Source: a virus
Strand: one strand, 5' to 3'
Virus record (IMG/VR): IMGVR_UViG_3300027847_002504
Coordinates: 1 to 64,000 of that record
Length of the DNA stretch: 64,000 nucleotides
In this document: positions 1 through 64,000 of the stretch, piece by piece
Numbering within the stretch: position 1 is the first letter of the stretch
How the letters are laid out: the number at the start of each line of letters is the position of its first letter
The notes under the pieces: model-generated
What the model saw: the letters and a program-made list of their open reading frames with translations, nothing else
What the model was told of the DNA's origin: nothing
Databases searched by the model: none
Program-made: the position numbers and the translations under genes

Positions 1-109
1 GGGTATTTTTTATAGGGGGGGGGGTAAATGCCGGGGGTACCCTAAAGTGGGGTCATATAAAAAAATAAATAGTCATGAGGTTTTTCCTTGCCTTATAAAT
101 CAAAAAGAC

Positions 110-138
110 TTGACATACACTCATCTTCATAGTATCTT
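110..138 (+). promoter_or_regulatory. Sigma-70-type promoter for the helicase gene
   Basis: TTGACA (110-115) is followed after 17 bases by TATCTT (133-138). A ribosome-binding site AAAGGAG lies just upstream of the ATG at 190. Seen directly; activity is inferred. Confidence 0.6.
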
Positions 139-189
139 GCTTTTCCACATAGTGGTAAATATTTCACAAAGGAGTTAATTATTTTAATT

Positions 190-2967
190 ATGTCTAAGAC
201 AGAAATTAAACCCAGAATTACTGCGTCTTGGGAGCCTATTGGGGAAATGCCATCTTTGGTAGAGCCTGACGAGTATTCAATGCGCCCGATGCAAGCTATG
301 GGATATCAAGAGTTGTCCGACGCTACCCATGCCGTTGTGAATGCTCCGACTGCGTCAGGTAAGGCGTTGCTTATGTGTTGGCTTATTGCTAATCTTCTTC
401 AGAAAAACCCCACGAAGAAAGCGATTATTACGGTGCCTCAAACAATTATTGGAAGTGGCTTTAAAGGGTATTTCAAATTAAAATTAGAGACGCATGAAGA
501 CGGTGCTTTTGACTGGTCTCCAATGCATTACCTGTTTGACGGGGACAAAAACAGCAATATTTATAGAATAAAGCAATTTCTTTCTCGCCAGGGTAATGCA
601 AAAGACATAAACGACAGGATACTTGTTTGTTCGCACTCTACCATTGTGAGTGCTTATCAGCAGTTCCCCGAATTACTCCATAATGTAGTAGTTTGCATTG
701 ATGAGGCGCACCATATTCATTTTTCATGTACAGAAGACGATAATGAATTATTCACTGACTATCACAATCAAATAGGTGATTTAGTTAGACATTGCATCGT
801 CAACGAAGACAGCGATATAAATTTGTTATTATCTACTGCGACCATGTTTAGGGGCGACCGTTTGTCTGTGATTCCAGAAGAGCACTCAGATAAGTTTGCT
901 CGTTTTCATTATCCTATGGATGAATATTTGACTGACTGTTATTGGTTAAGGAGTTTTGATTATAATTTTGTCATGTATAGCCACAAATGGAAAGAGGCGT
1001 TGGAGCAAATTTACAATCCAGGCCGGAAGGCGATTATTTATATTCCCCCCGTCAACAGTAAAAGATGTTCATATGGCGACAAGACCATTGATGTTCGCAA
1101 AGTTTACGAGGCTATTTCTAATGTGGAAGACCCGGAGATAGTAGAAGAGCCATCTGGAATTACTCTCATCAAAAGGAGTGACGGGTCCTGGATAAAAGTC
1201 GTAAATTTGGTAGATGATTCAGACTTAGCTCTTAGAAAAAAGCGTAAGGATCTTATTCATGATGCTCACAACCATGTGGACAACAGTATGGTTGACGTTG
1301 TAATTGCCTTGAACATGTTCAAGGAGGGCGGCAATTGGAAGTGGGCAGAGGACATCATGATAATTGGCAATAGGGGCTCCTTGGTTGACAGGCAGCAAAT
1401 TCCTGGCCGTGGTTTCAGGGATGCGCCAAACAAGGAGCATTTGAGTGTATACGAGTTTATTCAATTTTCTTTTGATCAGCTTGACAAAGAATCTTACAGA
1501 GAAGATGTCAACAACTACATCAAGGTTTTGTTCTCGACAATGCTTTATGAGGATGCTATATATCCGATTAGGGTTCCAATTAAAAATTCTGGCGGTGCGG
1601 GTTCAAACGACACGGCTGTCAGAACGTCGGATTATTTTACTGATCAAGTTCACGATCATAATAAAAGAGTTGAGATTTTAAATGACATTTTGGAAGACTG
1701 CATTCGTCTTCAAACAAATGGCACTGTAGATTTTGGTAAAAACAATGAAGAATCTCAGGATAAGTTTTATGATGTGGTTTCTTCAGTTCTTAATGATAAT
1801 GGTGTTGAAGAACATCACAAGGAGATTGGGGACTACATTTATAAAAAGTGGATGAAGGAGTCTATAGGCAAGGTCAAGGGGATCGATGTCTCTGCTATAG
1901 ATTTTGACATCATGAGTTGTGGGGAAGTGAATCCTTTGAGTTTTATTCTTTATTATTCAGAAGTGTGTGGTTTGGATACATTTAAGAAGTTTAGGGATTC
2001 GTTTGAAAGTTCGAGTGCGTTAAAGAAAGAAAGGCTTTTAAAGATGGCTCGAAATGGGGATGATAGGCCAAGTGGAAGGAAACATGAATTGGGGGCGGCT
2101 TTGGGGCGTTACACTAACCCAAGAACTGCGAGTTATGACAAAGAGTTTGACGATGAGATTCGGAGATTAAGACCCGATTGGTTTGTAAATCAAAATGAAT
2201 TAGCCAATGAGAAGAAAAAAAGTCTTTTGGAAATGGCTAGAAATAATGAGGATAGACCAAGTGGAAGGAAACATGAGTTGGGAACGGCTTTACAGCGTTA
2301 CACTAATCCTGACCACGATTGTTATGACAAAGAGTTTGACGATGAGATTCGGAGATTAAGACCCGATTGGTTTGTAAATCAAAGTGAATTAGCCAATGAG
2401 AAGAAAAAAAGGCTTTTGGAAATGGCTAGAAGAGGAGATGGTAGGCCGAACTCAAAAACACATGAATTGGGGGAGAGCTTAAAGAGCTATACTAATCCTG
2501 ACAGCGGTTGTTATGACAAAGAGTTTGACGATGAGATTAGGAGATTGGTGCCAGATTGGTTTTATACTAACGATGAAAAGTGGGAGAAAAATTTTAATAC
2601 TTTACTTGAATATGTAAAGACAAAAAAACAAATCCCTACAGTACATTCGAGTATTGGAAGGTGGGCTTATAATCAAAAGATAAGAGGGGGGAAAATATCT
2701 CAGGACAGAAGACTCAAGTTAGAATCAGTTCCTGGATGGTTAAATATGGGCAATAAAACGTGGGATGAAAGGTTTGATATTTTACTTGAATATGTAAAAA
2801 TAAAAAACCAAATCCCTAAAAAAACAGGACTTTTTAAGGGGGTACAAATTGCCAGATGGGTTCATGAACAAAGAAGGAAAAATAAGATGGGCAAGATGAC
2901 TAATGATAGGAAACTCAAGTTAGAATCAGTCCCCGGATGGTCTTGGAGCAAGAAGAATAAAAAATGA
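190..2967 (+). CDS. DEAH-box superfamily 2 helicase with tandem C-terminal repeats
   Basis: An ATP-dependent nucleic-acid helicase or translocase, judged from motif I APTASGKA (residues 52-59), the DEAH box (about 171-174), an S-T-A-T motif III and a motif VI of the type Q-x-P-G-R-G-x-R (about 402-410). After the motor core come three near-identical 63-residue repeats (about 612-795, each with R-Y-T-N-P and Y-D-K-E-F-D-D-E-I-R-R-L) and then two units resembling the helicase-associated (HA) domain, each ending in L-E-S-V-P-G-W. In known proteins HA units bind DNA or RNA. At 925 residues it is long for a stand-alone SF2 phage helicase. It has its own promoter and RBS, and its stop overlaps the next start (ATGA), so the two are probably cotranscribed. 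Substrate unknown. Confidence 0.88.
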   Translation: MSKTEIKPRITASWEPIGEMPSLVEPDEYSMRPMQAMGYQELSDATHAVVNAPTASGKALLMCWLIANLLQKNPTKKAIITVPQTIIGSGFKGYFKLKLETHEDGAFDWSPMHYLFDGDKNSNIYRIKQFLSRQGNAKDINDRILVCSHSTIVSAYQQFPELLHNVVVCIDEAHHIHFSCTEDDNELFTDYHNQIGDLVRHCIVNEDSDINLLLSTATMFRGDRLSVIPEEHSDKFARFHYPMDEYLTDCYWLRSFDYNFVMYSHKWKEALEQIYNPGRKAIIYIPPVNSKRCSYGDKTIDVRKVYEAISNVEDPEIVEEPSGITLIKRSDGSWIKVVNLVDDSDLALRKKRKDLIHDAHNHVDNSMVDVVIALNMFKEGGNWKWAEDIMIIGNRGSLVDRQQIPGRGFRDAPNKEHLSVYEFIQFSFDQLDKESYREDVNNYIKVLFSTMLYEDAIYPIRVPIKNSGGAGSNDTAVRTSDYFTDQVHDHNKRVEILNDILEDCIRLQTNGTVDFGKNNEESQDKFYDVVSSVLNDNGVEEHHKEIGDYIYKKWMKESIGKVKGIDVSAIDFDIMSCGEVNPLSFILYYSEVCGLDTFKKFRDSFESSSALKKERLLKMARNGDDRPSGRKHELGAALGRYTNPRTASYDKEFDDEIRRLRPDWFVNQNELANEKKKSLLEMARNNEDRPSGRKHELGTALQRYTNPDHDCYDKEFDDEIRRLRPDWFVNQSELANEKKKRLLEMARRGDGRPNSKTHELGESLKSYTNPDSGCYDKEFDDEIRRLVPDWFYTNDEKWEKNFNTLLEYVKTKKQIPTVHSSIGRWAYNQKIRGGKISQDRRLKLESVPGWLNMGNKTWDERFDILLEYVKIKNQIPKKTGLFKGVQIARWVHEQRRKNKMGKMTNDRKLKLESVPGWSWSKKNKK
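2023..2571 (+). repeat. Three tandem 189-bp coding repeats inside the helicase gene
   Basis: Units start at about 2023, 2212 and 2401, exactly 189 bases (63 codons) apart, and long stretches are identical at the DNA level. This suggests recent in-frame duplication. Confidence 0.85.
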
Positions 2968-3638
2968 AATCATCACCTTCACAATTTAGCATGCATTATG
3001 GGGATTGCCCCAAAAAGATCGAGGCTCGCAATCAAACGATCATTGGTGCCTACGAGAGTCACTACGGTAGGGATCAGATTCCAGGCGACTCACAATACTG
3101 GACGATATGTGGAAGATGTTCTTACGAAGATGGTATTTTGGAGCAGAACTGTGAGTTAGATCAAGTCGCCGCCTCTGGAATAGCTTCTTTTGATCAGATG
3201 CATGGCGTTGAAATTGATCCGGAGATATTTGAGTGTAATAGAAAGGTTAACAACGGGGTGAATTGGCATCTTGGAGATTTTTACGAAACAATGGTTGAGT
3301 ACTCTAATTCAAATGAGTTTAAGCCAGCTATTATAAATGTTGACATGCTTCTCATGCCCAAGCATGCTGCAAGTTATTTTTCTAAGATATTAATGTTTTT
3401 GTCTAATTTTGATCATGAAACCATGTTAATTGCGAATTTTATTTTAGAACACAGGCATCTTAGGTCAAAGACTGTTGATTTTGTAAGAAATTTGGAATCA
3501 GCCGCCTGTTTTCAATGTGCGATGCAAAGGTCCCGTTGGTCTTTCCATAATGAATATTATTGGTACAATGGGACTGGCAAGACGACTACCAAGATGAGTG
3601 GGTTGATTTTTTTAAAGGGTCGTTCTATTGTTAATTGA
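2964..3638 (+). CDS. Putative SAM-dependent methyltransferase-like protein
   Basis: Unassigned protein of 224 residues. A G-V-E-I-D-P-E segment (about residues 81-87) followed by a predicted strand and an N-V-D-M motif resembles the acidic-loop end of motif I and later strands of class I methyltransferases, but the glycine loop upstream is degenerate. It starts on the ATG that overlaps the helicase stop, which suggests translational coupling and perhaps a joint role with the helicase. It could also be an inactive Rossmann-fold relative. Confidence 0.5.
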   Translation: MKSSPSQFSMHYGDCPKKIEARNQTIIGAYESHYGRDQIPGDSQYWTICGRCSYEDGILEQNCELDQVAASGIASFDQMHGVEIDPEIFECNRKVNNGVNWHLGDFYETMVEYSNSNEFKPAIINVDMLLMPKHAASYFSKILMFLSNFDHETMLIANFILEHRHLRSKTVDFVRNLESAACFQCAMQRSRWSFHNEYYWYNGTGKTTTKMSGLIFLKGRSIVN

Positions 3639-3869
3639 TCATTCCCACATATCGTCAGGTAGTCCCACCCATTCTCTTGGGGTAACAGTTTGGAATAATT
3701 CAAAGACCGGCAATTCTCCGTCTCGCCCTTTGAATTTCAAATATGGTTTTCCACTATGGCCGCTTTTTATGAATTTTTCTTGTACCATGGCAAACATTTT
3801 GGCGATCAATCCATATTTATTATTTTTAAGATCTGTCTCTTTTATTTCAAATGATTCGATATATTGCAT
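3639..3869 (-). CDS. Small hypothetical protein
   Basis: A 76-residue soluble protein with no motif I recognise. The start is fixed by a GAGGAAA ribosome-binding site. It converges with the preceding + gene and the two stop codons are directly adjacent at 3638/3639. Confidence 0.6.
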   Translation of the reverse strand: MQYIESFEIKETDLKNNKYGLIAKMFAMVQEKFIKSGHSGKPYLKFKGRDGELPVFELFQTVTPREWVGLPDDMWE

Positions 3870-3885
3870 GATTTATTTCCTCATG

Positions 3886-3913
3886 TTGAAGTGTTTACTG
3901 CCATTATTATACT
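3886..3913 (+). promoter_or_regulatory. Possible promoter for the 3968 gene pair
   Basis: TTGAAG (3886-3891), 16 bases, then TATACT (3908-3913), in the divergent gap between 3869 (-) and 3968 (+). Confidence 0.4.
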
Positions 3914-3967
3914 CTACTGCCTGTATATTGCTTGTCAACGATACTAAAATCTTGGAGTCATATTTTT

Positions 3968-4381
3968 ATGACAAGCACTACTAATGAAGATTTCATAAAT
4001 TTTTTATTACCGATTCCTACTGATACTGAGATTGCTGATCAAGAGTCGGTTATTAATATAAATCGTTTCAGGGCTCAGGGATTTTGGGCTGGTCTTTTCC
4101 TTTGTATTGAGTCTAAGGGCGATTTAGTTGGCACAATCATAATTGACCCTCAATGCTGGTCATTAATGCGCTTACTCATGCTTAAATCGCCTTCAGGGGG
4201 CGATCTCCGCGCCTCCGCGCTCAAGGATATACGAACATTACGTTTATGCGGGCGTTTATGGACAGCGGAAATTTTTATGTCTACAGATAAGCCTGATGTT
4301 ATTTCTCTTTACAAGGAAAATGATGATGACGCTGCTACTTTTCGTAAGAGTTATCCTACACTATTTGGATATATTTTATGA
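3968..4381 (+). CDS. Hypothetical protein
   Basis: No family recognised. The ATG at 3968 is chosen because GGAG lies about 11 bases upstream; an upstream TTG at 3932 is in frame but has no such site. The 3' end (TTTTATGA) overlaps the start of the next gene, so the pair is probably one operon. Confidence 0.55.
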   Translation: MTSTTNEDFINFLLPIPTDTEIADQESVININRFRAQGFWAGLFLCIESKGDLVGTIIIDPQCWSLMRLLMLKSPSGGDLRASALKDIRTLRLCGRLWTAEIFMSTDKPDVISLYKENDDDAATFRKSYPTLFGYIL

Positions 4382-4748
4382 ATTGGTATAAGATTTCTAT
4401 AAAGCTTACAGAGATGTATGAAGAGTATGAGTTATCAGACCGTAGTGAGTTCATGGGCGATTTTTTTTGAGCCTGATGATTTGGAGATAGATTTTCCTAT
4501 TCGCACTATGTCTTATGAGTTGGCGAAGAGTTTGAAGATGCCGACAGACGAATCCACTGTTTTTTCTGTTTTACAATGATCTTGCTTCACCTGACCAGAA
4601 GCGATTGATCATAGACAAGGCTCGAAATTTTGATTTCAATCGTATTATTGTGATCATCAACGAGACTGTTTTAGATGGTCAGCATCATTTAATTACTGCG
4701 GTTCTGTCTAAGAATCCGTTAAAGTATATAAATATTGCTGATCAATAG
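4378..4748 (+). CDS. ParB-like (DGQHH) protein with M-N-W-Y-K leader, two frameshifts
   Basis: As written the frame stops after 30 codons. Removing one T from the T8 run at about 4470-4477 and one T from the T6 run at 4560-4565 gives one open frame to the TAG at 4746-4748. The reconstructed protein (about 120 residues) ends with V-L-D-G-Q-H-H-L-I-T-A-V-L, which resembles the ParB/sulfiredoxin-type signature D-G-x-H-R-x-x-A. The catalytic-type Arg is replaced by His. It begins M-N-W-Y-K-I, the leader shared by many proteins in this window. Either uncorrected homopolymer errors or a young pseudogene. Confidence 0.55.
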
Positions 4749-4750
4749 CC

Positions 4751-4779
4751 TTGTCAAGTCTATCTTTTTCCTGTATAAT
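4751..4779 (+). promoter_or_regulatory. Strong sigma-70-type promoter
   Basis: TTGTCA (4751-4756), 17-base spacer, perfect TATAAT (4774-4779), upstream of the gene starting at 4815. Confidence 0.7.
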
Positions 4780-4814
4780 ATCCAATATATTATCTATCAA
4801 TTAGGAGTTTGTTT

Positions 4815-5156
4815 ATGGAATATTTTCATTTTAGCAATGATTTAGCTGGGATTTCTGGCATTGTGACGTTTGCTTGTAGGGTCAACGAGCCTCATGGTGG
4901 TCTAACGAGTGTTGAGACTGGCTTTCATTTATCAGCTCCTGGGGAGTGTTTTGATTCTCAGGTTGCCAAAGAGGCGGCACATGGTGCTTTAGCTGACGAT
5001 GACATTTTTCGCACGATACTTTCAGCCAACCAGCATTCTACTGGCAAGACTGAGGACACTGTCAGGATTGCTTGGGAGTCTACCAGAGAGGGTAACAGTG
5101 CTCTTCCTGATTGGGCTAAGAAGCTTGATTTAGGGATGAAGGCTTGTTGTTTATGA
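4815..5156 (+). CDS. Hypothetical protein
   Basis: A 113-residue protein without a recognised family. The ATG at 4815 is preceded by AGGAG (4802-4806). It directly follows a good promoter, and the cupin gene follows 38 bases later in the same direction. Confidence 0.6.
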   Translation: MEYFHFSNDLAGISGIVTFACRVNEPHGGLTSVETGFHLSAPGECFDSQVAKEAAHGALADDDIFRTILSANQHSTGKTEDTVRIAWESTREGNSALPDWAKKLDLGMKACCL

Positions 5157-5193
5157 GGTGGTGAAATTCTCATCATACCGGAGGGGGACCAAG

Positions 5194-5541
5194 ATGATTA
5201 AATATGGAAAAGTATGGGGCGAGACGAGGGACATCTTTGAGAAGAGCGATGTTTCTTTAAAGCACATCAGTTGCAAAGAGGGCTTCAAGTGTTCAGTTCA
5301 CAAGCACGAGAGTAAGTTCAATCAATTTTACGTATTGAGTGGCTGGATATTTATCAATGTGTGGAAGAATGATTATGATCTTATCGATTACACTGAGTTA
5401 GGTCCTGGCGACATAACGATTGTCAAGCCTGGGGAGTTCCATGATTTCGAGGCTTTGGAAGATTCTGAGGTTTTGGAAATTTATTGGGTTGAGTTACGAG
5501 AGGATGACATTGTCAGGAATACTGTTGGGGGTAAGAAGTAA
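5194..5541 (+). CDS. Small cupin-domain protein
   Basis: Single-domain cupin of 115 residues. Metal-ligand motif 1 is seen as C-S-V-H-K-H-E plus the G-W near it, and motif 2 as P-G-D-I-T-I-V-K-P-G-E-F-H. The layout matches small mannose-6-phosphate-isomerase-type II cupins that bind sugars or sugar nucleotides. The ATG at 5194 has GGAGGGGG upstream; the GTG at 5158 is less likely. A second cupin with the same fold is at 35670. Confidence 0.75.
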   Translation: MIKYGKVWGETRDIFEKSDVSLKHISCKEGFKCSVHKHESKFNQFYVLSGWIFINVWKNDYDLIDYTELGPGDITIVKPGEFHDFEALEDSEVLEIYWVELREDDIVRNTVGGKK

Positions 5542-5566
5542 TGGTTCAAACTGTTTCTAATAAGAT

Positions 5567-5947
5567 ATGGAGTTTACCCGTCAGATTTTAATGGACGATG
5601 TATTTCCGACTCCTTGGTATGACAAAGATGTGGATCGTATTTGCAATATGTTAGATTGTGATAGCACTCCTACTGTTTGTCCTATAGGTCAGGCTGTTAT
5701 GTATCTACCGATGATTGAGCTTTCTGTAAAGGTTAAAGAGCCTGATGGTCGCAAGAGCATTCGTGATCTTCCTAAGATTGATCGTCGCTTTAAGTATTAC
5801 AATGATACGATTAATGAGAATCTTTTAATGCTTGGCAAGTTAGAGACCCATTTGTTTTTGAAGTTACTCACCGCTACTTATGATGAGTTCATAATTTCGA
5901 ACAATCCTATTGTTGGTGTGACTCGTGCTTACAATGAGATTATATAA
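5567..5947 (+). CDS. Hypothetical protein, possible first half of an interrupted gene
   Basis: No family recognised. The stop TAA at 5945-5947 is followed, in the same frame, by an open frame to 6358 with no good RBS of its own, so the two may be one gene split by a nonsense codon. Upstream, an ATG at 5542 with a better RBS opens a 16-codon frame one base out of phase, so the 5' end may also hold an indel. Confidence 0.5.
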   Translation: MEFTRQILMDDVFPTPWYDKDVDRICNMLDCDSTPTVCPIGQAVMYLPMIELSVKVKEPDGRKSIRDLPKIDRRFKYYNDTINENLLMLGKLETHLFLKLLTATYDEFIISNNPIVGVTRAYNEII

Positions 5948-5965
5948 TGCCCTTACAATTCTGAG

Positions 5966-6358
5966 ATGAGCGCTAATTGTTTAGGGAATCGTTTGGTAAT
6001 GAGTCTTAATAATTGGGAAAGCCTCTTTTCAAATTACACTTCTGCTGAGTGGACCGACATGTTTGGTGGTGTTTTTGTAGACATGAATATTTGCACTTCG
6101 AAGGAAGAGTTATTAAAACGTCATGTTTGTAGTGTGAATTTTTTAAAGAAGAGCGAGATTTTTACTGTCAGTGTTTGCATAAACAATTTAATTGGTGATA
6201 ACATATATCTTTGTGGTGGAGCCGACTTTGTTGGTGTCATGAACAGTCGCCATGATCCATATTTACTTGATAACAAAATACTTACAGAATATATTGGGAT
6301 GGGAATCATGTATCCTGAGAATCTTCGTGTGATTCAAACTAAGAGGTGGAGAGTATGA
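5966..6358 (+). CDS. Hypothetical protein, possible second half of the 5567 gene
   Basis: Unknown function. It is in phase with the 5567 frame and separated only by the TAA at 5945 and five further codons. No clear RBS precedes the ATG at 5966. The stop overlaps the next gene's ATG (GTATGA). Confidence 0.5.
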   Translation: MSANCLGNRLVMSLNNWESLFSNYTSAEWTDMFGGVFVDMNICTSKEELLKRHVCSVNFLKKSEIFTVSVCINNLIGDNIYLCGGADFVGVMNSRHDPYLLDNKILTEYIGMGIMYPENLRVIQTKRWRV

Positions 6359-6626
6359 TATGTCCAAATTGTGGTGAGTCGCTTGTTAATGTAGATCGCG
6401 ATCCTTCTGTCAATGAAAAGATTCGCGATGAATATTGTGAAGCTATGGATAAATTTGAGGAAAATGATTACAAAGTGGTGATTACCCGGAGCTTGAGTTA
6501 GATGAGTCAGAAGATTTTAAATGTAACAATGACAAGTGTTATATGGAGTATTGGTTATTACACAATCCTTATCGTGGTATAAAGTTTGCGCCTACCGATT
6601 ACTGGTCAATTACTTATATTAAGTAG
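6355..6626 (+). CDS. Small zinc-ribbon protein, one frameshift
   Basis: N-terminal C-P-N-C and a later C-N-N-D-K-C form a four-Cys zinc knuckle. The frame breaks near 6473; adding one A to the AAA run gives a continuous product of about 90 residues ending at TAG 6624-6626. Its start overlaps the preceding stop, so it is probably translationally coupled. Confidence 0.55.
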
Positions 6627-6686
6627 TTTATTTTCGCGGGATAATATTTTTGTAAGTTATGTAAAACTTAAAAAGGTGTTGTTCCT

Positions 6687-6836
6687 ATGACAAGAAACCA
6701 TGTATTTGACGCCCTCATGTCACTTTTAAGGGCGCGAGAAGATATTTTAGAGGATCATCCGGCGCTTCTTGCCAACATCATCGAGAAGAGTCCTCTTGCC
6801 TACTTAAAAGAGTTCAACACGATCAAACTGTGTTGA
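6687..6836 (+). CDS. Small hypothetical protein (49 residues)
   Basis: Short ORF with an AAAGGTG ribosome-binding site and a helical, charged product. Nothing else distinguishes it. Confidence 0.5.
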   Translation: MTRNHVFDALMSLLRAREDILEDHPALLANIIEKSPLAYLKEFNTIKLC

Positions 6837-6858
6837 AGATAATATTATAGAGTCGTCT

Positions 6859-7290
6859 TCATACGACTTCGATCTCGTCATCTTCGATTATCATTTCTCC
6901 GACTGCGAATCCTGGTGTCATGTCCATGAGATTTGCTTTTGCTCTTTTCCACGGGACACCTCTTATTACATCTCTAAGGTGGGCGAGTTGGTCTTTATCT
7001 TCGAGTTTCTTTCTTCTTCTATTAAAGACATATTGTTCTTCCATTCTTTCGAGTTCTTCTCCGAGGATCTTCATGATTATTTGATCAGATACTTCCTCTC
7101 CGAGGGAATAGATATAATTGCTAAGTTCCGCATCATTATCGATCCACAGTCTCATTTGGTATTCACTGTATTTATCGCTGTCTTCAAGGACTCCAGTGGC
7201 TCAGACTTTTTTAATGACATCTACGGTTATTTTTCTAATCTCATCTTCTGAGAGTTTATTTTCTTATTGGCTTTCTTTATACCAGTTCAT
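6859..7290 (-). CDS. M-N-W-Y-K-leader protein interrupted by two in-frame stops
   Basis: The longest uninterrupted part starts at 7155, but the same frame runs upstream through a TGA (7201-7203) and a TAA (7264-7266) to an ATG at 7290 that begins M-N-W-Y-K-E-S-Q, the leader common in this window. The sequence between the stops looks coding (acidic/basic helical). The ATG lies 4 bases after the preceding gene's stop, so it belongs to that operon. Function unknown. Confidence 0.5.
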
Positions 7291-7293
7291 TTC

Positions 7294-8004
7294 TTATCCT
7301 ATGCAAATCTGTCTATAGTTGTTATCAACAGCCCACTGTGCGATATCTTTGATTCTATCCATTTTTTCTTTAATGTATTCGGCGTTGGTTCCCATGTCTA
7401 TAACTCTGGCTCCACCCTCGCTTTTTTCATCTGTAGGCGGTCTGACGTATTCATCAATAGTTTGTGGAATTGTGTTGTCGATCCGTCTAATGATTTCCCA
7501 TGCGTCGATGCAAATGGACCCATCTTCCATTCTATAATTCAATGCGCCAAGGACTTCGCTCGCGTTTGAGTTTGACATATTAATCTCTGGAGGGCCGTCT
7601 TGAGTCTCCTTATTATCATTCTTAACCGCCTCTATTCTAACGACTTGCGAACTGTATGCCCCGCTATTTTCGATACCTGACACGGCTCCTGGTTCGATGT
7701 TAATTTCTTTCATAAGAAATTTGAGTGCGGCAATAATATTTGGCAATTTCTCTTTCGGGAGTCCACTGAGGTATAGGTTTATAGTTCCTGTTGGCTTAAA
7801 GAAATCTTCTCCATCTGGGGCAATATATTCTCCAATTCGGTTATCGGAAAAGTAATTGAATTCCGCACCATTTAATATGCTTTGCAATTGTGTCCAAAGT
7901 GTTTGCATCAATTTATATGTCACGCTTCCCAGATCATATAATTCTTCTGGGTAGTTGAAATCTTTTACTGACACATTTACTGATGCTAATTTAATAATTC
8001 TCAT
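7294..8004 (-). CDS. Hypothetical protein
   Basis: A 236-residue protein with no family I can name. A GGAGG ribosome-binding site precedes the ATG. First gene of a two-gene minus-strand unit; the region upstream (8005-8160) holds a TATAAAG -10-like element and an inverted repeat. Confidence 0.65.
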   Translation of the reverse strand: MRIIKLASVNVSVKDFNYPEELYDLGSVTYKLMQTLWTQLQSILNGAEFNYFSDNRIGEYIAPDGEDFFKPTGTINLYLSGLPKEKLPNIIAALKFLMKEINIEPGAVSGIENSGAYSSQVVRIEAVKNDNKETQDGPPEINMSNSNASEVLGALNYRMEDGSICIDAWEIIRRIDNTIPQTIDEYVRPPTDEKSEGGARVIDMGTNAEYIKEKMDRIKDIAQWAVDNNYRQICIG

Positions 8005-8112
8005 AAGGTTCCTCCATATAACTTTATACTATTTCTATGGTTTCCTGTCCTCTAAGGGTTCCCATATATGCAGTTATAAATTTTAACTGTGGGATTTTTA
8101 TTAGAGAACTTG

Positions 8113-8155
8113 ATTTTCTTGAGTTTTGCTGTACATTAGAGGTCATCAAGAAAAT
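8113..8155. repeat. Inverted repeat in a divergent promoter region
   Basis: ATTTTCTTGA (8113-8122) and its exact complement TCAAGAAAAT (8146-8155) flank a 23-base centre, between genes transcribed in opposite directions. It could be an operator for a dimeric regulator or a hairpin. Confidence 0.5.
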
Positions 8156-8210
8156 AATTTATATGGGAATTATATCATATGTTACGGATCATGATACGGG
8201 AGATCATTAC

Positions 8211-8573
8211 ATGTGAGAGTTGCAAGGTGGGTTTTCAGGTGTTGATCTTAATAAATTTGTTCGTTCATACGGAAAGATCGGTGCGCATGAACTCATTGCT
8301 CATCTTGCAATGATGCAAAATCAGGTCCTTTCATCGTTACGCGATAACGCTGATGAGCAGGCCGGGATTTCCAGCGTTCCCGAAACATATTTTGGCTATG
8401 GGGAGCCCGTAGTCGTTGTAGAGACTGGTGAGAATTTTGATTTTGGCTATATCAGCGGAACAGGAAAGGCTGTTGTTTATTCTCCTGGCGAAAGAAACAT
8501 GCAAGACTCAGTCGCTATTGATTTGAGCCTCTTAGTAAGAAAGATTATCTACGATACTACCGCCGGTAAATAA
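8211..8573 (+). CDS. Hypothetical protein with TGA as second codon
   Basis: GGGAG at about 8199 places the start at the ATG 8211, but the next codon is TGA (8214-8216), after which the frame is open for 119 codons. A Trp codon (TGG) at this place would give a normal start. Otherwise initiation would have to use the TTG at 8220, which lacks an RBS. Function unknown. Confidence 0.5.
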
Positions 8574-8640
8574 ACAGGGTCCCCTAAACCAATTATGTAA
8601 TATAAACCTGTATAGTTTATCGTTCAAATAGGTTTACACT

Positions 8641-9072
8641 ATGAGTTGGTACAAAAAATCAATCAGGGCATCTGATCTTAGAAAGATCTCAGCCTTCTAT
8701 CATGCCACGTACATATGTTACATTGACGATATCCTTGAGCAAGGCTTGAGGCCTGGAATGAGGAAGAATTGGGGGCAATCGAGCCCTAACCACATATATT
8801 TGTCTACAAACACAGGACAGGCGCGTTCGTGGGCCAGAGGCGGATTTGATGCTCCGTCAGGCTATGAGTTCTCAGTTGTCATATTGGAGATAAATCCTGC
8901 CGAGCCTGATTTTAATTGGGACTTGTTAGATTTTGATCAAGGTTCGAATGGCAGTGATATATTGAGGGACACTTTTGAATACAGGGGTACAATCCCACCT
9001 ACCATACTCCAGGTTGTCGAGTGGCCTGATGATTCTTTGCGTTACCCCCCAAATGCAGATACTCAAGAATAA
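8641..9072 (+). CDS. ADP-ribosyltransferase-fold-like protein with M-S-W-Y-K leader
   Basis: 143 residues. After the M-S-W-Y-K-K leader comes Y-H-A-T (about 21-24), then I-L-E-Q-G-L-R-P-G, Y-L-S-T-N, and V-V-I-L-E-I. This order (H-x-T, turn, Y-L-S, strand) is that of KptA/Tpt1-like and other NAD-dependent ADP-ribosyltransferase folds. The identity of a catalytic Glu is unclear. Related-looking proteins are at 23392 and 27471. Target unknown. Confidence 0.6.
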   Translation: MSWYKKSIRASDLRKISAFYHATYICYIDDILEQGLRPGMRKNWGQSSPNHIYLSTNTGQARSWARGGFDAPSGYEFSVVILEINPAEPDFNWDLLDFDQGSNGSDILRDTFEYRGTIPPTILQVVEWPDDSLRYPPNADTQE

Positions 9073-9084
9073 TTTTCGTAACTG

Positions 9085-9112
9085 TTGAATTCCCTACAGA
9101 TGCGTGTATAGT
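9085..9112 (+). promoter_or_regulatory. Probable promoter for the 9148 gene
   Basis: TTGAAT (9085-9090), 16 bases, TATAGT (9107-9112). Confidence 0.5.
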
Positions 9113-9147
9113 ATACCATTATAAACTTAACAGATTGGGGGTGTTTT

Positions 9148-9531
9148 ATGAGAGGGCGTTACGATACTGACTCGATGGATTCACGGGATATTTTGACATT
9201 GGCTTCAAATCTTCATAAGATTTGAGATGCCATGGCGCTTACCTATGCAACAGAAGAAGTCGAGCGGCACTACAAGGTTGGTATGTTGAAACATGATTTG
9301 TATGATTTAGGCGACTATCAGATTCCCGCTGAGCGATACGGGCTTTTCACCTTAGATTCGGCTGCAAAAAACATTTCTGATCTTAAAAACAGTTTTATGT
9401 TGGCGTTCTCTGCTGGAACTGTATTTTTATGTTTCAATAGATTTGGTGTTGACTTGTGGTGTGATAATAAAAGTTTAGGTGTTGATGGCGGCAATGATTT
9501 CGCAGAAAACCACAGGTTTTGGGGGTTCTAA
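9148..9531 (+). CDS. Hypothetical protein interrupted by an in-frame TGA
   Basis: The ATG at 9148 has a GGGGG RBS and a promoter upstream. The frame is closed by TGA at 9223-9225 (codon 26) and then stays open to TAA 9529-9531. The residue lost sits in H-K-I-stop-D-A-M; Trp would fit. The internal ATG at 9232 has no good RBS. Next gene starts immediately (TAAATG). Confidence 0.5.
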
Positions 9532-10107
9532 ATGATTGAACAAGAAGACCTTATAAAGATTCGTCTAAGTGAACCAAACATGCACACTTGTGTTGAACAC
9601 GCAACCTTGTGCGCTATAGGCGGTGCTTCTCATATAAGATCGGTTGAGGATCGAGAAGACAATTTGAACATGGATCAAATAATCGGACAAGTCTGCACTT
9701 GTGCCGCCAGTATGTACTTGTTGGGAGAAGAAGATGGCTTTCATAGATATAATGAAGTCAGAGAGGCTCAGAACTTGACCCCTTATGATGGTGATGGTGG
9801 TGATGATATACCGCCACTTAAGATAGATATTAAGGGAAGCTTTGTCAAGAACACGTCTAAGGCTCTATTGACTTTTAATCTACTTGTGAGGCCACGAGAG
9901 CTTCATAATGGATTCACCTACGTTCTTGCTTTATCTCGCCCACCACACGTGGTTTTAATGGGTTGGGCTCATAGTAAGGACTTCTCAGAGGGTGACTTGC
10001 AAGAGTATGGTATCTTTAAGGGTGCGTATAGACTTGAAGCTTCCCGCTTGCGACCGATGACAGATCTTCTTGAGATATTAGCTGACAATCGCAATAGCGC
10101 CGGTTGA
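9532..10107 (+). CDS. Hypothetical protein, possible PD-(D/E)XK-type nuclease
   Basis: 191 residues. P-P-L-K-I-D-I-K-G-S followed by alternating strands could be the D-x-K core of a PD-(D/E)XK nuclease fold, as in phage homologues of restriction-type enzymes. This is a weak, motif-only suggestion. The 3' end overlaps the convergent adhesin gene by 30 bases. Confidence 0.5.
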   Translation: MIEQEDLIKIRLSEPNMHTCVEHATLCAIGGASHIRSVEDREDNLNMDQIIGQVCTCAASMYLLGEEDGFHRYNEVREAQNLTPYDGDGGDDIPPLKIDIKGSFVKNTSKALLTFNLLVRPRELHNGFTYVLALSRPPHVVLMGWAHSKDFSEGDLQEYGIFKGAYRLEASRLRPMTDLLEILADNRNSAG

Positions 10108-13100
10108 CGAAATGCAATCGCATGGGCCACACGAGAGCCACACTCCATATGCCGCTGTTGGTGAGCATGGATTTGTAGATCCATTCCATGTTATCGTACA
10201 CCCAGAGGCTACAATAATTCTCACTTTCCACACAACGCCAACGTTCATCAACATGATCACGCCATCTGGTGTGGTCTTTGTCCAAGTGCATCCGCCCAAA
10301 TCTATACTGGGCATTGAGTGAGAGCCATCAAATGATTGGAATTCTCCGTCGAGGCCACTGAATGAAACGTTATATTTACCAGTAAGTTGTGGTAAGCATC
10401 CATTACATTCTGAGTCGCAATTAAAACAAGCTTCAGTAGGTCCTGATGGTATGGCGGGAGGAAGGCTGGTGTCTTCTAATTGCGTAGTTTTATATCTCGC
10501 CATACATGTTTTGTCTGGGGAAGAGATGTCTACAGTGACCCAATTTCCAAAATGAGATCCGTTTGTATTTGGGCTCCAGAATGCGAATTGCGGCGAATTC
10601 CAGGCACCATCGCCCAAACAACTCCACTGAGCCAGCCATACAGCGTATCCAAAAAGGAGACCACTTGAAGAACTACTGCTGCATGAGCTACAAGAGCAAC
10701 TACTACTTGAACAGCTACTTGAACAGCTACTACTGTTGCTTGACACCCAACTTGAACAGCTACTACTGCTGTTTGAGCTTGACGGTGGTGAAGGGGCAAG
10801 AGACATACTACTGCTGCTTGAATTTGTCCAACAAATATTGCTAACTTGACCGCCAGCCTGATTCAATGTAAAGTCGCACCCTGTGATATCAATAATCCAT
10901 GCTGTGCCAGCTAATGGTGCTGAAACGCAAACTTCAACAGGACAAACCGCCTCAACAATATAGGTGTTGTAATTCTGATAAGTAGATATTGATCCCGTAT
11001 CCAATATACTTCCGGTATTATCTGTAACGGTCAATCTGTCTGGAATCGTATACGTCTTAAATTTGATAGTCATTGTTCCACACGATTCTCCAGGTGGACA
11101 TTGACCAATGGCCTGGACGGGGCTTAACGAACTTGAGCATGAGCATGAGCTACTGTCCCAGCTTGAACATGAACTCGAACAACTTGAGCTACTTAAGCTA
11201 CTTGAGCTTGAGTTTGTCCAACAAATAGAGTTAACTTGACCGCCAGACTGATTCAATGTAAAGTTGCACCCTGTGACATCAATAACCCATCGAGTGCCAG
11301 CTAATGGTGCTGAAACGCAAACCTCAACAGGGCATACGGCGTTTATATTGTATGTATTATAAGATGCTCTGGTAGACACGAATCCAGTATTAAGTATCGT
11401 TCCAGTGTTATCTGTCACTGTCAATTTATCTGGAATATTATAGGTTTTGAATCTAATTATCATTGCCCCGCACGGTGTTCCCGGAGGACATGATGAGATA
11501 GCCCGATTAGAGCTTATTGATTCACTTGATAAACTAAAAGAGGACGAGCATGAATAGCTTGAACTGCTGCTACTAACCCAACTTGAGCAAGAACTTGAAC
11601 AGGAACTGCTAACCCAGCTTGAACAAGAGCTTGAGTAGTCACTGCTTGACCAACTATGGCTGAAAGAGCTTGAAGAACTGCTACAAGAGGAACTGCTTGA
11701 ACTACTCGCTGCTGGGCAATCGTTTAATATGTTTTGCGGTGGACCGTCCACGGGTAATGCACCGGCTGGGACTCTTCTTTGAAAAGAGCAATTAGACTCA
11801 CTCTGGTAATACCAGGTCCATCCAGTTGATAAACCCACGTCATTTATCCCTTCGAAATTAGTGTATGTTAGTGTTTGAGAAACCACTCCAAATACGGCAA
11901 TAATATTAATATGAGATATACTATTCATCCTGACATTTGTAATTTCTAATGGGTTAATAACTGATGATCCGACTGGCTGCTTCAATTCAAAAAGATACTT
12001 CCCGCCAACACCAACCTCTATTGGTGGTGGAAGCGCTGTGTATGGAGCCTCCTGTCCGTAAACCCACTCTCCTAAACTTATAAGCTGTGGGGTGAGATAA
12101 GCGCCAGTGTATAGAACTGGGTGTTTTGTATATAGGCCATCTCTTGAAACATCGACGATTTGTGACCACACCCTATACTCAAAGGCTCCGCTAAATGAAG
12201 ACGAAGAGTAACTTGAAGAACAGCTACTACTGTCCCAGCTTGAGCAAGAACTTGAGCATGAGCTACTGTCCCAGCTTGAGCAAGAACTTGAGCATGAGCT
12301 ACTGTCCCAGCTTGAACAAGAGCTTGAGCTTGAGCTACATGGTATATATGATTTTGTTACAAATGGAACATCTATTATTTCTGATCGGCAACTTTCAGCG
12401 TCGGCTTGAACTGTAATTCCCAGCCGCGACGGAATGTTAGCGTACCATCCACCAGCCCAGTTGCAACAATGGGTATCTGTCCAATTCAAAAACCATCTTA
12501 TAGACTTATGATATGGCGTGTAATAAACGGTTCCATTATATAGGAAAGTCATCGCCCAGTATGTATCTGGATATGGGGCACAAGCGGCTTCTTTTGTTGT
12601 GTGTATAGTGTTTGGGGACCAGGCTCCTGCTGGTGGCTCAACTCCTACAGTGTTTTTGCAACATATGCTATCGGACGACGAACATGATGAAAATGACGAG
12701 CTTGAAATAGAATTGCTACTTGAACTAAATGAACAGCTACATGAACAACTGCATGAGCTACTACTCCTTGAGAAAGATGAGCTACTTGAGCTTTCAAGTG
12801 GGATAAAGTCAAACGAAATATTATATTCCACATTCCTGTCTGCCGATTCGAATGTTCCTGGAAGGATGTTTAATGAAATGTAATTTGTAACAACTGGGAT
12901 TCTCATTGGGACGCTTATCTCTTTGTCGAGGGCTGAGAAGAAAGATCCTAACGATGTTTTTTTTATAAACGATGTATTTATTTCAATGCCAAAATTTCCA
13001 TCGTCAGCGACGTTGTTTATGACAGTAGCAGTGGATGGTGAGACCTCCAAGCCATCTGAATTTGTCAGTGTAATATCAAAATTACTTACTGCGCTGACTC

Positions 13101-13239
13101 CAGTTATGACGAAATCTACAACCCTTATACCGCTTGAATTTCCAGACAATACTATTCCATAATCCAATACTGGTGTGCTTCTTACAAACTCTCCAGTTTG
13201 ATTATCGTATTCTCTTAATGTAATCGTAGGTTTTCTCAT
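10078..13239 (-). CDS. Large Ser/Cys-repeat tail or adhesin protein
   Basis: 1053 residues, built as folded modules joined by long linkers almost wholly of Ser and Cys (runs such as S-S-S-C-S-S-S-C-S-S-W-D). Two central modules of about 100 residues are close copies, each starting C-P-P-G and containing K-L/R-L-T-V-T-D-N-T-G and V-C-V-S-A-P-L-A-G. The N-terminus is beta-rich. Spaced cysteines may form disulfides outside the cell. Position at the head of a minus-strand run with two other tail-type proteins and glycosyltransferases suggests a virion surface or receptor-binding role; this is inference. Confidence 0.65.
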   Translation of the reverse strand: MRKPTITLREYDNQTGEFVRSTPVLDYGIVLSGNSSGIRVVDFVITGVSAVSNFDITLTNSDGLEVSPSTATVINNVADDGNFGIEINTSFIKKTSLGSFFSALDKEISVPMRIPVVTNYISLNILPGTFESADRNVEYNISFDFIPLESSSSSSFSRSSSSCSCSCSCSFSSSSNSISSSSFSSCSSSDSICCKNTVGVEPPAGAWSPNTIHTTKEAACAPYPDTYWAMTFLYNGTVYYTPYHKSIRWFLNWTDTHCCNWAGGWYANIPSRLGITVQADAESCRSEIIDVPFVTKSYIPCSSSSSSCSSWDSSSCSSSCSSWDSSSCSSSCSSWDSSSCSSSYSSSSFSGAFEYRVWSQIVDVSRDGLYTKHPVLYTGAYLTPQLISLGEWVYGQEAPYTALPPPIEVGVGGKYLFELKQPVGSSVINPLEITNVRMNSISHINIIAVFGVVSQTLTYTNFEGINDVGLSTGWTWYYQSESNCSFQRRVPAGALPVDGPPQNILNDCPAASSSSSSSCSSSSSSFSHSWSSSDYSSSCSSWVSSSCSSSCSSWVSSSSSSYSCSSSFSLSSESISSNRAISSCPPGTPCGAMIIRFKTYNIPDKLTVTDNTGTILNTGFVSTRASYNTYNINAVCPVEVCVSAPLAGTRWVIDVTGCNFTLNQSGGQVNSICWTNSSSSSLSSSSCSSSCSSWDSSSCSCSSSLSPVQAIGQCPPGESCGTMTIKFKTYTIPDRLTVTDNTGSILDTGSISTYQNYNTYIVEAVCPVEVCVSAPLAGTAWIIDITGCDFTLNQAGGQVSNICWTNSSSSSMSLAPSPPSSSNSSSSCSSWVSSNSSSCSSSCSSSSCSCSSCSSSSSSGLLFGYAVWLAQWSCLGDGAWNSPQFAFWSPNTNGSHFGNWVTVDISSPDKTCMARYKTTQLEDTSLPPAIPSGPTEACFNCDSECNGCLPQLTGKYNVSFSGLDGEFQSFDGSHSMPSIDLGGCTWTKTTPDGVIMLMNVGVVWKVRIIVASGCTITWNGSTNPCSPTAAYGVWLSCGPCDCISSTGAIAIVS

Positions 13240-13241
13240 TA

Positions 13242-13808
13242 TTACTCCGAATGGATTATAAAAGAGATTATTGAGTCAGATGCAAGTGTTACAGCATAAT
13301 TATTTAAGCCAACTGTAAAGACATATGTTTCACCAACAAATATGAATGTAAACTCCTGACCTCCGCCTTCGTCGAAGACGAGCGACCCCCCAGAGTTTTT
13401 AATTTTAACTGTCTGGGCATCTATGACTAAAAATCCATGTTCATCAGTATTCACTGGAAACACCACTCCTACCTCTGAGAATGATCCTAAATTGATAGTC
13501 TCAAGTGAATCCAGGGTATAAGTTGTTGACATGTCCACGAGGGAGTTTGATGAGGATGAAGAGCTACTTTCTACTTTGTAAGTGAAGTTTTCGAAATGGG
13601 GCATGACAAATGATTCCGTTTCATACAGGCTCCATTCGTTATTGTCGTTTTGAACTCTAATTGACACATAATATCTTTGTCCGGGCTCAAGGTTATTCCC
13701 ACCACCATAGACCATAGTGGTTTTTATTGTATCGACATTTCCACTATCCCAGATGTTTGCAGCACCAGCTGTTGTTCCAACAATTATTTGTACCGTCTTA
13801 GCACTCAT
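13242..13808 (-). CDS. Putative tail/adhesin accessory protein
   Basis: 188 residues, beta-rich, with a short Ser run (residues about 82-87) like its larger neighbour. Start overlaps the preceding stop (TAATG). Probably structural by context; no family recognised. Confidence 0.55.
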   Translation of the reverse strand: MSAKTVQIIVGTTAGAANIWDSGNVDTIKTTMVYGGGNNLEPGQRYYVSIRVQNDNNEWSLYETESFVMPHFENFTYKVESSSSSSSNSLVDMSTTYTLDSLETINLGSFSEVGVVFPVNTDEHGFLVIDAQTVKIKNSGGSLVFDEGGGQEFTFIFVGETYVFTVGLNNYAVTLASDSIISFIIHSE

Positions 13809-16800
13809 TATGCTTCCTCACTGGGGCTTGGGTCTGCGTCTTCGACCTGGATTACATCTCCGATATTAAGGTCAAACTCGAATGCCATTGTTGAACTGCT
13901 CAAATAATACACATCATTGTTTGCCGCTGCGCTTTCACCATTGGTTAGGTACAACCCATTAAGATAAATATTGAAGTCATCGGCCCAGTTTCCACCACTG
14001 CTTCCAAAGTCGAGATCATTTGAGTTGTCAAAGTCTTCAAGGCTTATAGCTGTGTTCGCGGTTATTGCGGTTGTTATTGTATATACCGACTTATACGATG
14101 AGAATGGTGGCGTATACTCTTCAACGTCGTCGAGTTTAATTAACAATCCGTTACTCACTACTGTAAATGTTTTTCCTGTGTTGTCTGTTTCGTCAGTGCC
14201 GAGAATGATCAAATCGTCAGCGCTCCAATCGACTATTGATGAATCGTCTAAAACTGAAATGAATCTTTCAGCAATGGGCAAATATATTGTGTCCACCGGC
14301 TGTGAATCCGTCTCGTATGAGAGTGATATTTCCGCGCTTGTTTTTACATCATATGTTTTTATGTAAATATTGCTCTTGTCCCTTCCGAATGAAGATAGTA
14401 TTGAGCCATCAAACCCTACAGAGTTTATTACGAAGTCATAGTCAAAGTCTTTTGAGAAGATGTATTTAACAGAGTCTTTTCTCAAGACTACTGCCCTATC
14501 TGTTTTTCTATTTGCAACAGCGGCATTAAAATCGTCATCAGTGTCGAAATCCCCATTTACTGGTATCAATTCGTAGCTCTTAAGCCCTATAGAAATATCT
14601 TCGCCAAATATTGAGACGCTCTTTATCAAATAGTCGTTGGTGTCAAATATGGTTTCTATCGTGCCCGTGTCTTTGTCAAAAAGTTTTATTGAGTTGTCAC
14701 ATTGAACAATGTATTTTTTGTAATGGTCAGACCAGGTAATTCCAGAGATTGCGTCTTCCGCGTCATGCTCTACATATGATGAAATCAGATCTGGATCAAT
14801 CTCCCATATGATTCCCCTTGACTTCGATCCAGCGTATAGTTTGTCAAACTTATGATCATAAACAATTACATCTTCTGAGAAATAGCAAGAGGTAATTCTG
14901 TTCATGGTGTCATAAGAATATATTGATAGGTACCCACCAGCAGACACGGCGAGTTTACCGTCGTATGTAAATATTGAAGTGACAGTGTTGTTTTCTGTCA
15001 CGACCTTTACAAAATCTGTATTTGGACCATCGTCATTGTACCAAATGGCCATCTTTTGAATTTCATTTCCATCGCTTATAAAATATGTATCGACATAATC
15101 TTCTTCATCATATGCCCATGAAAATACTGGCACTCTTCTCACAGTGCCAGTGTCGTCGTAGTCGAATGTCAAGAAGGGATTAACAGATATTTTCGCCCCT
15201 TGCAATCCAGTATGTCTGAAATGCCAAATGTCGGCTTTGGCTATTTTGTCGTATACATGCTTGTCGTTTTGTTTTGGGTGCTCATAAGAGGTCGTGTCAC
15301 TTGATACTGTTATTGTATGGTCAGGGATCTTTACTGGCGTTCCGCCTATTTCTACAGAAGTGAATGTTGAGGTCATTGCCCCGGAAACGCTATGTTCTGC
15401 ATCAACCAAGTTTGAAACAACATCGATACTTTTCGTGCTCTTGTCAAGAATTCTAACAAACCCAGAGACTGTTTGGGGGACCTCTCTAACCAGTTGTCCA
15501 GTGAGCCCCTCGACTTCGAGGATTACATTTTCACTTGAGGTGTTTATTGCAGAGACGAAAATTTGTCCAGTATCATGATCAATATCTATTCCCTTAATTG
15601 TGTATCCAGAAAACGTCGTGACCCAAAATGAATGATCAGAGGTGTCTATGCAAAGAAGACTACTCGACCCGTCAAACGTCGTTGCGAACTGATCTGAGGC
15701 CGTTGAGAATGCTGAGAAATACCATGGCTCATCATCTGGTGTCACGGTATAGGACGGGTAGCTTGCTAAAAGATCTCCGATTTTATTGAACTCATAGATT
15801 GTTGAAACCGAAATATTATCGATACATTTAACAATTATTCCCCCACTTGATATGATCTGTGTGAAATAGGGTTTTATCATTGAGTTGTTGCTTATGCTTC
15901 TTAAGAAACCGAGAGTGGATCTGTCAATCGCTATAACCCGGTCGTTGTTAGAGTCGGATATAAATATTTCTTTCCCGCCAATTGATATATGCTTTGGGCC
16001 ATCCATGGCTATAAGATTAAACGTTGTGAAACTCTCGGTTGATTGGTCTTCAATATCATAGTAATGAAGCGTGTCGTCTATTAGATATAAAATTCTATGA
16101 AGTTTTTTATCAAAGGTCAGAAATGTCGGTAGCTTTGTTACGCTGAAGTCAAAGTCTGTCAAGAATGTCTTTTTGTTCGTGTCGTATAGGAAGACGGTAT
16201 TTGTCCCTGTCTTTGTCACCCAGACAAACGGAGGATCAAAATTCTTGTCAAATATAATGTCTTCGATTGAGTACAACTCAAGACCTGGGATCTTTGTTTT
16301 CTTTAGATAAGCCGATGATCCATCACTGGTGAAGAAAGATCTTTCCGCTCTTGTTGTTGAGTATTGAAACGGCGCATTGGCGTATACAATGTTGTCAGAC
16401 TCATAAGCATAGTGTATCGTATCTCCATCTATTACTGGAACAAATGACGACATATCATTTGAGACTTTATGTCCAGGTGACGTTATTTGAGTAAACCCAA
16501 TATCTATATCTGTCGCTTTGAGGATATAGAACTCTTCTGCTACTGAGGCGACGATAGCCTTTTGACCAGCCACAGACATTGATAGCTTTGGAATCGCTGT
16601 GAAGTCCTGAACTTCTCCGGCATAAGACTTTGAGAATATTGTTGTCGAAGTATCTCCACCGCTGAGCCCGTGTTCGATAAACAGATAATTTATTGTCTTG
16701 CTTTCTCGATATGATATGGCGCAATAGAACGGTTTGTATTGTGGGTCTGGGGACGGGGAATCTCCAATCTTATTTTTTGTGCATACTATTTCATAACTCG

Positions 16801-17437
16801 TTTTATCTACTGTTGCTATTGTTTGCGTTGGTAGCCACTTGTTTGTTATGAGGTTATACATGGCGGATTTTATTACCGCATCAGTTGCGTCCTCTTCGCT
16901 CCAAACGATAAAGAAATGCCTTTTACTGTAGGCTGCTCTGATCTTAGTGGTTGTTGACGCGAAATTAAGTTGACTGAGTTTCGTGAAATCAACAGCGCCG
17001 ACTTCATTCTCTGCTATTAATGATCCGTCTTTCCTCAATACGAAATAGACGAGTCCGTTGTGGACTATTGGTATTGCGAAATCTATGTCCCCAGAATCTA
17101 CTATCTGGGTTAGATTAAATTCATTGTCTGAAATTGAATATCTTGAATGCCTTACTTCTACATTTACCCCGGACTCTTCCAGGTTCGTGTGTACAAAATG
17201 AAGAAAGTTAGGTGCTTCGACGAAGTCAAAGTGGTTAAGATCTTGAGCCACATTGAGCATCAAATCATTAAATACCCATGATGACCCGTCATTCCTGAAG
17301 CATCTTAGAATAGTTGATCCAGAAGCGTTTCGTAACCAAGACACGACAGGGCGGTCAGAGTCATCTATTTTCATTATTAGTGAAACGATATTTTCTGGAG
17401 TATCTAATATTGATAATTGATCTATGTAATTAAACAT
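13808..17437 (-). CDS. Large beta-propeller-like virion protein
   Basis: 1209 residues with many short strand-turn repeats of about 40-50 residues carrying D/N-rich turns and aromatic strands, for example around F-L-Y-D-T-N-K-K-T-F and K-L-F-D-K-D-T-G-T. This pattern is typical of NHL/YVTN-like propellers used in phage tail fibres. No signal peptide. Overlaps the upstream glycosyltransferase gene by 8 bases, so it is in the same operon. Confidence 0.6.
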   Translation of the reverse strand: MFNYIDQLSILDTPENIVSLIMKIDDSDRPVVSWLRNASGSTILRCFRNDGSSWVFNDLMLNVAQDLNHFDFVEAPNFLHFVHTNLEESGVNVEVRHSRYSISDNEFNLTQIVDSGDIDFAIPIVHNGLVYFVLRKDGSLIAENEVGAVDFTKLSQLNFASTTTKIRAAYSKRHFFIVWSEEDATDAVIKSAMYNLITNKWLPTQTIATVDKTSYEIVCTKNKIGDSPSPDPQYKPFYCAISYRESKTINYLFIEHGLSGGDTSTTIFSKSYAGEVQDFTAIPKLSMSVAGQKAIVASVAEEFYILKATDIDIGFTQITSPGHKVSNDMSSFVPVIDGDTIHYAYESDNIVYANAPFQYSTTRAERSFFTSDGSSAYLKKTKIPGLELYSIEDIIFDKNFDPPFVWVTKTGTNTVFLYDTNKKTFLTDFDFSVTKLPTFLTFDKKLHRILYLIDDTLHYYDIEDQSTESFTTFNLIAMDGPKHISIGGKEIFISDSNNDRVIAIDRSTLGFLRSISNNSMIKPYFTQIISSGGIIVKCIDNISVSTIYEFNKIGDLLASYPSYTVTPDDEPWYFSAFSTASDQFATTFDGSSSLLCIDTSDHSFWVTTFSGYTIKGIDIDHDTGQIFVSAINTSSENVILEVEGLTGQLVREVPQTVSGFVRILDKSTKSIDVVSNLVDAEHSVSGAMTSTFTSVEIGGTPVKIPDHTITVSSDTTSYEHPKQNDKHVYDKIAKADIWHFRHTGLQGAKISVNPFLTFDYDDTGTVRRVPVFSWAYDEEDYVDTYFISDGNEIQKMAIWYNDDGPNTDFVKVVTENNTVTSIFTYDGKLAVSAGGYLSIYSYDTMNRITSCYFSEDVIVYDHKFDKLYAGSKSRGIIWEIDPDLISSYVEHDAEDAISGITWSDHYKKYIVQCDNSIKLFDKDTGTIETIFDTNDYLIKSVSIFGEDISIGLKSYELIPVNGDFDTDDDFNAAVANRKTDRAVVLRKDSVKYIFSKDFDYDFVINSVGFDGSILSSFGRDKSNIYIKTYDVKTSAEISLSYETDSQPVDTIYLPIAERFISVLDDSSIVDWSADDLIILGTDETDNTGKTFTVVSNGLLIKLDDVEEYTPPFSSYKSVYTITTAITANTAISLEDFDNSNDLDFGSSGGNWADDFNIYLNGLYLTNGESAAANNDVYYLSSSTMAFEFDLNIGDVIQVEDADPSPSEEA

Positions 17438-18356
17438 CTGGCACGTGTATATTTAGAAGTTGGCAAACACTGGAGAAATCTTCTTCCATCGCTTCTTTAT
17501 AGTATTTTCTGTATTCAATTATTTGCTCCAAATTCCTTCTGAATTCCATGGTCGCCTCTTCAAAATCCGGGTCCCTTGGCAGCTTATCTATCAATAAAGA
17601 TGAGATGTTTTCTGGAAATAATACGGAGCAAATGAATATTTTGTTGAGTATCAAAAGGGGGATATCGGTTTTATACGGAGCTTTATCTCTGAATAGGTGT
17701 CCGACTTCCAAATCTGACAGTAATTCACAACTCCCCCCAGATAGCCAATATTTCATGCTCAAATATATTTCGTCGCCTCCCCAGCCTTTTAGGCCTTCAA
17801 GACCGCGTAAAGAGTGGTATTTGGCCTTATTAAAGGCGTAGCATGCTCCAAGAACGCATGGAATTGTGTCTGAATCGTGTTCTGTGATCCATTTTGGCTC
17901 GATTATCTCTCTCGCCAGGCCTTTTTGGTTAGTGGTGAGTTCTATTGTTGCGCCATAATACCTGTCTGAAATAGTAGATAAGTCGTCATGTTCTGAGGAC
18001 ATTGGGATACATGTCGAGCAAAACAGGGTATTTGGGGATCGGTTGATTGCGCTGGTTATCTTCTCAACCCACCCCGATTCTTTGAATCTCATATGGGCAT
18101 CTAAAAATAGTATATTGTCGCTTTGCGTTACGTGCGATCCAATATCACGAGAATACGCCACTCCCATCCTTTCACGATTTCTCATATATCTGATATTAAA
18201 CTTTTTAGTCTCATCAAATGTGAGTGTGTTAGAATGGTCGTCTACGACAATTATATCCAGGTCTTGTATTTTTGAGGTTTCGGAGATATTTTCTAATGTA
18301 TGTACAAGGCTTTCACCATCATTTAAGAATGGTATTACTATTGACAAACACTTCAA
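17430..18356 (-). CDS. Family 2/27-type glycosyltransferase
   Basis: GT-A glycosyltransferase of 308 residues. S-I-V-I-P-F-L-N-D-G near the N-terminus, V-V-D-D-H-S (nucleotide binding), L-F-L-D-A-H-M (D-x-H metal site, as in polypeptide GalNAc transferases), and G-W-G-G-D-E-I-Y-L-S acceptor-side motif are visible. It probably transfers a sugar to phage or host glycan/protein. Start is TTG at 18356, five bases after AAGGAG and overlapping the previous stop; there is no ATG nearby. Confidence 0.82.
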   Translation of the reverse strand: MKCLSIVIPFLNDGESLVHTLENISETSKIQDLDIIVVDDHSNTLTFDETKKFNIRYMRNRERMGVAYSRDIGSHVTQSDNILFLDAHMRFKESGWVEKITSAINRSPNTLFCSTCIPMSSEHDDLSTISDRYYGATIELTTNQKGLAREIIEPKWITEHDSDTIPCVLGACYAFNKAKYHSLRGLEGLKGWGGDEIYLSMKYWLSGGSCELLSDLEVGHLFRDKAPYKTDIPLLILNKIFICSVLFPENISSLLIDKLPRDPDFEEATMEFRRNLEQIIEYRKYYKEAMEEDFSSVCQLLNIHVPDV

Positions 18357-18997
18357 ATTTTCTCCTTAGATGGGTCCTTTAGTCTTGCCAACAAGAAAGT
18401 GGCGATGTTTGGCTTTGACTCGTCCCATCTCGCCCTTATTAAGTCTTCGAAATGCCCGCGCTTATAAACCCAGCAATCGTCTTTATCGCTAATCCAATTC
18501 TCAAAGGTGTCTATGTTCATGTAATATAGGTGCTCATTTGGCTTGTAGTGCCTCCAGGTTTTCAATTCATTGAAGTCCTCGACCTTGGGTGTCTCTGGAA
18601 ATGAAATGACCGCATACTTCCATTTAAGCTTAAAAAGGTCCTCGACATTCTCATAGTGCTCCAGAACATCTGACAGGTAAATAACATCCCATTCCGTTTC
18701 TGTAAGCTCTTCTTCTGAAATACTGTCTCCGACGACATCGTATCCGCAAGCGTATGAAAACTTACCTTGGCAGTGTTTTACGAATTCTCCAGATCCACAA
18801 CCAATATCAACCATCTTCATACTTTTCATTTCTTCATAGGACAATGATGCGGACAACCAGCCTAATCTTAAGTATGACATTGCTTCATTTGTGCTTTGTT
18901 TTTTTCTATACTCGACTGTGTACTCGTACTTATGATGTCCTTTTTGATGAAGAAAACCACTATTGTCAATTTCGTATTCTTTAGGTAGGTTTTTCAT
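18353..18997 (-). CDS. Class I SAM-dependent methyltransferase
   Basis: V-D-I-G-C-G-S-G-E-F-V is motif I and D-V-I-Y-L-S-D-V-L-E-H-Y is motif IV/post-IV of small-molecule or sugar methyltransferases. The ATG at 18997 has GGAGAG upstream. Lies between glycosyltransferase genes with 4-base overlap, so sugar O-methylation is a plausible job. Confidence 0.8.
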   Translation of the reverse strand: MKNLPKEYEIDNSGFLHQKGHHKYEYTVEYRKKQSTNEAMSYLRLGWLSASLSYEEMKSMKMVDIGCGSGEFVKHCQGKFSYACGYDVVGDSISEEELTETEWDVIYLSDVLEHYENVEDLFKLKWKYAVISFPETPKVEDFNELKTWRHYKPNEHLYYMNIDTFENWISDKDDCWVYKRGHFEDLIRARWDESKPNIATFLLARLKDPSKEKI

Positions 18998-19007
18998 TAT
19001 CTCTCCA

Positions 19008-20141
19008 TTATTTAAAAGTTTCAATCTTGTTCTTAAGTTCGGCAAATCTCTTTTTCATATATTCATACCGGCCCTGTTGAATTTTGTTCACCTTGTGGAC
19101 ATCGTGAAGGCTCACTGCTCCGTGAAATTGTAGAAACAAAAAGTAGGCTTGAATTGTGTCAAAAATCTCTGCCCTTTTCTCCAATGCCCTGCGATGAGTT
19201 TCGCCTTCAAAATCCCCTTCCATTTGGGAAAGTAGCTTTGGCATCGATCTGTCTTTCAATGCGCGTTCGCTTTTTTCAGATGTCCAATCTCTACCATGGA
19301 ATGCTCTGACGTGCTCACAAGTTTCGGACATGAACAAATATTTTATATTGAAGCTTTTCTCATCAGACGTTACAAAGTTCTCTGGTGGTCTCCACCTTTT
19401 CATAGCCGTGTTACTTCTGTAAATTGACTGGTGAACACCGGTCCATAATTGAGATGGTAGAACCATCAACCTATGCTTGATCTTGTTCTTCAAGAAAACT
19501 ATATTCATTGTCTCAAGGTCGCCCGTGAATGGCCAAGTGTTGTCCATCCCCATTTTTCCCCTATGATTAAAAATATCCATAAATAAGTAGTCATATTTCT
19601 TCATGTCGATAAATGTTGGGACATTACAAATGAATTTTCCATCAAACGTACATTCCTCAAACACCGGAGACTTTTCACCGGTCTTTTCATCAGCATATGC
19701 TGGGGCCGTGCCTTGGGTTACATCAGTCTTGTAATTTCTAACGACGTTGTCATTTGTTCCAATGATCAAATCGGTAGCTGCTGCGATCTCAAAATACTCC
19801 TTGATACCAGACGCTAAGAAAATATCAGTGTCAATAAAACAGATTGATCTATATTCTTTTCCGATCTCAGACATTATTTTATATCTATAGTATTTAACTG
19901 TCATAACCTTACCGGCATTCTTGTCCTCTTCGAGGGGCTCAATGGTCACAAATCTAACCTTAGTCTGAAGGTCTTTTGTTTTCTCTTCCATCATCTTTAC
20001 ATATTCCGGTGGCAAGTCAAAATGCATTACTACAAATTCTGCATATTTCCCAACGCCAAATAATTCGGCGCTGTTATAGAGTGCGTTAAATAGATGCGCA
20101 TAGTTTTCGGTTAAACTAAGAAAAATAGCATATGGTTTCAT
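19008..20141 (-). CDS. GT8-like glycosyltransferase
   Basis: 377 residues. I-C-F-I-D-T-D-I-F-L-A-S-G contains the D-x-D metal site at the position expected in GT8-like enzymes; N-V-P-T-F-I-D-M and G-D-L-E-T-M-N further support a GT-A fold. In the glycosylation operon. Donor and acceptor unknown. Confidence 0.65.
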   Translation of the reverse strand: MKPYAIFLSLTENYAHLFNALYNSAELFGVGKYAEFVVMHFDLPPEYVKMMEEKTKDLQTKVRFVTIEPLEEDKNAGKVMTVKYYRYKIMSEIGKEYRSICFIDTDIFLASGIKEYFEIAAATDLIIGTNDNVVRNYKTDVTQGTAPAYADEKTGEKSPVFEECTFDGKFICNVPTFIDMKKYDYLFMDIFNHRGKMGMDNTWPFTGDLETMNIVFLKNKIKHRLMVLPSQLWTGVHQSIYRSNTAMKRWRPPENFVTSDEKSFNIKYLFMSETCEHVRAFHGRDWTSEKSERALKDRSMPKLLSQMEGDFEGETHRRALEKRAEIFDTIQAYFLFLQFHGAVSLHDVHKVNKIQQGRYEYMKKRFAELKNKIETFK

Positions 20142-20155
20142 CTGTTTTTATCCTT

Positions 20156-21787
20156 TTATTTTGCCAACGAGACAACCTGCGTGTCTTTTGGCGCGGTTTT
20201 ATTTACTTCCGGGTCATACGAATATCTCTTTCGATCATCATCATAAAAAATGTTATACAATTCTATTCTCCTGATAATGTCTTCTGGAGTTATAATGTGC
20301 ATACAATAAGGGACCACTTCTTTGTAATCATCAACGGTGACATTGTGACACAAGTTTGAAGAGTCTTTTTCGTCCCCATCCCCAATGGGGACCGTTCTGC
20401 TCTTCCAGCATCCGCCGATTTGACAACAAGGTAACGCTCCGCATGTGTGTACAAACTGATGGTTTGTGTGTGCCTGCCATCCAGATGGCTCCCTTCCCCC
20501 AGCAACAATAACGCACGGTCTTTCCATTTGACCATTGCACGTTCCGGGTTTAACCGGAATCGCTGCTGCCAGCACCATCGGATAGCTAACTGGCGTTAAC
20601 ACACCACTTGAAGCCCAAACCAATCTAATCAATTTTCTATCATCTGTTTTTCCAATAAGATCGATTACGCCATTAAGTTTTGGGTGGATATGATCTTCGT
20701 GTCCAATTTGAACAAAATTTATCTTCCCCTTAAAATGATCAACTACCGCCTGGAATTTCCCGCTCCCCCAGAACTTCGCAGTGAAATCCAACTTGTGTCC
20801 CGCATCAATAACCCAAAATGGCGCGTTAGGGTCTAATCCATATTCCTTGAACCATGTTGTTCTTTCGGTCCAGGCGTAGATATCTTCTTGTGGTCTGATA
20901 TGAATATCACCCTTTCCAAGTCTGTTTTTTATACTCACCCCCAAGGCGCGTTCTATTTCTTCCGTGAACGCTTCAGTAAAATGATACGGGCCTTGATTAG
21001 ACTGCTGAATAAGATCGTACCCAAACTGGTGTACTGTTACGTCCGGGTCATCAGGATTAAGTCTTTCTATATCCTTATCATAAAATTGTTTTCCGAATTG
21101 AACATTTGGGTTTCCTTCCCAAATACTCATTGATGTCGTGTCAACGTCAATTATGTATTTATCTGGGTAACACGCCATCAAATCTCTGACCGCCGCTGTT
21201 AGCATCACAATATCGCCAGGTCCTTGATGGTTCTTAAATATGTGCTTTTCTTTTTTTATTAAGTGAGCATACTTCTCGGAATTATCTATAGGAGCCTCAG
21301 GGCCTTTCTTTTCTATTTTCTCGGTTGGTAGAGACTTCCTTTGGGGCACAGCCCCCCTGACTATTTGTTTGTTAGACTCAGGGGCTTTCTCGGCCATTAA
21401 GTTCTTATACTTGAAAGGAGTCATTTCATTTGACTCAAGATTTATCCATTTCTTACTAATAGCCACGATCTTCTTTCTACCAAGAATTTCAAAAACTTGA
21501 TTTTGCGCTTTCTTGGGGGCCTTTTTTAACTCGCAGACAAAGGTCTTCAAAAGTGGGCGACCTTTGGAGTTGGCCTTACATGGGTCGCTATTTTCTTTTT
21601 CAATATCCGCTGATAGATCGGCCCATTTCTGAAAAGAATTTTTGAAATATTTACCAAGGTTTGGCTTTTCCTTTATCTTTTGAAGTATTCCCTCATTGAG
21701 ATTTGAAGGAGAGAGTAGGGTTGATGGGCTTGGCCTGTTTGACAGGATCTCCACCTTCGGGGTCTTTTCTTTGAGATTGTCGTTCAT
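20156..21787 (-). CDS. GT9/heptosyltransferase-like glycosyltransferase with long N-terminal extension
   Basis: 543 residues. From about residue 185 the protein reads like an ADP-heptose:LPS heptosyltransferase (GT-B): G-P-G-D-I-V-M-L-T-A-A-V near the start of the domain, then Q-I-G-H-E-D and L-V-W-A-S-S-G-V-L-T-P-V-S. The first 180 residues are low-complexity, Lys/Pro-rich. A Cys-rich patch (C-G-A-L-P-C-C-Q-I-G-G-C) near the C-terminus is unusual. May use the ADP-heptose-type donor suggested by the genes at 45410 and 55235. Confidence 0.7.
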   Translation of the reverse strand: MNDNLKEKTPKVEILSNRPSPSTLLSPSNLNEGILQKIKEKPNLGKYFKNSFQKWADLSADIEKENSDPCKANSKGRPLLKTFVCELKKAPKKAQNQVFEILGRKKIVAISKKWINLESNEMTPFKYKNLMAEKAPESNKQIVRGAVPQRKSLPTEKIEKKGPEAPIDNSEKYAHLIKKEKHIFKNHQGPGDIVMLTAAVRDLMACYPDKYIIDVDTTSMSIWEGNPNVQFGKQFYDKDIERLNPDDPDVTVHQFGYDLIQQSNQGPYHFTEAFTEEIERALGVSIKNRLGKGDIHIRPQEDIYAWTERTTWFKEYGLDPNAPFWVIDAGHKLDFTAKFWGSGKFQAVVDHFKGKINFVQIGHEDHIHPKLNGVIDLIGKTDDRKLIRLVWASSGVLTPVSYPMVLAAAIPVKPGTCNGQMERPCVIVAGGREPSGWQAHTNHQFVHTCGALPCCQIGGCWKSRTVPIGDGDEKDSSNLCHNVTVDDYKEVVPYCMHIITPEDIIRRIELYNIFYDDDRKRYSYDPEVNKTAPKDTQVVSLAK

Positions 21788-21807
21788 TAAGTTCTACCTA
21801 AGTTGTA

Positions 21808-22058
21808 TTACCATTTACCTATTGGGCACCCTTCTGTATCAAAAGGGATCTTATTGGGAATTCTACACCCACATTCATAACAACGCATTGATTCTTTGTC
21901 TAATCTGTCACAGGATGAACAGATACTTGTCCTCATATCTTTTGTTTCAGAATCGACAAACACATCATCCCCGTCCGCAAGCGTGGCGATCACTCTGCCC
22001 ACGGCTGTGGCCAGGTTTGTTCCCTGCTTTATTAATGAGGGGAATTTTTTTTTACCAT
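21808..22058 (-). CDS. Cys-rich zinc protein, paralogue of 22052, one frameshift
   Basis: C-S-S-C, C-Y-E-C-G-C and terminal C-P-I-G-K-W match the C-terminus of the upstream neighbour. The ATG at 22058 overlaps that gene's stop, but the frame needs one more A in the A9 run at 22045-22053. Reconstructed length about 83 residues. Probably a structural zinc ribbon; partner unknown. Confidence 0.55.
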
Positions 22059-22510
22059 TTTCCAATTGGACATGTTTCCGTTTGAAGTTTGTTTTTCCAT
22101 TTGCTGACACATCCGCAAACTGTGCATCTATTTTTCTTAAACTTATCACACCCTTTACAGATCTCCATCCTTCTATTATACTCTTCGTCTGAAACTTTGA
22201 CTTTCTTCAGAGAGACAACCTGCTTGGCAAGCTTACTCGCTGCCACAGCCGCATTTTTTGCCTGAGTAATTTTGGATGGCATCTTTGCTTCTTCTGGCTT
22301 CTTCTCTTTTTTTGGACTTGCCGCCGCTTTATTTTTTTCCTTCGGTTTATTTTCGTCAAGGTTTTCACTTGTTTTGCCAAACGGACACTCGAAATTATCG
22401 TCATCCCCATCAAAGGTTCTAACTATAGATTGTCTGAATTGAAGATCGGTTCTACATGCTTTGCAATGCGATCTGCTCGTGCAATGAACTGATTTGAAGA
22501 ATTTGTCCAT
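22052..22510 (-). CDS. Cys-rich zinc-ribbon protein with Lys/Ala linker
   Basis: 152 residues: an N-terminal C-x(4)-C-x2-C region, a Lys/Ala/Pro-rich middle (about 55-100) and a C-terminal C-K-G-C...C-T-V-C-G-C...C-P-I-G-K-W module. The same C-terminal module ends many phage proteins of unknown role. First gene of the block; its promoter should lie in 22511-22600. Confidence 0.6.
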   Translation of the reverse strand: MDKFFKSVHCTSRSHCKACRTDLQFRQSIVRTFDGDDDNFECPFGKTSENLDENKPKEKNKAAASPKKEKKPEEAKMPSKITQAKNAAVAASKLAKQVVSLKKVKVSDEEYNRRMEICKGCDKFKKNRCTVCGCVSKWKNKLQTETCPIGKW

Positions 22511-22712
22511 TTCTTCCCTTTACATAGGATTATTATTGTTATATCAAGGAATGTGGGTGAAACCAGATGATTTGTAGTTTTTACCGCCATACCATAATTT
22601 TACCTCATTATTCTCAGTTTATCCTCTGGGTCTTGATATTTAGCGTAACAGATGCATGTTAACCGGTTAGGAGGAAAATATCCAAGAAACACTTTTCAAA
22701 TCTGATGGGATC

Positions 22713-23087
22713 TTGAGATATGGCAACAGTTATCGTGCGGCCATTGACATCGACCCGGAAATTTCCCGATATTACAGGGCTTTCATCCCTTACTGGATCA
22801 AGGTTCAACAACCCATGTATCGTCCTCATATCACCGTCGTTAGGGGTAAATACGAGACTCCAACGAACTTGGAAGCGTGGGGAAAGTATGCTGGAAAACG
22901 TTTTTCTTTTGATTATTCAACATATATCAATGAGGACAGGACGTATTTCTGGCTCAGTGTATACTCCGAAGAAATTATGGCTATTCGCGCCGAGTTGGGC
23001 CTCACGGCCCATTTTGACAGATTCAAGAAATTCCACATCACTATCGCCAACAGAAAGGGATTGAGGAACTGGCCATGGCCATCTTGA
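22713..23087 (+). CDS. 2H phosphoesterase-like protein
   Basis: Two H-x-T/S-type motifs, P-H-I-T-V-V and F-H-I-T-I-A, about 70 residues apart, are the catalytic signature of 2H (LigT/CPDase) phosphoesterases, which open 2',3'-cyclic or hydrolyse 2'-5' phosphodiesters in RNA or oligonucleotides. In phages such enzymes can remove host defence signals or repair RNA. Start is uncertain: TTG at 22713 is in frame, but the strong AGGAGG at about 22668 points to a start near 22680 (an ATC/ATA there; possibly a miscalled ATG), and the sequence between looks coding. Confidence 0.7.
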   Translation: MRYGNSYRAAIDIDPEISRYYRAFIPYWIKVQQPMYRPHITVVRGKYETPTNLEAWGKYAGKRFSFDYSTYINEDRTYFWLSVYSEEIMAIRAELGLTAHFDRFKKFHITIANRKGLRNWPWPS

Positions 23088-23138
23088 AGGGTCTTTTAAG
23101 TCTTGTTTTGTATTTATAACAATACAAGGGGTTACATG

Positions 23139-23390
23139 ATGGATTGGTATAAAAAGGCGAAGAGTATTCAGGAAAATGATTCCAAAGACAATCTAACTCT
23201 ACAATTGAATTCAATCGTGTCTTCTTTTCGAAGATTTGGCGGAGATGGGTTTCCTCATTTTAACAAGATGAATAAGTCCGCTATTGTTTTTTTCAACCCC
23301 AGCGAAATGCCGCCGGAAAATATCGACAAGACTATCTCAGAAATCGAATCTATTGAGACTGAGTGGTCAATATCTATTGAGAGTTATTAA
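23139..23390 (+). CDS. Small M-D-W-Y-K-leader protein
   Basis: About 84 residues; starts with M-D-W-Y-K-K-A-K. Two consecutive ATGs (23136, 23139) follow AAGGGG. No other motif. Stop is 1 base before the next M-D-W-Y-K protein. Confidence 0.6.
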   Translation: MDWYKKAKSIQENDSKDNLTLQLNSIVSSFRRFGGDGFPHFNKMNKSAIVFFNPSEMPPENIDKTISEIESIETEWSISIESY

Positions 23391-23391
23391 T

Positions 23392-24147
23392 ATGGATTGG
23401 TATAAATCAGCACAAGAAGAGACTTTTTCTGGATATTTTGACGATGATATTGAAGAGTCGGAAAGTACTCAAAGGATTATCAATATCTTGAATCACTATG
23501 GGAAGACTTTTGAAATAGTTAAATTCCATGAAGCATCTCCTGTTCTGGTATTTGACAACGATCAGTTAATTGACGACTTCAATAAGGATGGTAGCCTACA
23601 GGGATTTGGTGTTTCAATAAAGGACACAAATGAATGGCTTAGTGATATTTCAGATCTGGAGATATATAGTTATATAGCAAGCCCTGAAGAAGATCCGTTT
23701 TGGGACACTGTCGGCGATAATTACAAAGTCTACCACGGGACTACTTCTGACCGATTAAATTCTCTCGTCCATGAGGGGATAGAGCCAAGAAGTGAAAGTA
23801 GGGGGCTCAGTAATAAATGGACTCCAAGTGGGGTCTTCACCTCTCCAGATTACGAAACTGCCGACAGAGACTATGATGCTATTGTAGAAATCGATGTTGG
23901 GAAAATGAAATCGATGGGTGCCGTGCCAGAGGTCGGCGGCGAAGATCCGCTCGAAGGGTACCATAAAAAAGAAGCCCTTGCCCATATGATAGGGGTTGAA
24001 AATTATTACGATGAACAAATAGATGGTGATATGCTTTCGGATGATACTTTGGTTTTCTTTGGGATGATCCCCTCGGAGTGTGTGACGGTTATCAAACCTG
24101 ATCCTTGGACTCCAGATCCCAATTGGGTTTCTGGCGACTCCTATTAA
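23392..24147 (+). CDS. ADP-ribosyltransferase-fold-like protein with M-D-W-Y-K leader
   Basis: 252 residues. Leader M-D-W-Y-K-S-A, an acidic N-terminal half, then Y-K-V-Y-H-G-T-T-S-D-R-L at about 115 and L-V-H-E-G-I-E-P-R, G-V-F-T-S, and an I-V-E-I-D-V strand. H-G-T followed by such elements is the NAD-binding signature of KptA/PARP-like ADP-ribosyltransferase folds. Catalytic Glu not assigned. The ATG at 23392 directly follows the preceding stop. Confidence 0.65.
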   Translation: MDWYKSAQEETFSGYFDDDIEESESTQRIINILNHYGKTFEIVKFHEASPVLVFDNDQLIDDFNKDGSLQGFGVSIKDTNEWLSDISDLEIYSYIASPEEDPFWDTVGDNYKVYHGTTSDRLNSLVHEGIEPRSESRGLSNKWTPSGVFTSPDYETADRDYDAIVEIDVGKMKSMGAVPEVGGEDPLEGYHKKEALAHMIGVENYYDEQIDGDMLSDDTLVFFGMIPSECVTVIKPDPWTPDPNWVSGDSY

Positions 24148-24162
24148 ACCTTGAGGTATCAA

Positions 24163-24555
24163 GTGGGTAATAATTTTTTAGATGATGTAGTTGTACGACA
24201 ACATAACAGTAGATATTGGAAGACCGAAAACATTCTTCGCTACAAAGGTAATCGTGAAACATTTACGGTTCCTAAGGGGACAATTACAGATTTTGCTTCT
24301 ATTCCAAGAATTTTCTGGAATCTCATTCCACCAACGGGGACTTATGCCGCCGCTGCGGTTCTTCACGATTACCTATACGCTACAGGAATTGTGTCGAGAA
24401 AAGATGCTGACGGTATTTTTCGTCGCGCTATGAAATCTTCGGGGACCAAAACCTACCTGAGACTCCTAATGTGGTTCGGGTGCAGGGCCGGTGGCTGGTG
24501 TGCCTGGAGAAAACATAGAAAAAAACGGGCGCATACTGTTGATATCCTGGATTAG
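24163..24555 (+). CDS. DUF1353 phage protein
   Basis: T-V-P-K-G-T-I-T-D-F-A-S-I-P-R, then V-L-H-D-Y-L-Y and F-R-R-A-M are the hallmarks of DUF1353, a family of small phage proteins of unknown function. The GTG at 24163 is preferred (GAGG six bases upstream); TTG at 24151 is possible. Confidence 0.8.
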   Translation: MGNNFLDDVVVRQHNSRYWKTENILRYKGNRETFTVPKGTITDFASIPRIFWNLIPPTGTYAAAAVLHDYLYATGIVSRKDADGIFRRAMKSSGTKTYLRLLMWFGCRAGGWCAWRKHRKKRAHTVDILD

Positions 24556-24609
24556 CGAGCTATAGTACCTCACCAGCTAACAAAAATAACTTAACTTATG
24601 AGGCGTTAT

Positions 24610-24804
24610 ATGACATACATAGTAGGAACATTGAGCCCTGGTATGCCAGGAGGGCACCACACGGATCGTTCCTCTGCAACGATATCTGCGGATCGTTTTG
24701 AAATCCGCGCTGGAGTCTTGGATTTTTTTGACACCCGTGGAAAGATCTTTTCTGCATACTCCGTAGGGCACTGGATAAGTGTTGTAGAAAAAGATGATAA
24801 CTGA
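24610..24804 (+). CDS. Small hypothetical protein
   Basis: 64 residues, no motif. GAGG precedes the ATG at 24610; an upstream ATG at 24598 is in frame. Overlaps the next gene by 11 bases. Confidence 0.5.
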   Translation: MTYIVGTLSPGMPGGHHTDRSSATISADRFEIRAGVLDFFDTRGKIFSAYSVGHWISVVEKDDN

Positions 24805-25105
24805 AGGTCAGCGCCTCTATTACGGCACAGTAATAAAAATAGTTTCGAGCGCCAAAAATCCACGAGAGTATTGGGTCTTAATCAAAAACCACTCTCACAA
24901 AGCACCTCGAAATAGTTTTAGCTTATACATACTCAAGGATCTCAACAAAGGTGAGCTTCACTTGACACATTTTTATCCTAAGGAGTTGATAGAAGCTCTC
25001 CAATCTCTTGATGAGAAAGAGATGAGCTTCGATCTCCCTGACGTAGATTTCGCTGATTACAAACAATTAAATAAAGACGAAAAACCAAAGAGGAAAAAGA
25101 AATGA
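24794..25105 (+). CDS. Hypothetical protein with basic C-terminus
   Basis: 103 residues, ending in a Lys/Arg-rich tail. The N-terminal half is beta-rich. Overlaps neighbours on both sides, so it is in the same transcript. Confidence 0.55.
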   Translation: MITEGQRLYYGTVIKIVSSAKNPREYWVLIKNHSHKAPRNSFSLYILKDLNKGELHLTHFYPKELIEALQSLDEKEMSFDLPDVDFADYKQLNKDEKPKRKKK

Positions 25106-25706
25106 GCAAGGAATCAGTCAATATTATTGTTAATGGAACGAATTCAATGTTGACGCATAATCATCTTTTCGGAGATTGATGATTATGCATTGAAAAATTT
25201 ATCTTCTTATATTGGAAGAAGCCGTGGTTATCTTTGCAACTTTATTGATAATATGAAGGCGACCAACGCAATACTTGGGTTGATCTCATGTCCCGAACAT
25301 TTTTTCGAGCATATGAGAATAATTCTTGATGGTGAAAAAAAGTTTATTGACTTTATGGGTGAAAGCAGCGTCTCTGTTGTCTTTCAAGCTCTTTGTGACG
25401 GCGGTCATATAGATATTGGAGAGGGGTTCTTTGAATGTTGCGAACGATAAGTTAAAGAAGAGTCTGGTGTTACAATAGATAGTGTGGAACAAGTTCGTTT
25501 CACAAATAATATAATGGAGGACGAGGGATTGCATTATGTAACATTGTTCTTCATCGCTAAATGGGACACGAGACAGGCCCCCAAAGATAATGGAAAAGGA
25601 CAAGTACGAAGAATGGAAGTTCTTCCCAATAAACGATCTTCCAGAAGTGATATTTTGCTCCACAAGGGATATTGTTGAAGGTGGGTCCTTGAGCGAATTT
25701 GTATAA
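25102..25706 (+). pseudogene. Nudix hydrolase broken at the catalytic motif
   Basis: A Nudix box is readable across a stop codon: G-H-I-D-I-G-E, seven residues, R-stop-V-K-E-E-S-G-V, where the stop TAA (25448-25450) takes the place of the first Glu of R-E-x-x-E-E. Downstream F-T-N-N-I, H-Y-V-T-L-F-F and W-K-F-F-P-I-N-D-L-P continue the fold to TAA 25704-25706. Two one-base homopolymer changes (T4 near 25167 to T3; C5 near 25580 to C4) are also needed. Intact Nudix enzymes hydrolyse nucleoside diphosphates linked to another group. As written, no full product can be made. Confidence 0.7.
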
Positions 25707-25727
25707 TTACTTGAAACTTGGTTAATT

Positions 25728-27326
25728 ATGGACTGGTACAAAAAAACTTATTTAGAAAAATACTTGACTGCTGATGCGGATAATTCCGACGCCCCTTTTG
25801 TTCAGGCGCAGATTCTTTTGTCGGAAGTGGCAAAGAACATTCCCAATGGGCATGTTCTCAAAGGAAAGTCTTACATCGTTGGCGGAACTGTCAGAGATGA
25901 GATGCTTGGAATTATCCCCAAGGATATCGATGCTGTAATCGAATATCCCGATGGTGGCTTGGTGTTTGGCGATTACGTCACATCGATTCTTGGCTTGAAG
26001 CCCCCTATTGATAAGGGATACGGTGTTTACGCTGTCATATTGAAAGATTTGATATACAAAGGACAGACATACAATGTCGATGGCATTGAGATCGAAGCCG
26101 TTCAAACCAGAAAGGAGCAGTACAGGACCGGAAGTCGTAAACCGGAGGTTGCCTTTGGGACTCTTCAAGATGATGTTATGAGACGGGATTTTACTGTTAA
26201 CTCTCTTTTGAAGAAGATGGAGGCTGGACCTGTTATTTCCCCCGATGTTCTTGCAGAAAAAATATCTAATGGCGACATTGTGGATTTGACCGGAATGGGC
26301 TTGAAGGATATTGAAGATGGAATTATCAGGACTCCGAGCGATCCCAATCCGATCTTTGAGGACGATGCTCTTAGAATGCTTAGGGGTGTCAGATTTGCTG
26401 TTAAGCATGGATGGACTATGACTGACGAAGTGAAAGAGGCGATCAGGAATAATATTCACAATCTCTCCAATACTTCAGCAGAAAGATTTCGTGGTGAAAT
26501 TGACAAAATTGCTGGGTACGGTAAGATGCATGAAGCTATTCCGTTGATGGAAGAGCTTGATCTCCTTGAGCCCATTCTCCCTGAGATGCATGCTTTGATT
26601 GGAGTTGAACAGGATACTGTCCATCACAGTGAAGGGGATGCATACGTCCATACCTTGAAAGTTATTGAGGCTTTGGAAAATGAGAACCCCGATGCTGGAA
26701 TCCATCTTACTTGGGCGGCTATCTCTCACGATTGGGGGAAGGCAGTCACTCAAGAGAGGGTCGATGATAGAATCCATTTCTACAAGCACGAGAAGCATTC
26801 TGGAGATATGATTAAAGAGAGAATGAAGGCTTTGAAGTATCCCAATGACGTTGTCGATAAAACTGTTAAGCTTGTTGATAATCATATGAGAGGACACAGC
26901 GCCGGAGAATGGGGTGACAAGGCCTTTAGACGCTATTACAGAGATATGGACGATGCTTTTGATGACGTTCTTGCTCTTCTCGTCGCGGATGAAGTCTCTT
27001 CAATTCCCGCAGAAGGTGAGCTGAAGAACAATAGTGCGTTGATAAAGAACAGGATGCCTGAGTTAATGATGGAGAAGCTCCCTGAAAAGGGGAAGGACAT
27101 TATTGATGGGCATGAGATCATGAATATGTTGAGAGCCAGAGTTCCTGATATCAAGCCGGGGCGTCATATTGGAATCATCAAAGAAGTTCAGGAAGACATT
27201 ATTCTTGATAATCCGTCTTTGATCGATGAAGATCTTGAAGTCACGAAAGCGAATGTACGATCAGCCTTAGAGGCAGATCCGAGATTCCAGGAAGTTGTGC
27301 AGTCACTTGTTAGCTCACAAGTGTAA
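25728..27326 (+). CDS. cca: CCA-adding tRNA nucleotidyltransferase with HD domain
   Basis: 532 residues. Leader M-D-W-Y-K-K, then the class II nucleotidyltransferase core: G-G-T-V-R-D (52-57), K-D-I-D-A-V carrying the metal-binding D-x-D (66-68), R-R-D-F-T-V-N and the E-R-F-R-G-E helix, followed by an HD-type domain (V-H-T-L-K-V and S-H-D-W-G-K-A). Such enzymes add or repair the 3' CCA of tRNA; the HD part gives phosphatase/phosphodiesterase activity in bacterial relatives. Fits the tRNA cluster at 57.6-62.9 kb. It carries the same leader as several unrelated proteins here. Confidence 0.92.
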   Translation: MDWYKKTYLEKYLTADADNSDAPFVQAQILLSEVAKNIPNGHVLKGKSYIVGGTVRDEMLGIIPKDIDAVIEYPDGGLVFGDYVTSILGLKPPIDKGYGVYAVILKDLIYKGQTYNVDGIEIEAVQTRKEQYRTGSRKPEVAFGTLQDDVMRRDFTVNSLLKKMEAGPVISPDVLAEKISNGDIVDLTGMGLKDIEDGIIRTPSDPNPIFEDDALRMLRGVRFAVKHGWTMTDEVKEAIRNNIHNLSNTSAERFRGEIDKIAGYGKMHEAIPLMEELDLLEPILPEMHALIGVEQDTVHHSEGDAYVHTLKVIEALENENPDAGIHLTWAAISHDWGKAVTQERVDDRIHFYKHEKHSGDMIKERMKALKYPNDVVDKTVKLVDNHMRGHSAGEWGDKAFRRYYRDMDDAFDDVLALLVADEVSSIPAEGELKNNSALIKNRMPELMMEKLPEKGKDIIDGHEIMNMLRARVPDIKPGRHIGIIKEVQEDIILDNPSLIDEDLEVTKANVRSALEADPRFQEVVQSLVSSQV

Positions 27327-27349
27327 TAAGTCACTAAAGTGCCATTTTT

Positions 27350-27366
27350 CCCGCCATAATGGCGGG
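27350..27366. repeat. 17-base palindrome upstream of kptA
   Basis: CCCGCCATAATGGCGGG, 2 bases before the first TAATGGCCATTA site. May be a hairpin or a third binding element sharing the TAATGG core. Confidence 0.5.
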
Positions 27367-27367
27367 A

Positions 27368-27379
27368 TAATGGCCATTA
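27368..27379. promoter_or_regulatory. Operator copy 1, TAATGGCCATTA
   Basis: Perfect 12-base palindrome upstream of the -35 box. An identical copy lies 48 bases downstream. Confidence 0.65.
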
Positions 27380-27390
27380 TAGTATACTAT

Positions 27391-27419
27391 TTGACAAATC
27401 CCGCCAACCCGCTTGTAAT
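27391..27419 (+). promoter_or_regulatory. Promoter of kptA
   Basis: TTGACA (27391-27396), 17-base spacer, TGTAAT (27414-27419). The -10 box overlaps operator copy 2, so binding there should block RNA polymerase. Confidence 0.65.
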
Positions 27420-27427
27420 GGCCATTA
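27416..27427. promoter_or_regulatory. Operator copy 2, TAATGGCCATTA, over the -10 box
   Basis: Second perfect copy of the palindrome. Two copies spaced 48 bases centre to centre would allow looping or cooperative repression. The regulator is not identified in this window. Confidence 0.65.
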
Positions 27428-27470
27428 CGTGTGCTATATTGTCTTCGTAAATACTAAAAATGAAACTACT

Positions 27471-28118
27471 ATGAAAGATTACAATTTGAGTAAAATATTG
27501 AGCTTGGTCTTGAGACACAAGCCGGAAGCGATGGGGATCAAACTTGATGGAGAAGGCTGGACAAGTATTGATTATCTTATCAATAGAATCAATCAGGTTA
27601 AGAAAGCCGGGGCAACCGATGTTACGAGAGCCCAATTCGACAACGTTGTTGACACTAACAATAAGAAGAGATTTGCGGTCAGTGACGATGGTCAAAGAGT
27701 TAGGGCGAACCAGGGACATTCAATAGATGTCGATCTCAATTTGTCACCAACTGCTCCGCCAGATGAATTATTCCATGGGACAAGCCTTGAGGTGTTGTTT
27801 CCAATTATGGGTTCTGGTGTAAGCAAGGGGAAGCGTCAGTATGTTCACATATCTGCGGATATCCCAACAGCAACGAGTGTCGGGCAGCGCCATGGCACAC
27901 CTGTTATATTGCGAATAGATACGAAAGCGATGCGGGATGACGGTGTTAACTTATTCTTGGCGGATAATGATGTTTGGTTAACGGATTTCATTGACCCAAA
28001 ATACATCTCTGGGGTTATTGATAAGAACGGCAAGGGTTATCTTATAAGTGTCGAAGAAACTGTAGTAAATGACGCTGATGATGACGACGATATTTTCGCC
28101 TCAATGTTTGCGGACTAA
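27471..28118 (+). CDS. kptA: RNA 2'-phosphotransferase, KptA/Tpt1 family
   Basis: 216 residues. L-S-K-I-L-S-L-V-L-R-H-K-P-E is the N-terminal signature of Tpt1/KptA, with G-W-T-S-I-D next and L-F-H-G-T-S-L in the ADP-ribosyltransferase half, then Y-V-H-I-S-A-D and the R-x-H-G-T-P segment. These enzymes remove a splice-junction or repair 2'-phosphate from RNA with NAD, giving ADP-ribose 1'',2''-cyclic phosphate. The role fits the RNA ligase at 37743. The ATG at 27471 is chosen over an upstream GTG. Regulated by the palindrome pair upstream. Confidence 0.9.
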   Translation: MKDYNLSKILSLVLRHKPEAMGIKLDGEGWTSIDYLINRINQVKKAGATDVTRAQFDNVVDTNNKKRFAVSDDGQRVRANQGHSIDVDLNLSPTAPPDELFHGTSLEVLFPIMGSGVSKGKRQYVHISADIPTATSVGQRHGTPVILRIDTKAMRDDGVNLFLADNDVWLTDFIDPKYISGVIDKNGKGYLISVEETVVNDADDDDDIFASMFAD

Positions 28119-28165
28119 CAGGAATGGTGCCATCCTCTGTTGAAAGAGTCTATATAGGAGGCCTT

Positions 28166-28303
28166 ATGGATTGGTACAAAAAATACATTGAAGCTGGGAA
28201 GAAGAAAAAGAAGAAAAAGAAGAAAAAGCAGCCGAAGATTCCACCAAGTGGGAAGTTAGACACTCAAATATTCCCTAATAAGAAGCCGCCTTACACGTTA
28301 TAG
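28166..28303 (+). CDS. Tiny basic protein with M-D-W-Y-K leader
   Basis: 45 residues: M-D-W-Y-K-K-Y followed by a run of ten lysines and a Pro-rich end. TAGGAGG precedes the ATG. The leader plus polylysine looks like a small DNA- or RNA-condensing internal protein; this is inference. Confidence 0.65.
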   Translation: MDWYKKYIEAGKKKKKKKKKKQPKIPPSGKLDTQIFPNKKPPYTL

Positions 28304-28600
28304 ATTTCGAATAGAAATTCTTTTAACTTGATTCTTGAAGAACGGCTCTATTGACGGCTTTTCTTCTCCGAGTTGGATTATCCCGTCATATCCATGCTCT
28401 TTAAGGATAGATATCGCTTCTGCCCTTGTGTTTGATGTCTTATCTGTTAGCTTCTTTGTTTTAGTAAGGATGCTTTCTCCAGATATTAAAACTGCTGGCT
28501 TGGTGATTGAGACAATAAATTCCCCATGAGATGTTTTTATTGAAAAAACAGCCCCGTTTAGTGAGTATCTCTCTATTGCGGATATTTTGTACCAGTTCAT
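28298..28600 (-). CDS. M-N-W-Y-K-leader protein, ART-associated type
   Basis: About 100 residues. Leader M-N-W-Y-K-I-S, then a beta-rich part and I-L-K-E-H-G-Y-D-G-I-I, a phrase common at the end of phage ADP-ribosyltransferase-like and polyvalent-protein domains. Converges with the tiny basic gene, overlapping it by 6 bases. An ATG two codons upstream (28606) is also possible. Confidence 0.55.
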   Translation of the reverse strand: MNWYKISAIERYSLNGAVFSIKTSHGEFIVSITKPAVLISGESILTKTKKLTDKTSNTRAEAISILKEHGYDGIIQLGEEKPSIEPFFKNQVKRISIRNL

Positions 28601-28686
28601 AACCATTATTTCAGTTTTTTATAGCTTATGTCCTCTTGGATAGGGATTAATTGCTCCTATTTTGTATAATCATATAGAGGTGCATT

Positions 28687-29379
28687 ATGGATAAACAATC
28701 ATTTAGAAACAAATTAGACACGCTATCAAATCAAATCGCTGAAATAATCAGTGCCAGGCTTAGGTCTTTAGACTTGGGTGATAGGGTGTTGAACATTTCT
28801 CTGAAGCCATTCCCGGCTATAATTGAGCAGGGAATTGAATATCTTACGGTTGATATCCAATCAAAAGTTATGCAAAGCCCATATCTTCTTTCTGGATTTG
28901 CAGAAGAAAACCATATTAATATCAAGTTTGATTATAGCAATCTATATAACAGTCACCATTGGAATGATATGTATATGGATTTAATAGAGATTATAAGGCA
29001 TGAGATTGAACATTCAGATCAAATTAAACCAGTCGTTTACGCGCCCAAAATGATTGATAACTACAAACAGCATTCCAATATAAGATCCCGCGTAAACGAT
29101 TATACCAAATATATGCTACAAAATCATGAAACGGATGCTTTTTTAAGGGGTTTGTTGATGAAGGCGAAGAAGTCTGGTCGTGATGCCAATGATTTAGTTA
29201 GAGAGACGGTTAAATGGTTTTTCTTCCCAAACATGAGTGAAATTGCTATAGAGATTTATTTTGGCGATGACCACGTTCTTAGAAATGGCATGACAATCCA
29301 TGAAAGTTATAGCAAGATTATAGAGCTATACGAGTACCGATTGAAAGATATAGTTCGCGGTGAGATACCAAGTATTTAA
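28687..29379 (+). CDS. Zinc metallopeptidase-like protein
   Basis: 230 residues. I-I-R-H-E-I-E-H-S-D contains the H-E-x-x-H zinc site (about residues 108-112). The rest is not recognised. Could be a protease or an H-E-x-x-H hydrolase of another kind. A TATAAT box lies about 17 bases upstream of the ATG. Confidence 0.6.
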   Translation: MDKQSFRNKLDTLSNQIAEIISARLRSLDLGDRVLNISLKPFPAIIEQGIEYLTVDIQSKVMQSPYLLSGFAEENHINIKFDYSNLYNSHHWNDMYMDLIEIIRHEIEHSDQIKPVVYAPKMIDNYKQHSNIRSRVNDYTKYMLQNHETDAFLRGLLMKAKKSGRDANDLVRETVKWFFFPNMSEIAIEIYFGDDHVLRNGMTIHESYSKIIELYEYRLKDIVRGEIPSI

Positions 29380-29425
29380 AAATAGTGTCTAATCCAAGTG
29401 GATCATTAAACTATTGGAGAGAATA

Positions 29426-29755
29426 ATGGATTTTGAAACTATAAACATTGTAAACGATGCATATATTATAAAACAGGGTGGAATTCCGCTTGGGGCAAAA
29501 ATGAGAATGGAAGATGGCGTAACTGTCGTCGTCCCATTTTTTACCTTCAGAAAAGAGAGTGGCGCTACCGTATTATCAGCAAGGACAACGGATGGCGTCG
29601 TAACTGATGATCACTTGTCACCATATCTTGAGCAAATAGAAGAGATGTCTGAAGAGGGGTCTTTTGGGTACATTTTAAAGTATGAGAATTTGGTAGGTAT
29701 TGTGGCAAACCCAGGAAGATTGCAATTGACAGAAGAGCAAGTGGTAAGAACTTAG
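29426..29755 (+). CDS. Hypothetical protein
   Basis: 109 residues, beta-rich N-terminal half. TTGGAGAG RBS fixes the ATG at 29426. Converges with the next gene with one base between stops. Confidence 0.55.
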   Translation: MDFETINIVNDAYIIKQGGIPLGAKMRMEDGVTVVVPFFTFRKESGATVLSARTTDGVVTDDHLSPYLEQIEEMSEEGSFGYILKYENLVGIVANPGRLQLTEEQVVRT

Positions 29756-29756
29756 T

Positions 29757-30437
29757 CTATACTTCCGCCAGTTGAGACTGGGTTTTTTTGCTTATAGGGT
29801 ATACTGATTGTTGCTTAGAGGTGTATTTCCCTTCGCCTTTCTGTATGTTCCATTTCCTCATCATTCTTCCATTGTCATCATATCTATAAGAGAACTGAAG
29901 CGCCCCAACGACTGATATTTCAATCATTCCTCCTTTTATATTGTCAACTTTAAATATGGTTTCTTTTGGCATCCCCTTTTCAGATGCATTCATCCAATGT
30001 ACAAATGACCCAACATCTACTTTTTCTTCTGGCTCGCTTTTATCAAATAGATCCATCCTTTTTACGTAGTTATTCAATCTGTGTCGGCATTTGTCATTGA
30101 CCTTTTGCTCATCAATACTCCCAATCATTTTTACCTCTACAAAAAGAGACGCTGGAATTATAACTTCGGCAGCATTATCATATCGTTGAACGCCTCCACT
30201 TTCCTTTATAACCCAATTGGGGACTTCATATATGTAAACGTTTCCCCTTCTTCCATGGTTTGTCCATACGGTGCAATAGTCTGGGGTTAAGAAGAATACC
30301 TTCTCTTGTTTTCCGTACTCCTTATCTCGTCTACTCCATCCACCATGTTTTGGTGGGTTTGGCTGTGCAGGGCCAGGTCCCACATAATATAGTATTTTAG
30401 AGTTTCGGTCTCTTGTTGCTTTTTTATACCAATTCAT
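29757..30437 (-). CDS. M-N-W-Y-K-leader protein, possible ADP-ribosyltransferase-like domain
   Basis: 226 residues. Leader M-N-W-Y-K-K-A-T. The segment K-V-F-F-L-T-P-D-Y followed by N-V-Y-I-Y-E-V-P and A-E-V-I-I-P-A-S-L-F resembles the later strands of ADP-ribosyltransferase-like domains, but no H-x-T is seen. The C-terminal third is a small beta domain. Overlaps the upstream mini-gene by 14 bases. Confidence 0.5.
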   Translation of the reverse strand: MNWYKKATRDRNSKILYYVGPGPAQPNPPKHGGWSRRDKEYGKQEKVFFLTPDYCTVWTNHGRRGNVYIYEVPNWVIKESGGVQRYDNAAEVIIPASLFVEVKMIGSIDEQKVNDKCRHRLNNYVKRMDLFDKSEPEEKVDVGSFVHWMNASEKGMPKETIFKVDNIKGGMIEISVVGALQFSYRYDDNGRMMRKWNIQKGEGKYTSKQQSVYPISKKTQSQLAEV

Positions 30438-30594
30438 TGTATTCTATGTTTAATAAGTCTGCAATATACTTAGGAAGATTTTCTTTTTCTATTAATGGCA
30501 CCTTGTTTGATCTAACCATTGAGACAAACCCAGATAATACAATAAAACGAAAGCCTGTTTTGGGTCGTCTATAAATAGTACTATAATTGGTCAT
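30424..30594 (-). CDS. Small hypothetical protein (56 residues)
   Basis: ATG at 30594 follows GAGGGCGAGGG and a TATAAT box about 25 bases upstream. Product is basic with no motif. Its 3' end overlaps the next start. Confidence 0.6.
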   Translation of the reverse strand: MTNYSTIYRRPKTGFRFIVLSGFVSMVRSNKVPLIEKENLPKYIADLLNIEYNELV

Positions 30595-30723
30595 TCCCTC
30601 GCCCTCTTGAAGTTTATTATAACACTATAGCTTTCCTAACCAGTTATTGTGATTCCTGTATTCTTAAATTATAATGACAATGTGGATAGACACAGAAAAT
30701 ATTGGCATCCATAATATAATTAA

Positions 30724-31539
30724 ATGCCAACAGGGGAATATTATTTATTCACACAAAATTATTGTAGATCCAAAGAACCCAATTTTTCAGCTTCATCGCT
30801 TGATGGAACCGTAGTTGGAATTCTATTTGAAAAAACTGGATCTGAAATTCGCGATGCTATCGGAAGTAAAATAGCAAACATTAACGGGGAAATAGACACC
30901 CTCGTAGCCATGATAACCCCCATCAAAGGTTTCCTTGAGTCAAAGGATGCTGAACTTGAGAGTATCAAAGAGCTTCAGCGCGGTAAGGAAAAAGAGCTTA
31001 AGGTAAATCTCTCCCCATTAGTAAAAAAGAGAAAGGCCCTGCTTAAGAAGGTAGATGATCTTGATGGCGACAAAGATGATTCTGTTGATGTATTCAACGA
31101 GCAATCGAATAAGTTCTTTGCAAAACCATTCAAGAATTTTAATGACGGGTGGGATGATATCATTGAAGTTATTGAGAAGGCGAATATTGACATATCTGAC
31201 GAATGGGAGCTTCCCGTCGTAGAAAGTAAGCCGTCTTCATCTTCATCCAGTAGAGTGATGGGGCATTCATCTTCATCGTGTTCAAGTGATGGGAGAAAGG
31301 CGGCTAAGACAGCCTCTGCTTATCATGTGACCACCACTAACGGATTGGATTATGCTTCGATGCAGATGTGGGAAAATTTTGAATCTGATGATGTCAGGTC
31401 CAAATTTAACTGGAGAAATCTTCATAATGATATGGCCAGAAAGATATCCATGTACAAAATCACATTTCAAGAGATCAAGAAAAGATTGAGAGACTTGAGA
31501 ACGAAAGGAGATGTCTTAGTATCGTGGGGAACAACATAA
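30724..31539 (+). CDS. Coiled-coil protein with Ser-rich linker
   Basis: 271 residues. Residues 45-120 form a long charged helix/coiled coil (K-D-A-E-L-E-S-I-K-E-L). Residues about 175-195 are a Ser/Cys linker like those in the 10078 adhesin. No good RBS before the ATG, so the start is uncertain. Function unknown; a structural role is possible. Confidence 0.55.
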   Translation: MPTGEYYLFTQNYCRSKEPNFSASSLDGTVVGILFEKTGSEIRDAIGSKIANINGEIDTLVAMITPIKGFLESKDAELESIKELQRGKEKELKVNLSPLVKKRKALLKKVDDLDGDKDDSVDVFNEQSNKFFAKPFKNFNDGWDDIIEVIEKANIDISDEWELPVVESKPSSSSSSRVMGHSSSSCSSDGRKAAKTASAYHVTTTNGLDYASMQMWENFESDDVRSKFNWRNLHNDMARKISMYKITFQEIKKRLRDLRTKGDVLVSWGTT

Positions 31540-31615
31540 GCGCCGGGAGAACGTGCAAGTTAAGCCTTGAGCAGTTGTTTGCTTATGGATTTGAAGAATA
31601 AAGATTAAGTGTTGA

Positions 31616-31641
31616 CCCTGCGCCAGTTATCTGGCGCAGGG
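31616..31641. terminator. Strong perfect hairpin between convergent genes
   Basis: CCCTGCGCCAG, four-base loop, CTGGCGCAGGG: an 11-bp perfect stem between genes that converge at 31539 and 31642. No T-run follows on either strand, so it may stop or stabilise transcripts without being a classical terminator. Confidence 0.5.
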
Positions 31642-32001
31642 CTAATACGATTGTGATGCGAATCTCTCTCTCATACGATTGAGAATCTCTTCAACCTGCT
31701 CAGTTGTCGCTGGCGGCTCTCTTTCCAAATCTTCCTGACGTTTATTTTCTATGATCACATTAAGACTGTCTTCGTATTTGTCCGCGATCTGATACGCATC
31801 CGTCTTTGAAAGAATAACTATCTCTTTCTTTTTAAAAAGTCTTGAGAACAATCCTATAATATCATTTGGATCGTAGCTCATGACTGGATTTTTAGACATC
31901 TGTTTTATTTGAACACCATTTTCGTCTTGTCTGTAAAATACAATATACTTTCTTCCTTTATAATTGTATTCTTCATGTCCAATTATCTTAAATTTTCCCA
32001 T
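31642..32001 (-). CDS. Hypothetical protein
   Basis: 119 residues: a small beta domain, then a Lys-rich helix and a Glu/Arg-rich C-terminal helix. No family recognised. Confidence 0.55.
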   Translation of the reverse strand: MGKFKIIGHEEYNYKGRKYIVFYRQDENGVQIKQMSKNPVMSYDPNDIIGLFSRLFKKKEIVILSKTDAYQIADKYEDSLNVIIENKRQEDLEREPPATTEQVEEILNRMRERFASQSY

Positions 32002-32045
32002 AATAAACCACTCTGTATGTTATTATAGTTTACCGCAAGAGTGGG

Positions 32046-32584
32046 CTATTTCCCTTGAAAGAGTCCTTCTTTCTCTGCCAAAAGGTATTGAAGGGTGTAT
32101 ATTACAGCCGCTCGATCACCGTTAATATCGACGTATTTGATTCCAGAATCATTTAAGAAGGTCTTTATTTTCTTCGTCATTTCATCAGCGCCTCGCTCAT
32201 CTTGATATCTACCGGACCCGTCGTATCGCTCTATTCTGTTGACAAAGAAGTTGATGTTATCTAATTCCAAATGCTTTTCCAAACCTAATGCTGCCAAAGA
32301 TGGGGATTTGGTCTTGTCATACAACACCGGCAATATTATTGGAGAGTCTGAGATCACTAACTCGACCTTGCCGAGCACCCTGAACAATCTATGGTACTGT
32401 TCTCCGAACATGTGTACTTGATCGTCTAAGACTCCCATGGAGCCCTCCCAAACAAGGTCTTTTGCGTATTCAGATACCAACTCGCAATTCACATTTAGCC
32501 TTCAATTCTGCAAATAAATTTGTTGATATCGTGCTCTTCCTTGAACCTGGACCACCGAAAAAAATTAACAACTGTTGTGTTCAT
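32046..32584 (-). CDS. P-loop ATPase/kinase, two frameshifts
   Basis: From the ATG at 32584 the reconstructed protein starts with F-F-G-G-P-G-S-R-K-S-T, a Walker A loop, followed by N-C-E-L-V-S-E-Y-A-K-D, L-V-I-S-D-S-P and a C-terminal D-x-N-G-D-R. This is the arrangement of phage NadR/AAA-type nucleotide or nicotinamide-riboside-like kinases. One T must be removed from the T7 run near 32567 and one A from the AAA near 32507. As written, only the 32046-32492 part is open. Confidence 0.65.
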
Positions 32585-32586
32585 AA

Positions 32587-33183
32587 TTATTCAGGAAACC
32601 GTGTTTCCTGCAACCCCCTCTTTCCGTAAAACATTGAATTTGTTTCATTGTATGCAACCCAGGCGTCATCATCATAGAAAGTTCTAATTGAGTCCAACTC
32701 TTTAGGTATATTGTCAGCACTTGTCGGCGTAAAATGATTGGCGTCAACTCCAATATTTATCATATTAAGTTGGAGACGCCAAACACTATGAACATGGCCT
32801 ACTATATTGAATCTGTTTGCAACGCCACAAGTTGGGTAGTGAGTGACATAACATGGTAATCCGTTGATACCCATTTCTACACCCTCACCCTCTGCGACAA
32901 TGACATCAAAATACGGTCTCAACTCATCATCTGAGAAAACTCTGTCGTGATTTCCTCTGATAAGGACTTTCCTCCCGTTGAACTTGGCCACTTGAGGGAG
33001 CGCCTCTGGGGAAGTTGAGTGGCACACGTCGCCGACGACATATACCGTATCATCTTCATTTACAAAGGTATTGTGTCTATTTGACATGAAATCTGCCATC
33101 TCATCCGGCCCCTCGAATGGACGATGCATGATCTCTGGATTTTTCTGTCCAAGATGCCAGTCTGCTGTGAACCAAGCCCTCAT
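32587..33183 (-). CDS. Calcineurin-like metallophosphoesterase
   Basis: 198 residues with the complete motif set: D-W-H (9-11), G-D-V-C-H, G-N-H-D, T-H-Y-P and G-H-V-H. These bind two metals and cleave phosphomonoesters or diesters. Lies directly upstream of the P-loop kinase. Substrate unknown. Confidence 0.88.
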   Translation of the reverse strand: MRAWFTADWHLGQKNPEIMHRPFEGPDEMADFMSNRHNTFVNEDDTVYVVGDVCHSTSPEALPQVAKFNGRKVLIRGNHDRVFSDDELRPYFDVIVAEGEGVEMGINGLPCYVTHYPTCGVANRFNIVGHVHSVWRLQLNMINIGVDANHFTPTSADNIPKELDSIRTFYDDDAWVAYNETNSMFYGKRGLQETRFPE

Positions 33184-33184
33184 T

Positions 33185-34029
33185 TTATATCTCCATTATT
33201 TCTTTGTATTCATTATACGCTGCATTCGAAACTTCTTTAGCGACGATGTCCATGTCTGCTGCATATAATCCAGCACAACTAAAACATCCGATCTCTAAAA
33301 CATAATAATATTTTAACCTGGTTTGACAGATGTCACAAACCCAAACTCTGTCAGGACAATATCTATCAGCTGTTGACTGTGCCAAATCATAAGATTCTTT
33401 AGGAGCGCCTTCTATTCTAACGGATTTACCCCCCCCCACTTTTATAAAGGCTCCCTGTTAAAACCTTCCCTTCACAAACTATGAATCGCCATTCTTTCTC
33501 TATATTTTTTGGTGGCGCAACAATTACGATCTCACTATCGTCAACTCCATATGCTGTAATTTGACGAAGTCCTTGTCCCACCTTTCCAACTCAATGGTTT
33601 GTCCCGTGAATAATTTTGCCTCGTCGTCAGGTCTGATGAACAATGTGTTTTCTTTACCGAGTGTCTTCAAGAGAAATTCTTTTCTCCTGTTCAACTCTCC
33701 AATTGGCAACATTATATATTCTGAGTTGGTGAGAGTCGATCCAAGTTTTGGATAATATTTTGAACATCTATAGTTCTCCGGGGTATAGAAGCCCCCGGTA
33801 TCCAAGGTTTCGTTTTCATAATATCCTTTGCCACTTGAAGTGACCCGTAGAAAATTATGCAATCTTCTTTGTCGTATTCTGGAAGGAATGGTTTCCCGGA
33901 AACGTGATCCCAGTGTGCCTGTTGTGAAACTTTGAAGTATGGTATTCCTAACCCGTCAAGAGCATCGCTCAAGAGGGCGACACTGTTGTCATTCCATATC
34001 TCTTCCTCTATTGCCCAGGTCACATTCAT
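33185..34029 (-). CDS. ATP-grasp (R2K-type) protein, three frameshifts
   Basis: Three overlapping frames read as one protein of about 280 residues if G5 near 33797 becomes G6, AAA near 33562 becomes AAAA, and the G9 run at 33429-33437 is changed by one. The product has P-P-K-N-I-E-K-E-W-R-F-I-V, D-R-Y-C-P-D-R-V-W-V-C-D-I and L-E-I-G-C-F-S-C-A-G-L-Y, typical of the C-terminal half of R2K/DUF4343 ATP-grasp enzymes, which join a carboxylate to an amine using ATP. GAAGAG supports the ATG at 34029. Substrate unknown. Confidence 0.7.
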
Positions 34030-34094
34030 ATAATTCTCTTCGTTAAGGTGTACCATACCATGGTATAACTAAAATTCAAGTCGGAGTAAGAATA

Positions 34095-34559
34095 GTGAAA
34101 CAAATAGGTAGAACGGTAACTTTTGATGAGTTCATAAAAAGGGGAGACTATGAGGGTGGTCAGCAAACTGAGGGAATCGCATCGGCGGAGAAGTTAAAAA
34201 ACATCATTGATGTTTTCGTTAAAAGCGGGATCAATCCTGAAGTGTTACCAGCGTGGGATAGTGTCTCTGGAAATATGGGATTTGTGATATTTGAGAATGG
34301 GAATTCTGACAGGGATTTTTTATTGGAGGTCCCTGTATTCGGATCGGTTGATGAAGAAATTGAAGTCGATAATATTGGCGAGTTGAGGTCACATTATGAT
34401 CATGCCAGGGCTAACAAGTGGTCAATCTATAATTCTGATAGTCCCCTCAAGTTGCAGATTGGGTTCTCAGTTATAAATTCAGAATCCACAAAAAGATATT
34501 ATGCAAGACTTAGCATAATTAAGGACTGGCAAAATTCCTTTGCTGAGCCCGCTATCTAA
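34095..34559 (+). CDS. Hypothetical protein
   Basis: 154 residues, acidic, beta-rich. Start GTG with GGAGTAAG upstream. It lies alone in + orientation between minus-strand genes, with its stop overlapping the end of the next. Confidence 0.5.
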   Translation: MKQIGRTVTFDEFIKRGDYEGGQQTEGIASAEKLKNIIDVFVKSGINPEVLPAWDSVSGNMGFVIFENGNSDRDFLLEVPVFGSVDEEIEVDNIGELRSHYDHARANKWSIYNSDSPLKLQIGFSVINSESTKRYYARLSIIKDWQNSFAEPAI

Positions 34560-35017
34560 GCCACATCGTCTGGTGGGGAATCTGTCGTTTCACCATCTTC
34601 ATTGAGATTATCCTCAACGATTGTTAAAGTTGACATCAAATCATGAGTTTCTTTATCGTAATCTTCATCCGCCTCTTCGTCCTCGGCGATTTTGATTATT
34701 TCGAGAATGTCTGACGGGATTAATCCGTCTCCGAGACCAGCGGATTGAAGTAATCCATTAACAGCGTATAAATCATGGACGAGCCTTTTGGCGAGAAGCT
34801 CTATAAGAACTTCCTTAATTTCTGAAAGTCCCTTAAAGTGAGCGGACGTTTTCGACATGGGACGCACAAACGACGCTTTCTCTTTCGACTTACAATCAAA
34901 AAGCTCAAAGTGAGTGGTATCAATGCCGTTGACAACAAAGCCGCTGTCAGGAACTTTTTCATTCTTCCACCCCCAAAGGATTGAGTCCTTTGGCTGACTC
35001 TTTTTCGGATCGCTCAT
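34556..35017 (-). CDS. Hypothetical protein with acidic C-terminus
   Basis: About 153 residues; last 50 residues rich in Asp/Glu. The ATG at 35017 overlaps the upstream gene by 59 bases and has GAGGGC before it. No family recognised. Confidence 0.5.
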   Translation of the reverse strand: MSDPKKSQPKDSILWGWKNEKVPDSGFVVNGIDTTHFELFDCKSKEKASFVRPMSKTSAHFKGLSEIKEVLIELLAKRLVHDLYAVNGLLQSAGLGDGLIPSDILEIIKIAEDEEADEDYDKETHDLMSTLTIVEDNLNEDGETTDSPPDDVA

Positions 35018-35576
35018 GTTCGATGCCCTCTTCTGTTTGTTCGGCGCTGTTTTTAATCGTTGATTCATCTACAACAGGGGTCAATGGACTACCGATTGTG
35101 AATATTGCAACCCTTGTAGCCAAATTTCTCTTGTAAATTTTTTCTTTGTCGGAAACCGCCTTTTCTTCTTCGCTTTGGGTGCATATGGAGTTTTTGAGGG
35201 TGAAAAGCTCTACAATCGTACAGTTTTCTGGAAAACTCGACTCTATTTTCTTCATCTTCTCATACATATTTAGCTGCCCAACATTGACCATATGAGATAG
35301 AACGTCTTCGCTGGACCATCCCAAATACTCACACATTTTCTCTACTTCTTCAAAAGGTAATGCGGTTTCAGTCAACAACTCAGTGAATGGGATCATGAAA
35401 TAGTTACAGTCTCTGTTGACCTTCATCAGCTTCATGCTCGGCCATTGTTGAAGGTATACCGATGGCTCTTCTTCTAATGCCACCTCTTCTTTTCCGTAAT
35501 ATACTTTTCCACTATGGCATAATAGACCACTTTCTGGCTTTATGTCACTATTTATCCGAATTATGTTTCTGCTCAT
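34959..35576 (-). CDS. Hypothetical protein
   Basis: 205 residues, no motif recognised. Starts just downstream of an A/T-rich gap (35577-35669) shared with the divergent cupin gene. Confidence 0.55.
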   Translation of the reverse strand: MSRNIIRINSDIKPESGLLCHSGKVYYGKEEVALEEEPSVYLQQWPSMKLMKVNRDCNYFMIPFTELLTETALPFEEVEKMCEYLGWSSEDVLSHMVNVGQLNMYEKMKKIESSFPENCTIVELFTLKNSICTQSEEEKAVSDKEKIYKRNLATRVAIFTIGSPLTPVVDESTIKNSAEQTEEGIEHERSEKESAKGLNPLGVEE

Positions 35577-35669
35577 AGAGTCCTCTCTTAATATTAATCG
35601 GTTTTTAAATTATACATCGGTATCTTAGATGTATTATACAATAGACGTTACAAACAATCGGAGGGGTTT

Positions 35670-36131
35670 ATGGAAAATTTTCATGGCTTGGTTTCTCACA
35701 CTAAAGTTTACGACAAAGTCTGGGGAAGAGAGTACTGGATGGCTAACACGTCTCTTTATTGTGGAAAGATTTTAGAAGTTGTAGGCAGTGGTCGATGTAG
35801 TATTCATTTTCATAAGAAAAAAACAGAGACGTTTTTCTTATTATCTGGTCACATTATGATGGAAATAGAAGACCACATGTTTAGAATGATCCCTGGTGGA
35901 ACAGTGACCATCCCTACCGACACTAAACACCGTTTTACAGGATTGGATGAGTCTTCGAAAATAATTGAGGTGTCAACAGAGCATTTTGATGAGGATTCCT
36001 ACAGAGTTGAAAACAGTTATATGATAACAGATAAAAAAGAGTGGGAAAACATAATAAGAATATCAAATGATTGCGAAGTTCTTGGGGACAATGTTCTTAC
36101 GCGAAATAAAATGTTTAATTTACCCACTTGA
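35670..36131 (+). CDS. Cupin-domain protein
   Basis: 153 residues. W-G-R-E-Y, H-F-H-K-K-K-T-E-T-F (metal site) and P-G-G-T-V-T-I-P-T-D-T-K-H are the type II mannose-6-phosphate-isomerase cupin motifs. Probably binds or converts a sugar nucleotide in the glycan pathway. GGAGGGG RBS. Second cupin of the window (see 5194). Confidence 0.78.
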   Translation: MENFHGLVSHTKVYDKVWGREYWMANTSLYCGKILEVVGSGRCSIHFHKKKTETFFLLSGHIMMEIEDHMFRMIPGGTVTIPTDTKHRFTGLDESSKIIEVSTEHFDEDSYRVENSYMITDKKEWENIIRISNDCEVLGDNVLTRNKMFNLPT

Positions 36132-36195
36132 AAAATGACAGAATGCCGATATATTGTACTGTGTTAAGTAACCAATTACACAAAGGTGTTTGAAT

Positions 36196-36744
36196 ATGAG
36201 ATATGTAGCAGTTCTAAATTATGATAATCCGACAGAGCAAAAAAGGTTTTTCAACTCTATCGATGATGAAGGGGTCAAAGGTATAGACTATAAGACTGGT
36301 GTCACGTTTGTAAGCGAAAGCAATGTTGACATAAATGAAATAAGAAAGATAGGATTAGTCAATAATGGTTTGTATCCATTGACAATTGGCCCCAGCGATT
36401 CATTCAGTATGGATACCAACGACGACGATGCGGACGGTATTGTTTCATCAATGCTTCTTGTTTTAGGATATTGCGCCAATTGTCAAAAGAAAATCCCCAA
36501 AGGAATTAATAAGGTCAAGCCATTGAAGGAGCGTCTTGAATATTTACAATATCTATCGAGCGATCATAAAAAGTGGATTGAAAAATTCAATAAGAGAGAG
36601 GCTGGCAGGTCAAATCCATTTGATGTTGACGAAACCATGTTTTCTTTTTTGGAAGAGGTCGAGGCGATTGCCAGAGAGATGGTTTCCGTATCAAAGGATA
36701 TTAGAACGATGTTGGAGGGGTTTACTCCAATAGATCTTGCTTAA
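36196..36744 (+). CDS. Hypothetical protein
   Basis: 182 residues. C-A-N-C near the middle may be half a zinc site. C-terminal half is helical and charged. The 3' end overlaps the convergent gene by 23 bases. Confidence 0.5.
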   Translation: MRYVAVLNYDNPTEQKRFFNSIDDEGVKGIDYKTGVTFVSESNVDINEIRKIGLVNNGLYPLTIGPSDSFSMDTNDDDADGIVSSMLLVLGYCANCQKKIPKGINKVKPLKERLEYLQYLSSDHKKWIEKFNKREAGRSNPFDVDETMFSFLEEVEAIAREMVSVSKDIRTMLEGFTPIDLA

Positions 36745-36991
36745 CGCCCCAGTACTCAGGGGTTTCATGATCATTTGCGGTTTTTGTTTCGGTCTCTGAG
36801 ATCATATTTACGAAATCCATGGCTCTGTCTCTCCATGTTTCGAATTCTTCAGAGTCTTTATTTGGAGTTTCTGATAGACCTATTTCTTCAGCTAATTTAC
36901 CCAAGTCATTAGGGAGACCGTCGAGGATTTTCATCAAATCCTGGTCCGACAGGTCCTTTTTGTTAAATGAAGATATTTGATACCAACTCAT
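36722..36991 (-). CDS. Small M-S-W-Y-Q-leader protein
   Basis: 89 residues, acidic. It begins M-S-W-Y-Q-I-S-S, a variant of the shared leader, and is helical. No other feature. Confidence 0.55.
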   Translation of the reverse strand: MSWYQISSFNKKDLSDQDLMKILDGLPNDLGKLAEEIGLSETPNKDSEEFETWRDRAMDFVNMISETETKTANDHETPEYWGVKQDLLE

Positions 36992-37003
36992 AATAGAAGT
37001 CTC

Positions 37004-37711
37004 TTACTTTATTTGTTTTATTATTTCTTCTGGACAAAAATTAAAAATCCTTTTTGATAAGCTAATTATTTCTTCGTCAAAAAGATTAATATAGTTTTCA
37101 TCGTCAACATAATTTCGCCATCTATTTATAACGTCCATCTCATTTGCATTGGATTTATACTCTTTACCATCGAAAGAACTTCCCCAATATCCAAGATTGT
37201 TTTTTCCAGAGTCTGAAAACTCTAAGTCCAGGTCGATAGATAACTGTTTTCTGTAATCTTCATTTGAAAACCATGAGTTAAAATTTAATGGTAGGACATT
37301 GTCAAGCTTTTGAGTTTCTCTGAGAAACTCTTTCGCGTACTCTTTCCATAATTTAACGCTGTTTTCTGCGAATTTTAAACTCCACCCTCTCATTCTGCTC
37401 GCGAAAATGTTAAATGGGTCTCTTAGAAGTATTATGTTTATTCTTTTTTCAATTTGATTTGATAGACCTAAATCTTTAATTCTTTGATCTACAACTTTAT
37501 TCTCTACTATCTTCCCGTCTTCAAGATTAAACATAAAAATTTCATGATCTTCCGATATCAAATGATTCCGCTTGGGTCCAACTAGGCAATTTATCTGCCT
37601 TTGATTGAAAAAACAAAATGGACCCGGTTTTATGTGCCCTTTTATCCATTCAACTATTGCGTGAGATCCCGCCCTTTTCATTGTCCATTGCAAAATGAAT
37701 CTTTTTTTCAC
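37004..37711 (-). CDS. Sulfotransferase-like protein
   Basis: 235 residues. M-K-R-A-G-S-H-A-I-V at the N-terminus resembles the PAPS 5'-phosphosulfate loop and I-I-L-L-R-D-P-F-N-I-F-A-S-R the 3'-phosphate loop of sulfotransferases. The paralogue at 41331 has the same plan. With the APS kinase at 49867 this suggests sulfation of a glycan or peptide. Confidence 0.68.
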   Translation of the reverse strand: MKKRFILQWTMKRAGSHAIVEWIKGHIKPGPFCFFNQRQINCLVGPKRNHLISEDHEIFMFNLEDGKIVENKVVDQRIKDLGLSNQIEKRINIILLRDPFNIFASRMRGWSLKFAENSVKLWKEYAKEFLRETQKLDNVLPLNFNSWFSNEDYRKQLSIDLDLEFSDSGKNNLGYWGSSFDGKEYKSNANEMDVINRWRNYVDDENYINLFDEEIISLSKRIFNFCPEEIIKQIK

Positions 37712-37742
37712 GTTTAATACTCCGGTGGTTTATAATAATTCT

Positions 37743-38402
37743 TCATTCTTCACTTTGTATCCTGCACACTCTCTCTATGGGATCATCAGTGAAGTTGGCT
37801 TTGGTCCAGCTTTTATACCATATCTCATCTGTTTGGACATGGTCATGTCGAACGCACTTTGCTATGTTATCACTGAAGAACTTGTTTGAGAAAGCCTCTT
37901 TGTTTCTGACAACGTATCCTTCGCAAGCCCCTCCGAATTCGGATTCGATTGGGATCGGGTGCTTCTCCAATTTTTTACTATTTTTATAAATAGTCGGAAC
38001 TGTGTCAAACCCAAAGTGCTTGGCGACCTCAACCGTGTCTCCCCAGGAAAACCATTCTTTGTCATATAAAACGGCGAAGACGAAAAACGCACTCGGTAAC
38101 CCTCCATACTCGATAGAATGCGTAGCATACATGTTCTCGCCGTAAATATACATGGATCTGGGGATCGAATGCTTGATCATGCCATACATTGTGGAAACAA
38201 GGGTTCTCCATTTCGTACTGGGACTGTCTACCGATCTTGCGTGAACTCGGTCAAGAGACATAACGGTATTCTCGCCGTCGAGTTTCTCAAGATAAACAAC
38301 TTCCTTGCCAATGAAACAATCTTCAGTTTCAAGGATTCTGTCTTCCTTGTCACTCTTCCGGTTGGGAGACCACGTCAAGTGGGGGGGGTGTGGGTATTCC
38401 AT
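37743..38402 (-). CDS. Rnl2-type RNA ligase
   Basis: 219 residues with the nucleotidyltransferase motifs of T4 Rnl2-like ligases: motif I E-K-L-D-G-E-N (adenylated Lys40), motif III Y-G-E-N-M-Y-A, motif IV E-G-Y-V-V-R, motif V A-K-C-V-R. It seals nicks in RNA. It is shorter than T4 Rnl2 (334 residues) and seems to lack the C-terminal domain. Starts M-E-Y-P-x-x-P-H-L, as in such short ligases. The start overlaps the upstream gene. Confidence 0.88.
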   Translation of the reverse strand: MEYPHPPHLTWSPNRKSDKEDRILETEDCFIGKEVVYLEKLDGENTVMSLDRVHARSVDSPSTKWRTLVSTMYGMIKHSIPRSMYIYGENMYATHSIEYGGLPSAFFVFAVLYDKEWFSWGDTVEVAKHFGFDTVPTIYKNSKKLEKHPIPIESEFGGACEGYVVRNKEAFSNKFFSDNIAKCVRHDHVQTDEIWYKSWTKANFTDDPIERVCRIQSEE

Positions 38403-38688
38403 TTTTCCAGAACCTCGGTGCGTTATTAGGCATAACTCCCTGTATTTTACTTAACACAGAGAGTATTGTAACACCATCTGGAAGGTTTTCAAGGTTGATG
38501 ACTATAATTTTCTTGTCGTCGGAAATCCTCAAAAGCCTGTTCCGTACCACCCATTCCTGGCGACCAGTAAATAACGAATGATGATGGCGTCTGAATATCT
38601 TTTCCAAGAATTTGATGACTATTCCTTGCTTGCAACTTTTGAGCCCCTTGTTTTAAGGGGTTGGATCTGGGTTAATTGGATCTGACAT
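38350..38688 (-). CDS. Hypothetical protein interrupted by an in-frame TAA
   Basis: GGAG eight bases upstream fixes the ATG at 38688, but TAA at 38653-38655 (codon 12) closes the frame; the same frame then stays open to 38350 with coding character (I-I-V-I-N-L-E-N-L-P-D-G-V). Overlaps the RNA ligase start by 53 bases. Function unknown. Confidence 0.5.
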
Positions 38689-38725
38689 GTGTAATTCTCC
38701 GTTTTGTTATATGGTTACTTGATGA

Positions 38726-39607
38726 TTAAACGTCAGAGACGAACTGTTCGGCTGTGCAGGTCTGCATACCGTTTCGCTTGCATTCCGCAAAGAACTCATC
38801 GGTCGCGGTAACGACTTCGGGGATCGGAACGTCTGCCGTGCAGTCTTCCACCAACAAAGTCTTCTTGAGGAACTTGTCCCCGAAGTGGTTGATGATATCG
38901 GAGAAGGTCCAACGGAGGCAGTGTGTTCTTGCGAATCCGAAGAGGACGAAGAGATCGGCCTTGTCGAATCTTGCAATGAAGTCGGTGTCAATCCAGGTCT
39001 GGCGGTCTGCCGGGTCTTCAAAATCAGCCCCTACTGCCGAGTACCACTCAGTACGAGTGTTCTGCCCCTTCAACTTCCAGTTGATGGCGGACCAGTTGCC
39101 TTCGCACCATTCCCGGATTGCTCTCGAAACGGGAGGGTAGACGCGCCAACCATTTTCTCCGATGATGCAATGCTTTGGCCAAATACAAAGCGGGTTTCTG
39201 TTCCTATCTCGGAGACCTGGAAGATAGCTTTTCTCAATCCAGTCTTGGGACTTCGGACAGTACGTCTTCCATTTGGCATTCGGCCCCGTGAAGTCGTCGA
39301 GCGTGATGATGTCAAATGGGTTGGGCATGTTTCCGTCGTTGTCGCGGTAGTAGTCGGCATGTGCAACATGGACAGATCTGTGGGAGTCCAAGCTGACGCT
39401 GAGGCCATCAAACTTCTTCTTGCTCTTGGTGATCATGTTCGCGATGTTGTAGCACCCTTTCTCAGCGCCGGGGACGTAGAGCGCGCCGGGCTTCTCTATT
39501 TCCGCTGTGAATTCACACGTGTTTGGATTTGTTGGGTCATACCCTGGCATACCGGGGTGGCAGAAATCCCACTGGGGATCGATGCAGAGACCTTCGATTT
39601 TGGACAT
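38726..39607 (-). CDS. pncA: Isochorismatase-family hydrolase, nicotinamidase-like
   Basis: 293 residues. C-I-D-P-Q-W-D-F-C-H-P-G carries the catalytic Asp and metal-binding D-x-H-like region, D-S-H follows in the middle and W-P-K-H-C-I-x-G is the Lys-containing motif of nicotinamidases, which turn nicotinamide into nicotinic acid for NAD salvage. The usual catalytic Cys region is F-A-R-T-H-C-L-R. GC content is clearly higher than in flanking genes, which suggests recent acquisition. A promoter is at 39681-39709. Confidence 0.75.
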   Translation of the reverse strand: MSKIEGLCIDPQWDFCHPGMPGYDPTNPNTCEFTAEIEKPGALYVPGAEKGCYNIANMITKSKKKFDGLSVSLDSHRSVHVAHADYYRDNDGNMPNPFDIITLDDFTGPNAKWKTYCPKSQDWIEKSYLPGLRDRNRNPLCIWPKHCIIGENGWRVYPPVSRAIREWCEGNWSAINWKLKGQNTRTEWYSAVGADFEDPADRQTWIDTDFIARFDKADLFVLFGFARTHCLRWTFSDIINHFGDKFLKKTLLVEDCTADVPIPEVVTATDEFFAECKRNGMQTCTAEQFVSDV

Positions 39608-39680
39608 AATGTTACCCTTTCGTTTGGTTGTTACCGCTTGTGTCAATCTGACACTATCTACTACTTACTAAAACACCAAT

Positions 39681-39709
39681 AACATAGTATGTGAACGTAT
39701 GGTTGTCAA
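39681..39709 (-). promoter_or_regulatory. Promoter of the nicotinamidase gene
   Basis: On the minus strand TTGACA (39709-39704), 17 bases, TATGTT (39686-39681). Confidence 0.65.
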
Positions 39710-39714
39710 CCAAG

Positions 39715-40446
39715 TTCTAACTATTTTCAATTCTTCTTCTTCGTTGAGGAATATAGCTGATGCGATTGCTCTGGCTATCTATTTTTTCCGTGAACCTTAT
39801 GGTACACTGAAGCGAACTTTTCCTCGTCTTTGAAGTAGAGGTATGCAATGTGTTCTTTTTCTCTGTTCATCTCCCACTTATCATTCGCTATCACGAGATC
39901 CCCATCGGCTGCGTTCCTTGATGCTGTAACCGCCACTTTCAATCCTTCATTCCCAGCATCGACTTCAAACTTTAAGCTAACAAGGAACGTGTTCGTGTCC
40001 CAGATTGTGTGCCTTTGATGCGCCAGCCATCTTTTTCTAAGGTTTCAAGATTACGCTGTGTCGCTGGATGATTCAAACATCCTTGGATTCATCGCGGGAT
40101 ACATGACTTTAGCAGCATCATTATTCATTGCCAAGTTTACCGTAGACAACAAATCGTCTGCTATCCAATTTGCAAATTTCACAATAATGTTGGCTGTTCC
40201 GGGGGCTATAAGAAATATCTCTGCCCAATCTGCAAGATCGATGTGTTTAATGGCGACGGAAGATTCCAAGGGGTTATTAAACTGACCATCGAAGCACTCT
40301 GCTTGGAAACACAATTTACCAACGAAGAAAGCGGCGTTGTCGGTCATTACGACCTTGACTTCATGGCCAGTGCTATTGAGCCCGCTGACTATGCTTGGGG
40401 TTTTGTAGACAGATATGCTGGATGACACTCCAAGAAGAACTCTCAT
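39715..40446 (-). pseudogene. coaBC: CoaBC (Dfp) remnant with several frameshifts
   Basis: The first 125 residues read like phosphopantothenoylcysteine decarboxylase (V-L-L-G-V-S-S-S-I-S-V-Y, D-L-A-D-W-A-E, A-P-G-T-A-N, A-M-N-P-R-M). After a one-base change near 40067 the frame continues A-T-Q-R-N-L-E-T-L. A second change near 39995 leads to T-F-L-V-S-L-K-F-E and L-V-I-A-N-D-K, which belong to the synthetase (CoaB) half, but the CTP/substrate loop between is missing. A third shift near 39760 gives an E-rich tail. Multiple lesions plus a deletion mean decay is as likely as error. Intact enzymes act in coenzyme A synthesis. Confidence 0.6.
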
Positions 40447-40499
40447 TACTTAACCTCGCACTTTGTTGATTAGTTATGAGGAAATGTAGCACAGGGTTC

Positions 40500-41330
40500 T
40501 TAGGATTCAAGCTTTTCTGAAGAAATAGCCACCTCGACCCCTCTTATCAAATCAGCAAGAGGGGGCTTGTATGAGGATGTGGTGTAGAGTTTCATTAATT
40601 CCGGTGTCTCTCTGTTGGACCACGGGTGATAATGACAAATCTTGAATGGGTTCCATGCTTTTCCTTTCTTTCTGTCGTGGAACAATCTTTGGTCTCCACA
40701 ACTCCATGAAAATATTGGGGTCTTACACCAAAGGGACAACACCATGGTTCCTGATGACGGACCAAGAACAAGCGCCGCTTGTTTTATTTTAGTTATGGCG
40801 ACATTAATGTCGTCTGATCGCCAATCCGCCCCTTTTCCTTTAACGTATGCGGAATGCATGGGGAGTCCAATGAATCCTATTTCAAATCCACGGTCAATTA
40901 AGTAGTCGAGAAGAGCGTTATATTGGTCTCGCCAGTTTCTGCCCGTCTTTGTTCTGGGGAACTCTCTGGCGTGGACAAGGATTAATTTCTTGTTGACTGT
41001 TCTGGGGATATCTGTTCTTATTTCCTTGGGTCTTTTTCCCATTCCTCGGATTGACTGAGGATGATAATGTATTTTCAATTGGTCATAAGAGTACTTTTCT
41101 AAATCGGCATTTTTGAAGTTGCAGTTTTTGAAATCTTTCCCAAGCCCACTCGCCCTCATTTCAAGTCCGTGGGATATGAATTTAACATTCATGTCTGAGT
41201 ACATTCCCTCTACAGAGGGAAAGCTCAATACGGTGACATCAAAATGTTTTTGTAGCTCGTTTACTTCGGGTATGGCTGTCATTATCTCCCACCCGAACTC
41301 TCCGAACCATCCATATAGTAGTTTCTTCAT
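40500..41330 (-). CDS. GT-B-type glycosyltransferase-like protein
   Basis: 276 residues. L-L-Y-G-W-F-G-E-F-G-W-E-I at the start and A-A-L-V-L-G-P-S-S-G-T-M-V-L in the C-terminal half resemble the donor-binding part of GT9-like enzymes. Ends directly at the next gene's start, in a run with the sulfotransferase-like and methyltransferase genes. Confidence 0.55.
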   Translation of the reverse strand: MKKLLYGWFGEFGWEIMTAIPEVNELQKHFDVTVLSFPSVEGMYSDMNVKFISHGLEMRASGLGKDFKNCNFKNADLEKYSYDQLKIHYHPQSIRGMGKRPKEIRTDIPRTVNKKLILVHAREFPRTKTGRNWRDQYNALLDYLIDRGFEIGFIGLPMHSAYVKGKGADWRSDDINVAITKIKQAALVLGPSSGTMVLSLWCKTPIFSWSCGDQRLFHDRKKGKAWNPFKICHYHPWSNRETPELMKLYTTSSYKPPLADLIRGVEVAISSEKLES

Positions 41331-42017
41331 TTAAATACCTATTTCATTTACTTGTCTGTAAAGAGACGCTAACTCTTCATCATTAATAAGATCATTGTAT
41401 TCCTCATTTCCTATGAATTCCGTCCACCTTTCAAGAACGCCAAGATTTCTTGAGTTCTTTATTTTCTTCCCATCAAACGAACTACCTCTAATTCCAACTT
41501 TTTTTATTCCCTCATCGGTGAATTCCAATCCTAATTTTTCAGATATTTGATTTCGGTATTCTCTTATCGTATACCACCTACCAAAATTCACAACAACCTT
41601 GTTGCTCAAATAAGAGGTTTCCCCTATCGCTTCTTTTGCGTAGCCTTTCCACAAGCGGACTGTGGACTCATCCATAAACATTCTTTTATCATCTTGATTT
41701 TTTCTAAGACGACTTGCGAACAAGTTATATGGATCTCTGATAAACAAAATATTTGTAATGGTATCGAAATCACTGATATTCTGTTTTATTATACCATCGG
41801 TGCCATTATTAAATCCAGGTATGACATCTAATTTTATGTCTTCAAAGCCAAATATAATATTGTCTTTGTCGGCAGCGGACGCGCCACCGCTAAGTGGTTG
41901 TCTTATGTTGGTATTATTGACAAAGCCGTAATTTGAGAAGTGCGGGAATAGCCACTCTTCAAAACCATGAGCGCCACTTCTTTTTAATGACCACACGATG
42001 TAAATATTCTTTGACAT
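41331..42017 (-). CDS. Sulfotransferase-like protein (paralogue of 37004)
   Basis: 228 residues. L-K-R-S-G-A-H-G-F-E-E-W-L and N-I-L-F-I-R-D-P-Y-N-L-F-A-S-R-L match the two PAPS-binding regions of the protein at 37004; both also share G-S-S-F-D-G-K and an R-W-x-x-(Y/F) end. Probably a duplicated gene with a different acceptor. Confidence 0.68.
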   Translation of the reverse strand: MSKNIYIVWSLKRSGAHGFEEWLFPHFSNYGFVNNTNIRQPLSGGASAADKDNIIFGFEDIKLDVIPGFNNGTDGIIKQNISDFDTITNILFIRDPYNLFASRLRKNQDDKRMFMDESTVRLWKGYAKEAIGETSYLSNKVVVNFGRWYTIREYRNQISEKLGLEFTDEGIKKVGIRGSSFDGKKIKNSRNLGVLERWTEFIGNEEYNDLINDEELASLYRQVNEIGI

Positions 42018-42018
42018 A

Positions 42019-42624
42019 TTATGCCTTCGTTAATATTACATTTCCCCGAAGACCACTCTCTCGAATGTCAACATTCTTTAATCTTGGGCCAAACTCTTCA
42101 ATAAAATCATTGACGCCCAACTTTACACTTTCTATATATGTGTAATCGTCAATGAGAATGGTTCCGCCGGATGAACATGCTTCAAAACATATCTTAAGAT
42201 CATGCAAGCAATTCGCTCTTCTGTGGTTTCCATCGACGTGGCAAAAGTCAAATTCACCTGGGATTTCATCTAACTTAAAAGTATTCTGATGCATCAATGT
42301 AATATCTGCATCGGGAAAATTCCTATCGAGCATTTCTCTGACAATTGGGAAAGTGTCTTCATTCTTTGCGCCGCCATGCCCACCATTGATCATATCAATG
42401 CCAAGATAGGTAGCGTTTGGTCGCGCTCTCAAAAAACTGAAAGCTGAATATCCGTAGCGGACTCCAATCTCAACAATTCGGGGAATGTCTGGCAGGGTCG
42501 CGTCAGTGCAAAAGTCGAACTTCTCTTTGTAGTAGTTGTAAAACTTTGGGGTTGTAATTCTTTGGCGCTCCTTTTCGGTTATCGCCATATCACCCCATTC
42601 TTGAATTTCTGGAAATTTATTCAA
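42019..42624 (-). CDS. Class I SAM-dependent methyltransferase (Methyltransf_24 type)
   Basis: 201 residues. I-V-E-I-G-V-R-Y-G-Y-S motif I, Y-L-G-I-D-M motif II, F-D-F-C-H-V-D-G-N-H with the metal/active-site Asp-His, and G-G-T-I-L-I-D-D-Y. This type methylates sugars or small molecules. One base separates it from the sulfotransferase-like gene. Confidence 0.82.
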   Translation of the reverse strand: MNKFPEIQEWGDMAITEKERQRITTPKFYNYYKEKFDFCTDATLPDIPRIVEIGVRYGYSAFSFLRARPNATYLGIDMINGGHGGAKNEDTFPIVREMLDRNFPDADITLMHQNTFKLDEIPGEFDFCHVDGNHRRANCLHDLKICFEACSSGGTILIDDYTYIESVKLGVNDFIEEFGPRLKNVDIRESGLRGNVILTKA

Positions 42625-42644
42625 TCTGCACTCCTTGATTTGTG

Positions 42645-43271
42645 TTATCTACCACAGCATTTTTTATACTTTTTCGGTTTTCCATCTATCGCCTTGCCGC
42701 AGGGGCATGGGTCATTTCTTTGGACTTTCTTTTCAACTCTAACGAATGCTTCTTTTGCTTGCTTGATTATCTCTTCGACACCAAGAAGATGGTCCATCTC
42801 ATGTTGCCAGACTTGTGATGGGAATCTTCCCAAGTCTTGATTTTCTATGTGGTCCCCGTTCAAATTCCAGTATGACACATTTACCCTGAGATGTCTTTGG
42901 GCGTGAACTCTAAATCCTGGCCAACTAAGACAGCCCTCTATCTCACTGACTGGATTCCCAAATTTTTCGTTTATGGTAGGGTTGATCGCAATATTGATAG
43001 GGCATGTCGCATTCATCTCGTTTCTCCAGATGAAAAATGGACAATCCAATCTCTTGCCTTTTCTGGCAACTTGGTTGGCTGCTAATCCAAGGGCGTTTTC
43101 TATGGAGTTCGAGAACTTTACAAAGCGGTCAACAAGGTCGTAGTTCCCCTTGATCCAATCGGGTGTGTCGGCGGGGTCTAAATGAGTCACTTTAGGGGTT
43201 TGTTGAAACGTTATGATAGAAAATTCAGGTGGGTCAGCAATTTTCTGCCCGTCATTCAATGATTCATTCAT
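42645..43271 (-). CDS. def: Peptide deformylase fused to a SEC-C zinc motif
   Basis: 208 residues. Motif 1 A-L-G-L-A-A-N-Q, motif 2 E-G-C-L-S-W-P-G and motif 3 Q-H-E-M-D-H-L give the metal ligands (Cys, two His) and catalytic Glu of peptide deformylase, which removes the N-formyl group from new proteins. Residues about 186-206 (D-P-C-P-C-G-K...K-Y-K-K-C-C-G) are a SEC-C motif, which in SecA and others binds zinc and ribosomes or SecB. The fusion could hold the enzyme at the ribosome. Overlaps the upstream small gene by 8 bases. Confidence 0.92.
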   Translation of the reverse strand: MNESLNDGQKIADPPEFSIITFQQTPKVTHLDPADTPDWIKGNYDLVDRFVKFSNSIENALGLAANQVARKGKRLDCPFFIWRNEMNATCPINIAINPTINEKFGNPVSEIEGCLSWPGFRVHAQRHLRVNVSYWNLNGDHIENQDLGRFPSQVWQHEMDHLLGVEEIIKQAKEAFVRVEKKVQRNDPCPCGKAIDGKPKKYKKCCGR

Positions 43272-43458
43272 AGTATTTTATTTGCTCTCTTAGTTGTTTT
43301 TCAAATTCGGGATCGCAGTGTTCCCTTATATATAACGTGCCTAATTCGAAATGCAAGTCGTCTTGGTCGTTTGCTAAAGTTTTTAGCCCGTCATATGTGC
43401 ATTTCCCACCATTGTCGTCATTTTCCCCTACGCTTACTAATTTTTTATAATGATCCAC
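43264..43458 (-). CDS. Small hypothetical protein
   Basis: 64 residues, acidic, two Cys and three His; overlaps the deformylase start. No family recognised. Confidence 0.5.
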   Translation of the reverse strand: MDHYKKLVSVGENDDNGGKCTYDGLKTLANDQDDLHFELGTLYIREHCDPEFEKQLREQIKYYE

Positions 43459-43478
43459 GTAATACCCTTCAGTGAGAG

Positions 43479-44342
43479 TTATTCACCTTCTGGTTCTATC
43501 ATTCCGTACATTCTTTCCAAATTCTTCCTTGCAGCCGATTGTTTTTCTTCTCTCTTGTCGTCACATTCGGCGATGGTCTTACTTTGATCGTAGATGAATT
43601 CATAACTCCATTCGTCAAGAAATCCCATAACACTCTCGATTGGAATGAAATAGCTCATATGAGTGATCGTTTCGACATCAAACATCATTGGTCTAACCGT
43701 AACTCTGGCCGGGACTCCAACAAATTCATATTGAGCCCTCTCATAACTGTATCTAAAGACCGATCCTCCAGACGATCCATAAATAGAGTTGTAGGTTCCC
43801 ATATTATATCTGGCATTGTTTATATCCGCATCCATATAGACCACATTTCCAGAAGTACTAATCGGTGGGACGCCAAGCTGTGCTCCAATTGCGATTATTT
43901 CATCATAAATATGAATATCTTCCGTGCTGCCTTCGGGGATGATTAATGCTACATGTTCGGCTTTTGTCGTATCTCTAACTTGAAGTAGGGCCAAATCTAA
44001 TTGAGCGTCATAGGCTACAATATCCGCGTCTAAAGACGTTTGCCCAACGTTTCTTGATAGATCGTTGTACTTGAACAACTCAACCTGGGCAATGGACCTA
44101 TTTTCTTTTTTAATCTTTCTCCCAAGCTTTGGGTCCCATTCTTCAGAAACACAAATTAAATCTTCAACAACATGGTGATTTGTCAAAACGAATGTTTTTG
44201 AGAACTTCTTTTTTGCAGATTCTGGCTTGGAGAATAATATCGTTCCAGACCCCCCGGCCTGATCGGCTCTTATTCTTACAGATGTGTAAAGCATCTCTTC
44301 ATGCATCTTCTTGATGTCTGGGACTTCCTTTTTAGTCGGCAT
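43479..44342 (-). CDS. Trypsin-like serine protease, cytoplasmic type
   Basis: 287 residues with the chymotrypsin-fold triad: His in L-T-N-H-H-V-V (about 57), Asp in L-D-L-A-L-L (about 116), Ser in G-S-S-G-G-S (about 191). No signal peptide and no PDZ domain are seen, so it would act inside the host or in the virion. It could process phage structural proteins or cut host proteins; which is not clear. Confidence 0.85.
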   Translation of the reverse strand: MPTKKEVPDIKKMHEEMLYTSVRIRADQAGGSGTILFSKPESAKKKFSKTFVLTNHHVVEDLICVSEEWDPKLGRKIKKENRSIAQVELFKYNDLSRNVGQTSLDADIVAYDAQLDLALLQVRDTTKAEHVALIIPEGSTEDIHIYDEIIAIGAQLGVPPISTSGNVVYMDADINNARYNMGTYNSIYGSSGGSVFRYSYERAQYEFVGVPARVTVRPMMFDVETITHMSYFIPIESVMGFLDEWSYEFIYDQSKTIAECDDKREEKQSAARKNLERMYGMIEPEGE

Positions 44343-44362
44343 GGCTCTCTCCTTGGTTTGAT

Positions 44363-44608
44363 TTAAGACAGTGATAAAGAAATTTCGCCAGATTTTGAGC
44401 CCTTAATGTTCAGATTGACATTAAACCCTTCTCTCACTCTTTTGTTTTCACCAATTATGTACGCTCTCAATGCAGATTCTACTGCCTGTGAAATAATCTC
44501 GCAATCCTTAACATCCTGAGGGGAAAATTTAACACCCTCACCGTCATCAGGGTCTTCTTCGTTTTCGCTCGTCTTTATTGCTTTAAGTTGTCTGCTAATT
44601 TTTATCAT
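44363..44608 (-). CDS. Small hypothetical protein
   Basis: 81 residues, acidic N-terminal third and a beta C-terminus. In an operon-like run with the protease and the two genes upstream. Confidence 0.5.
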   Translation of the reverse strand: MIKISRQLKAIKTSENEEDPDDGEGVKFSPQDVKDCEIISQAVESALRAYIIGENKRVREGFNVNLNIKGSKSGEISLSLS

Positions 44609-44615
44609 AATTCAC

Positions 44616-45014
44616 CTATTTATAAAAAACTATCCCTATTTTACCACCAGTTTGCTGATCGGCATTGTCTTCGTCTTCTTCTTCGTCTTCAAATTCGTAA
44701 TCGTCTTCATCGAATTCTTCGCCCTCGTCTTCAAAAACGAAAACGTCTTCATCGTCGTCCTCATCTCCATCCTCAACTGAGGCGCTTTGAATGACAAGGA
44801 CCGCCTCTTTAATAGAGTTTCTCTTAGACCTAACCAGTTCTCCGAGAGCTATTAATGCCTTATCTGTGACCTCATATAGTGGAGCTTCAAAAAACTCTCC
44901 ACTGATCGTTGGCATTGACGCTCTTCCAGACTCTAAATTACCGACTGTCGCATGTTGCTCAAAAAGGTAATTTGGAACCTCGTTCTCGTCTATAAAATCT
45001 AATGTTATTTTCAT
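44616..45014 (-). CDS. Acidic-tail protein
   Basis: 132 residues; residues about 83-118 are nearly all Asp/Glu, with scattered Phe and Tyr, like nucleic-acid-mimic or histone-chaperone-type tails. N-terminal half not recognised. A DNA-mimic role is speculative. Confidence 0.55.
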   Translation of the reverse strand: MKITLDFIDENEVPNYLFEQHATVGNLESGRASMPTISGEFFEAPLYEVTDKALIALGELVRSKRNSIKEAVLVIQSASVEDGDEDDDEDVFVFEDEGEEFDEDDYEFEDEEEDEDNADQQTGGKIGIVFYK

Positions 45015-45027
45015 GACTCGCTACTGT

Positions 45028-45384
45028 TTATACGTTAAAGTCTTTTCCGGGAACTAAGATTTGGCTCTCCGCTTCATTTCTACTCAATTCGATTGCTGCG
45101 TTGGCTACCTCTTCAAAGGATTCGAAAGCGCTTTTTAGATCCGTCCCGTCTGAGAATGGGAATGTAAAAGGAACCGGCTCCCCTGTCTGATTGTACCCCA
45201 TAGCCGATCCAATCAAGATCTTTTTTCCAGTTTTACTCACCTCATTACCACTCAATAGGGTGATTTCCGAAAGAACCTTAATTTGCTTCCCAGAGTTTTT
45301 GTCAAAATACTCTTCTGATGTGTAATACTCTGGTGGCAACTCGGTTGCTTCACTATCTTCTATATCAATATTTTCTTCTGTCAT
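45028..45384 (-). CDS. Hypothetical protein
   Basis: 118 residues, acidic N-terminus, no motif. Same run of minus-strand genes. Confidence 0.5.
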   Translation of the reverse strand: MTEENIDIEDSEATELPPEYYTSEEYFDKNSGKQIKVLSEITLLSGNEVSKTGKKILIGSAMGYNQTGEPVPFTFPFSDGTDLKSAFESFEEVANAAIELSRNEAESQILVPGKDFNV

Positions 45385-45409
45385 TGTAAAAACCCTCTTT
45401 TTGTTTAGA

Positions 45410-46429
45410 TTATATTATAAGTTCTGTTTCTTTTTGATGTCTTTCTATTTCATCAATAGTTATTGTTGCAGCACCGTGCTTACCTACCACCACCCCAGCT
45501 GCGTTATTTGAGAATGAAGACGCTTCAACTGCGTCTCCACAAACAGCATAACTGGCTGTTAATGAGGCTATTACGGTGTCGCCAGCGCCTGATACATCAA
45601 AAACTTCTATTGCCTTGGTGGGAATATGCTTGAAATCTCCTCTACCTTCTACCAAAAGCATCCCGTCTGATCCGAGAGTTATTAATAATAAGACGGGCTT
45701 AAAAATACTAAAGATAGAATTCGCCACAAGTTCAAGTTGTTCATCCTCCAATGGGTTTTCCCATTCGTGATAATCCCGCATCCCAACCAATTCAAATGCC
45801 TCTTGCCTATTTGGGGTCATTATGGTCACCCCAGCCATTTCGAGTTTGTTTTTTATACATGGATCAATGGCAACTGGTATTTTAGCCTTTTTACAAGCAG
45901 AAATGACCTCTGTGACGATTCTTTGAGTGATTACGCCCTTCGCATAGTCTTCAATTATTATTGCGTCGTACAGGCCTTTTGAGAGATCCTCAGTGAGAAG
46001 GCCTATTAGAAGGGTTTCCATCCTTTCGCATATTTTTTTCGCTTCTTCTTTATCGTACCTAACGATTTGATGGTCATTGGCAATAACTCTTGTCTTAACA
46101 GTTGTCTCTCGATACTCTTCGGAGCCAGACGCTATTAAGGATCGGCTCGTTTCAATACCAATTTTTTGCATTAGATTGAATAGTTCAGTCCCATCGTTAT
46201 CTGATCCAACAATTCCCATTGCCGTAACTTTGCATCCTAATGTCGCAAGATTTGCTGCAACGTTAGCCGCTCCACCTGGAACTGATCTTTCAGATTTTAT
46301 TATTACAATCGGAACTGGAGCCTCTGGAGAAAGCCGAACTGCATCTCCAACAATATATTTGTCCAGCATTAGATCTCCAATCACAAGAATTCTTGTGTTG
46401 GCAAATCTGCCCTTAAAATGCTCGTACAT
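45410..46429 (-). CDS. PfkB-family heptose-7-phosphate kinase (HldE/RfaE N-terminal type)
   Basis: 339 residues. V-P-G-G-A-A-N-V-A-A-N-L (ribokinase signature), I-V-G-S-D-N-D-G, Y-A-K-G-V, and D-V-S-G-A-G-D-T-V with the catalytic Asp match the kinase half of HldE, which phosphorylates D-glycero-manno-heptose 7-phosphate at C1. The nucleotidyltransferase half is encoded separately at 55235. Pathway: ADP-heptose, donor for LPS core or for GT9-type transferases. Confidence 0.85.
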   Translation of the reverse strand: MYEHFKGRFANTRILVIGDLMLDKYIVGDAVRLSPEAPVPIVIIKSERSVPGGAANVAANLATLGCKVTAMGIVGSDNDGTELFNLMQKIGIETSRSLIASGSEEYRETTVKTRVIANDHQIVRYDKEEAKKICERMETLLIGLLTEDLSKGLYDAIIIEDYAKGVITQRIVTEVISACKKAKIPVAIDPCIKNKLEMAGVTIMTPNRQEAFELVGMRDYHEWENPLEDEQLELVANSIFSIFKPVLLLITLGSDGMLLVEGRGDFKHIPTKAIEVFDVSGAGDTVIASLTASYAVCGDAVEASSFSNNAAGVVVGKHGAATITIDEIERHQKETELII

Positions 46430-46431
46430 AT

Positions 46432-47226
46432 TTATCGTCCTATAATAAACGGTTCTGATTTCTTTAATAATTCCCTTGTCAAATTCATGTCAAGATCTCC
46501 AACGCCATCCCTTACCTTTGTTTCAGCATCAATCCATATTTTCTCATCGCCCGATGACTTTTCTATTTTTGGAATTTCTTCTGCGACATTTTTTGGTCCG
46601 AGGCCACCAGCATATCCAATATATCCTGGAACATTCCTGTCTGGCCAACCACCAGGTAACACTCCGGCACCGTGGGAGTTATCAAATAGCAATGTCGCGT
46701 TAACTCCCCGAAGCCTAAGCCTTTCAACAATGTCTTTACTTTCACCGCTCTCTTGTATGATTATTTGTTTCCCTACAAATGACGGGTCGTAAAACCCATT
46801 GTAGAACTCGTCCGTAACTTTTGGGGTTTCCCCATGAAGATTTATTTGGAGCCTTGAAAACATCGCAAATATATTTTTCATATTTCTATCTAAGGAGTTG
46901 AAGAAATTTTTCCACCCAACTTTTTGGATCTGGTCAACCCAGCTTCCGCAAATGTGCCCAGACAGGGGGAATTGCTTTTTACAAGTCCACCCACCGATGT
47001 TAAAGAATCGGTCTTCTTGCGAAGAAATGTTATAAAGATCTCTCATCCAATCAAAGCTGGGGAATCTGTTTCCATCAATTTGTTCGCGTGATAGCAAAAT
47101 ACCCCATTCAACAAAGGGGTATTCATCGTAGACCTCTACCATATTGTCAATGTCTGTATTGTCATCTGCACCAGTAACAGTGACTCTGTCTATAATATTT
47201 CTCTTTCCATCTTTACTTAATAGCAT
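46432..47226 (-). CDS. TIM-barrel protein, phosphoribosylanthranilate-isomerase-like
   Basis: 264 residues. L-L-F-D-N-S-H-G-A-G-V-L-P-G-G-W, Y-A-G-G-L-G-P-K-N-V and I-W-I-D-A-E-T-K-V-R resemble the phosphate-binding strands of TrpF-like (beta/alpha)8 barrels. No trp genes are near; beside the heptose kinase a sugar-phosphate substrate is more likely. ATG at 47226 has AAGGAGAG upstream. Confidence 0.55.
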   Translation of the reverse strand: MLLSKDGKRNIIDRVTVTGADDNTDIDNMVEVYDEYPFVEWGILLSREQIDGNRFPSFDWMRDLYNISSQEDRFFNIGGWTCKKQFPLSGHICGSWVDQIQKVGWKNFFNSLDRNMKNIFAMFSRLQINLHGETPKVTDEFYNGFYDPSFVGKQIIIQESGESKDIVERLRLRGVNATLLFDNSHGAGVLPGGWPDRNVPGYIGYAGGLGPKNVAEEIPKIEKSSGDEKIWIDAETKVRDGVGDLDMNLTRELLKKSEPFIIGR

Positions 47227-47282
47227 AGGTCTCTCCTTAGATTTGATATGATTATACATTGTGGAAACAAAAAGATAGACAT

Positions 47283-47858
47283 TTATAAATCTGACTTTTT
47301 GTTAAATTTTGTCGCGGCCTCGCAAAATTTTAATAAATCATTATCTGAAAAATTGTTTTTGGCAATGTTTGCAATAAAACAAACGAATCTGACGTTATTT
47401 TTAAAGTACCCAAAATTAGAGTTGATTCTATCAAGACTCGCTCTCATCATACCTTTGTCTTCCCATCCGGCAATAGAGTTTGGCAAAACCATATTCCATC
47501 CAGTAATAGGGCAAATGCCTTTCTGAGACTCCCATAGTGATTTTAAGAATTCCAGGTCTATATCCCCTTTTTTCTGAGGCCTTTCTTTGCCCCTTGTTCT
47601 ATAATTTTTTAGAAAATATCTAAACCTTGTAAACCCATCTCTATTGTTTCCACAATAGTTTTTAATATTTATTTGATTCCTTTTAATATTTTCTTCCGAC
47701 ACGAACTTCAAGGCGTTCTTCCCCCTGTGGTTCCCATAACAAGAAGAGCAACAATATTGAAGCCTCCCAAGTCTCTCGCTTCTATTTATTTCTTTCCTTT
47801 CTTTTTCAAAAATTTTTTCACATGCTGGGTTAGCGCATTTTATTTTCTCTTTTGCCAT
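47283..47858 (-). CDS. HNH-type endonuclease, possible homing nuclease
   Basis: 191 residues. N-terminal C-x4-C...C-C-S-S-C zinc region, then C-P-I-T-G-W and A-S-L-D-R-I-N-S-N-F-G-Y-x-x-x-N-V-R-F-V, a common form of phage HNH/homing nucleases (D-R-I at the His-metal position). It lies 118 bases downstream of the intron-bearing tmRNA gene on the same strand, with its own TATAAT and a GAGGTGAT RBS. It may drive spread of that ORF-less intron; this is inference. Confidence 0.7.
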   Translation of the reverse strand: MAKEKIKCANPACEKIFEKERKEINRSERLGRLQYCCSSCYGNHRGKNALKFVSEENIKRNQINIKNYCGNNRDGFTRFRYFLKNYRTRGKERPQKKGDIDLEFLKSLWESQKGICPITGWNMVLPNSIAGWEDKGMMRASLDRINSNFGYFKNNVRFVCFIANIAKNNFSDNDLLKFCEAATKFNKKSDL

Positions 47859-47933
47859 CTTATCACCTCTAACATATTATACTACAGGTGGAGGCGAAGG
47901 GCCTTCTTATTAAAACAATTCCCTTCGAAAACA

Positions 47934-47971
47934 AAAAAGACTGAGTGCTTTATAGGCACTCAGCCTTTTTC
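47934..47971 (-). terminator. Rho-independent terminator of tmRNA
   Basis: Stem pairing G-C-T-G-A-G-T-G-C with G-C-A-C-T-C-A-G, followed on the minus strand by a run of six T. It begins 5 bases after the encoded CCA of the tmRNA. T-runs on both sides could make it bidirectional. Confidence 0.8.
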
Positions 47972-47975
47972 ATAT

Positions 47976-48680
47976 TGGTGGAGACGGCGGGGCTTGTACA
48001 CCCAGACTTTCACCTGGCAAGGACTATTTCTTCACCTGACAAGTCAGGGGAGAGCGTGTTATGGTTTTACCCATCCTAGTGATCCATAGTATAAATACCT
48101 TAGGACTCTATAAGTCTCTAGATGGCTTCCTCTTTTCAGATTCACCATACGGCGTTGGCATATTGATTACTCAACTTAGCTTTCACCGTGAAAGCTCTCA
48201 GTTTCCAATGAGAATCACTTCTCATGGCGACCAATTTGATCGAACCCGCGTCCTAAAACAACTTTATATCAACGTCTACATGTATAGTTAATTTTGCTAT
48301 CTTTTAGTCTGTGCCGTATTACATTCGCAGGTATTAACACCAACTGGCAGTATGACGATCACCTAAAACTTTCACTCTCAACTCAGGTGAGTCAGTATCA
48401 AGCGCTTTCCTCGATTTTTGTCGCTTACGGATTTATCAAGGGTCCATCCGTTAAGCGCTCGGCTCAATTAAGGCCGAGTTAGTCTGTCAACTAATTAGGC
48501 AGCGATTGCAAAGGCCGGAGCCTCTACTGGTGCTGCAAAACCTGCATCAAGACCAGGGAACTGAAGGATTTCTTCGTTGTTCGCTTTTATGTTTTTTAAC
48601 TGATGTTTAACGAGGCCAACAGTCATCCTCGACATGCAATTGATATTCTACCATTCTAGTCGAATACCTGTTACGTCCCC
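47976..48680 (-). ncRNA. ssrA: tmRNA (ssrA) precursor with group I intron
   Basis: The 5' end GGGGACG (48680-48674) pairs fully with CGTCTCC, followed by the encoded ACCA (47979-47976). GGTATTCGACTAG near the 5' end and GGACGCGGGTTCGAT before the intron match the conserved tmRNA ends. The tag frame runs from a GCG resume codon (48584-48582) to TAA (48497-48495): 29 residues, starting A-N-N-E-E and ending F-A-I-A-A, longer than usual bacterial tags (about 8-15, some to 35) but with the normal A-A end read by proteases. After removing the 246-base intron the RNA is about 459 bases. It frees stalled ribosomes and tags the incomplete protein. Confidence 0.92.
47993..48238 (-). other. Group I intron inside the tmRNA T-loop
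   Basis: The tmRNA T-stem and loop are split: GCGGG-TTCGAT on one side (ends 48239) and C-CCCGC on the other (starts 47992). Joining them restores a perfect 5-7-5 T-arm. The 5' exon ends in U and the intron ends in G, as group I splicing needs. Inside are elements close to the group I R (ATCTAGAGACTTATA) and S (AAGAAATAGTCC) core, which form P7. No ORF is inside. Splice points could shift by one base. Confidence 0.85.
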
Positions 48681-48898
48681 ACAAAATGTGGAAAATCTGG
48701 GTTAGCATTGACAAGGTGCTTAACCCAATAAAACGACTCCTTGTAGCCAGGGGCAAAAACGGTTTGAATCGCTATACCCTCCACCACCAGTTTTTACGGA
48801 AACTGGAAACCACAAACTATTCTATTTTCAAACTGAGATACAACATAGCCTCTCAAAAGGGCAATGTCAAGCTCTTACACAAAGATTCTACATCTTTT
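48681..48898. other. Gap between tmRNA and the membrane-protein gene
   Basis: No gene seen on either strand. It should hold the tmRNA promoter: on the minus strand a TTGTCA (48714-48709) with a weak CACATT (48690-48685) 18 bases on. CCACA/TGTGG inverted repeats flank the tmRNA 5' end. Confidence 0.3.
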
Positions 48899-49463
48899 CT
48901 ACCAAATCTTCCATTTCCATGGGGCTTTACACCTCCACGAACGTGGCTTCAGTAGGGCTGGCTTATCTTCTACGTACCATGTCTCTACCGGAGGGGCGGG
49001 CTCCACTGTCGTGACATCAAGCGTGAACTCTTCGAGGCTTTCGACATCTTCGAATACCTTTAATGTCACATTGGGGTCTATGGTCGGTATTGGGACAGAT
49101 TCTGATGTGACTACCTCACTCTTTTTTTTTTACCGCGAAGGCGGATCTTTTCTTTAATTTCTCGATATCACTTGATATCGTTAGGATTTTACTAACGTTT
49201 GCGGCGACTTTGTCATCCGTTTGGGCAATTAGCGTTCTATTAATATCAGTGGAGTTTTTTATACCACTGATTTCTTTGCCTTGCAAAACAATGATAATAA
49301 ACATGATTGCAACGATGCAAAATGAAATAATCACCCTTGACTCTCTAAACACACCAGTCTTTTTTACCTTGGGGTCTTCTTTTACAGACACGGCGGGCTT
49401 CTTGGCTGGAGTACGCGATTTTGTTGGAGTCTTTTTCCTGGAATTCGTGGCTTTGGTTGCCAT
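48899..49463 (-). CDS. Basic single-pass membrane protein, one frameshift
   Basis: Lys/Thr/Pro-rich N-terminus (1-40), a transmembrane helix I-S-F-C-I-V-A-I-M-F-I-I-I-V-L (about 46-60), a coiled region, then, if one A is removed from the A10 run at 49122-49131, an acidic Pro/Val region and a Trp-rich end to TAG 48899-48901. Without the change it ends at 49116. Function unknown. Confidence 0.6.
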
Positions 49464-49512
49464 AACTTTATCCCCCCTATTGAATTATGCCATATTAGAC
49501 ATAGTTATATTT

Positions 49513-49853
49513 TCAATAAATAGGGGTGCTATTCCTTCCTTTCTTTTCCAACTCTCTTCTGCCAATATCCGCCAACTGCTCCATTAGTGGGCCAAAACTT
49601 CCTACAAAACCCTTTTGTTGCCCCACGCTCATTTCACTTTCGTGAGAATATCCGAGAATATTGAACTTCTTCGTCAAATGATTCAACTCCTTAACATCTT
49701 TGACATATTGTTCGATATATTCTGCCGCTTCTTCTGGAGAATCAAACTCATTGTTTTGTAATATATATTATTTGAGCTTTCCAATCTTCTGTTTGGTCCG
49801 CTAAAGTGTTGTGATTATGTGGTGTTTTCTTGTTTTTCTGTGATTTCTGTCAT
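49513..49853 (-). CDS. Hypothetical helical protein, two frameshifts
   Basis: Three frames join into one product of about 112 residues if one base is lost near 49818 and one in the TA repeat near 49753. The C-terminal part (S-P-E-E-A-A-E-Y-I-E-Q-Y-V-K and Q-Q-K-G-F-V-G-S-F-G-P-L) reads as a clear coding helix. No family recognised. Confidence 0.45.
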
Positions 49854-49866
49854 AATTCCCCTCCCT

Positions 49867-50379
49867 TCATGAGTTAAAATGGTTTAATAATATACCGATA
49901 GATTCCGTTAATGTCAAGTCGTTTGTATTTATTGTTAACTCGGCATCAACTGGCTGCTCAAACGGGGCATCGTATCCAGTGAATCCTTTGATTTCTCCAT
50001 CTTTAGCCTTCTTCCACATCCCTTTAACGTCTCTATTGGCGCATTCTTCTGGTGAACAATCGACATGGATTAGGTTTAGATCTGAAACGATCTCTCTAAC
50101 CACATCTCTCATTTCCTCAGTTGGGGAAACATAGCTTGCTAATACAATAATATTTTCCTGGTTCAGTAACTCTGCAACGTGAGCTACCCTTTTCAAATTT
50201 TCTTTTCTCCCTTCGTTAGAAAACCCCAGGCCCTTGCATAAACCCTCTCTTAATTTATCTCCATCTAAATGGACAATCTTGTGGCCAAGAGTCTCTAACT
50301 CTCTCTTGAAAGACAATGCCAAGGTTGTTTTCCCACTGCACGGGATTCCGGTAAACCAAATTGTTATATTTTTCCTCAT
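49867..50379 (-). CDS. cysC: Adenylylsulfate (APS) kinase
   Basis: 170 residues, close to the usual size. G-I-P-C-S-G-K-T-T P-loop (11-19), L-D-G-D-K-L-R-E-G-L, G-F-S-N-E-G-R-K-E-N and A-S-Y-V-S-P-T-E-E-M-R are APS-kinase motifs. It makes PAPS from APS and ATP. No sulfurylase is seen here, so the host would supply APS. The two sulfotransferase-like genes at 37004 and 41331 are the likely users. Confidence 0.9.
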   Translation of the reverse strand: MRKNITIWFTGIPCSGKTTLALSFKRELETLGHKIVHLDGDKLREGLCKGLGFSNEGRKENLKRVAHVAELLNQENIIVLASYVSPTEEMRDVVREIVSDLNLIHVDCSPEECANRDVKGMWKKAKDGEIKGFTGYDAPFEQPVDAELTINTNDLTLTESIGILLNHFNS

Positions 50380-50396
50380 ACTATCATTCTACATCG

Positions 50397-50901
50397 TTAA
50401 TAAAATTCTATGGCAATGTATCCGCCTGACACGACCATTACATGTCTTCTGTCAATTTCAGGCCCTATATTTTTGTTTAGGTATTCAACAAGTTTTTCTT
50501 CGTCATTGTGGAATCTCCTTTCAAAATAATATTTCAATGTTTCGTCTTGGCTTATAACAACACAATCCATTGGTAGGAGAACTCTTCGTGCGCCTCCTTC
50601 AGAAACATTTTTTATCGTGTTCTTTATAGAAGAGTTCAAGTATAGACCGCATACATAAAACAACTTTGCCTTTAACTACGCCATCATATTCTCCAAATTC
50701 CGAAATAGTAACAGTGCCGATTCCGATTTTAGATTTTTGATTGAGGGTGAATACTTGTGTTTTTGCAAACCCATGAGATAGCGTTGTTGCTTTATCAACG
50801 ACTAACTCGCTGCCACCCCATCCATCGAAAAGATGGACAATCAAAAATAAACTAATGATTTGACTATCAACTTCCATTATTATTATTATTACTTGGCTCA
50901 C
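50397..50901 (-). CDS. Hypothetical protein, one frameshift
   Basis: GTG at 50901 has GGAAGGAG eight bases upstream. The frame shifts near 50670; removing one A from an AAA run joins two ORFs into about 167 residues (K-G-K-L-F-Y-V-C-G at the joint). Beta-rich N-terminal half. No family recognised. Confidence 0.5.
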
Positions 50902-50920
50902 CGATCTGGCTCCTTCCTGC

Positions 50921-50948
50921 TTGTATTACGAGAAATTTTGAGTATAGT
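50921..50948 (+). promoter_or_regulatory. Promoter for the 50978 gene
   Basis: TTGTAT (50921-50926), 16 bases, TATAGT (50943-50948). Confidence 0.5.
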
Positions 50949-50977
50949 ATGTTATTTAACACAACACTGGAGTTAAT

Positions 50978-51586
50978 ATGAAAAATCACAGGTTATGGGG
51001 AATGAGATGCTACTTGTCGGGTGCGATGGACAAGGCCCCCGATCAGGGCGCGGAATGGCGGGTGTGGGAAGGTGATATACTCGAAAAGATGGGGATTGTT
51101 GTTCTTAACCCATGCGACAAGCCCATTGACCTTGAGGACGGGTTGGATATAGAGTGTCTTCAGTATAGGACTAAATTAAAAGAAGATGGGGATTACAAAA
51201 CGATTGCCAGTGAAATGAAAAAGGTGAGAATCGTTGATCTTAGAATGGTCGATATGGCCGACTTCTTAATTGTTAATCTCGATACCTCAATACCAACTTG
51301 TGGAACCCATGAAGAGATTAGTTGGGCCAACAGGATGAAGAACCCCGTCCTCATACACTGCAAACAGGGGAAGAGCGAAATTCCCGACTGGATGTTTGGT
51401 ATGATCCCGGATGAGCACATGTTTAGCACCTGGGATGAAATAAATGAATACCTCAGACATGTTAATGAAGACGAAGTGGTTGAGGACATGAAGAGATGGA
51501 TATTTTTCGATTACACCAAGTTGGTGCCGAAAGTTTCAATCGATTACATTCATGCGTCAGAAGAGAAGACCAAAGCTTACGCTTGA
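50978..51586 (+). CDS. Nucleoside 2-deoxyribosyltransferase-like protein
   Basis: 202 residues. C-Y-L-S-G-A-M near the start, then V-V-L-N-P-C and a D-x-x-x-x-D...P-T-C-G-T-H-E-E-I pattern with the catalytic Glu position, as in the NDT/LOG-like fold that cleaves or exchanges nucleoside bases. Could serve nucleotide salvage or act on NAD-related compounds. Confidence 0.72.
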   Translation: MKNHRLWGMRCYLSGAMDKAPDQGAEWRVWEGDILEKMGIVVLNPCDKPIDLEDGLDIECLQYRTKLKEDGDYKTIASEMKKVRIVDLRMVDMADFLIVNLDTSIPTCGTHEEISWANRMKNPVLIHCKQGKSEIPDWMFGMIPDEHMFSTWDEINEYLRHVNEDEVVEDMKRWIFFDYTKLVPKVSIDYIHASEEKTKAYA

Positions 51587-51682
51587 TAACCGTTCTGTAC
51601 CACAACGTTCTCAAGGCACTTGGTGGGAACTATTTGAAAGTCTAATAGGTGATGAGGGGCTAAAGTTAAATTAGGATCGTCT

Positions 51683-52141
51683 TTAATTTTTACCAGTAGG
51701 TTTCCATAATAAGGAATCAAATCCCCATTCAGATATAAATGGTTTCATTTTATCTGAATCTAAAGCACCCATGAAATTGTCAAGTGGTAGGTTCTCCCAG
51801 TCTTTGCCCTTTTCTTTCTCGGAGACTTTCATTTCATCGATCCAAGTCTTAATAGCGAGATCTCCCCACTCTCTGATTTCATTAATAACGTCATCTTTTT
51901 TATCGTTATTGTTTCCATCTGGGAATTGGCTATTATCTATCTCAACCCAGATTCTATTCTGACCAGGTGTATCACGTCCAAATAGGACTGCCATTAGAGT
52001 GATTCCGGCCTCCCAGTCATTTGCGCCTGCCCATAGTTTCCAGTCTAATGAATAACCATTGTCGGGACCCTTCTCAACAACTTAAAAATTTTCTGGCATT
52101 TTAGCGGATTTATTCTTAGCTGTTTTGTACCAATTACCCAT
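51683..52141 (-). CDS. M-G-N-W-Y-K-leader protein interrupted by an in-frame TAA
   Basis: From the ATG at 52141 the frame reads M-G-N-W-Y-K-T-A-K and is closed by TAA (52082-52084, codon 20), then continues open through Y-S-L-D-W-K-L-W-A-G-A-N-D-W-E to 51683. The start overlaps the upstream stop. Trp-rich, function unknown. Only the part from 51994 has a full start-stop frame. Confidence 0.5.
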
Positions 52142-52569
52142 TATTCTTTGTATTGTATATACCCTTCAAGAACAGTCTGCCAATCAGATAACGGATTAAA
52201 TCCGGCTTTATCATCAAGAATAACATTGCAATAAAACTTCTTGCTAAAATCTTGAAATTCATTTGGGAGACATTCTAAATTAGAATTTATGAAATCAAAC
52301 TTGATTCCATGTTTCTTAAACCATTTCAAATACCCTTCTATGTAAGGCTCGTGTGAGCAAGTCCATAAGATTAAAATCAATTCGGGATCTGCTGTCAACG
52401 TTTTCAACGCCTCTTCTGCCATAGGATAAAATGATTGGTTCTCCAAATCGTTTAAATAATATCCCCCAGGGCATATTGTTCCATGCAAGTCGATAGCCCA
52501 ATAAGTTCTGTCCCACCCGCGAGCGAGCTTGTTTTCGTATGCTATCTGTATACTTCTTTTAAGGCTCAT
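52141..52569 (-). CDS. HAD-superfamily phosphatase-like protein
   Basis: 142 residues. W-A-I-D-L-H-G-T-I is motif I (the second Asp is replaced by His), L-I-L-W-T-C-S motif II and N-V-I-L-D-D-K-A-G motif IV. Small cap-less HAD phosphatase, or inactive because of the D-x-H change. Overlaps the PRPP synthetase stop by 4 bases. Confidence 0.7.
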   Translation of the reverse strand: MSLKRSIQIAYENKLARGWDRTYWAIDLHGTICPGGYYLNDLENQSFYPMAEEALKTLTADPELILILWTCSHEPYIEGYLKWFKKHGIKFDFINSNLECLPNEFQDFSKKFYCNVILDDKAGFNPLSDWQTVLEGYIQYKE

Positions 52570-53552
52570 TCGTCGTCCTCCGGTGAAGAAAAGAGATCCG
52601 AAATCGACCTTCCGTCGTTAGCTCTAAGGACACACTCTCCGATTAATTTTCCAAGGTTTACGATTTTAATTTTTGGACTTTTCTTTACGTCAATAGAGTT
52701 TGTCACCAAAACTTTTTCGATACAACTATTTTCAATATTTTCATAGCTCTTGATTTTTCCATTGTTGATAAAGCAGCCATGAGCGACAGCAACATAAACT
52801 TTTGTTGCCCCCTTTTTCATAAGCAACTCCGCCCCATTGATCAAGGTGCCACCAGTCGAGGTCAAGTCGTCTACAAGAACACAGACCTTACCGTCAACCT
52901 CTCCCATGATGAAGTCAGATGTCGTGTTTGTTCCGCTATGTCTGGTTTTTGATATTACAGCCAATCTTGATCCTGGAACGAACTTTCTGTACTCTTTGGC
53001 AATCTTTCCAGCGCCTTCGTCTGGAGCGACCATTACAATGTCTTCTGTGGGGCATTTGCCAATCGTCTTAAGAAGTTCTTCCACCATAATCTTGGTGCAT
53101 GAAATGTGATCGACACCAATATCGAAGAACCCCTCGATTTGTGGAGCATGTAAGTTTATGAGAAGAGCGTCGTCTGCCCCCGCATACCCAATAAGTCCAG
53201 CCACCAACTTTGATGTGATGGGAACTCTTGGCTTATCTTTGCGATCCTGTCTTGAGTATCCCATATAAGGAATAATTACGGTGATATTTTTTGCCTTTGC
53301 CCTCTTAGCACAATCGATCATGACGAGCAATTCCATTAAGTCATCGTTCACTGGATCGAAGATGGTTTGGATTATGACAATGTCTCGTTTTCGGAGGTTA
53401 CAGTTATATTCGACATGTATTTCCCCCCGGTTGCTATTGCTTTCAAAAAGCTTGATAAATCTGTTGCCAAGTGGAATCGATAAATACCGCGCAACGCTTT
53501 TTGCCAACTTTTCGTTGGAACGCCCAGAAAATACGAGAGGTTCACCGTTCAT
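52566..53552 (-). CDS. prs: Ribose-phosphate pyrophosphokinase (PRPP synthetase)
   Basis: 328 residues, full length. Q-T-I-F-D-P-V-N-D-D-L-M-E-L-L, Y-M-G-Y-S-R-Q-D-R-K, L-H-A-P-Q-I-E-G-F-F, and the PRPP loop V-L-V-D-D-L-T-S-T-G-G-T are diagnostic. It makes PRPP from ribose 5-phosphate and ATP for nucleotide and NAD synthesis. With the nicotinamidase at 38726 it suggests help for host NAD or nucleotide pools. Confidence 0.93.
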   Translation of the reverse strand: MNGEPLVFSGRSNEKLAKSVARYLSIPLGNRFIKLFESNSNRGEIHVEYNCNLRKRDIVIIQTIFDPVNDDLMELLVMIDCAKRAKAKNITVIIPYMGYSRQDRKDKPRVPITSKLVAGLIGYAGADDALLINLHAPQIEGFFDIGVDHISCTKIMVEELLKTIGKCPTEDIVMVAPDEGAGKIAKEYRKFVPGSRLAVISKTRHSGTNTTSDFIMGEVDGKVCVLVDDLTSTGGTLINGAELLMKKGATKVYVAVAHGCFINNGKIKSYENIENSCIEKVLVTNSIDVKKSPKIKIVNLGKLIGECVLRANDGRSISDLFSSPEDDE

Positions 53553-53554
53553 GT

Positions 53555-54013
53555 CTACTCCTTATTTATTTTGTAAATGCAGAAACTGGAATTGTCAATT
53601 AATGATTCTTCATCCAAAATGACATTCCTCTGAAATGTACTCCTTCTTGTCCAACCATCTTCTTTTACGTCTCTCCTGACAGTTATATATGCTACACCGC
53701 TATCCTTAAGGAGCCCTCTTATTTTGATGATGATTTCCGCCCCCCTCTTCCTCGCTAACTGCATTTAATACATAAGTGCATGTAATCGTGTCATATAAAC
53801 CTTCTGGTGAGGTCGGGAAAAAATGTGGATCATATCGGTGCATTGACAATTCATCAGCGTCTGTGCCCTTACCGCACCGCACCCATAGTCTAAGCATCTA
53901 TCAACTAATAAATACTTTCTATTGAGCCATCGTGCGGGGGCAGAGGCCTTATCTCTCGATTTCGCAGTCTTATGGCTGTTTTTCATCCTGGGCCCCATTC
54001 TTGCAATGATCAT
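53555..54013 (-). pseudogene. SAM-dependent methyltransferase with a 5-base duplication and a frameshift
   Basis: The product would read K-T-A-K-S-R-D-K-A-S, L-D-Y-G-C-G-K-G-T-D-A-D, Y-D-P-H-F-F-P, Y-D-T-I-T-C-T-Y-V-L-N-A-V and A-Y-I-T-V-R-R-D, the usual string of a family of small bacterial methyltransferases. To restore it a tandem repeat of TGCGG near 53876 must lose one copy, and G6 near 53742 must become G5. The duplication is not a typical homopolymer error, so real decay is possible. Confidence 0.6.
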
Positions 54014-54308
54014 GGTCGCAATGTTTGTGGCGCTTCTTAATGCAGAGGATTGCCGCGATGATTGAGGGAATGACGCAACAAATCATGTGAAATTTAAATC
54101 CAAATAAGATGATAACCCCAAGTCCGCCCCAAGAAAACCAGCCGTGCATGTGTATATCGAAGACCTCATGAAGAATATGCTCTATTCCTTCGATTAAAAG
54201 GAATGATATAGCAAAAAATATCAAGAAACGTATGACCATCTTCACTTTGCTTGGTTTCTCCAATTCTTCACCTCGTTTGTGAGTTTTATTTTGATTTAGA
54301 CATTCCAT
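53970..54308 (-). CDS. Two-helix membrane protein with His-rich end
   Basis: 112 residues: two transmembrane helices (about 24-43 and 58-88) and a C-terminal K-K-R-H-K-H-C-D-H-D-H-C cluster that could bind metal. Overlaps the methyltransferase start by 44 bases. Confidence 0.55.
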   Translation of the reverse strand: MECLNQNKTHKRGEELEKPSKVKMVIRFLIFFAISFLLIEGIEHILHEVFDIHMHGWFSWGGLGVIILFGFKFHMICCVIPSIIAAILCIKKRHKHCDHDHCKNGAQDEKQP

Positions 54309-54326
54309 TTTTTAACCAATAATTAA

Positions 54327-54522
54327 TCTTTTAGGCTCGTAAGCAGGATTTTGTTTCAACCTCGTCATTAATCTTTGCCGCTACCCGGCTTCACAGTGCT
54401 TCTCACACACTCAGCCTGTTTGCGTTGCTACCTCGGTAGTGCTATCCGGTTTTCCGTCCTACCTTAAGAAGTGTAGTCCTGACTTTCCTCTGGTTTAACC
54501 AGCGACGAGTCGGCCTAAAAGA
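54327..54522 (-). ncRNA. rnpB: Compact RNase P RNA
   Basis: GAGGAAAGTCAGGACTACA (about 54490-54472) is conserved region I, and ACAAAATCCTGCTTA near the 3' end is conserved region V. The ends C-T-T-T-T-A-G-G-C and G-C-C-T-A-A-A-A-G pair as helix P1. At about 196 bases it is about half the size of bacterial RNase P RNA, so outer helices are missing. It would cut 5' leaders from tRNA precursors, perhaps with the host protein subunit. Confidence 0.85.
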
Positions 54523-54537
54523 AATTGTTAATACATA

Positions 54538-54565
54538 ACAATAGTTCGTGTTTCCCATTTGTCAA
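54538..54565 (-). promoter_or_regulatory. Promoter of the RNase P RNA
   Basis: On the minus strand TTGACA (54565-54560), 16 bases, TATTGT (54543-54538), ending about 15 bases before the mature 5' end. Confidence 0.65.
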
Positions 54566-54582
54566 GCCCTAAAATAGAAAAT

Positions 54583-54608
54583 GCCCCAGTGTTCAGTCCG
54601 GGGCTTTT
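54583..54608 (+). terminator. Probable terminator hairpin
   Basis: GCCCC, 12-base loop, GGGGC, then TTTT on the + strand; on the other strand it is followed by ATTTTC. Confidence 0.5.
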
Positions 54609-54762
54609 CCTATCATCTCAGCCGTTCCGGGCTGGATGGCGTTCATAACAGTGATATTATACCGTTAATTACTGGTTTTGCAAGCTCTATGAAGGAGTAT
54701 TACTAAAAATAAGTAACATAATCACAACATAACAAAACACAACCCAATCATAAGAGGGCGTA

Positions 54763-55254
54763 ATGATAATAAAAACTAAAAATGGCAACAAGGTGCTCGA
54801 AACAAGCAAAAAGGATTGGGTTTCTACGGCTAAGAGTCGAGGTTGGACTATAACAGCTGGGCCGGGCGATGTGCCAGTAAGGGATCGGCTTCAAGTCATG
54901 TATCCAAGGAAGAGGCTACAGATTGAAAATGCTTATAATGAAGCTCACGCTATATTGTCGGTGTTGAATCTCGATAGTAATGACGAAAAGAAAAATGCCG
55001 CCTATCTTGCGGTGAGAAAGTTTTTTGACTTGGTCAAAGGCATGGACTCAGGAATAGATGACACGATTAGTGCCTGGGACAGATATCTTAAGGAAAAATC
55101 AAAAAGTATTGGAATCAGTACCATGATGGGGGATGCAAAGGGTTGGTTGAAAGACGATCCTGGTTTTCAAAAGAGGGTTCGTCAAAGGGATGCTGACAAC
55201 CCGGCGCTGCAATCGTATAAGGACGAGCTACAATCTACACAGAATAATTCCTAA
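54763..55254 (+). CDS. Hypothetical helical protein
   Basis: 163 residues, mainly helical, no motif. Overlaps the convergent nucleotidyltransferase end by 20 bases. Confidence 0.55.
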   Translation: MIIKTKNGNKVLETSKKDWVSTAKSRGWTITAGPGDVPVRDRLQVMYPRKRLQIENAYNEAHAILSVLNLDSNDEKKNAAYLAVRKFFDLVKGMDSGIDDTISAWDRYLKEKSKSIGISTMMGDAKGWLKDDPGFQKRVRQRDADNPALQSYKDELQSTQNNS

Positions 55255-55678
55255 AATCTGATGAAGATCTGATCTTATCACCGAGGCCGTCTATTAACTC
55301 GATTCCGCCATCAGCACACACTTGGGTCTCTTCGAGCCCCTCAGAGGGCCTGTCTCCGCCATTGGCGAAGATCATTTTGTTGTCTGGGTACTGCTGTCGC
55401 AAGTAAGCGACTGTGTCCTTCACTGATTGCCCCTTATCAATGGAAAGGTGTGCGGAATCAACTATTCCCAATGAGCCAACAATTTTCAACCTATCGAACT
55501 GATCCATTAAAAATCCGCCGCTTTTAAGGAGAGCTTGATTGTTGTTGTTGACTATCGCTATTAAATAGTCGCCCCAGTGTTTTGCTAACTCAAGATACTC
55601 TATATGTCCTACATGTAGAGGGTCAAAATATCCGCTTGTGATTACGATTGTTCCTTTCGGATTTTCTGTTGATATCAT
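55235..55678 (-). CDS. Cytidylyltransferase-type nucleotidyltransferase (HldE C-terminal type)
   Basis: 147 residues. G-Y-F-D-P-L-H-V-G-H-I-E-Y-L carries the H-x-G-H nucleotide site; N-N-N-N-Q-A-L-L-K-S-G-G-F and A-N-G-G-D-R-P follow, as in heptose 1-phosphate adenylyltransferases (RfaE domain II). With the kinase at 45410 it could complete ADP-heptose synthesis apart from the phosphatase step, for which the HAD protein at 52141 is a candidate. Confidence 0.82.
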   Translation of the reverse strand: MISTENPKGTIVITSGYFDPLHVGHIEYLELAKHWGDYLIAIVNNNNQALLKSGGFLMDQFDRLKIVGSLGIVDSAHLSIDKGQSVKDTVAYLRQQYPDNKMIFANGGDRPSEGLEETQVCADGGIELIDGLGDKIRSSSDFRNYSV

Positions 55679-55696
55679 TGTTTGTATTCCTCGAAT

Positions 55697-56035
55697 CTAC
55701 CACGATCCAGTTAACGTTGCTCCTGCCTCTGCGTATTTCCTGAACATGAGTCTAAAATCATCATATTCAAAATCTTGCATCTCCCATTGCGGATCTGCAT
55801 GTTCTTTCGCCGCTTTGTATGAAGTCTCATCAAGAACTTCGGATATTCTGATTATTGCCTCATTGCTGATCTCATCTCGCCCTAATGATATATTGGTGAT
55901 TCCAAATACCATGTCGTGATAGCATTTTCCACCAAAGAAGACCATTTCGCCTTCACCTATTCCATTGTTTATTAGTCTTAACTCGTGATCGAATTTTACT
56001 CCCTTGTCAGATTTCCAATGGTTACTTAGACCCAT
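55697..56035 (-). CDS. Hypothetical protein
   Basis: 112 residues, no family recognised. Overlaps the next upstream gene by 14 bases, so it is in an operon with it. Confidence 0.5.
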   Translation of the reverse strand: MGLSNHWKSDKGVKFDHELRLINNGIGEGEMVFFGGKCYHDMVFGITNISLGRDEISNEAIIRISEVLDETSYKAAKEHADPQWEMQDFEYDDFRLMFRKYAEAGATLTGSW

Positions 56036-56234
56036 GATTAGTCTCCAAAATATACCTCTTTATGTACTCACTCAATTTTACAGGATCTATTATGGTGAAT
56101 CCTGTATGCATCAACTTGTTACAGTGGGCGAATCCGATTTCATATATCTGATATAGAGGGGAGTATAAAATCGTGTCCCCATTTTCTTTTTGGTAATATC
56201 TCCATTCTTCATCATATATGGTAATATTTTTCAT
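56022..56234 (-). CDS. Small hypothetical protein
   Basis: 70 residues, no motif. One base from the upstream zinc-ribbon gene. Confidence 0.5.
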   Translation of the reverse strand: MKNITIYDEEWRYYQKENGDTILYSPLYQIYEIGFAHCNKLMHTGFTIIDPVKLSEYIKRYILETNHGSK

Positions 56235-56235
56235 G

Positions 56236-56475
56236 TCATTCCCAATCTGGATCGTTAATGGCTTGGTCTATGATAAATCCAGCCAAAAACCTATCTGCTG
56301 TATCTGCATTTGGATTATGTCTATGGATCGCCGAGTCAAACATTACAGTGTAATTTTTGCACTTCTTAATGATAGCTTCCCTTTTGTCAAGTATCGAGCA
56401 CCCTTTGGCCGTCTTTTCTTTTCGATGTTTTGTTCCGCAGGTTTCACATACGAACACGCATTTTTCCTGAAACAT
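56236..56475 (-). CDS. Small zinc-binding protein
   Basis: 79 residues. C-E-T-C-G-T-K-H-R and a later C in K-G-C-S may form a zinc site. No other feature. Confidence 0.5.
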   Translation of the reverse strand: MFQEKCVFVCETCGTKHRKEKTAKGCSILDKREAIIKKCKNYTVMFDSAIHRHNPNADTADRFLAGFIIDQAINDPDWE

Positions 56476-56533
56476 CCTTCTTTAATTGAGAACAACTAAC
56501 TGTAAAAACCCTATCTGAGCTATACTCCCATCT

Positions 56534-57061
56534 CTACTTTGGTGCAAGTACAACGGGAACGGCTATGTCTATGTATAAGACCCCATTAGCTCTCACTTTT
56601 ATCACTTCTCCCAAAAACGGGATCAAATGCAAATTGTTAACATATTCATAATTCGTCAACAAGTCTATACTGTTGACGTAGGCTAAAGGAATTCCGAGTG
56701 TGGGTAAATCGGTAGTCCAAGTCCCATTTGTAATATCACAGAAAAACTCACAATCGTCCCCTATCTTTATAATAACAACCGCGTGTATAAAGTCGCCAAC
56801 AACATAGCCGACTTGTTCAATAAGGATCGTGTTTGCCTCAAATCCATTTTCTCTCAACTTGAGGGTGTATTTTGCAGATTTATTTGAACAATCGTACAAG
56901 TTTTCCACGTATGGTTCTCGATAAATTCTGTAAAAATCCTCAAGAAGTGGTGGGAGCATTGTTTCACAGGTGTATATTGGTGGTGCAGACTGTTTCCCCA
57001 CTGGTAAAGTTGCACATCCAGATAAGAACGCTGAAAATACTAATAACACCGGGAGCTTCAT
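56534..57061 (-). CDS. Lipoprotein with transglutaminase-like Cys-His-Asp order
   Basis: 175 residues. Signal peptide with lipobox L-S-G-C (Cys16), so it is attached to a membrane. The mature part has Y-D-C-S-N-K-S, F-I-H-A-V-V and F-C-D-I-T-N-G-T-W, the order of a Cys-His-Asp triad in bacterial transglutaminase-like peptidases. It could trim cell-wall peptides or shield against other phages. Activity is inferred. Confidence 0.6.
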   Translation of the reverse strand: MKLPVLLVFSAFLSGCATLPVGKQSAPPIYTCETMLPPLLEDFYRIYREPYVENLYDCSNKSAKYTLKLRENGFEANTILIEQVGYVVGDFIHAVVIIKIGDDCEFFCDITNGTWTTDLPTLGIPLAYVNSIDLLTNYEYVNNLHLIPFLGEVIKVRANGVLYIDIAVPVVLAPK

Positions 57062-57129
57062 GGTTCACCTCTTGTTGATTGTACGTTGGTTGATAATATA
57101 TGCTCGGTATTGGGAAAAGTCAAGCCCTT

Positions 57130-57528
57130 TTATACATATTTGTTAATATTATGTGCGCTTGAGCTATCTCTTATGCTATAAAACTCCTTAGCTAACCCGA
57201 TTTTTCTAACGGTTCCCACCACCGCTACCGTACTCCCGTCTATGTTGAAAATGTGTATGTGTGTATAGATTCCGAATTTTGCTATTTTGTATGCGAGATC
57301 TTTCAGTTTTAGATATGGTTTACCCACTTCAAATTTTGGTATTAAAATGTAATCATTATCATCGTTTCTTGCTATTACTGGGGTCTTAGTGTCTTTCAAA
57401 TAGATCACTGATTCGCCCTTGTTTTTTCTTATAATTATTAGCCTGTCACTTGGCCATTTTTCTTCAATCACTTCCGCTCCCGACACCCTATAATTTTTGG
57501 TCTTAGACCAAAATTTCCACCAACTCAT
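57130..57528 (-). CDS. Hypothetical protein with M-S-W-W-K start
   Basis: 132 residues, beta-rich after a Trp/Lys start (M-S-W-W-K-F-W-S-K) that looks like a distant form of the shared leader. No family recognised. GGGG lies before the ATG. Confidence 0.55.
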   Translation of the reverse strand: MSWWKFWSKTKNYRVSGAEVIEEKWPSDRLIIIRKNKGESVIYLKDTKTPVIARNDDNDYILIPKFEVGKPYLKLKDLAYKIAKFGIYTHIHIFNIDGSTVAVVGTVRKIGLAKEFYSIRDSSSAHNINKYV

Positions 57529-57613
57529 GCGCCCCCCTTTTTTTGAGTTATGATTATGTTATTCTATTTATTGTTATCTATTAGTTGTTCTTTATTGGTT
57601 ATGGTTTCACATT

Positions 57614-57700
57614 TACATCGGGAGGGATTCGAACCCCCAGTGGAGCCTTAGCTCTTCAGATTAAAAGTCTGATACCTTCAGCCAATTCGGTCACCGATGC
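57614..57700 (-). tRNA. Class II tRNA with UUU anticodon loop
   Basis: Acceptor GCATCGG/CCGATGT, D-stem ACC/GGT, anticodon stem TCAGA/TCTGA with loop CTTTTAA (UUU, read as Lys), long variable arm GAGC-TAAG-GCTC and a T-arm with TTCGAAT. Long variable arms belong to Leu, Ser and Tyr tRNAs, so the Lys-type anticodon is odd. CCA is not encoded. Confidence 0.8.
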
Positions 57701-57730
57701 AAATTCTCTACGTTTTTGGTTCTACATAAT

Positions 57731-58108
57731 TGGTGTCGATGGTCGGACTTGAATCGACGTGGTATGAACGGTACTGTTAGGTCACGGGCATCAATAAGGC
57801 AGGTTACTTATACCCACCTGGTTCCACTCTTCGCTTTTCCAGGTCGCCTTAGAAGCTCATTTACAACCTTTATACCAAAAGACGTATACCGGGAACGCCA
57901 CAACGCAGCTATATTACCGAGATATATCTTCTCATACTCCCGTTAGGGACTTCATTTCCGTGTTTACGATGGCTATTCCTCTCGCCTACATCGACGTAAA
58001 ATGGCGACGTGTTTTTAACAAGGATTCGCTCTCGTAAGAGCTATTGAGGATTCCTCAACGCCCGTCCTTGGGAAGTTGGCATTCAACTGGCTCCCTAATC
58101 CAGATTAA
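57731..58108 (-). ncRNA. Structured RNA with tRNA-like 3' end; possible intron-containing tRNA
   Basis: The 3' end has TTCAAGT in a T-arm-like hairpin and CATCGAC plus encoded ACCA (57734-57731). The complementary GTCGATG is at 57995-57989, followed by TA and a D-arm-like hairpin, so a tRNA split by an intron of about 190 bases is possible; I could not place the anticodon arm safely. Further 5' are perfect hairpins, for example GCTCT-TACG-AGAGC. No protein gene is seen. Confidence 0.5.
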
Positions 58109-58302
58109 TCGTTATTGGTACCCCTGCCAGGATTCGAACCCGGACGCGATTGCTTCGAAGGCAACTGTTCTTCCGATTGAACTACAGGGGCGTCTTTTGA
58201 AATTTTTTCTGACCCTCTCGTGTGCCTTGGGTCATATGGGCAGTTAAAGCATCCGCTGCCACAACATTTTTCTAAATCTAACAGGAACTCTCTACTTAGC
58301 AT
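58105..58302 (-). CDS. Small Cys-rich protein running into tRNA-Arg
   Basis: N-terminal 30 residues contain C-C-G-S-G-C-F-N-C-P-Y, a small zinc- or iron-type motif known in oxidoreductase-like and DUF5522-type proteins. The frame then passes through the tRNA-Arg gene, so the true end is probably earlier and hidden by an indel in the A6 run at about 58198-58203. Confidence 0.5.
   Translation of the reverse strand: MLSREFLLDLEKCCGSGCFNCPYDPRHTRGSEKISKDAPVVQSEEQLPSKQSRPGSNPGRGTNND
58116..58191 (-). tRNA. tRNA-Arg(UCG), anticodon stem one base short
   Basis: Acceptor GCCCCTG/CAGGGGT, D-arm GTTC/GAAC, T-arm CCGGG-TTCGAAT-CCTGG, encoded CCA. The anticodon arm reads TTGCC-TTCGAA-GGCAA, a 6-base loop; one more C gives a normal loop CTTCGAA with anticodon UCG. 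Probably a one-base error. Confidence 0.8.
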
Positions 58303-58308
58303 TAGTCT

Positions 58309-58701
58309 TTAGCCCCTGTCTGGTTTAGAAAGATCAAGTTCTATGTTTCCGCCAAACACGCCAAGTTCTGAGCCCTTTCTAAGTATGTAAATATTACGAC
58401 AGCTACGCATAGCCAATTCGTTAATTATTACTGGCATATTTATTTTATGACAATAGTATGTTGGGACAGTAAACCCTCCTGAGTCGTCTACTATTCCCAT
58501 TTTAACACCGCCACTTCTGTCCGCGCAATAAATATCCCCACGGACTCCCTGTTCTGAGAATCCCAGTCTGAAAGAAGATCCGTTTGGCCACTCGTATTCT
58601 GTGACTATGCTATCAAGAGTCTCAGATTTTCTTATAAATAGGATATCTGGCCCGCCGTTAGGTCCAATCATTCCTTGTAATTCTTTTTCATCTTCGACCA
58701 T
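58309..58701 (-). CDS. Hypothetical protein
   Basis: 130 residues, beta-rich, one Cys pair; no family recognised. Ends 6 bases before the Cys-rich gene. Confidence 0.5.
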   Translation of the reverse strand: MVEDEKELQGMIGPNGGPDILFIRKSETLDSIVTEYEWPNGSSFRLGFSEQGVRGDIYCADRSGGVKMGIVDDSGGFTVPTYYCHKINMPVIINELAMRSCRNIYILRKGSELGVFGGNIELDLSKPDRG

Positions 58702-58703
58702 AA

Positions 58704-59216
58704 TTATTCAGTGACTTTTTTGGTAAAATCTTTAATGCTTTCCTTTTCGGTAAGAGCCTGTATTTTCGGATTTGTAAGAAGCTCCAATAGATTAAAATCT
58801 TGGATATGTTTTATTACTTCTGGGTCTGATATAACATCAAGAAAATCTTTATCAGTGGCGAACCTAAGAATGATTTCATTGATCAAGTCTGGGTCTGAAA
58901 GCATCATTTGTTGTAGATCACTGATTGTTTTTTTCCCCTCGCTTTTCTTCTTTACAACCCGTTCCTTATATTCAATAATTTTCGCCTCGTCTTTTTCTAT
59001 GATTATTTCACCGGCAGATTCGGATTTGATAATGTATTTCCCATCTTTGTCTTCTATAGTTCCGATTATCTTAGTGCCATCGAGAAGCTCAATTGTTGCT
59101 TTTTTTGGAACCAGGTGCTCTGGAGTGTATGTTCTGACTTCGGCCTGCATCCTTGGTTCAAATGAGAATGCCTCCATGGTCATTAGTATAAACAGGATTA
59201 ATGAACTCTTTTTCAT
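58704..59216 (-). CDS. Exported hypothetical protein
   Basis: 170 residues. M-K-K-S-S-L-I-L-F-I-L-M-T-M signal peptide, then a small beta domain (I-E-L-L-D-G-T-K-I-I-G-T-I) and a helical C-terminus. ATG at 59216 follows GGGAAGGG and overlaps the upstream stop. Confidence 0.6.
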   Translation of the reverse strand: MKKSSLILFILMTMEAFSFEPRMQAEVRTYTPEHLVPKKATIELLDGTKIIGTIEDKDGKYIIKSESAGEIIIEKDEAKIIEYKERVVKKKSEGKKTISDLQQMMLSDPDLINEIILRFATDKDFLDVISDPEVIKHIQDFNLLELLTNPKIQALTEKESIKDFTKKVTE

Positions 59217-59613
59217 TCCCTTCCCCCAAATATAGACCATGGTGTTATTTCTTTTTCTGATCCCATGATTCCGACCTGGCCTCCAGACTTTACAACACTG
59301 ATGTTTTTCACTCCAGTCATTACAAGTTTTATTATCGCGTTATTTATGGCGTTTTTATCTATGGTATGGTAACTTGGTACTAAGACCTCTACGCCGAATT
59401 GGACATCGTTATATAAAAATTTTTTTCGATATTCATACCTATACCTGCTGTTTGTTCTTTTTACCTGTTCTATAAAATTGAAAATGCTCTGGCCCCTATT
59501 AAACTATAGATGTCATTACAAACTAATTTCATGTTCGCTTTATACTTTCTCGGAGGTCCGTATGCGATTCCTTCAAAATAATCTTTGATAAACAAGATTG
59601 GTGAGAGGATCAT
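59213..59613 (-). CDS. Hypothetical protein, one frameshift
   Basis: Adding one G to the GGGG near 59499 gives a frame from ATG 59613 to TGA 59213-59215 (about 133 residues, S-L-I-G-G-Q-S-I-F-N-F at the joint). It starts 17 bases after the tRNA-Arg(CCU) 3' end without a clear RBS. Function unknown. Confidence 0.5.
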
Positions 59614-59626
59614 ATTTGGACTATAT

Positions 59627-59700
59627 TGGTACTCCCGGCAGGACTTGAACCCGCAACATCTCTTTAGGAAAGAGAAATGATTCCTTTTCACCACAAGAGC
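59627..59700 (-). tRNA. tRNA-Arg(CCU)
   Basis: Acceptor GCTCTTG/CGGGAGT, anticodon stem TCTCT/AGAGA with loop TTCCTAA (CCU, reads AGG), T-arm GCGGG-TTCAAGT-CCTGC, encoded CCA. Complete. Confidence 0.88.
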
Positions 59701-59705
59701 ATATA

Positions 59706-60188
59706 TTATTGACCAACGATTGCTAATTCTTCATAAATAAAGCCGTTTGGCGGGCCGATCATTGTTGGACCCAACCTTCTAATCATAGTTACATAATCAC
59801 AACCAAGCTCTTTGAGAACATTGCAGGCCAAGGTCCTTCTTGCGTCAAGATGACATGACATAAGAAATATCTCCATCTCTTTGTAAGTAGACTCGTTTCC
59901 CTCACCGTTTGTGTCTATGGGCCTTCTTTTGGAGATCACCTCATAAACTGGCATTAGCTTACTTTTGCACGTGTTCCGGTCTAACTTTACTACGCAATCA
60001 TGAAATACCGCGTATTTCATCTCTTTTTCAAATGTGGGTAGCTGGCCAACCAATAAATGAACATCCTGTATCCATGGGATTTCTTTACCATTATATTCCA
60101 TTTGGTTAACGTTCCCTATTATTTCACCATAGTCTCCAGGACACGGACTTAGTTTGTGAGGCTCAATTTCCCATTTCATATCTTCCAT
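59706..60188 (-). CDS. Hypothetical protein
   Basis: 160 residues, no family recognised. ATG 60188 has GAGGGAAG upstream. Confidence 0.5.
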   Translation of the reverse strand: MEDMKWEIEPHKLSPCPGDYGEIIGNVNQMEYNGKEIPWIQDVHLLVGQLPTFEKEMKYAVFHDCVVKLDRNTCKSKLMPVYEVISKRRPIDTNGEGNESTYKEMEIFLMSCHLDARRTLACNVLKELGCDYVTMIRRLGPTMIGPPNGFIYEELAIVGQ

Positions 60189-60205
60189 ACTTCCCTCTCG
60201 TTGTA

Positions 60206-60466
60206 TTATTCGGACTCTTTGCACTCCGCCATGTCGTACAATATTAAACTTTCTAACGCTACGATGATCTCTTCTTGAGTTATTTCTGGCTCTTTATGAG
60301 CTTTTCTATAGAGCCCAATGTCTTTTGATAAATTATCAATTGATGTCCACTTGTCGCTCCTTAGCGCCAGAGCAATAAATTCAATATTCTTTTTGTTAAA
60401 AATTTCCCATTGGCCATTGCTCAACTCTTTGTTAGAAATTTCCATTGTTCTTCTATAAATTGTCAT
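60206..60466 (-). CDS. Small hypothetical protein
   Basis: 86 residues, helical, possibly a winged-helix-like fold (D-K-W-T-S-I-D-N-L-S-K-D), but too weak to name. Confidence 0.5.
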   Translation of the reverse strand: MTIYRRTMEISNKELSNGQWEIFNKKNIEFIALALRSDKWTSIDNLSKDIGLYRKAHKEPEITQEEIIVALESLILYDMAECKESE

Positions 60467-60486
60467 AATGTCTTCCTGGTTACGAG

Positions 60487-60672
60487 TTATAATATTGCAC
60501 CGTAATATTCATCCCATTGCTCTTTCCAATAAGCGTCCGCTTCTTCTTGACATGATGGGCAATAAATTGCCATATTGTCTGGATTTGCATATGCGGTGCG
60601 TTGTCTGTTGTTTGACGCACCTTCAGCTTTGCACCTTGAACACTTTAGATCTCCATTAGGGCAACCTTCCAT
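60487..60672 (-). CDS. Small zinc-ribbon protein
   Basis: 61 residues with C-S-R-C and C-P-S-C about 32 residues apart, a typical zinc ribbon, and an acidic aromatic end. Confidence 0.6.
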   Translation of the reverse strand: MEGCPNGDLKCSRCKAEGASNNRQRTAYANPDNMAIYCPSCQEEADAYWKEQWDEYYGAIL

Positions 60673-60745
60673 GTCTCTTATCGCCGCAGCCAAATGGGGG
60701 ACACGGGCTTCTATGAGATTTTTACTAAGTTCTCCTTCAAGAGCG

Positions 60746-60879
60746 CTAATTATAACCCCTTTCTATAGTCTCGCCCTTTTTAATAGCGATTTCCCTTGTC
60801 ACTCCATGCAATCTTATCTTCATGTATGAATAAAAGTTCTGGGCAACGTGATGGCCATTCCCGCCAACTTTGCAACCAT
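60746..60879 (-). CDS. Tiny protein, one frameshift
   Basis: Adding one A to an AAA near 60868 gives a 44-residue frame (G-G-N-G-H-H-V-A-Q-N-F-Y) from ATG 60879 to TAG 60746-60748. A TATAGT lies just upstream. Weak but coding-like. Confidence 0.4.
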
Positions 60880-60956
60880 ACTATAAGATCGATTCAAAGA
60901 TACAGCAAGATGCTTCGTAAAAAAACGGTGGCGTTGTGGTCGTCCTCGAAAAAGTA

Positions 60957-61121
60957 CTAACCTCTTGATATGCCGCCATGATGATGGCTGTCATTCATAC
61001 GATTCAATAAGATTGAAGTCAAGAAGATGTCTGAGACGTAATCTCTATATCTACCTCTCAATTCTTCCTCGACAAATTTCCCAATCTCTTGTTTGATCAA
61101 CACTTCGATGTAATGATTCAT
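60957..61121 (-). CDS. Small hypothetical protein (54 residues)
   Basis: AAGGAAAA RBS, helical charged product ending D-S-H-H-H-G-G. Not recognised. Confidence 0.5.
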   Translation of the reverse strand: MNHYIEVLIKQEIGKFVEEELRGRYRDYVSDIFLTSILLNRMNDSHHHGGISRG

Positions 61122-61191
61122 GATTTTTCCTTAAGCAGGTTATGAGATAACATAGCACTGTTATCGTTGTTTTCAAGTCGTTGTGGGAAAT

Positions 61192-61259
61192 TGGTGGCGG
61201 AACCGCCCCCCAACCTCTTGCGTATGAAACAAGTGCTCTTCCAGTTGAGCTATCCCGCC
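61192..61259 (-). tRNA. tRNA with CAU anticodon lacking most of the T-arm
   Basis: Acceptor GGCGGGA/TTCCGCC, D-arm GCTC/GAGC, anticodon stem CTTGT/GCAAG with loop TTCATAC (CAU: Met or Ile after lysidine), encoded CCA. Only 14 bases separate the anticodon stem from the acceptor 3' strand (normally about 22), and no T-loop is seen. Confidence 0.65.
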
Positions 61260-61546
61260 GTATTTTTCTTGTCATGTCTTATTCTTAAGGATTCAATTTC
61301 TCTAACAATATCTGATAAATATTCGAAATTGGACCTTCTACATAGTACGGAAGACCTTTTCCTAATTTCTCTTTCGTCGATAGAGTAGTCCCTTCTAAGG
61401 ATGGATTGTAGCATTATTATTTGCGTAATCAGGAAGTCCGCCTCAACGATCTTCCCCTCTCTCCCTATCACGTCCTGAAGTTCATCTTCTTCATCTATGT
61501 TTTCAATCCCAAGACTTTTCTGTAAATCTTTTTCGTCAGCATCCAT
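61250..61546 (-). CDS. Small helical protein ending inside a tRNA gene
   Basis: 98 residues, acidic N-terminus. Its stop (TAG, 61250-61252) lies in the first 10 bases of the CAU tRNA, so gene and tRNA overlap on the same strand. Confidence 0.55.
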   Translation of the reverse strand: MDADEKDLQKSLGIENIDEEDELQDVIGREGKIVEADFLITQIIMLQSILRRDYSIDEREIRKRSSVLCRRSNFEYLSDIVREIESLRIRHDKKNTAG

Positions 61547-61610
61547 TTTATAGCCTCCATAGGCTATTTCTTTAGATTTTAACTAAGATCCTTTTAACTA
61601 CTTATTGATA

Positions 61611-61733
61611 TCAAGTTGTTAACGCCCTTTCTTGCCTCGCGAACTCTTCTTCCGCCCATAGCTTTAGCTTTTTCTTATCATCTGGGTCAAAGGCTGTGGA
61701 ATTCTTGCTTATAAATTCTGCGAGACCTTCCAT
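61611..61733 (-). CDS. Tiny protein overlapping the 61687 gene
   Basis: 40 residues, helical, K-K-K-L-K-L-W-A-E-E-E. It overlaps the end of the next upstream gene in another frame; the two could be one gene with an indel. Confidence 0.4.
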   Translation of the reverse strand: MEGLAEFISKNSTAFDPDDKKKLKLWAEEEFARQERALTT

Positions 61734-61806
61734 AGTGTGGATTATCTTTCTTGAAAAATTCCTGGTCTTTTAGTTTTGTAATTTTACATTCGTGATGTTT
61801 ACCCAT
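61687..61806 (-). CDS. Tiny basic protein
   Basis: 39 residues, M-G-K-H-H-E-C-K start, basic. AGAAGGT RBS region. Not recognised. Confidence 0.4.
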   Translation of the reverse strand: MGKHHECKITKLKDQEFFKKDNPHYGRSRRIYKQEFHSL

Positions 61807-61836
61807 AATATGACCTTCTATTAATATTTTTAAGTT

Positions 61837-61916
61837 TGGTGAACACAGTTGGATTCGAACCAACGATCTCTTGCATGTGTCATACAAGCGCTTTAGCCAG
61901 ACTAAGCTATGCGTCC
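61837..61916 (-). tRNA. tRNA-Val(GAC)-like with enlarged anticodon loop
   Basis: Acceptor GGACGCA/TGTGTTC, D-arm GCTT/AAGC, T-arm GTTGG-TTCGAAT-CCAAC, encoded CCA. The anticodon arm CTTGT/GCAAG encloses 9 bases, ATGACACAT, where 7 are normal; GAC lies at the expected place. Two extra bases make the identity uncertain. Confidence 0.7.
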
Positions 61917-61960
61917 ATGTGATGTATAATATATTTTAACCTAACCACAGGAGTTTGATT

Positions 61961-62227
61961 ATGAGTAAAAGATTATTTGTCGTTACTGTTGGCTCTCAAA
62001 ATTCACCCGCTTCCGTCCAAGACCTTGAGTCAGAAAAGGCCAGAGTCGAAAAGCAATTAGGTGCCGCCCAGGCTGCCACTGCTGTAATTACCGTTCCGCA
62101 TGGGAACGAGGCTTACGAGATTGGCCGTATTTACAAAGACGGTTTCTCTTTCGAGCAAATCTTTAAGTCTTTTGAATCAGGCTTGATCACTGACGAGAGA
62201 GCAAAAGAGATGCTCGGCCTTGAGTAA
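61961..62227 (+). CDS. Small hypothetical protein
   Basis: 88 residues, a beta start and helical middle. AGGAG RBS and a TATAAT (61925-61930) upstream. Its stop is 1 base before the Lys tRNA on the other strand. Confidence 0.55.
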   Translation: MSKRLFVVTVGSQNSPASVQDLESEKARVEKQLGAAQAATAVITVPHGNEAYEIGRIYKDGFSFEQIFKSFESGLITDERAKEMLGLE

Positions 62228-62228
62228 T

Positions 62229-62292
62229 TGGTGCATCGGGCGGTAATCGAACCCGCAACCTTCAGATTAAGAGCCTGTTGCGCCACCAATGT
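62229..62292 (-). tRNA. tRNA-Lys(CUU) lacking the D-arm
   Basis: Acceptor ACATTGG/CCGATGC (first pair A-C), anticodon loop CTCTTAA (CUU), T-arm GCGGG-TTCGATT-ACCGC, encoded CCA. Only 7 bases lie between acceptor and anticodon stem, so no D-arm exists. A deletion between direct repeats in the D-arm would explain it. Confidence 0.65.
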
Positions 62293-62369
62293 ATAGATTG
62301 AAAAAGGATATCTGCAATGTAACCGCGTATATGAAAAAACAAGTTAATTTTACATATTAGGTTATTTTC

Positions 62370-62861
62370 ATGAGAATTTATGCAGACGATAATGATGCCC
62401 TTCAACAGAAAGTAAGATCTGTTTTGGACAAGAAATTGGCTTTGGACGATGCAGACGTTCAGGCCGCAGAGGCCGGGGCTGTTAATATAGTTCAAGAGTT
62501 TTTTGGTCTTGAGGTGAAATCAAGGGTCGAAAATAGATCTGACAGGAGTCTTGTTGAAATCCAGGTTTTCGCCCCTACGAATGTTCGTCTGGGGTATCTT
62601 CAGATGTGGCTTATCCCATACGCAGGGGAAGCGTTGTATCCGAGAGGGACCAAACAGGTTCAAATACACATTGTTGATATGAACAGAAGCGGGCTCTTTA
62701 TGCCAAGTGAGGTGATTCCAAAACTACGCACTTATTTCAAAAGCGTATTCGCCCCTTCCCTGGATGTTGAGAAGTATCTTGGGGAACTGGGGTACTTTGA
62801 CCAGGGTGCTGTCACTCAATACTTTGATCAACAAAACGCTCCTGGCGGTTTGAAGACGTAA
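62370..62861 (+). CDS. Hypothetical protein
   Basis: 163 residues, soluble, alpha/beta, no family recognised. Lies between two opposite-strand tRNA genes, with only one base to the Thr tRNA. Confidence 0.55.
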   Translation: MRIYADDNDALQQKVRSVLDKKLALDDADVQAAEAGAVNIVQEFFGLEVKSRVENRSDRSLVEIQVFAPTNVRLGYLQMWLIPYAGEALYPRGTKQVQIHIVDMNRSGLFMPSEVIPKLRTYFKSVFAPSLDVEKYLGELGYFDQGAVTQYFDQQNAPGGLKT

Positions 62862-62862
62862 T

Positions 62863-62939
62863 TGGAGCCGAAGCTCGGTAACGATCCGAGTTAACCTGCT
62901 TACAAGACAGGACATCATCCATATAAATGTTTCATCGGC
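62863..62939 (-). tRNA. tRNA-Thr(UGU)
   Basis: Acceptor GCCGATG/CTTCGGC (one mismatch), D-arm ACAT/ATGT, anticodon stem CCTGT/GCAGG with loop CTTGTAA (UGU), T-arm CTCGG/CCGAG, encoded CCA. Confidence 0.8.
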
Positions 62940-62942
62940 ATT

Positions 62943-63669
62943 TTATAAGTTAAATTTTATTGGCGTCATTGGCTGTCCAAGACAAGCTAATCCATGGTAA
63001 TGCGTCCATAGTTTTCTACACCATCTGATCGCTATTTCGTCAGGGTCTTCGCCTCTCACATGTTCCGCGTCAGGGCAGTGGCATTTTAATAGCTTTTCAA
63101 TCAGACTGTCTGGCCCATTTGAATCCATAGTTACTTGAGTTAGTTGAAACTTTTTATGCTCGCTTTTACTAGAGCATATCTTTTCGCCATTATTGTCTAA
63201 TAATAATGGGGCGTATCTTATTGTTGGGTAGCCGAATCCAAAAGCGCCCGCCAATGGCCTCTCTACTTTTTCTAACGGAACAAGGTCCCACCCCCCTTAT
63301 GTGAGTTCTTACTGAGTTTAGAACCATAAACTTCCCAATTTCAAGGCTTTTGAAATCGGCCTCTCGAATTTCCATCTTTAACAACATGCACATCACGTCG
63401 GCTTGAAAATTCCCATATTCATTTAGTCGCAATTCAAATTCCGGTGGGTATCCCATCCAATTCATAAGATCAACCTGCATTTTTTCAAACTCTGGTGTTG
63501 AGCGAACATCATGAACGACCCCCCATCTAAGATCGATTCCAGGCGTGTTATAAGATTCTAAATAAAATTTTGTGTAGAGAAAGCTCGCTCTTGCGTGTAA
63601 GATCATTGCCGCATGTCCAACGTGCGGGGGATAAGCTGAGTTTGGCATGTATACTGAGTCCCATTGCAT
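62943..63669 (-). CDS. Glutamyl-tRNA-synthetase-like protein, one frameshift
   Basis: Class I synthetase core. Y-P-P-H-V-G-H-A (HIGH motif, 14-20), L-N-S-V-R-T-H-I-R-G-W-D-L-V-P-L (the V-x-H-x-x-R-G element of Glu/Gln enzymes) and G-E-K-I-C-S-S-K-S (KMSKS motif). Changing the G6 run near 63294 to G5 joins the two ORFs into about 241 residues. The size and lack of an anticodon-binding domain recall GluQ-type enzymes that act on tRNA-Asp rather than full GluRS. Could charge or modify a phage or host tRNA. Confidence 0.72.
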
Positions 63670-63730
63670 TATGATTATCTCTTGTTCGTTACTACGATTC
63701 TTTTTGTCATGTTGTCACCATTTATTCCCA

Positions 63731-63985
63731 CTATGATTCTATATCATGTTCTTTTTCCCAATCTTCTGCGTCTATTATAACATCGCAAATCTTTTCGCAC
63801 ATATAGTCGTGTTTCTCGTCGCCCATCCCCTCTTTCTTAAGCCTTGCCATATTTAAAAGAAGGTTTGATGCGTGTAGGGATATTTTAGTTTTGAATTTTG
63901 GCGGCGACTTTTTGGTTTTGTAAACAATACTATATAGTGCATTATACCAATCTTCTAATGAATTATGTTTTTCTCTATTGTTCAT
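63731..63985 (-). CDS. Small hypothetical protein
   Basis: 84 residues, basic middle and acidic end, helical. No family recognised. Confidence 0.5.
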   Translation of the reverse strand: MNNREKHNSLEDWYNALYSIVYKTKKSPPKFKTKISLHASNLLLNMARLKKEGMGDEKHDYMCEKICDVIIDAEDWEKEHDIES

Positions 63986-64000
63986 CCAAGATTTAAGCCA

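Follow-up and report, generated by a model that had tools for sequence, protein, structure and literature searches.

A phage tmRNA gene whose T-loop is split by a group I intron of the bacterial tmRNA family

Results

The interrupted tmRNA gene and its surroundings

The window analyzed here corresponds to the first 64,000 bases of virus record G000, which is 114,790 bases long. The record encodes a terminase large subunit (PHROG 2, 1.4e-24) and the gene under study is surrounded by phage-type ORFs, in agreement with the phage-like genome proposed in a first-pass annotation made from the sequence. No loci related to this terminase were found, the nearest terminases being only about 23-25% identical. 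ARAGORN predicted six tRNAs in the window; its tRNA-Cys (61837-61916) carries ACA as anticodon, although Cys codons are not read by ACA, and a borderline seventh tRNA (62232-62292, 30.7 bits) was detected by Rfam only. The window also encodes a CCA-adding enzyme (25728-27326), an RNA ligase (37743-38402), a PfkB-type kinase (45410-46429), an adenylylsulphate kinase-like protein (49867-50379) and a ribose-phosphate pyrophosphokinase (52566-53552). The features of the tmRNA locus are the following:

48680-47976, minus strand: complete, intron-split phage tmRNA gene (5' end 48680, CCA end 47976)
48239..48680, minus strand: tmRNA 5' exon (RF00023, 91.9 bits; sequence; ARAGORN on joined exons)
48495..48584, minus strand: tag reading frame, at most 29 aa, ANNEEILQFPGLDAGFAAPVEAPAFAIAA* (sequence, ARAGORN)
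47993..48238, minus strand: group I intron, IA-like, 246 nt (bacterial-only covariance model; covariation; sub-threshold with RF00028)
47976..47992, minus strand: tmRNA 3' exon (sequence; ARAGORN; full pairing with GCGGG and GGGGACG)
47934..47970, minus strand: rho-independent terminator-like hairpin, directly 3' of the CCA end, with U-tracts on either side
47283..47858, minus strand: free-standing HNH/EndoVII-like endonuclease gene (P0001), 191 aa (PHROG matches)

The 5' exon contains the 5' acceptor strand, the D-like region, the tag frame, the pseudoknot region and the first half of the T-arm, and terminates in ...GCGGGTTCGAT, with the -1U at 48239. The 3' exon provides loop nucleotide 7, the T-stem strand CCCGC, the acceptor strand CGTCTCC and ACCA, the CCA being encoded. 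As read from the sequence, the acceptor stem GGGGACG/CGTCTCC includes G3.U70, the alanine-identity pair; the T-stem pairs GCGGG with CCCGC, and the T-loop after rejoining is TTCGAT|C. The G3.U70 pair is the one used by alanyl-tRNA synthetase (AlaRS). The gene has the standard order, one-piece and not permuted. The two ends previously proposed for it are exact (48680/47976), with acceptor, G3.U70, CCA and tag frame intact. The stem of the terminator-like hairpin was picked up by the scan on the plus strand only, its minus-strand assignment coming from the sequence.

The Rfam tmRNA model RF00023 recognized the gene with 91.9 bits (cut-off 47), the alignment collapsing precisely at the T-arm. ARAGORN reported no tmRNA in the raw window and one tmRNA when 47993-48238 were omitted. 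The acceptor and T-arm, with CCA and G3.U70, are closed only in the joined exons, whose predicted junction sequence is GCGGGTTCGATCCCCGC. The earlier proposal that splicing would rebuild the T-arm is thus borne out by the closure of GCGGG/CCCGC and by the detection of a tmRNA in the joined exons. Without splicing, both the T-arm and the acceptor stay open, so that the tmRNA very probably would mature only after intron removal. The predicted tag ends in a small hydrophobic degron (...APAFAIAA*). ARAGORN takes as tag only the last eight codons of the 48495..48584 frame, so that the resume codon has two readings; a similar 29-aa tag, AKNVVDFASRVASKIADVVAPAPAFALAA, is present in another of the phage loci described below (L161).

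Identity and boundaries of the insert

To our insert corresponds an intron form already known in bacteria, with insertion at T-loop position 7 in 883 sequences from 21 phyla (PMC11915505). Scanning species genomes for 3' regions of tmRNA genes having a T-loop without a T-stem directly after it gave 27 bacterial genes with an insert of 250-640 nt that ends in G and across which the T-stem, the acceptor and the 5' acceptor can be rejoined, in agreement with the statement of the first-pass annotation that such introns occur in bacteria. The set includes Methylophaga, Chromatiales, Paraliobacillus and Omnitrophota. The intron form of bacterial tmRNA genes was reportedly described by Williams in 2002.

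A covariance model was built from 23 of these 27 bacterial introns, with no phage sequence included. Its match covers the whole insert of the window (47987-48249), with 216.8 bits and an E-value of 3e-69, and is the only one within the 114.8-kb record. The general Rfam group I model RF00028 gave 22.9 bits, under its gathering cut-off of 50. The Rfam check suggested in the first-pass annotation was thus positive for the tmRNA but negative for the group I intron; we consider RF00028 insensitive here because the family-specific model reaches 216.8 bits.

The insertion lies between T-loop nucleotides 6 and 7 (TTCGAT|C), and the splice boundaries were set at 48239/48238 and 47993/47992 by the -1U and omega-G rules, the omega-G being at 47993. 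When the join was offset as a control, ARAGORN also accepted junctions leaving the loop length unchanged or almost so, and the exact boundary therefore rests on these two rules; as C is the first base of the intron and of the 3' exon alike, a shift of 1 nt would leave the joined product unchanged. The -1U, the U.G in P1 and the terminal omega-G are invariant in the 29 introns compared (29/29 sequences). The interruption of this phage tmRNA T-loop by a group I intron is confirmed, with exact coordinates. Judged by sequence and predicted architecture, it is a homologous intron, with the same site and boundaries as the bacterial tmRNA intron form.

Predicted fold and covariation

We drew the canonical group I structure on the window and counted pairs over 29 introns aligned with MAFFT. 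The main elements are:

48228..48242, minus strand: P1, exon CGAU (48242-48239) with GUCG (48231-48228)
48050..48199, minus strand: P3, GAGAGC (48199-48194) with GCUCUC (48055-48050)
48122..48189, minus strand: P4-P6 domain, P4 48189-48184/48154-48149, P6 48148-48144/48126-48122, P6a with a GAAA loop
48021..48118, minus strand: P7, pseudoknot with P3, 48118-48113 with AGUCC 48025-48021
47994..48020, minus strand: P9.0, UUG (48020-48018)/CAA (47996-47994), and P9, 48017-48012/48007-48002, with a GAAA loop

The structure, on which the first-pass annotation had staked its case, fits 47993-48238 from P1 to P9. Standard pairs occupied 91.2% of the cells versus 72.8% in shuffles, and dropped to 34-44% when the structure was slid by 1-3 columns. 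Two-sided changes were present in 50 of the 68 pairs, a value as high being reached in none of 500 shuffles. The P3/P7 pseudoknot core, P4-P6, P8 and P9 were all recovered with covariation. P1 was paired in 116/116 cells, the splice-site U.G being kept in 29/29 introns. P3 and P7 were both 100% paired; both sides are changed in four of the six P3 pairs, and in P7 G-C is replaced by U-A in L106 and L152. The R/S-like core elements noted earlier in the 246 bases correspond to P7, with J8/7 reading UGAAGAAAU.

All three P9.0 pairs showed two-sided changes, UUG/CAA in the window versus mostly AGC/GCU in bacteria being a full compensatory switch. P9 is fully paired in the window; many rows were misaligned there by MAFFT. 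P7.2 and P7.1 were paired in 96.5% and 91.5% of cells, respectively, with two-sided changes in every pair. In the window, the core helices are all paired except for one outer P7.1 mismatch. The presence of P7.1 and P7.2 between the 5' strand of P7 and the 3' strand of P3 places the intron, by layout, in subgroup IA. The P10 pairing seems minimal across the whole family, which leaves the alignment of the exons in the second step unexplained.

Introns of the same kind in other phage tmRNA genes

DNA similarity searches with the whole gene gave no match in phage or plasmid records, and we therefore used pattern and covariance searches. A first viral pattern returned just ordinary uninterrupted tmRNAs or unrelated DNA, and a second one no intron gene that rejoins. 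Searching IMG/VR with two intron-core or T-loop patterns and one combined pattern added 11 distinct loci whose tmRNA genes can be rejoined, of which several recur in a second contig; all 11 matched the bacterial-only intron model. BLASTN with one phage locus additionally retrieved the isolated Pseudanabaena phage PA-SR01 (MT234670.1), where the intron is unannotated and scores 63.9 bits with the bacterial-only model. The papers on PA-SR01 describe three tRNAs and report no tmRNA. In total, 12 distinct phage loci beyond the window were thus obtained, PA-SR01 included. For the window and the 11/11 other phage loci tested, ARAGORN found no tmRNA before intron removal and a tmRNA after it. Terminase models gave a clear match in three of the contigs (G002, G006, G007) and a weak one in G003; the phage status of the remaining contigs rests on IMG/VR.

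ARAGORN called the permuted form in three of these 12 loci:

L162:2048-2328: permuted tmRNA with T-loop group I intron
L164:12564-12799: permuted tmRNA with T-loop group I intron
L199:1948-2174 (MT234670.1 complement 116499-116725): permuted tmRNA with T-loop group I intron, in the lytic phage PA-SR01

In these genes the intron-bearing T-arm comes first, followed by the 3' strand of the acceptor; a short segment intervenes before the 5' strand of the acceptor, after which comes the tag. For L162, L164 and PA-SR01 the tags (VNNIYPFSRKRALVAA, ASNDSTYDQRLAA and AKNNICQFSRKAAPVAA, respectively) are of alpha- or cyano-type. Table 3 of PMC11915505 contains standard, permuted and intron forms and not the permuted-plus-intron combination; such a gene is a form missing from that published table.

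Several additional ribozyme matches were observed in these contigs. A second group I intron-like match (L162:2669-2867, minus strand, 43.5 bits) lies upstream of the permuted tmRNA, apparently inside a phage tRNA-Tyr(GTA) gene, at its anticodon loop, and a second intron-model match (66 bits) is located in G011 (13456-13652). Pistol ribozyme matches of about 60 bits occur in two contigs of intron-tmRNA phages (L159:2145-2212 and L173:4882-4950), the former about 450 bases upstream of the tmRNA.

Endonuclease genes and intron phylogeny

The window intron has no internal homing-endonuclease ORF, LAGLIDADG included. An antisense LAGLIDADG ORF is present inside four phage introns (L159, L161, L163, L170), likewise inside a bacterial one (L145), and a fifth phage intron (L165) contains a LAGLIDADG remnant. 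The resulting 5/13 phage introns with such an ORF or remnant, in a small and pattern-selected sample, is above the 4.1% of bacterial tmRNA introns with LAGLIDADG genes (PMC11915505).

The endonuclease gene P0001 lies 117 bp downstream of the tmRNA, as a single copy and the only such gene found in the record. It matches PHROG 3322 'endonuclease' (5.9e-19) and, weakly, PHROG 1035 'endonuclease VII' (1.2e-5). A homologue with 48% identity is present in one of the 12 other intron phages (G007/L167), directly downstream of the intron-tmRNA. Compared by eye with PMC6083498, P0001 has SLDRINS...NNVRF (DRIN) where the EndoVII homing enzymes of DHHRN type have DHDH, and it does not have the motif set of the DHHRN (F-CphI/EndoVII) family (CX2-4C, DHDH, R, CX2C, N). 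In a PDB sequence search, P0001 matched nothing but PacI, and that weakly (E 0.06); its single-sequence AlphaFold model was poor (pLDDT 51). Collaborative homing by P0001 is thus kept as a lead, the protein being without the DHDH motif. As a separate observation, a LAGLIDADG relative adjoins the uninterrupted permuted tmRNA of Sphingobium phage Lacusarx and overlaps the tmRNA start (L200:1438-2326; KY629563.1 74324-75212); the T-loop of this tmRNA as annotated is AGCGTTA, not TTCRANN.

In the tree of the 5' intron half, phage and bacterial introns were interleaved, with at least three label changes forced by supported branches. Owing to thin sampling and some long branches, the tree gives no direction of transfer. 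Mobility of the intron is likely.

Discussion

We consider, with a probability of about 0.92, that an IA-like group I intron of the bacterial tmRNA family has entered a standard-order, one-piece phage tmRNA gene at T-loop position 7, and that this intron would splice itself out and persist as a mobile, near-neutral passenger. In the transcript, the intron would fold from P1 to P9, its internal guide GUCG pairing with the CGAU of the 5' exon; a guanosine would be used for the cut after U48239, which would then be joined to C47992. Joining would restore the T-arm and acceptor, after which the RNA may undergo trimming, receive alanine and act together with the SmpB of the host. SmpB was not found in the 114.8-kb record, so that host SmpB would be needed, and no phage SmpB was found in the records examined here. 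Spread of the intron is plausibly aided by homing endonucleases, the LAGLIDADG genes within the introns of other phages being candidates; in the window, the adjacent free-standing HNH-type gene perhaps acts on intronless tmRNA genes.

The first-pass annotation had proposed that the intron gives the phage a switch to time or condition its ribosome-rescue RNA. A closed T-arm does need the spliced product, and intron endonucleases co-opted for phage competition are known (PMC11620839). However, chromosomal tmRNA genes of many bacteria carry the same intron at the same site (PMC11915505), its presence is patchy, we found neither a riboswitch nor a protein-binding or alternative fold, and nothing suggests conditional splicing. 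The proposed switch thus found no support and is unlikely; it is simpler to regard the intron as a selfish or homing element, since the intron family is common to bacterial chromosomal tmRNA and conditional splicing is unsupported. The sub-threshold score with the general Rfam model could point instead to a degenerate relic, in which a non-functional tmRNA gene retains an intron that no longer splices. We regard this as still less probable, given the pairing of every core helix apart from the P7.1 mismatch and the intact acceptor, G3.U70, T-stem, tag frame and CCA, which would hardly have been preserved without selection.

As the record is a metagenomic virus contig, host DNA or an assembly artefact also has to be weighed against a true phage gene. 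The contig nevertheless carries a terminase, with the gene among phage-type ORFs, the arrangement of intron-tmRNA and HNH gene is repeated in another phage contig and the isolated phage PA-SR01 also has an intron-tmRNA, which makes such an origin highly improbable. That 246 random bases happen to lie between tmRNA ends has nothing in its favor beyond the weak generic Rfam score, and is refuted by the E-value of 3e-69, by the independence of the model and by the end-to-end boundaries; we give it practically no weight.

The invaded phage tmRNA gene shares with the bacterial intron form the insertion point, the -1U and omega-G, a homologous intron, the P7.1/P7.2 layout and the restored T-arm, and differs from these bacterial genes in being carried by a phage. 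It belongs to the bacterial intron form of tmRNA genes, here borne by a phage. Phage-encoded tmRNAs are themselves known, from Bacillus phage G and mycobacteriophages (PMC4131195) and from the marine phage Melnitz (PMC9004378); these are standard, permuted or tag-less and, unlike the window gene, have no intron reported. Of phage tmRNAs, 79 are listed in the main text of PMC11915505, which leaves phage introns unmentioned. The T4 td, SPO1 and Twort introns are also group I ribozymes in phages, often with a homing endonuclease, but they sit in protein-coding genes, as did all phage introns known by 2014 according to a review of that year (PMC3984707), whereas the window intron sits in a structural RNA gene. 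The neighborhood of P0001 resembles that of F-CphI, which takes part in collaborative homing beside the intron-bearing psbA of cyanophage S-PM2 (PMC6083498), in that a free-standing endonuclease gene adjoins an intron-bearing phage gene; F-CphI has DHDH, whereas P0001 is without it and has only a putative target.

We found no report of a phage tmRNA with a group I intron in the literature covered by our search, outside which lay supplementary tables and most subscription papers. The phage setting of the tmRNA intron appears new, priority being not proven, with a phage intron entry in the tmRNA database possible. Gene finders that need an intact T-arm miss intron forms, and ARAGORN-based surveys of phage tmRNAs therefore undercount them. 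The more interesting wider result is that phage tmRNA introns occur in both standard and permuted genes, L162, L164 and PA-SR01 sharing the order of the known two-piece tmRNA genes but adding a T-loop group I intron. A tentative scenario, which we hold to be somewhat less than an even bet, is that large phages act as reservoir and carrier of tmRNA introns, in standard and permuted genes, spreading them via intronic LAGLIDADG or adjacent free-standing HNH genes and seeding the tmRNA introns of bacteria.

These genes extend phage group I introns from protein-coding genes to a structural RNA recognized by the translation machinery. To yield a two-piece RNA, the permuted intron genes would need the intervening segment to be cut out in addition to ribozyme splicing, and they raise a new processing question, the order of splicing and of cutting the transcript in two. 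Together, they provide a clean natural setting in which to ask if splicing is required for a working phage tmRNA, and if introns are carried from one bacterial tmRNA gene to another by phages.
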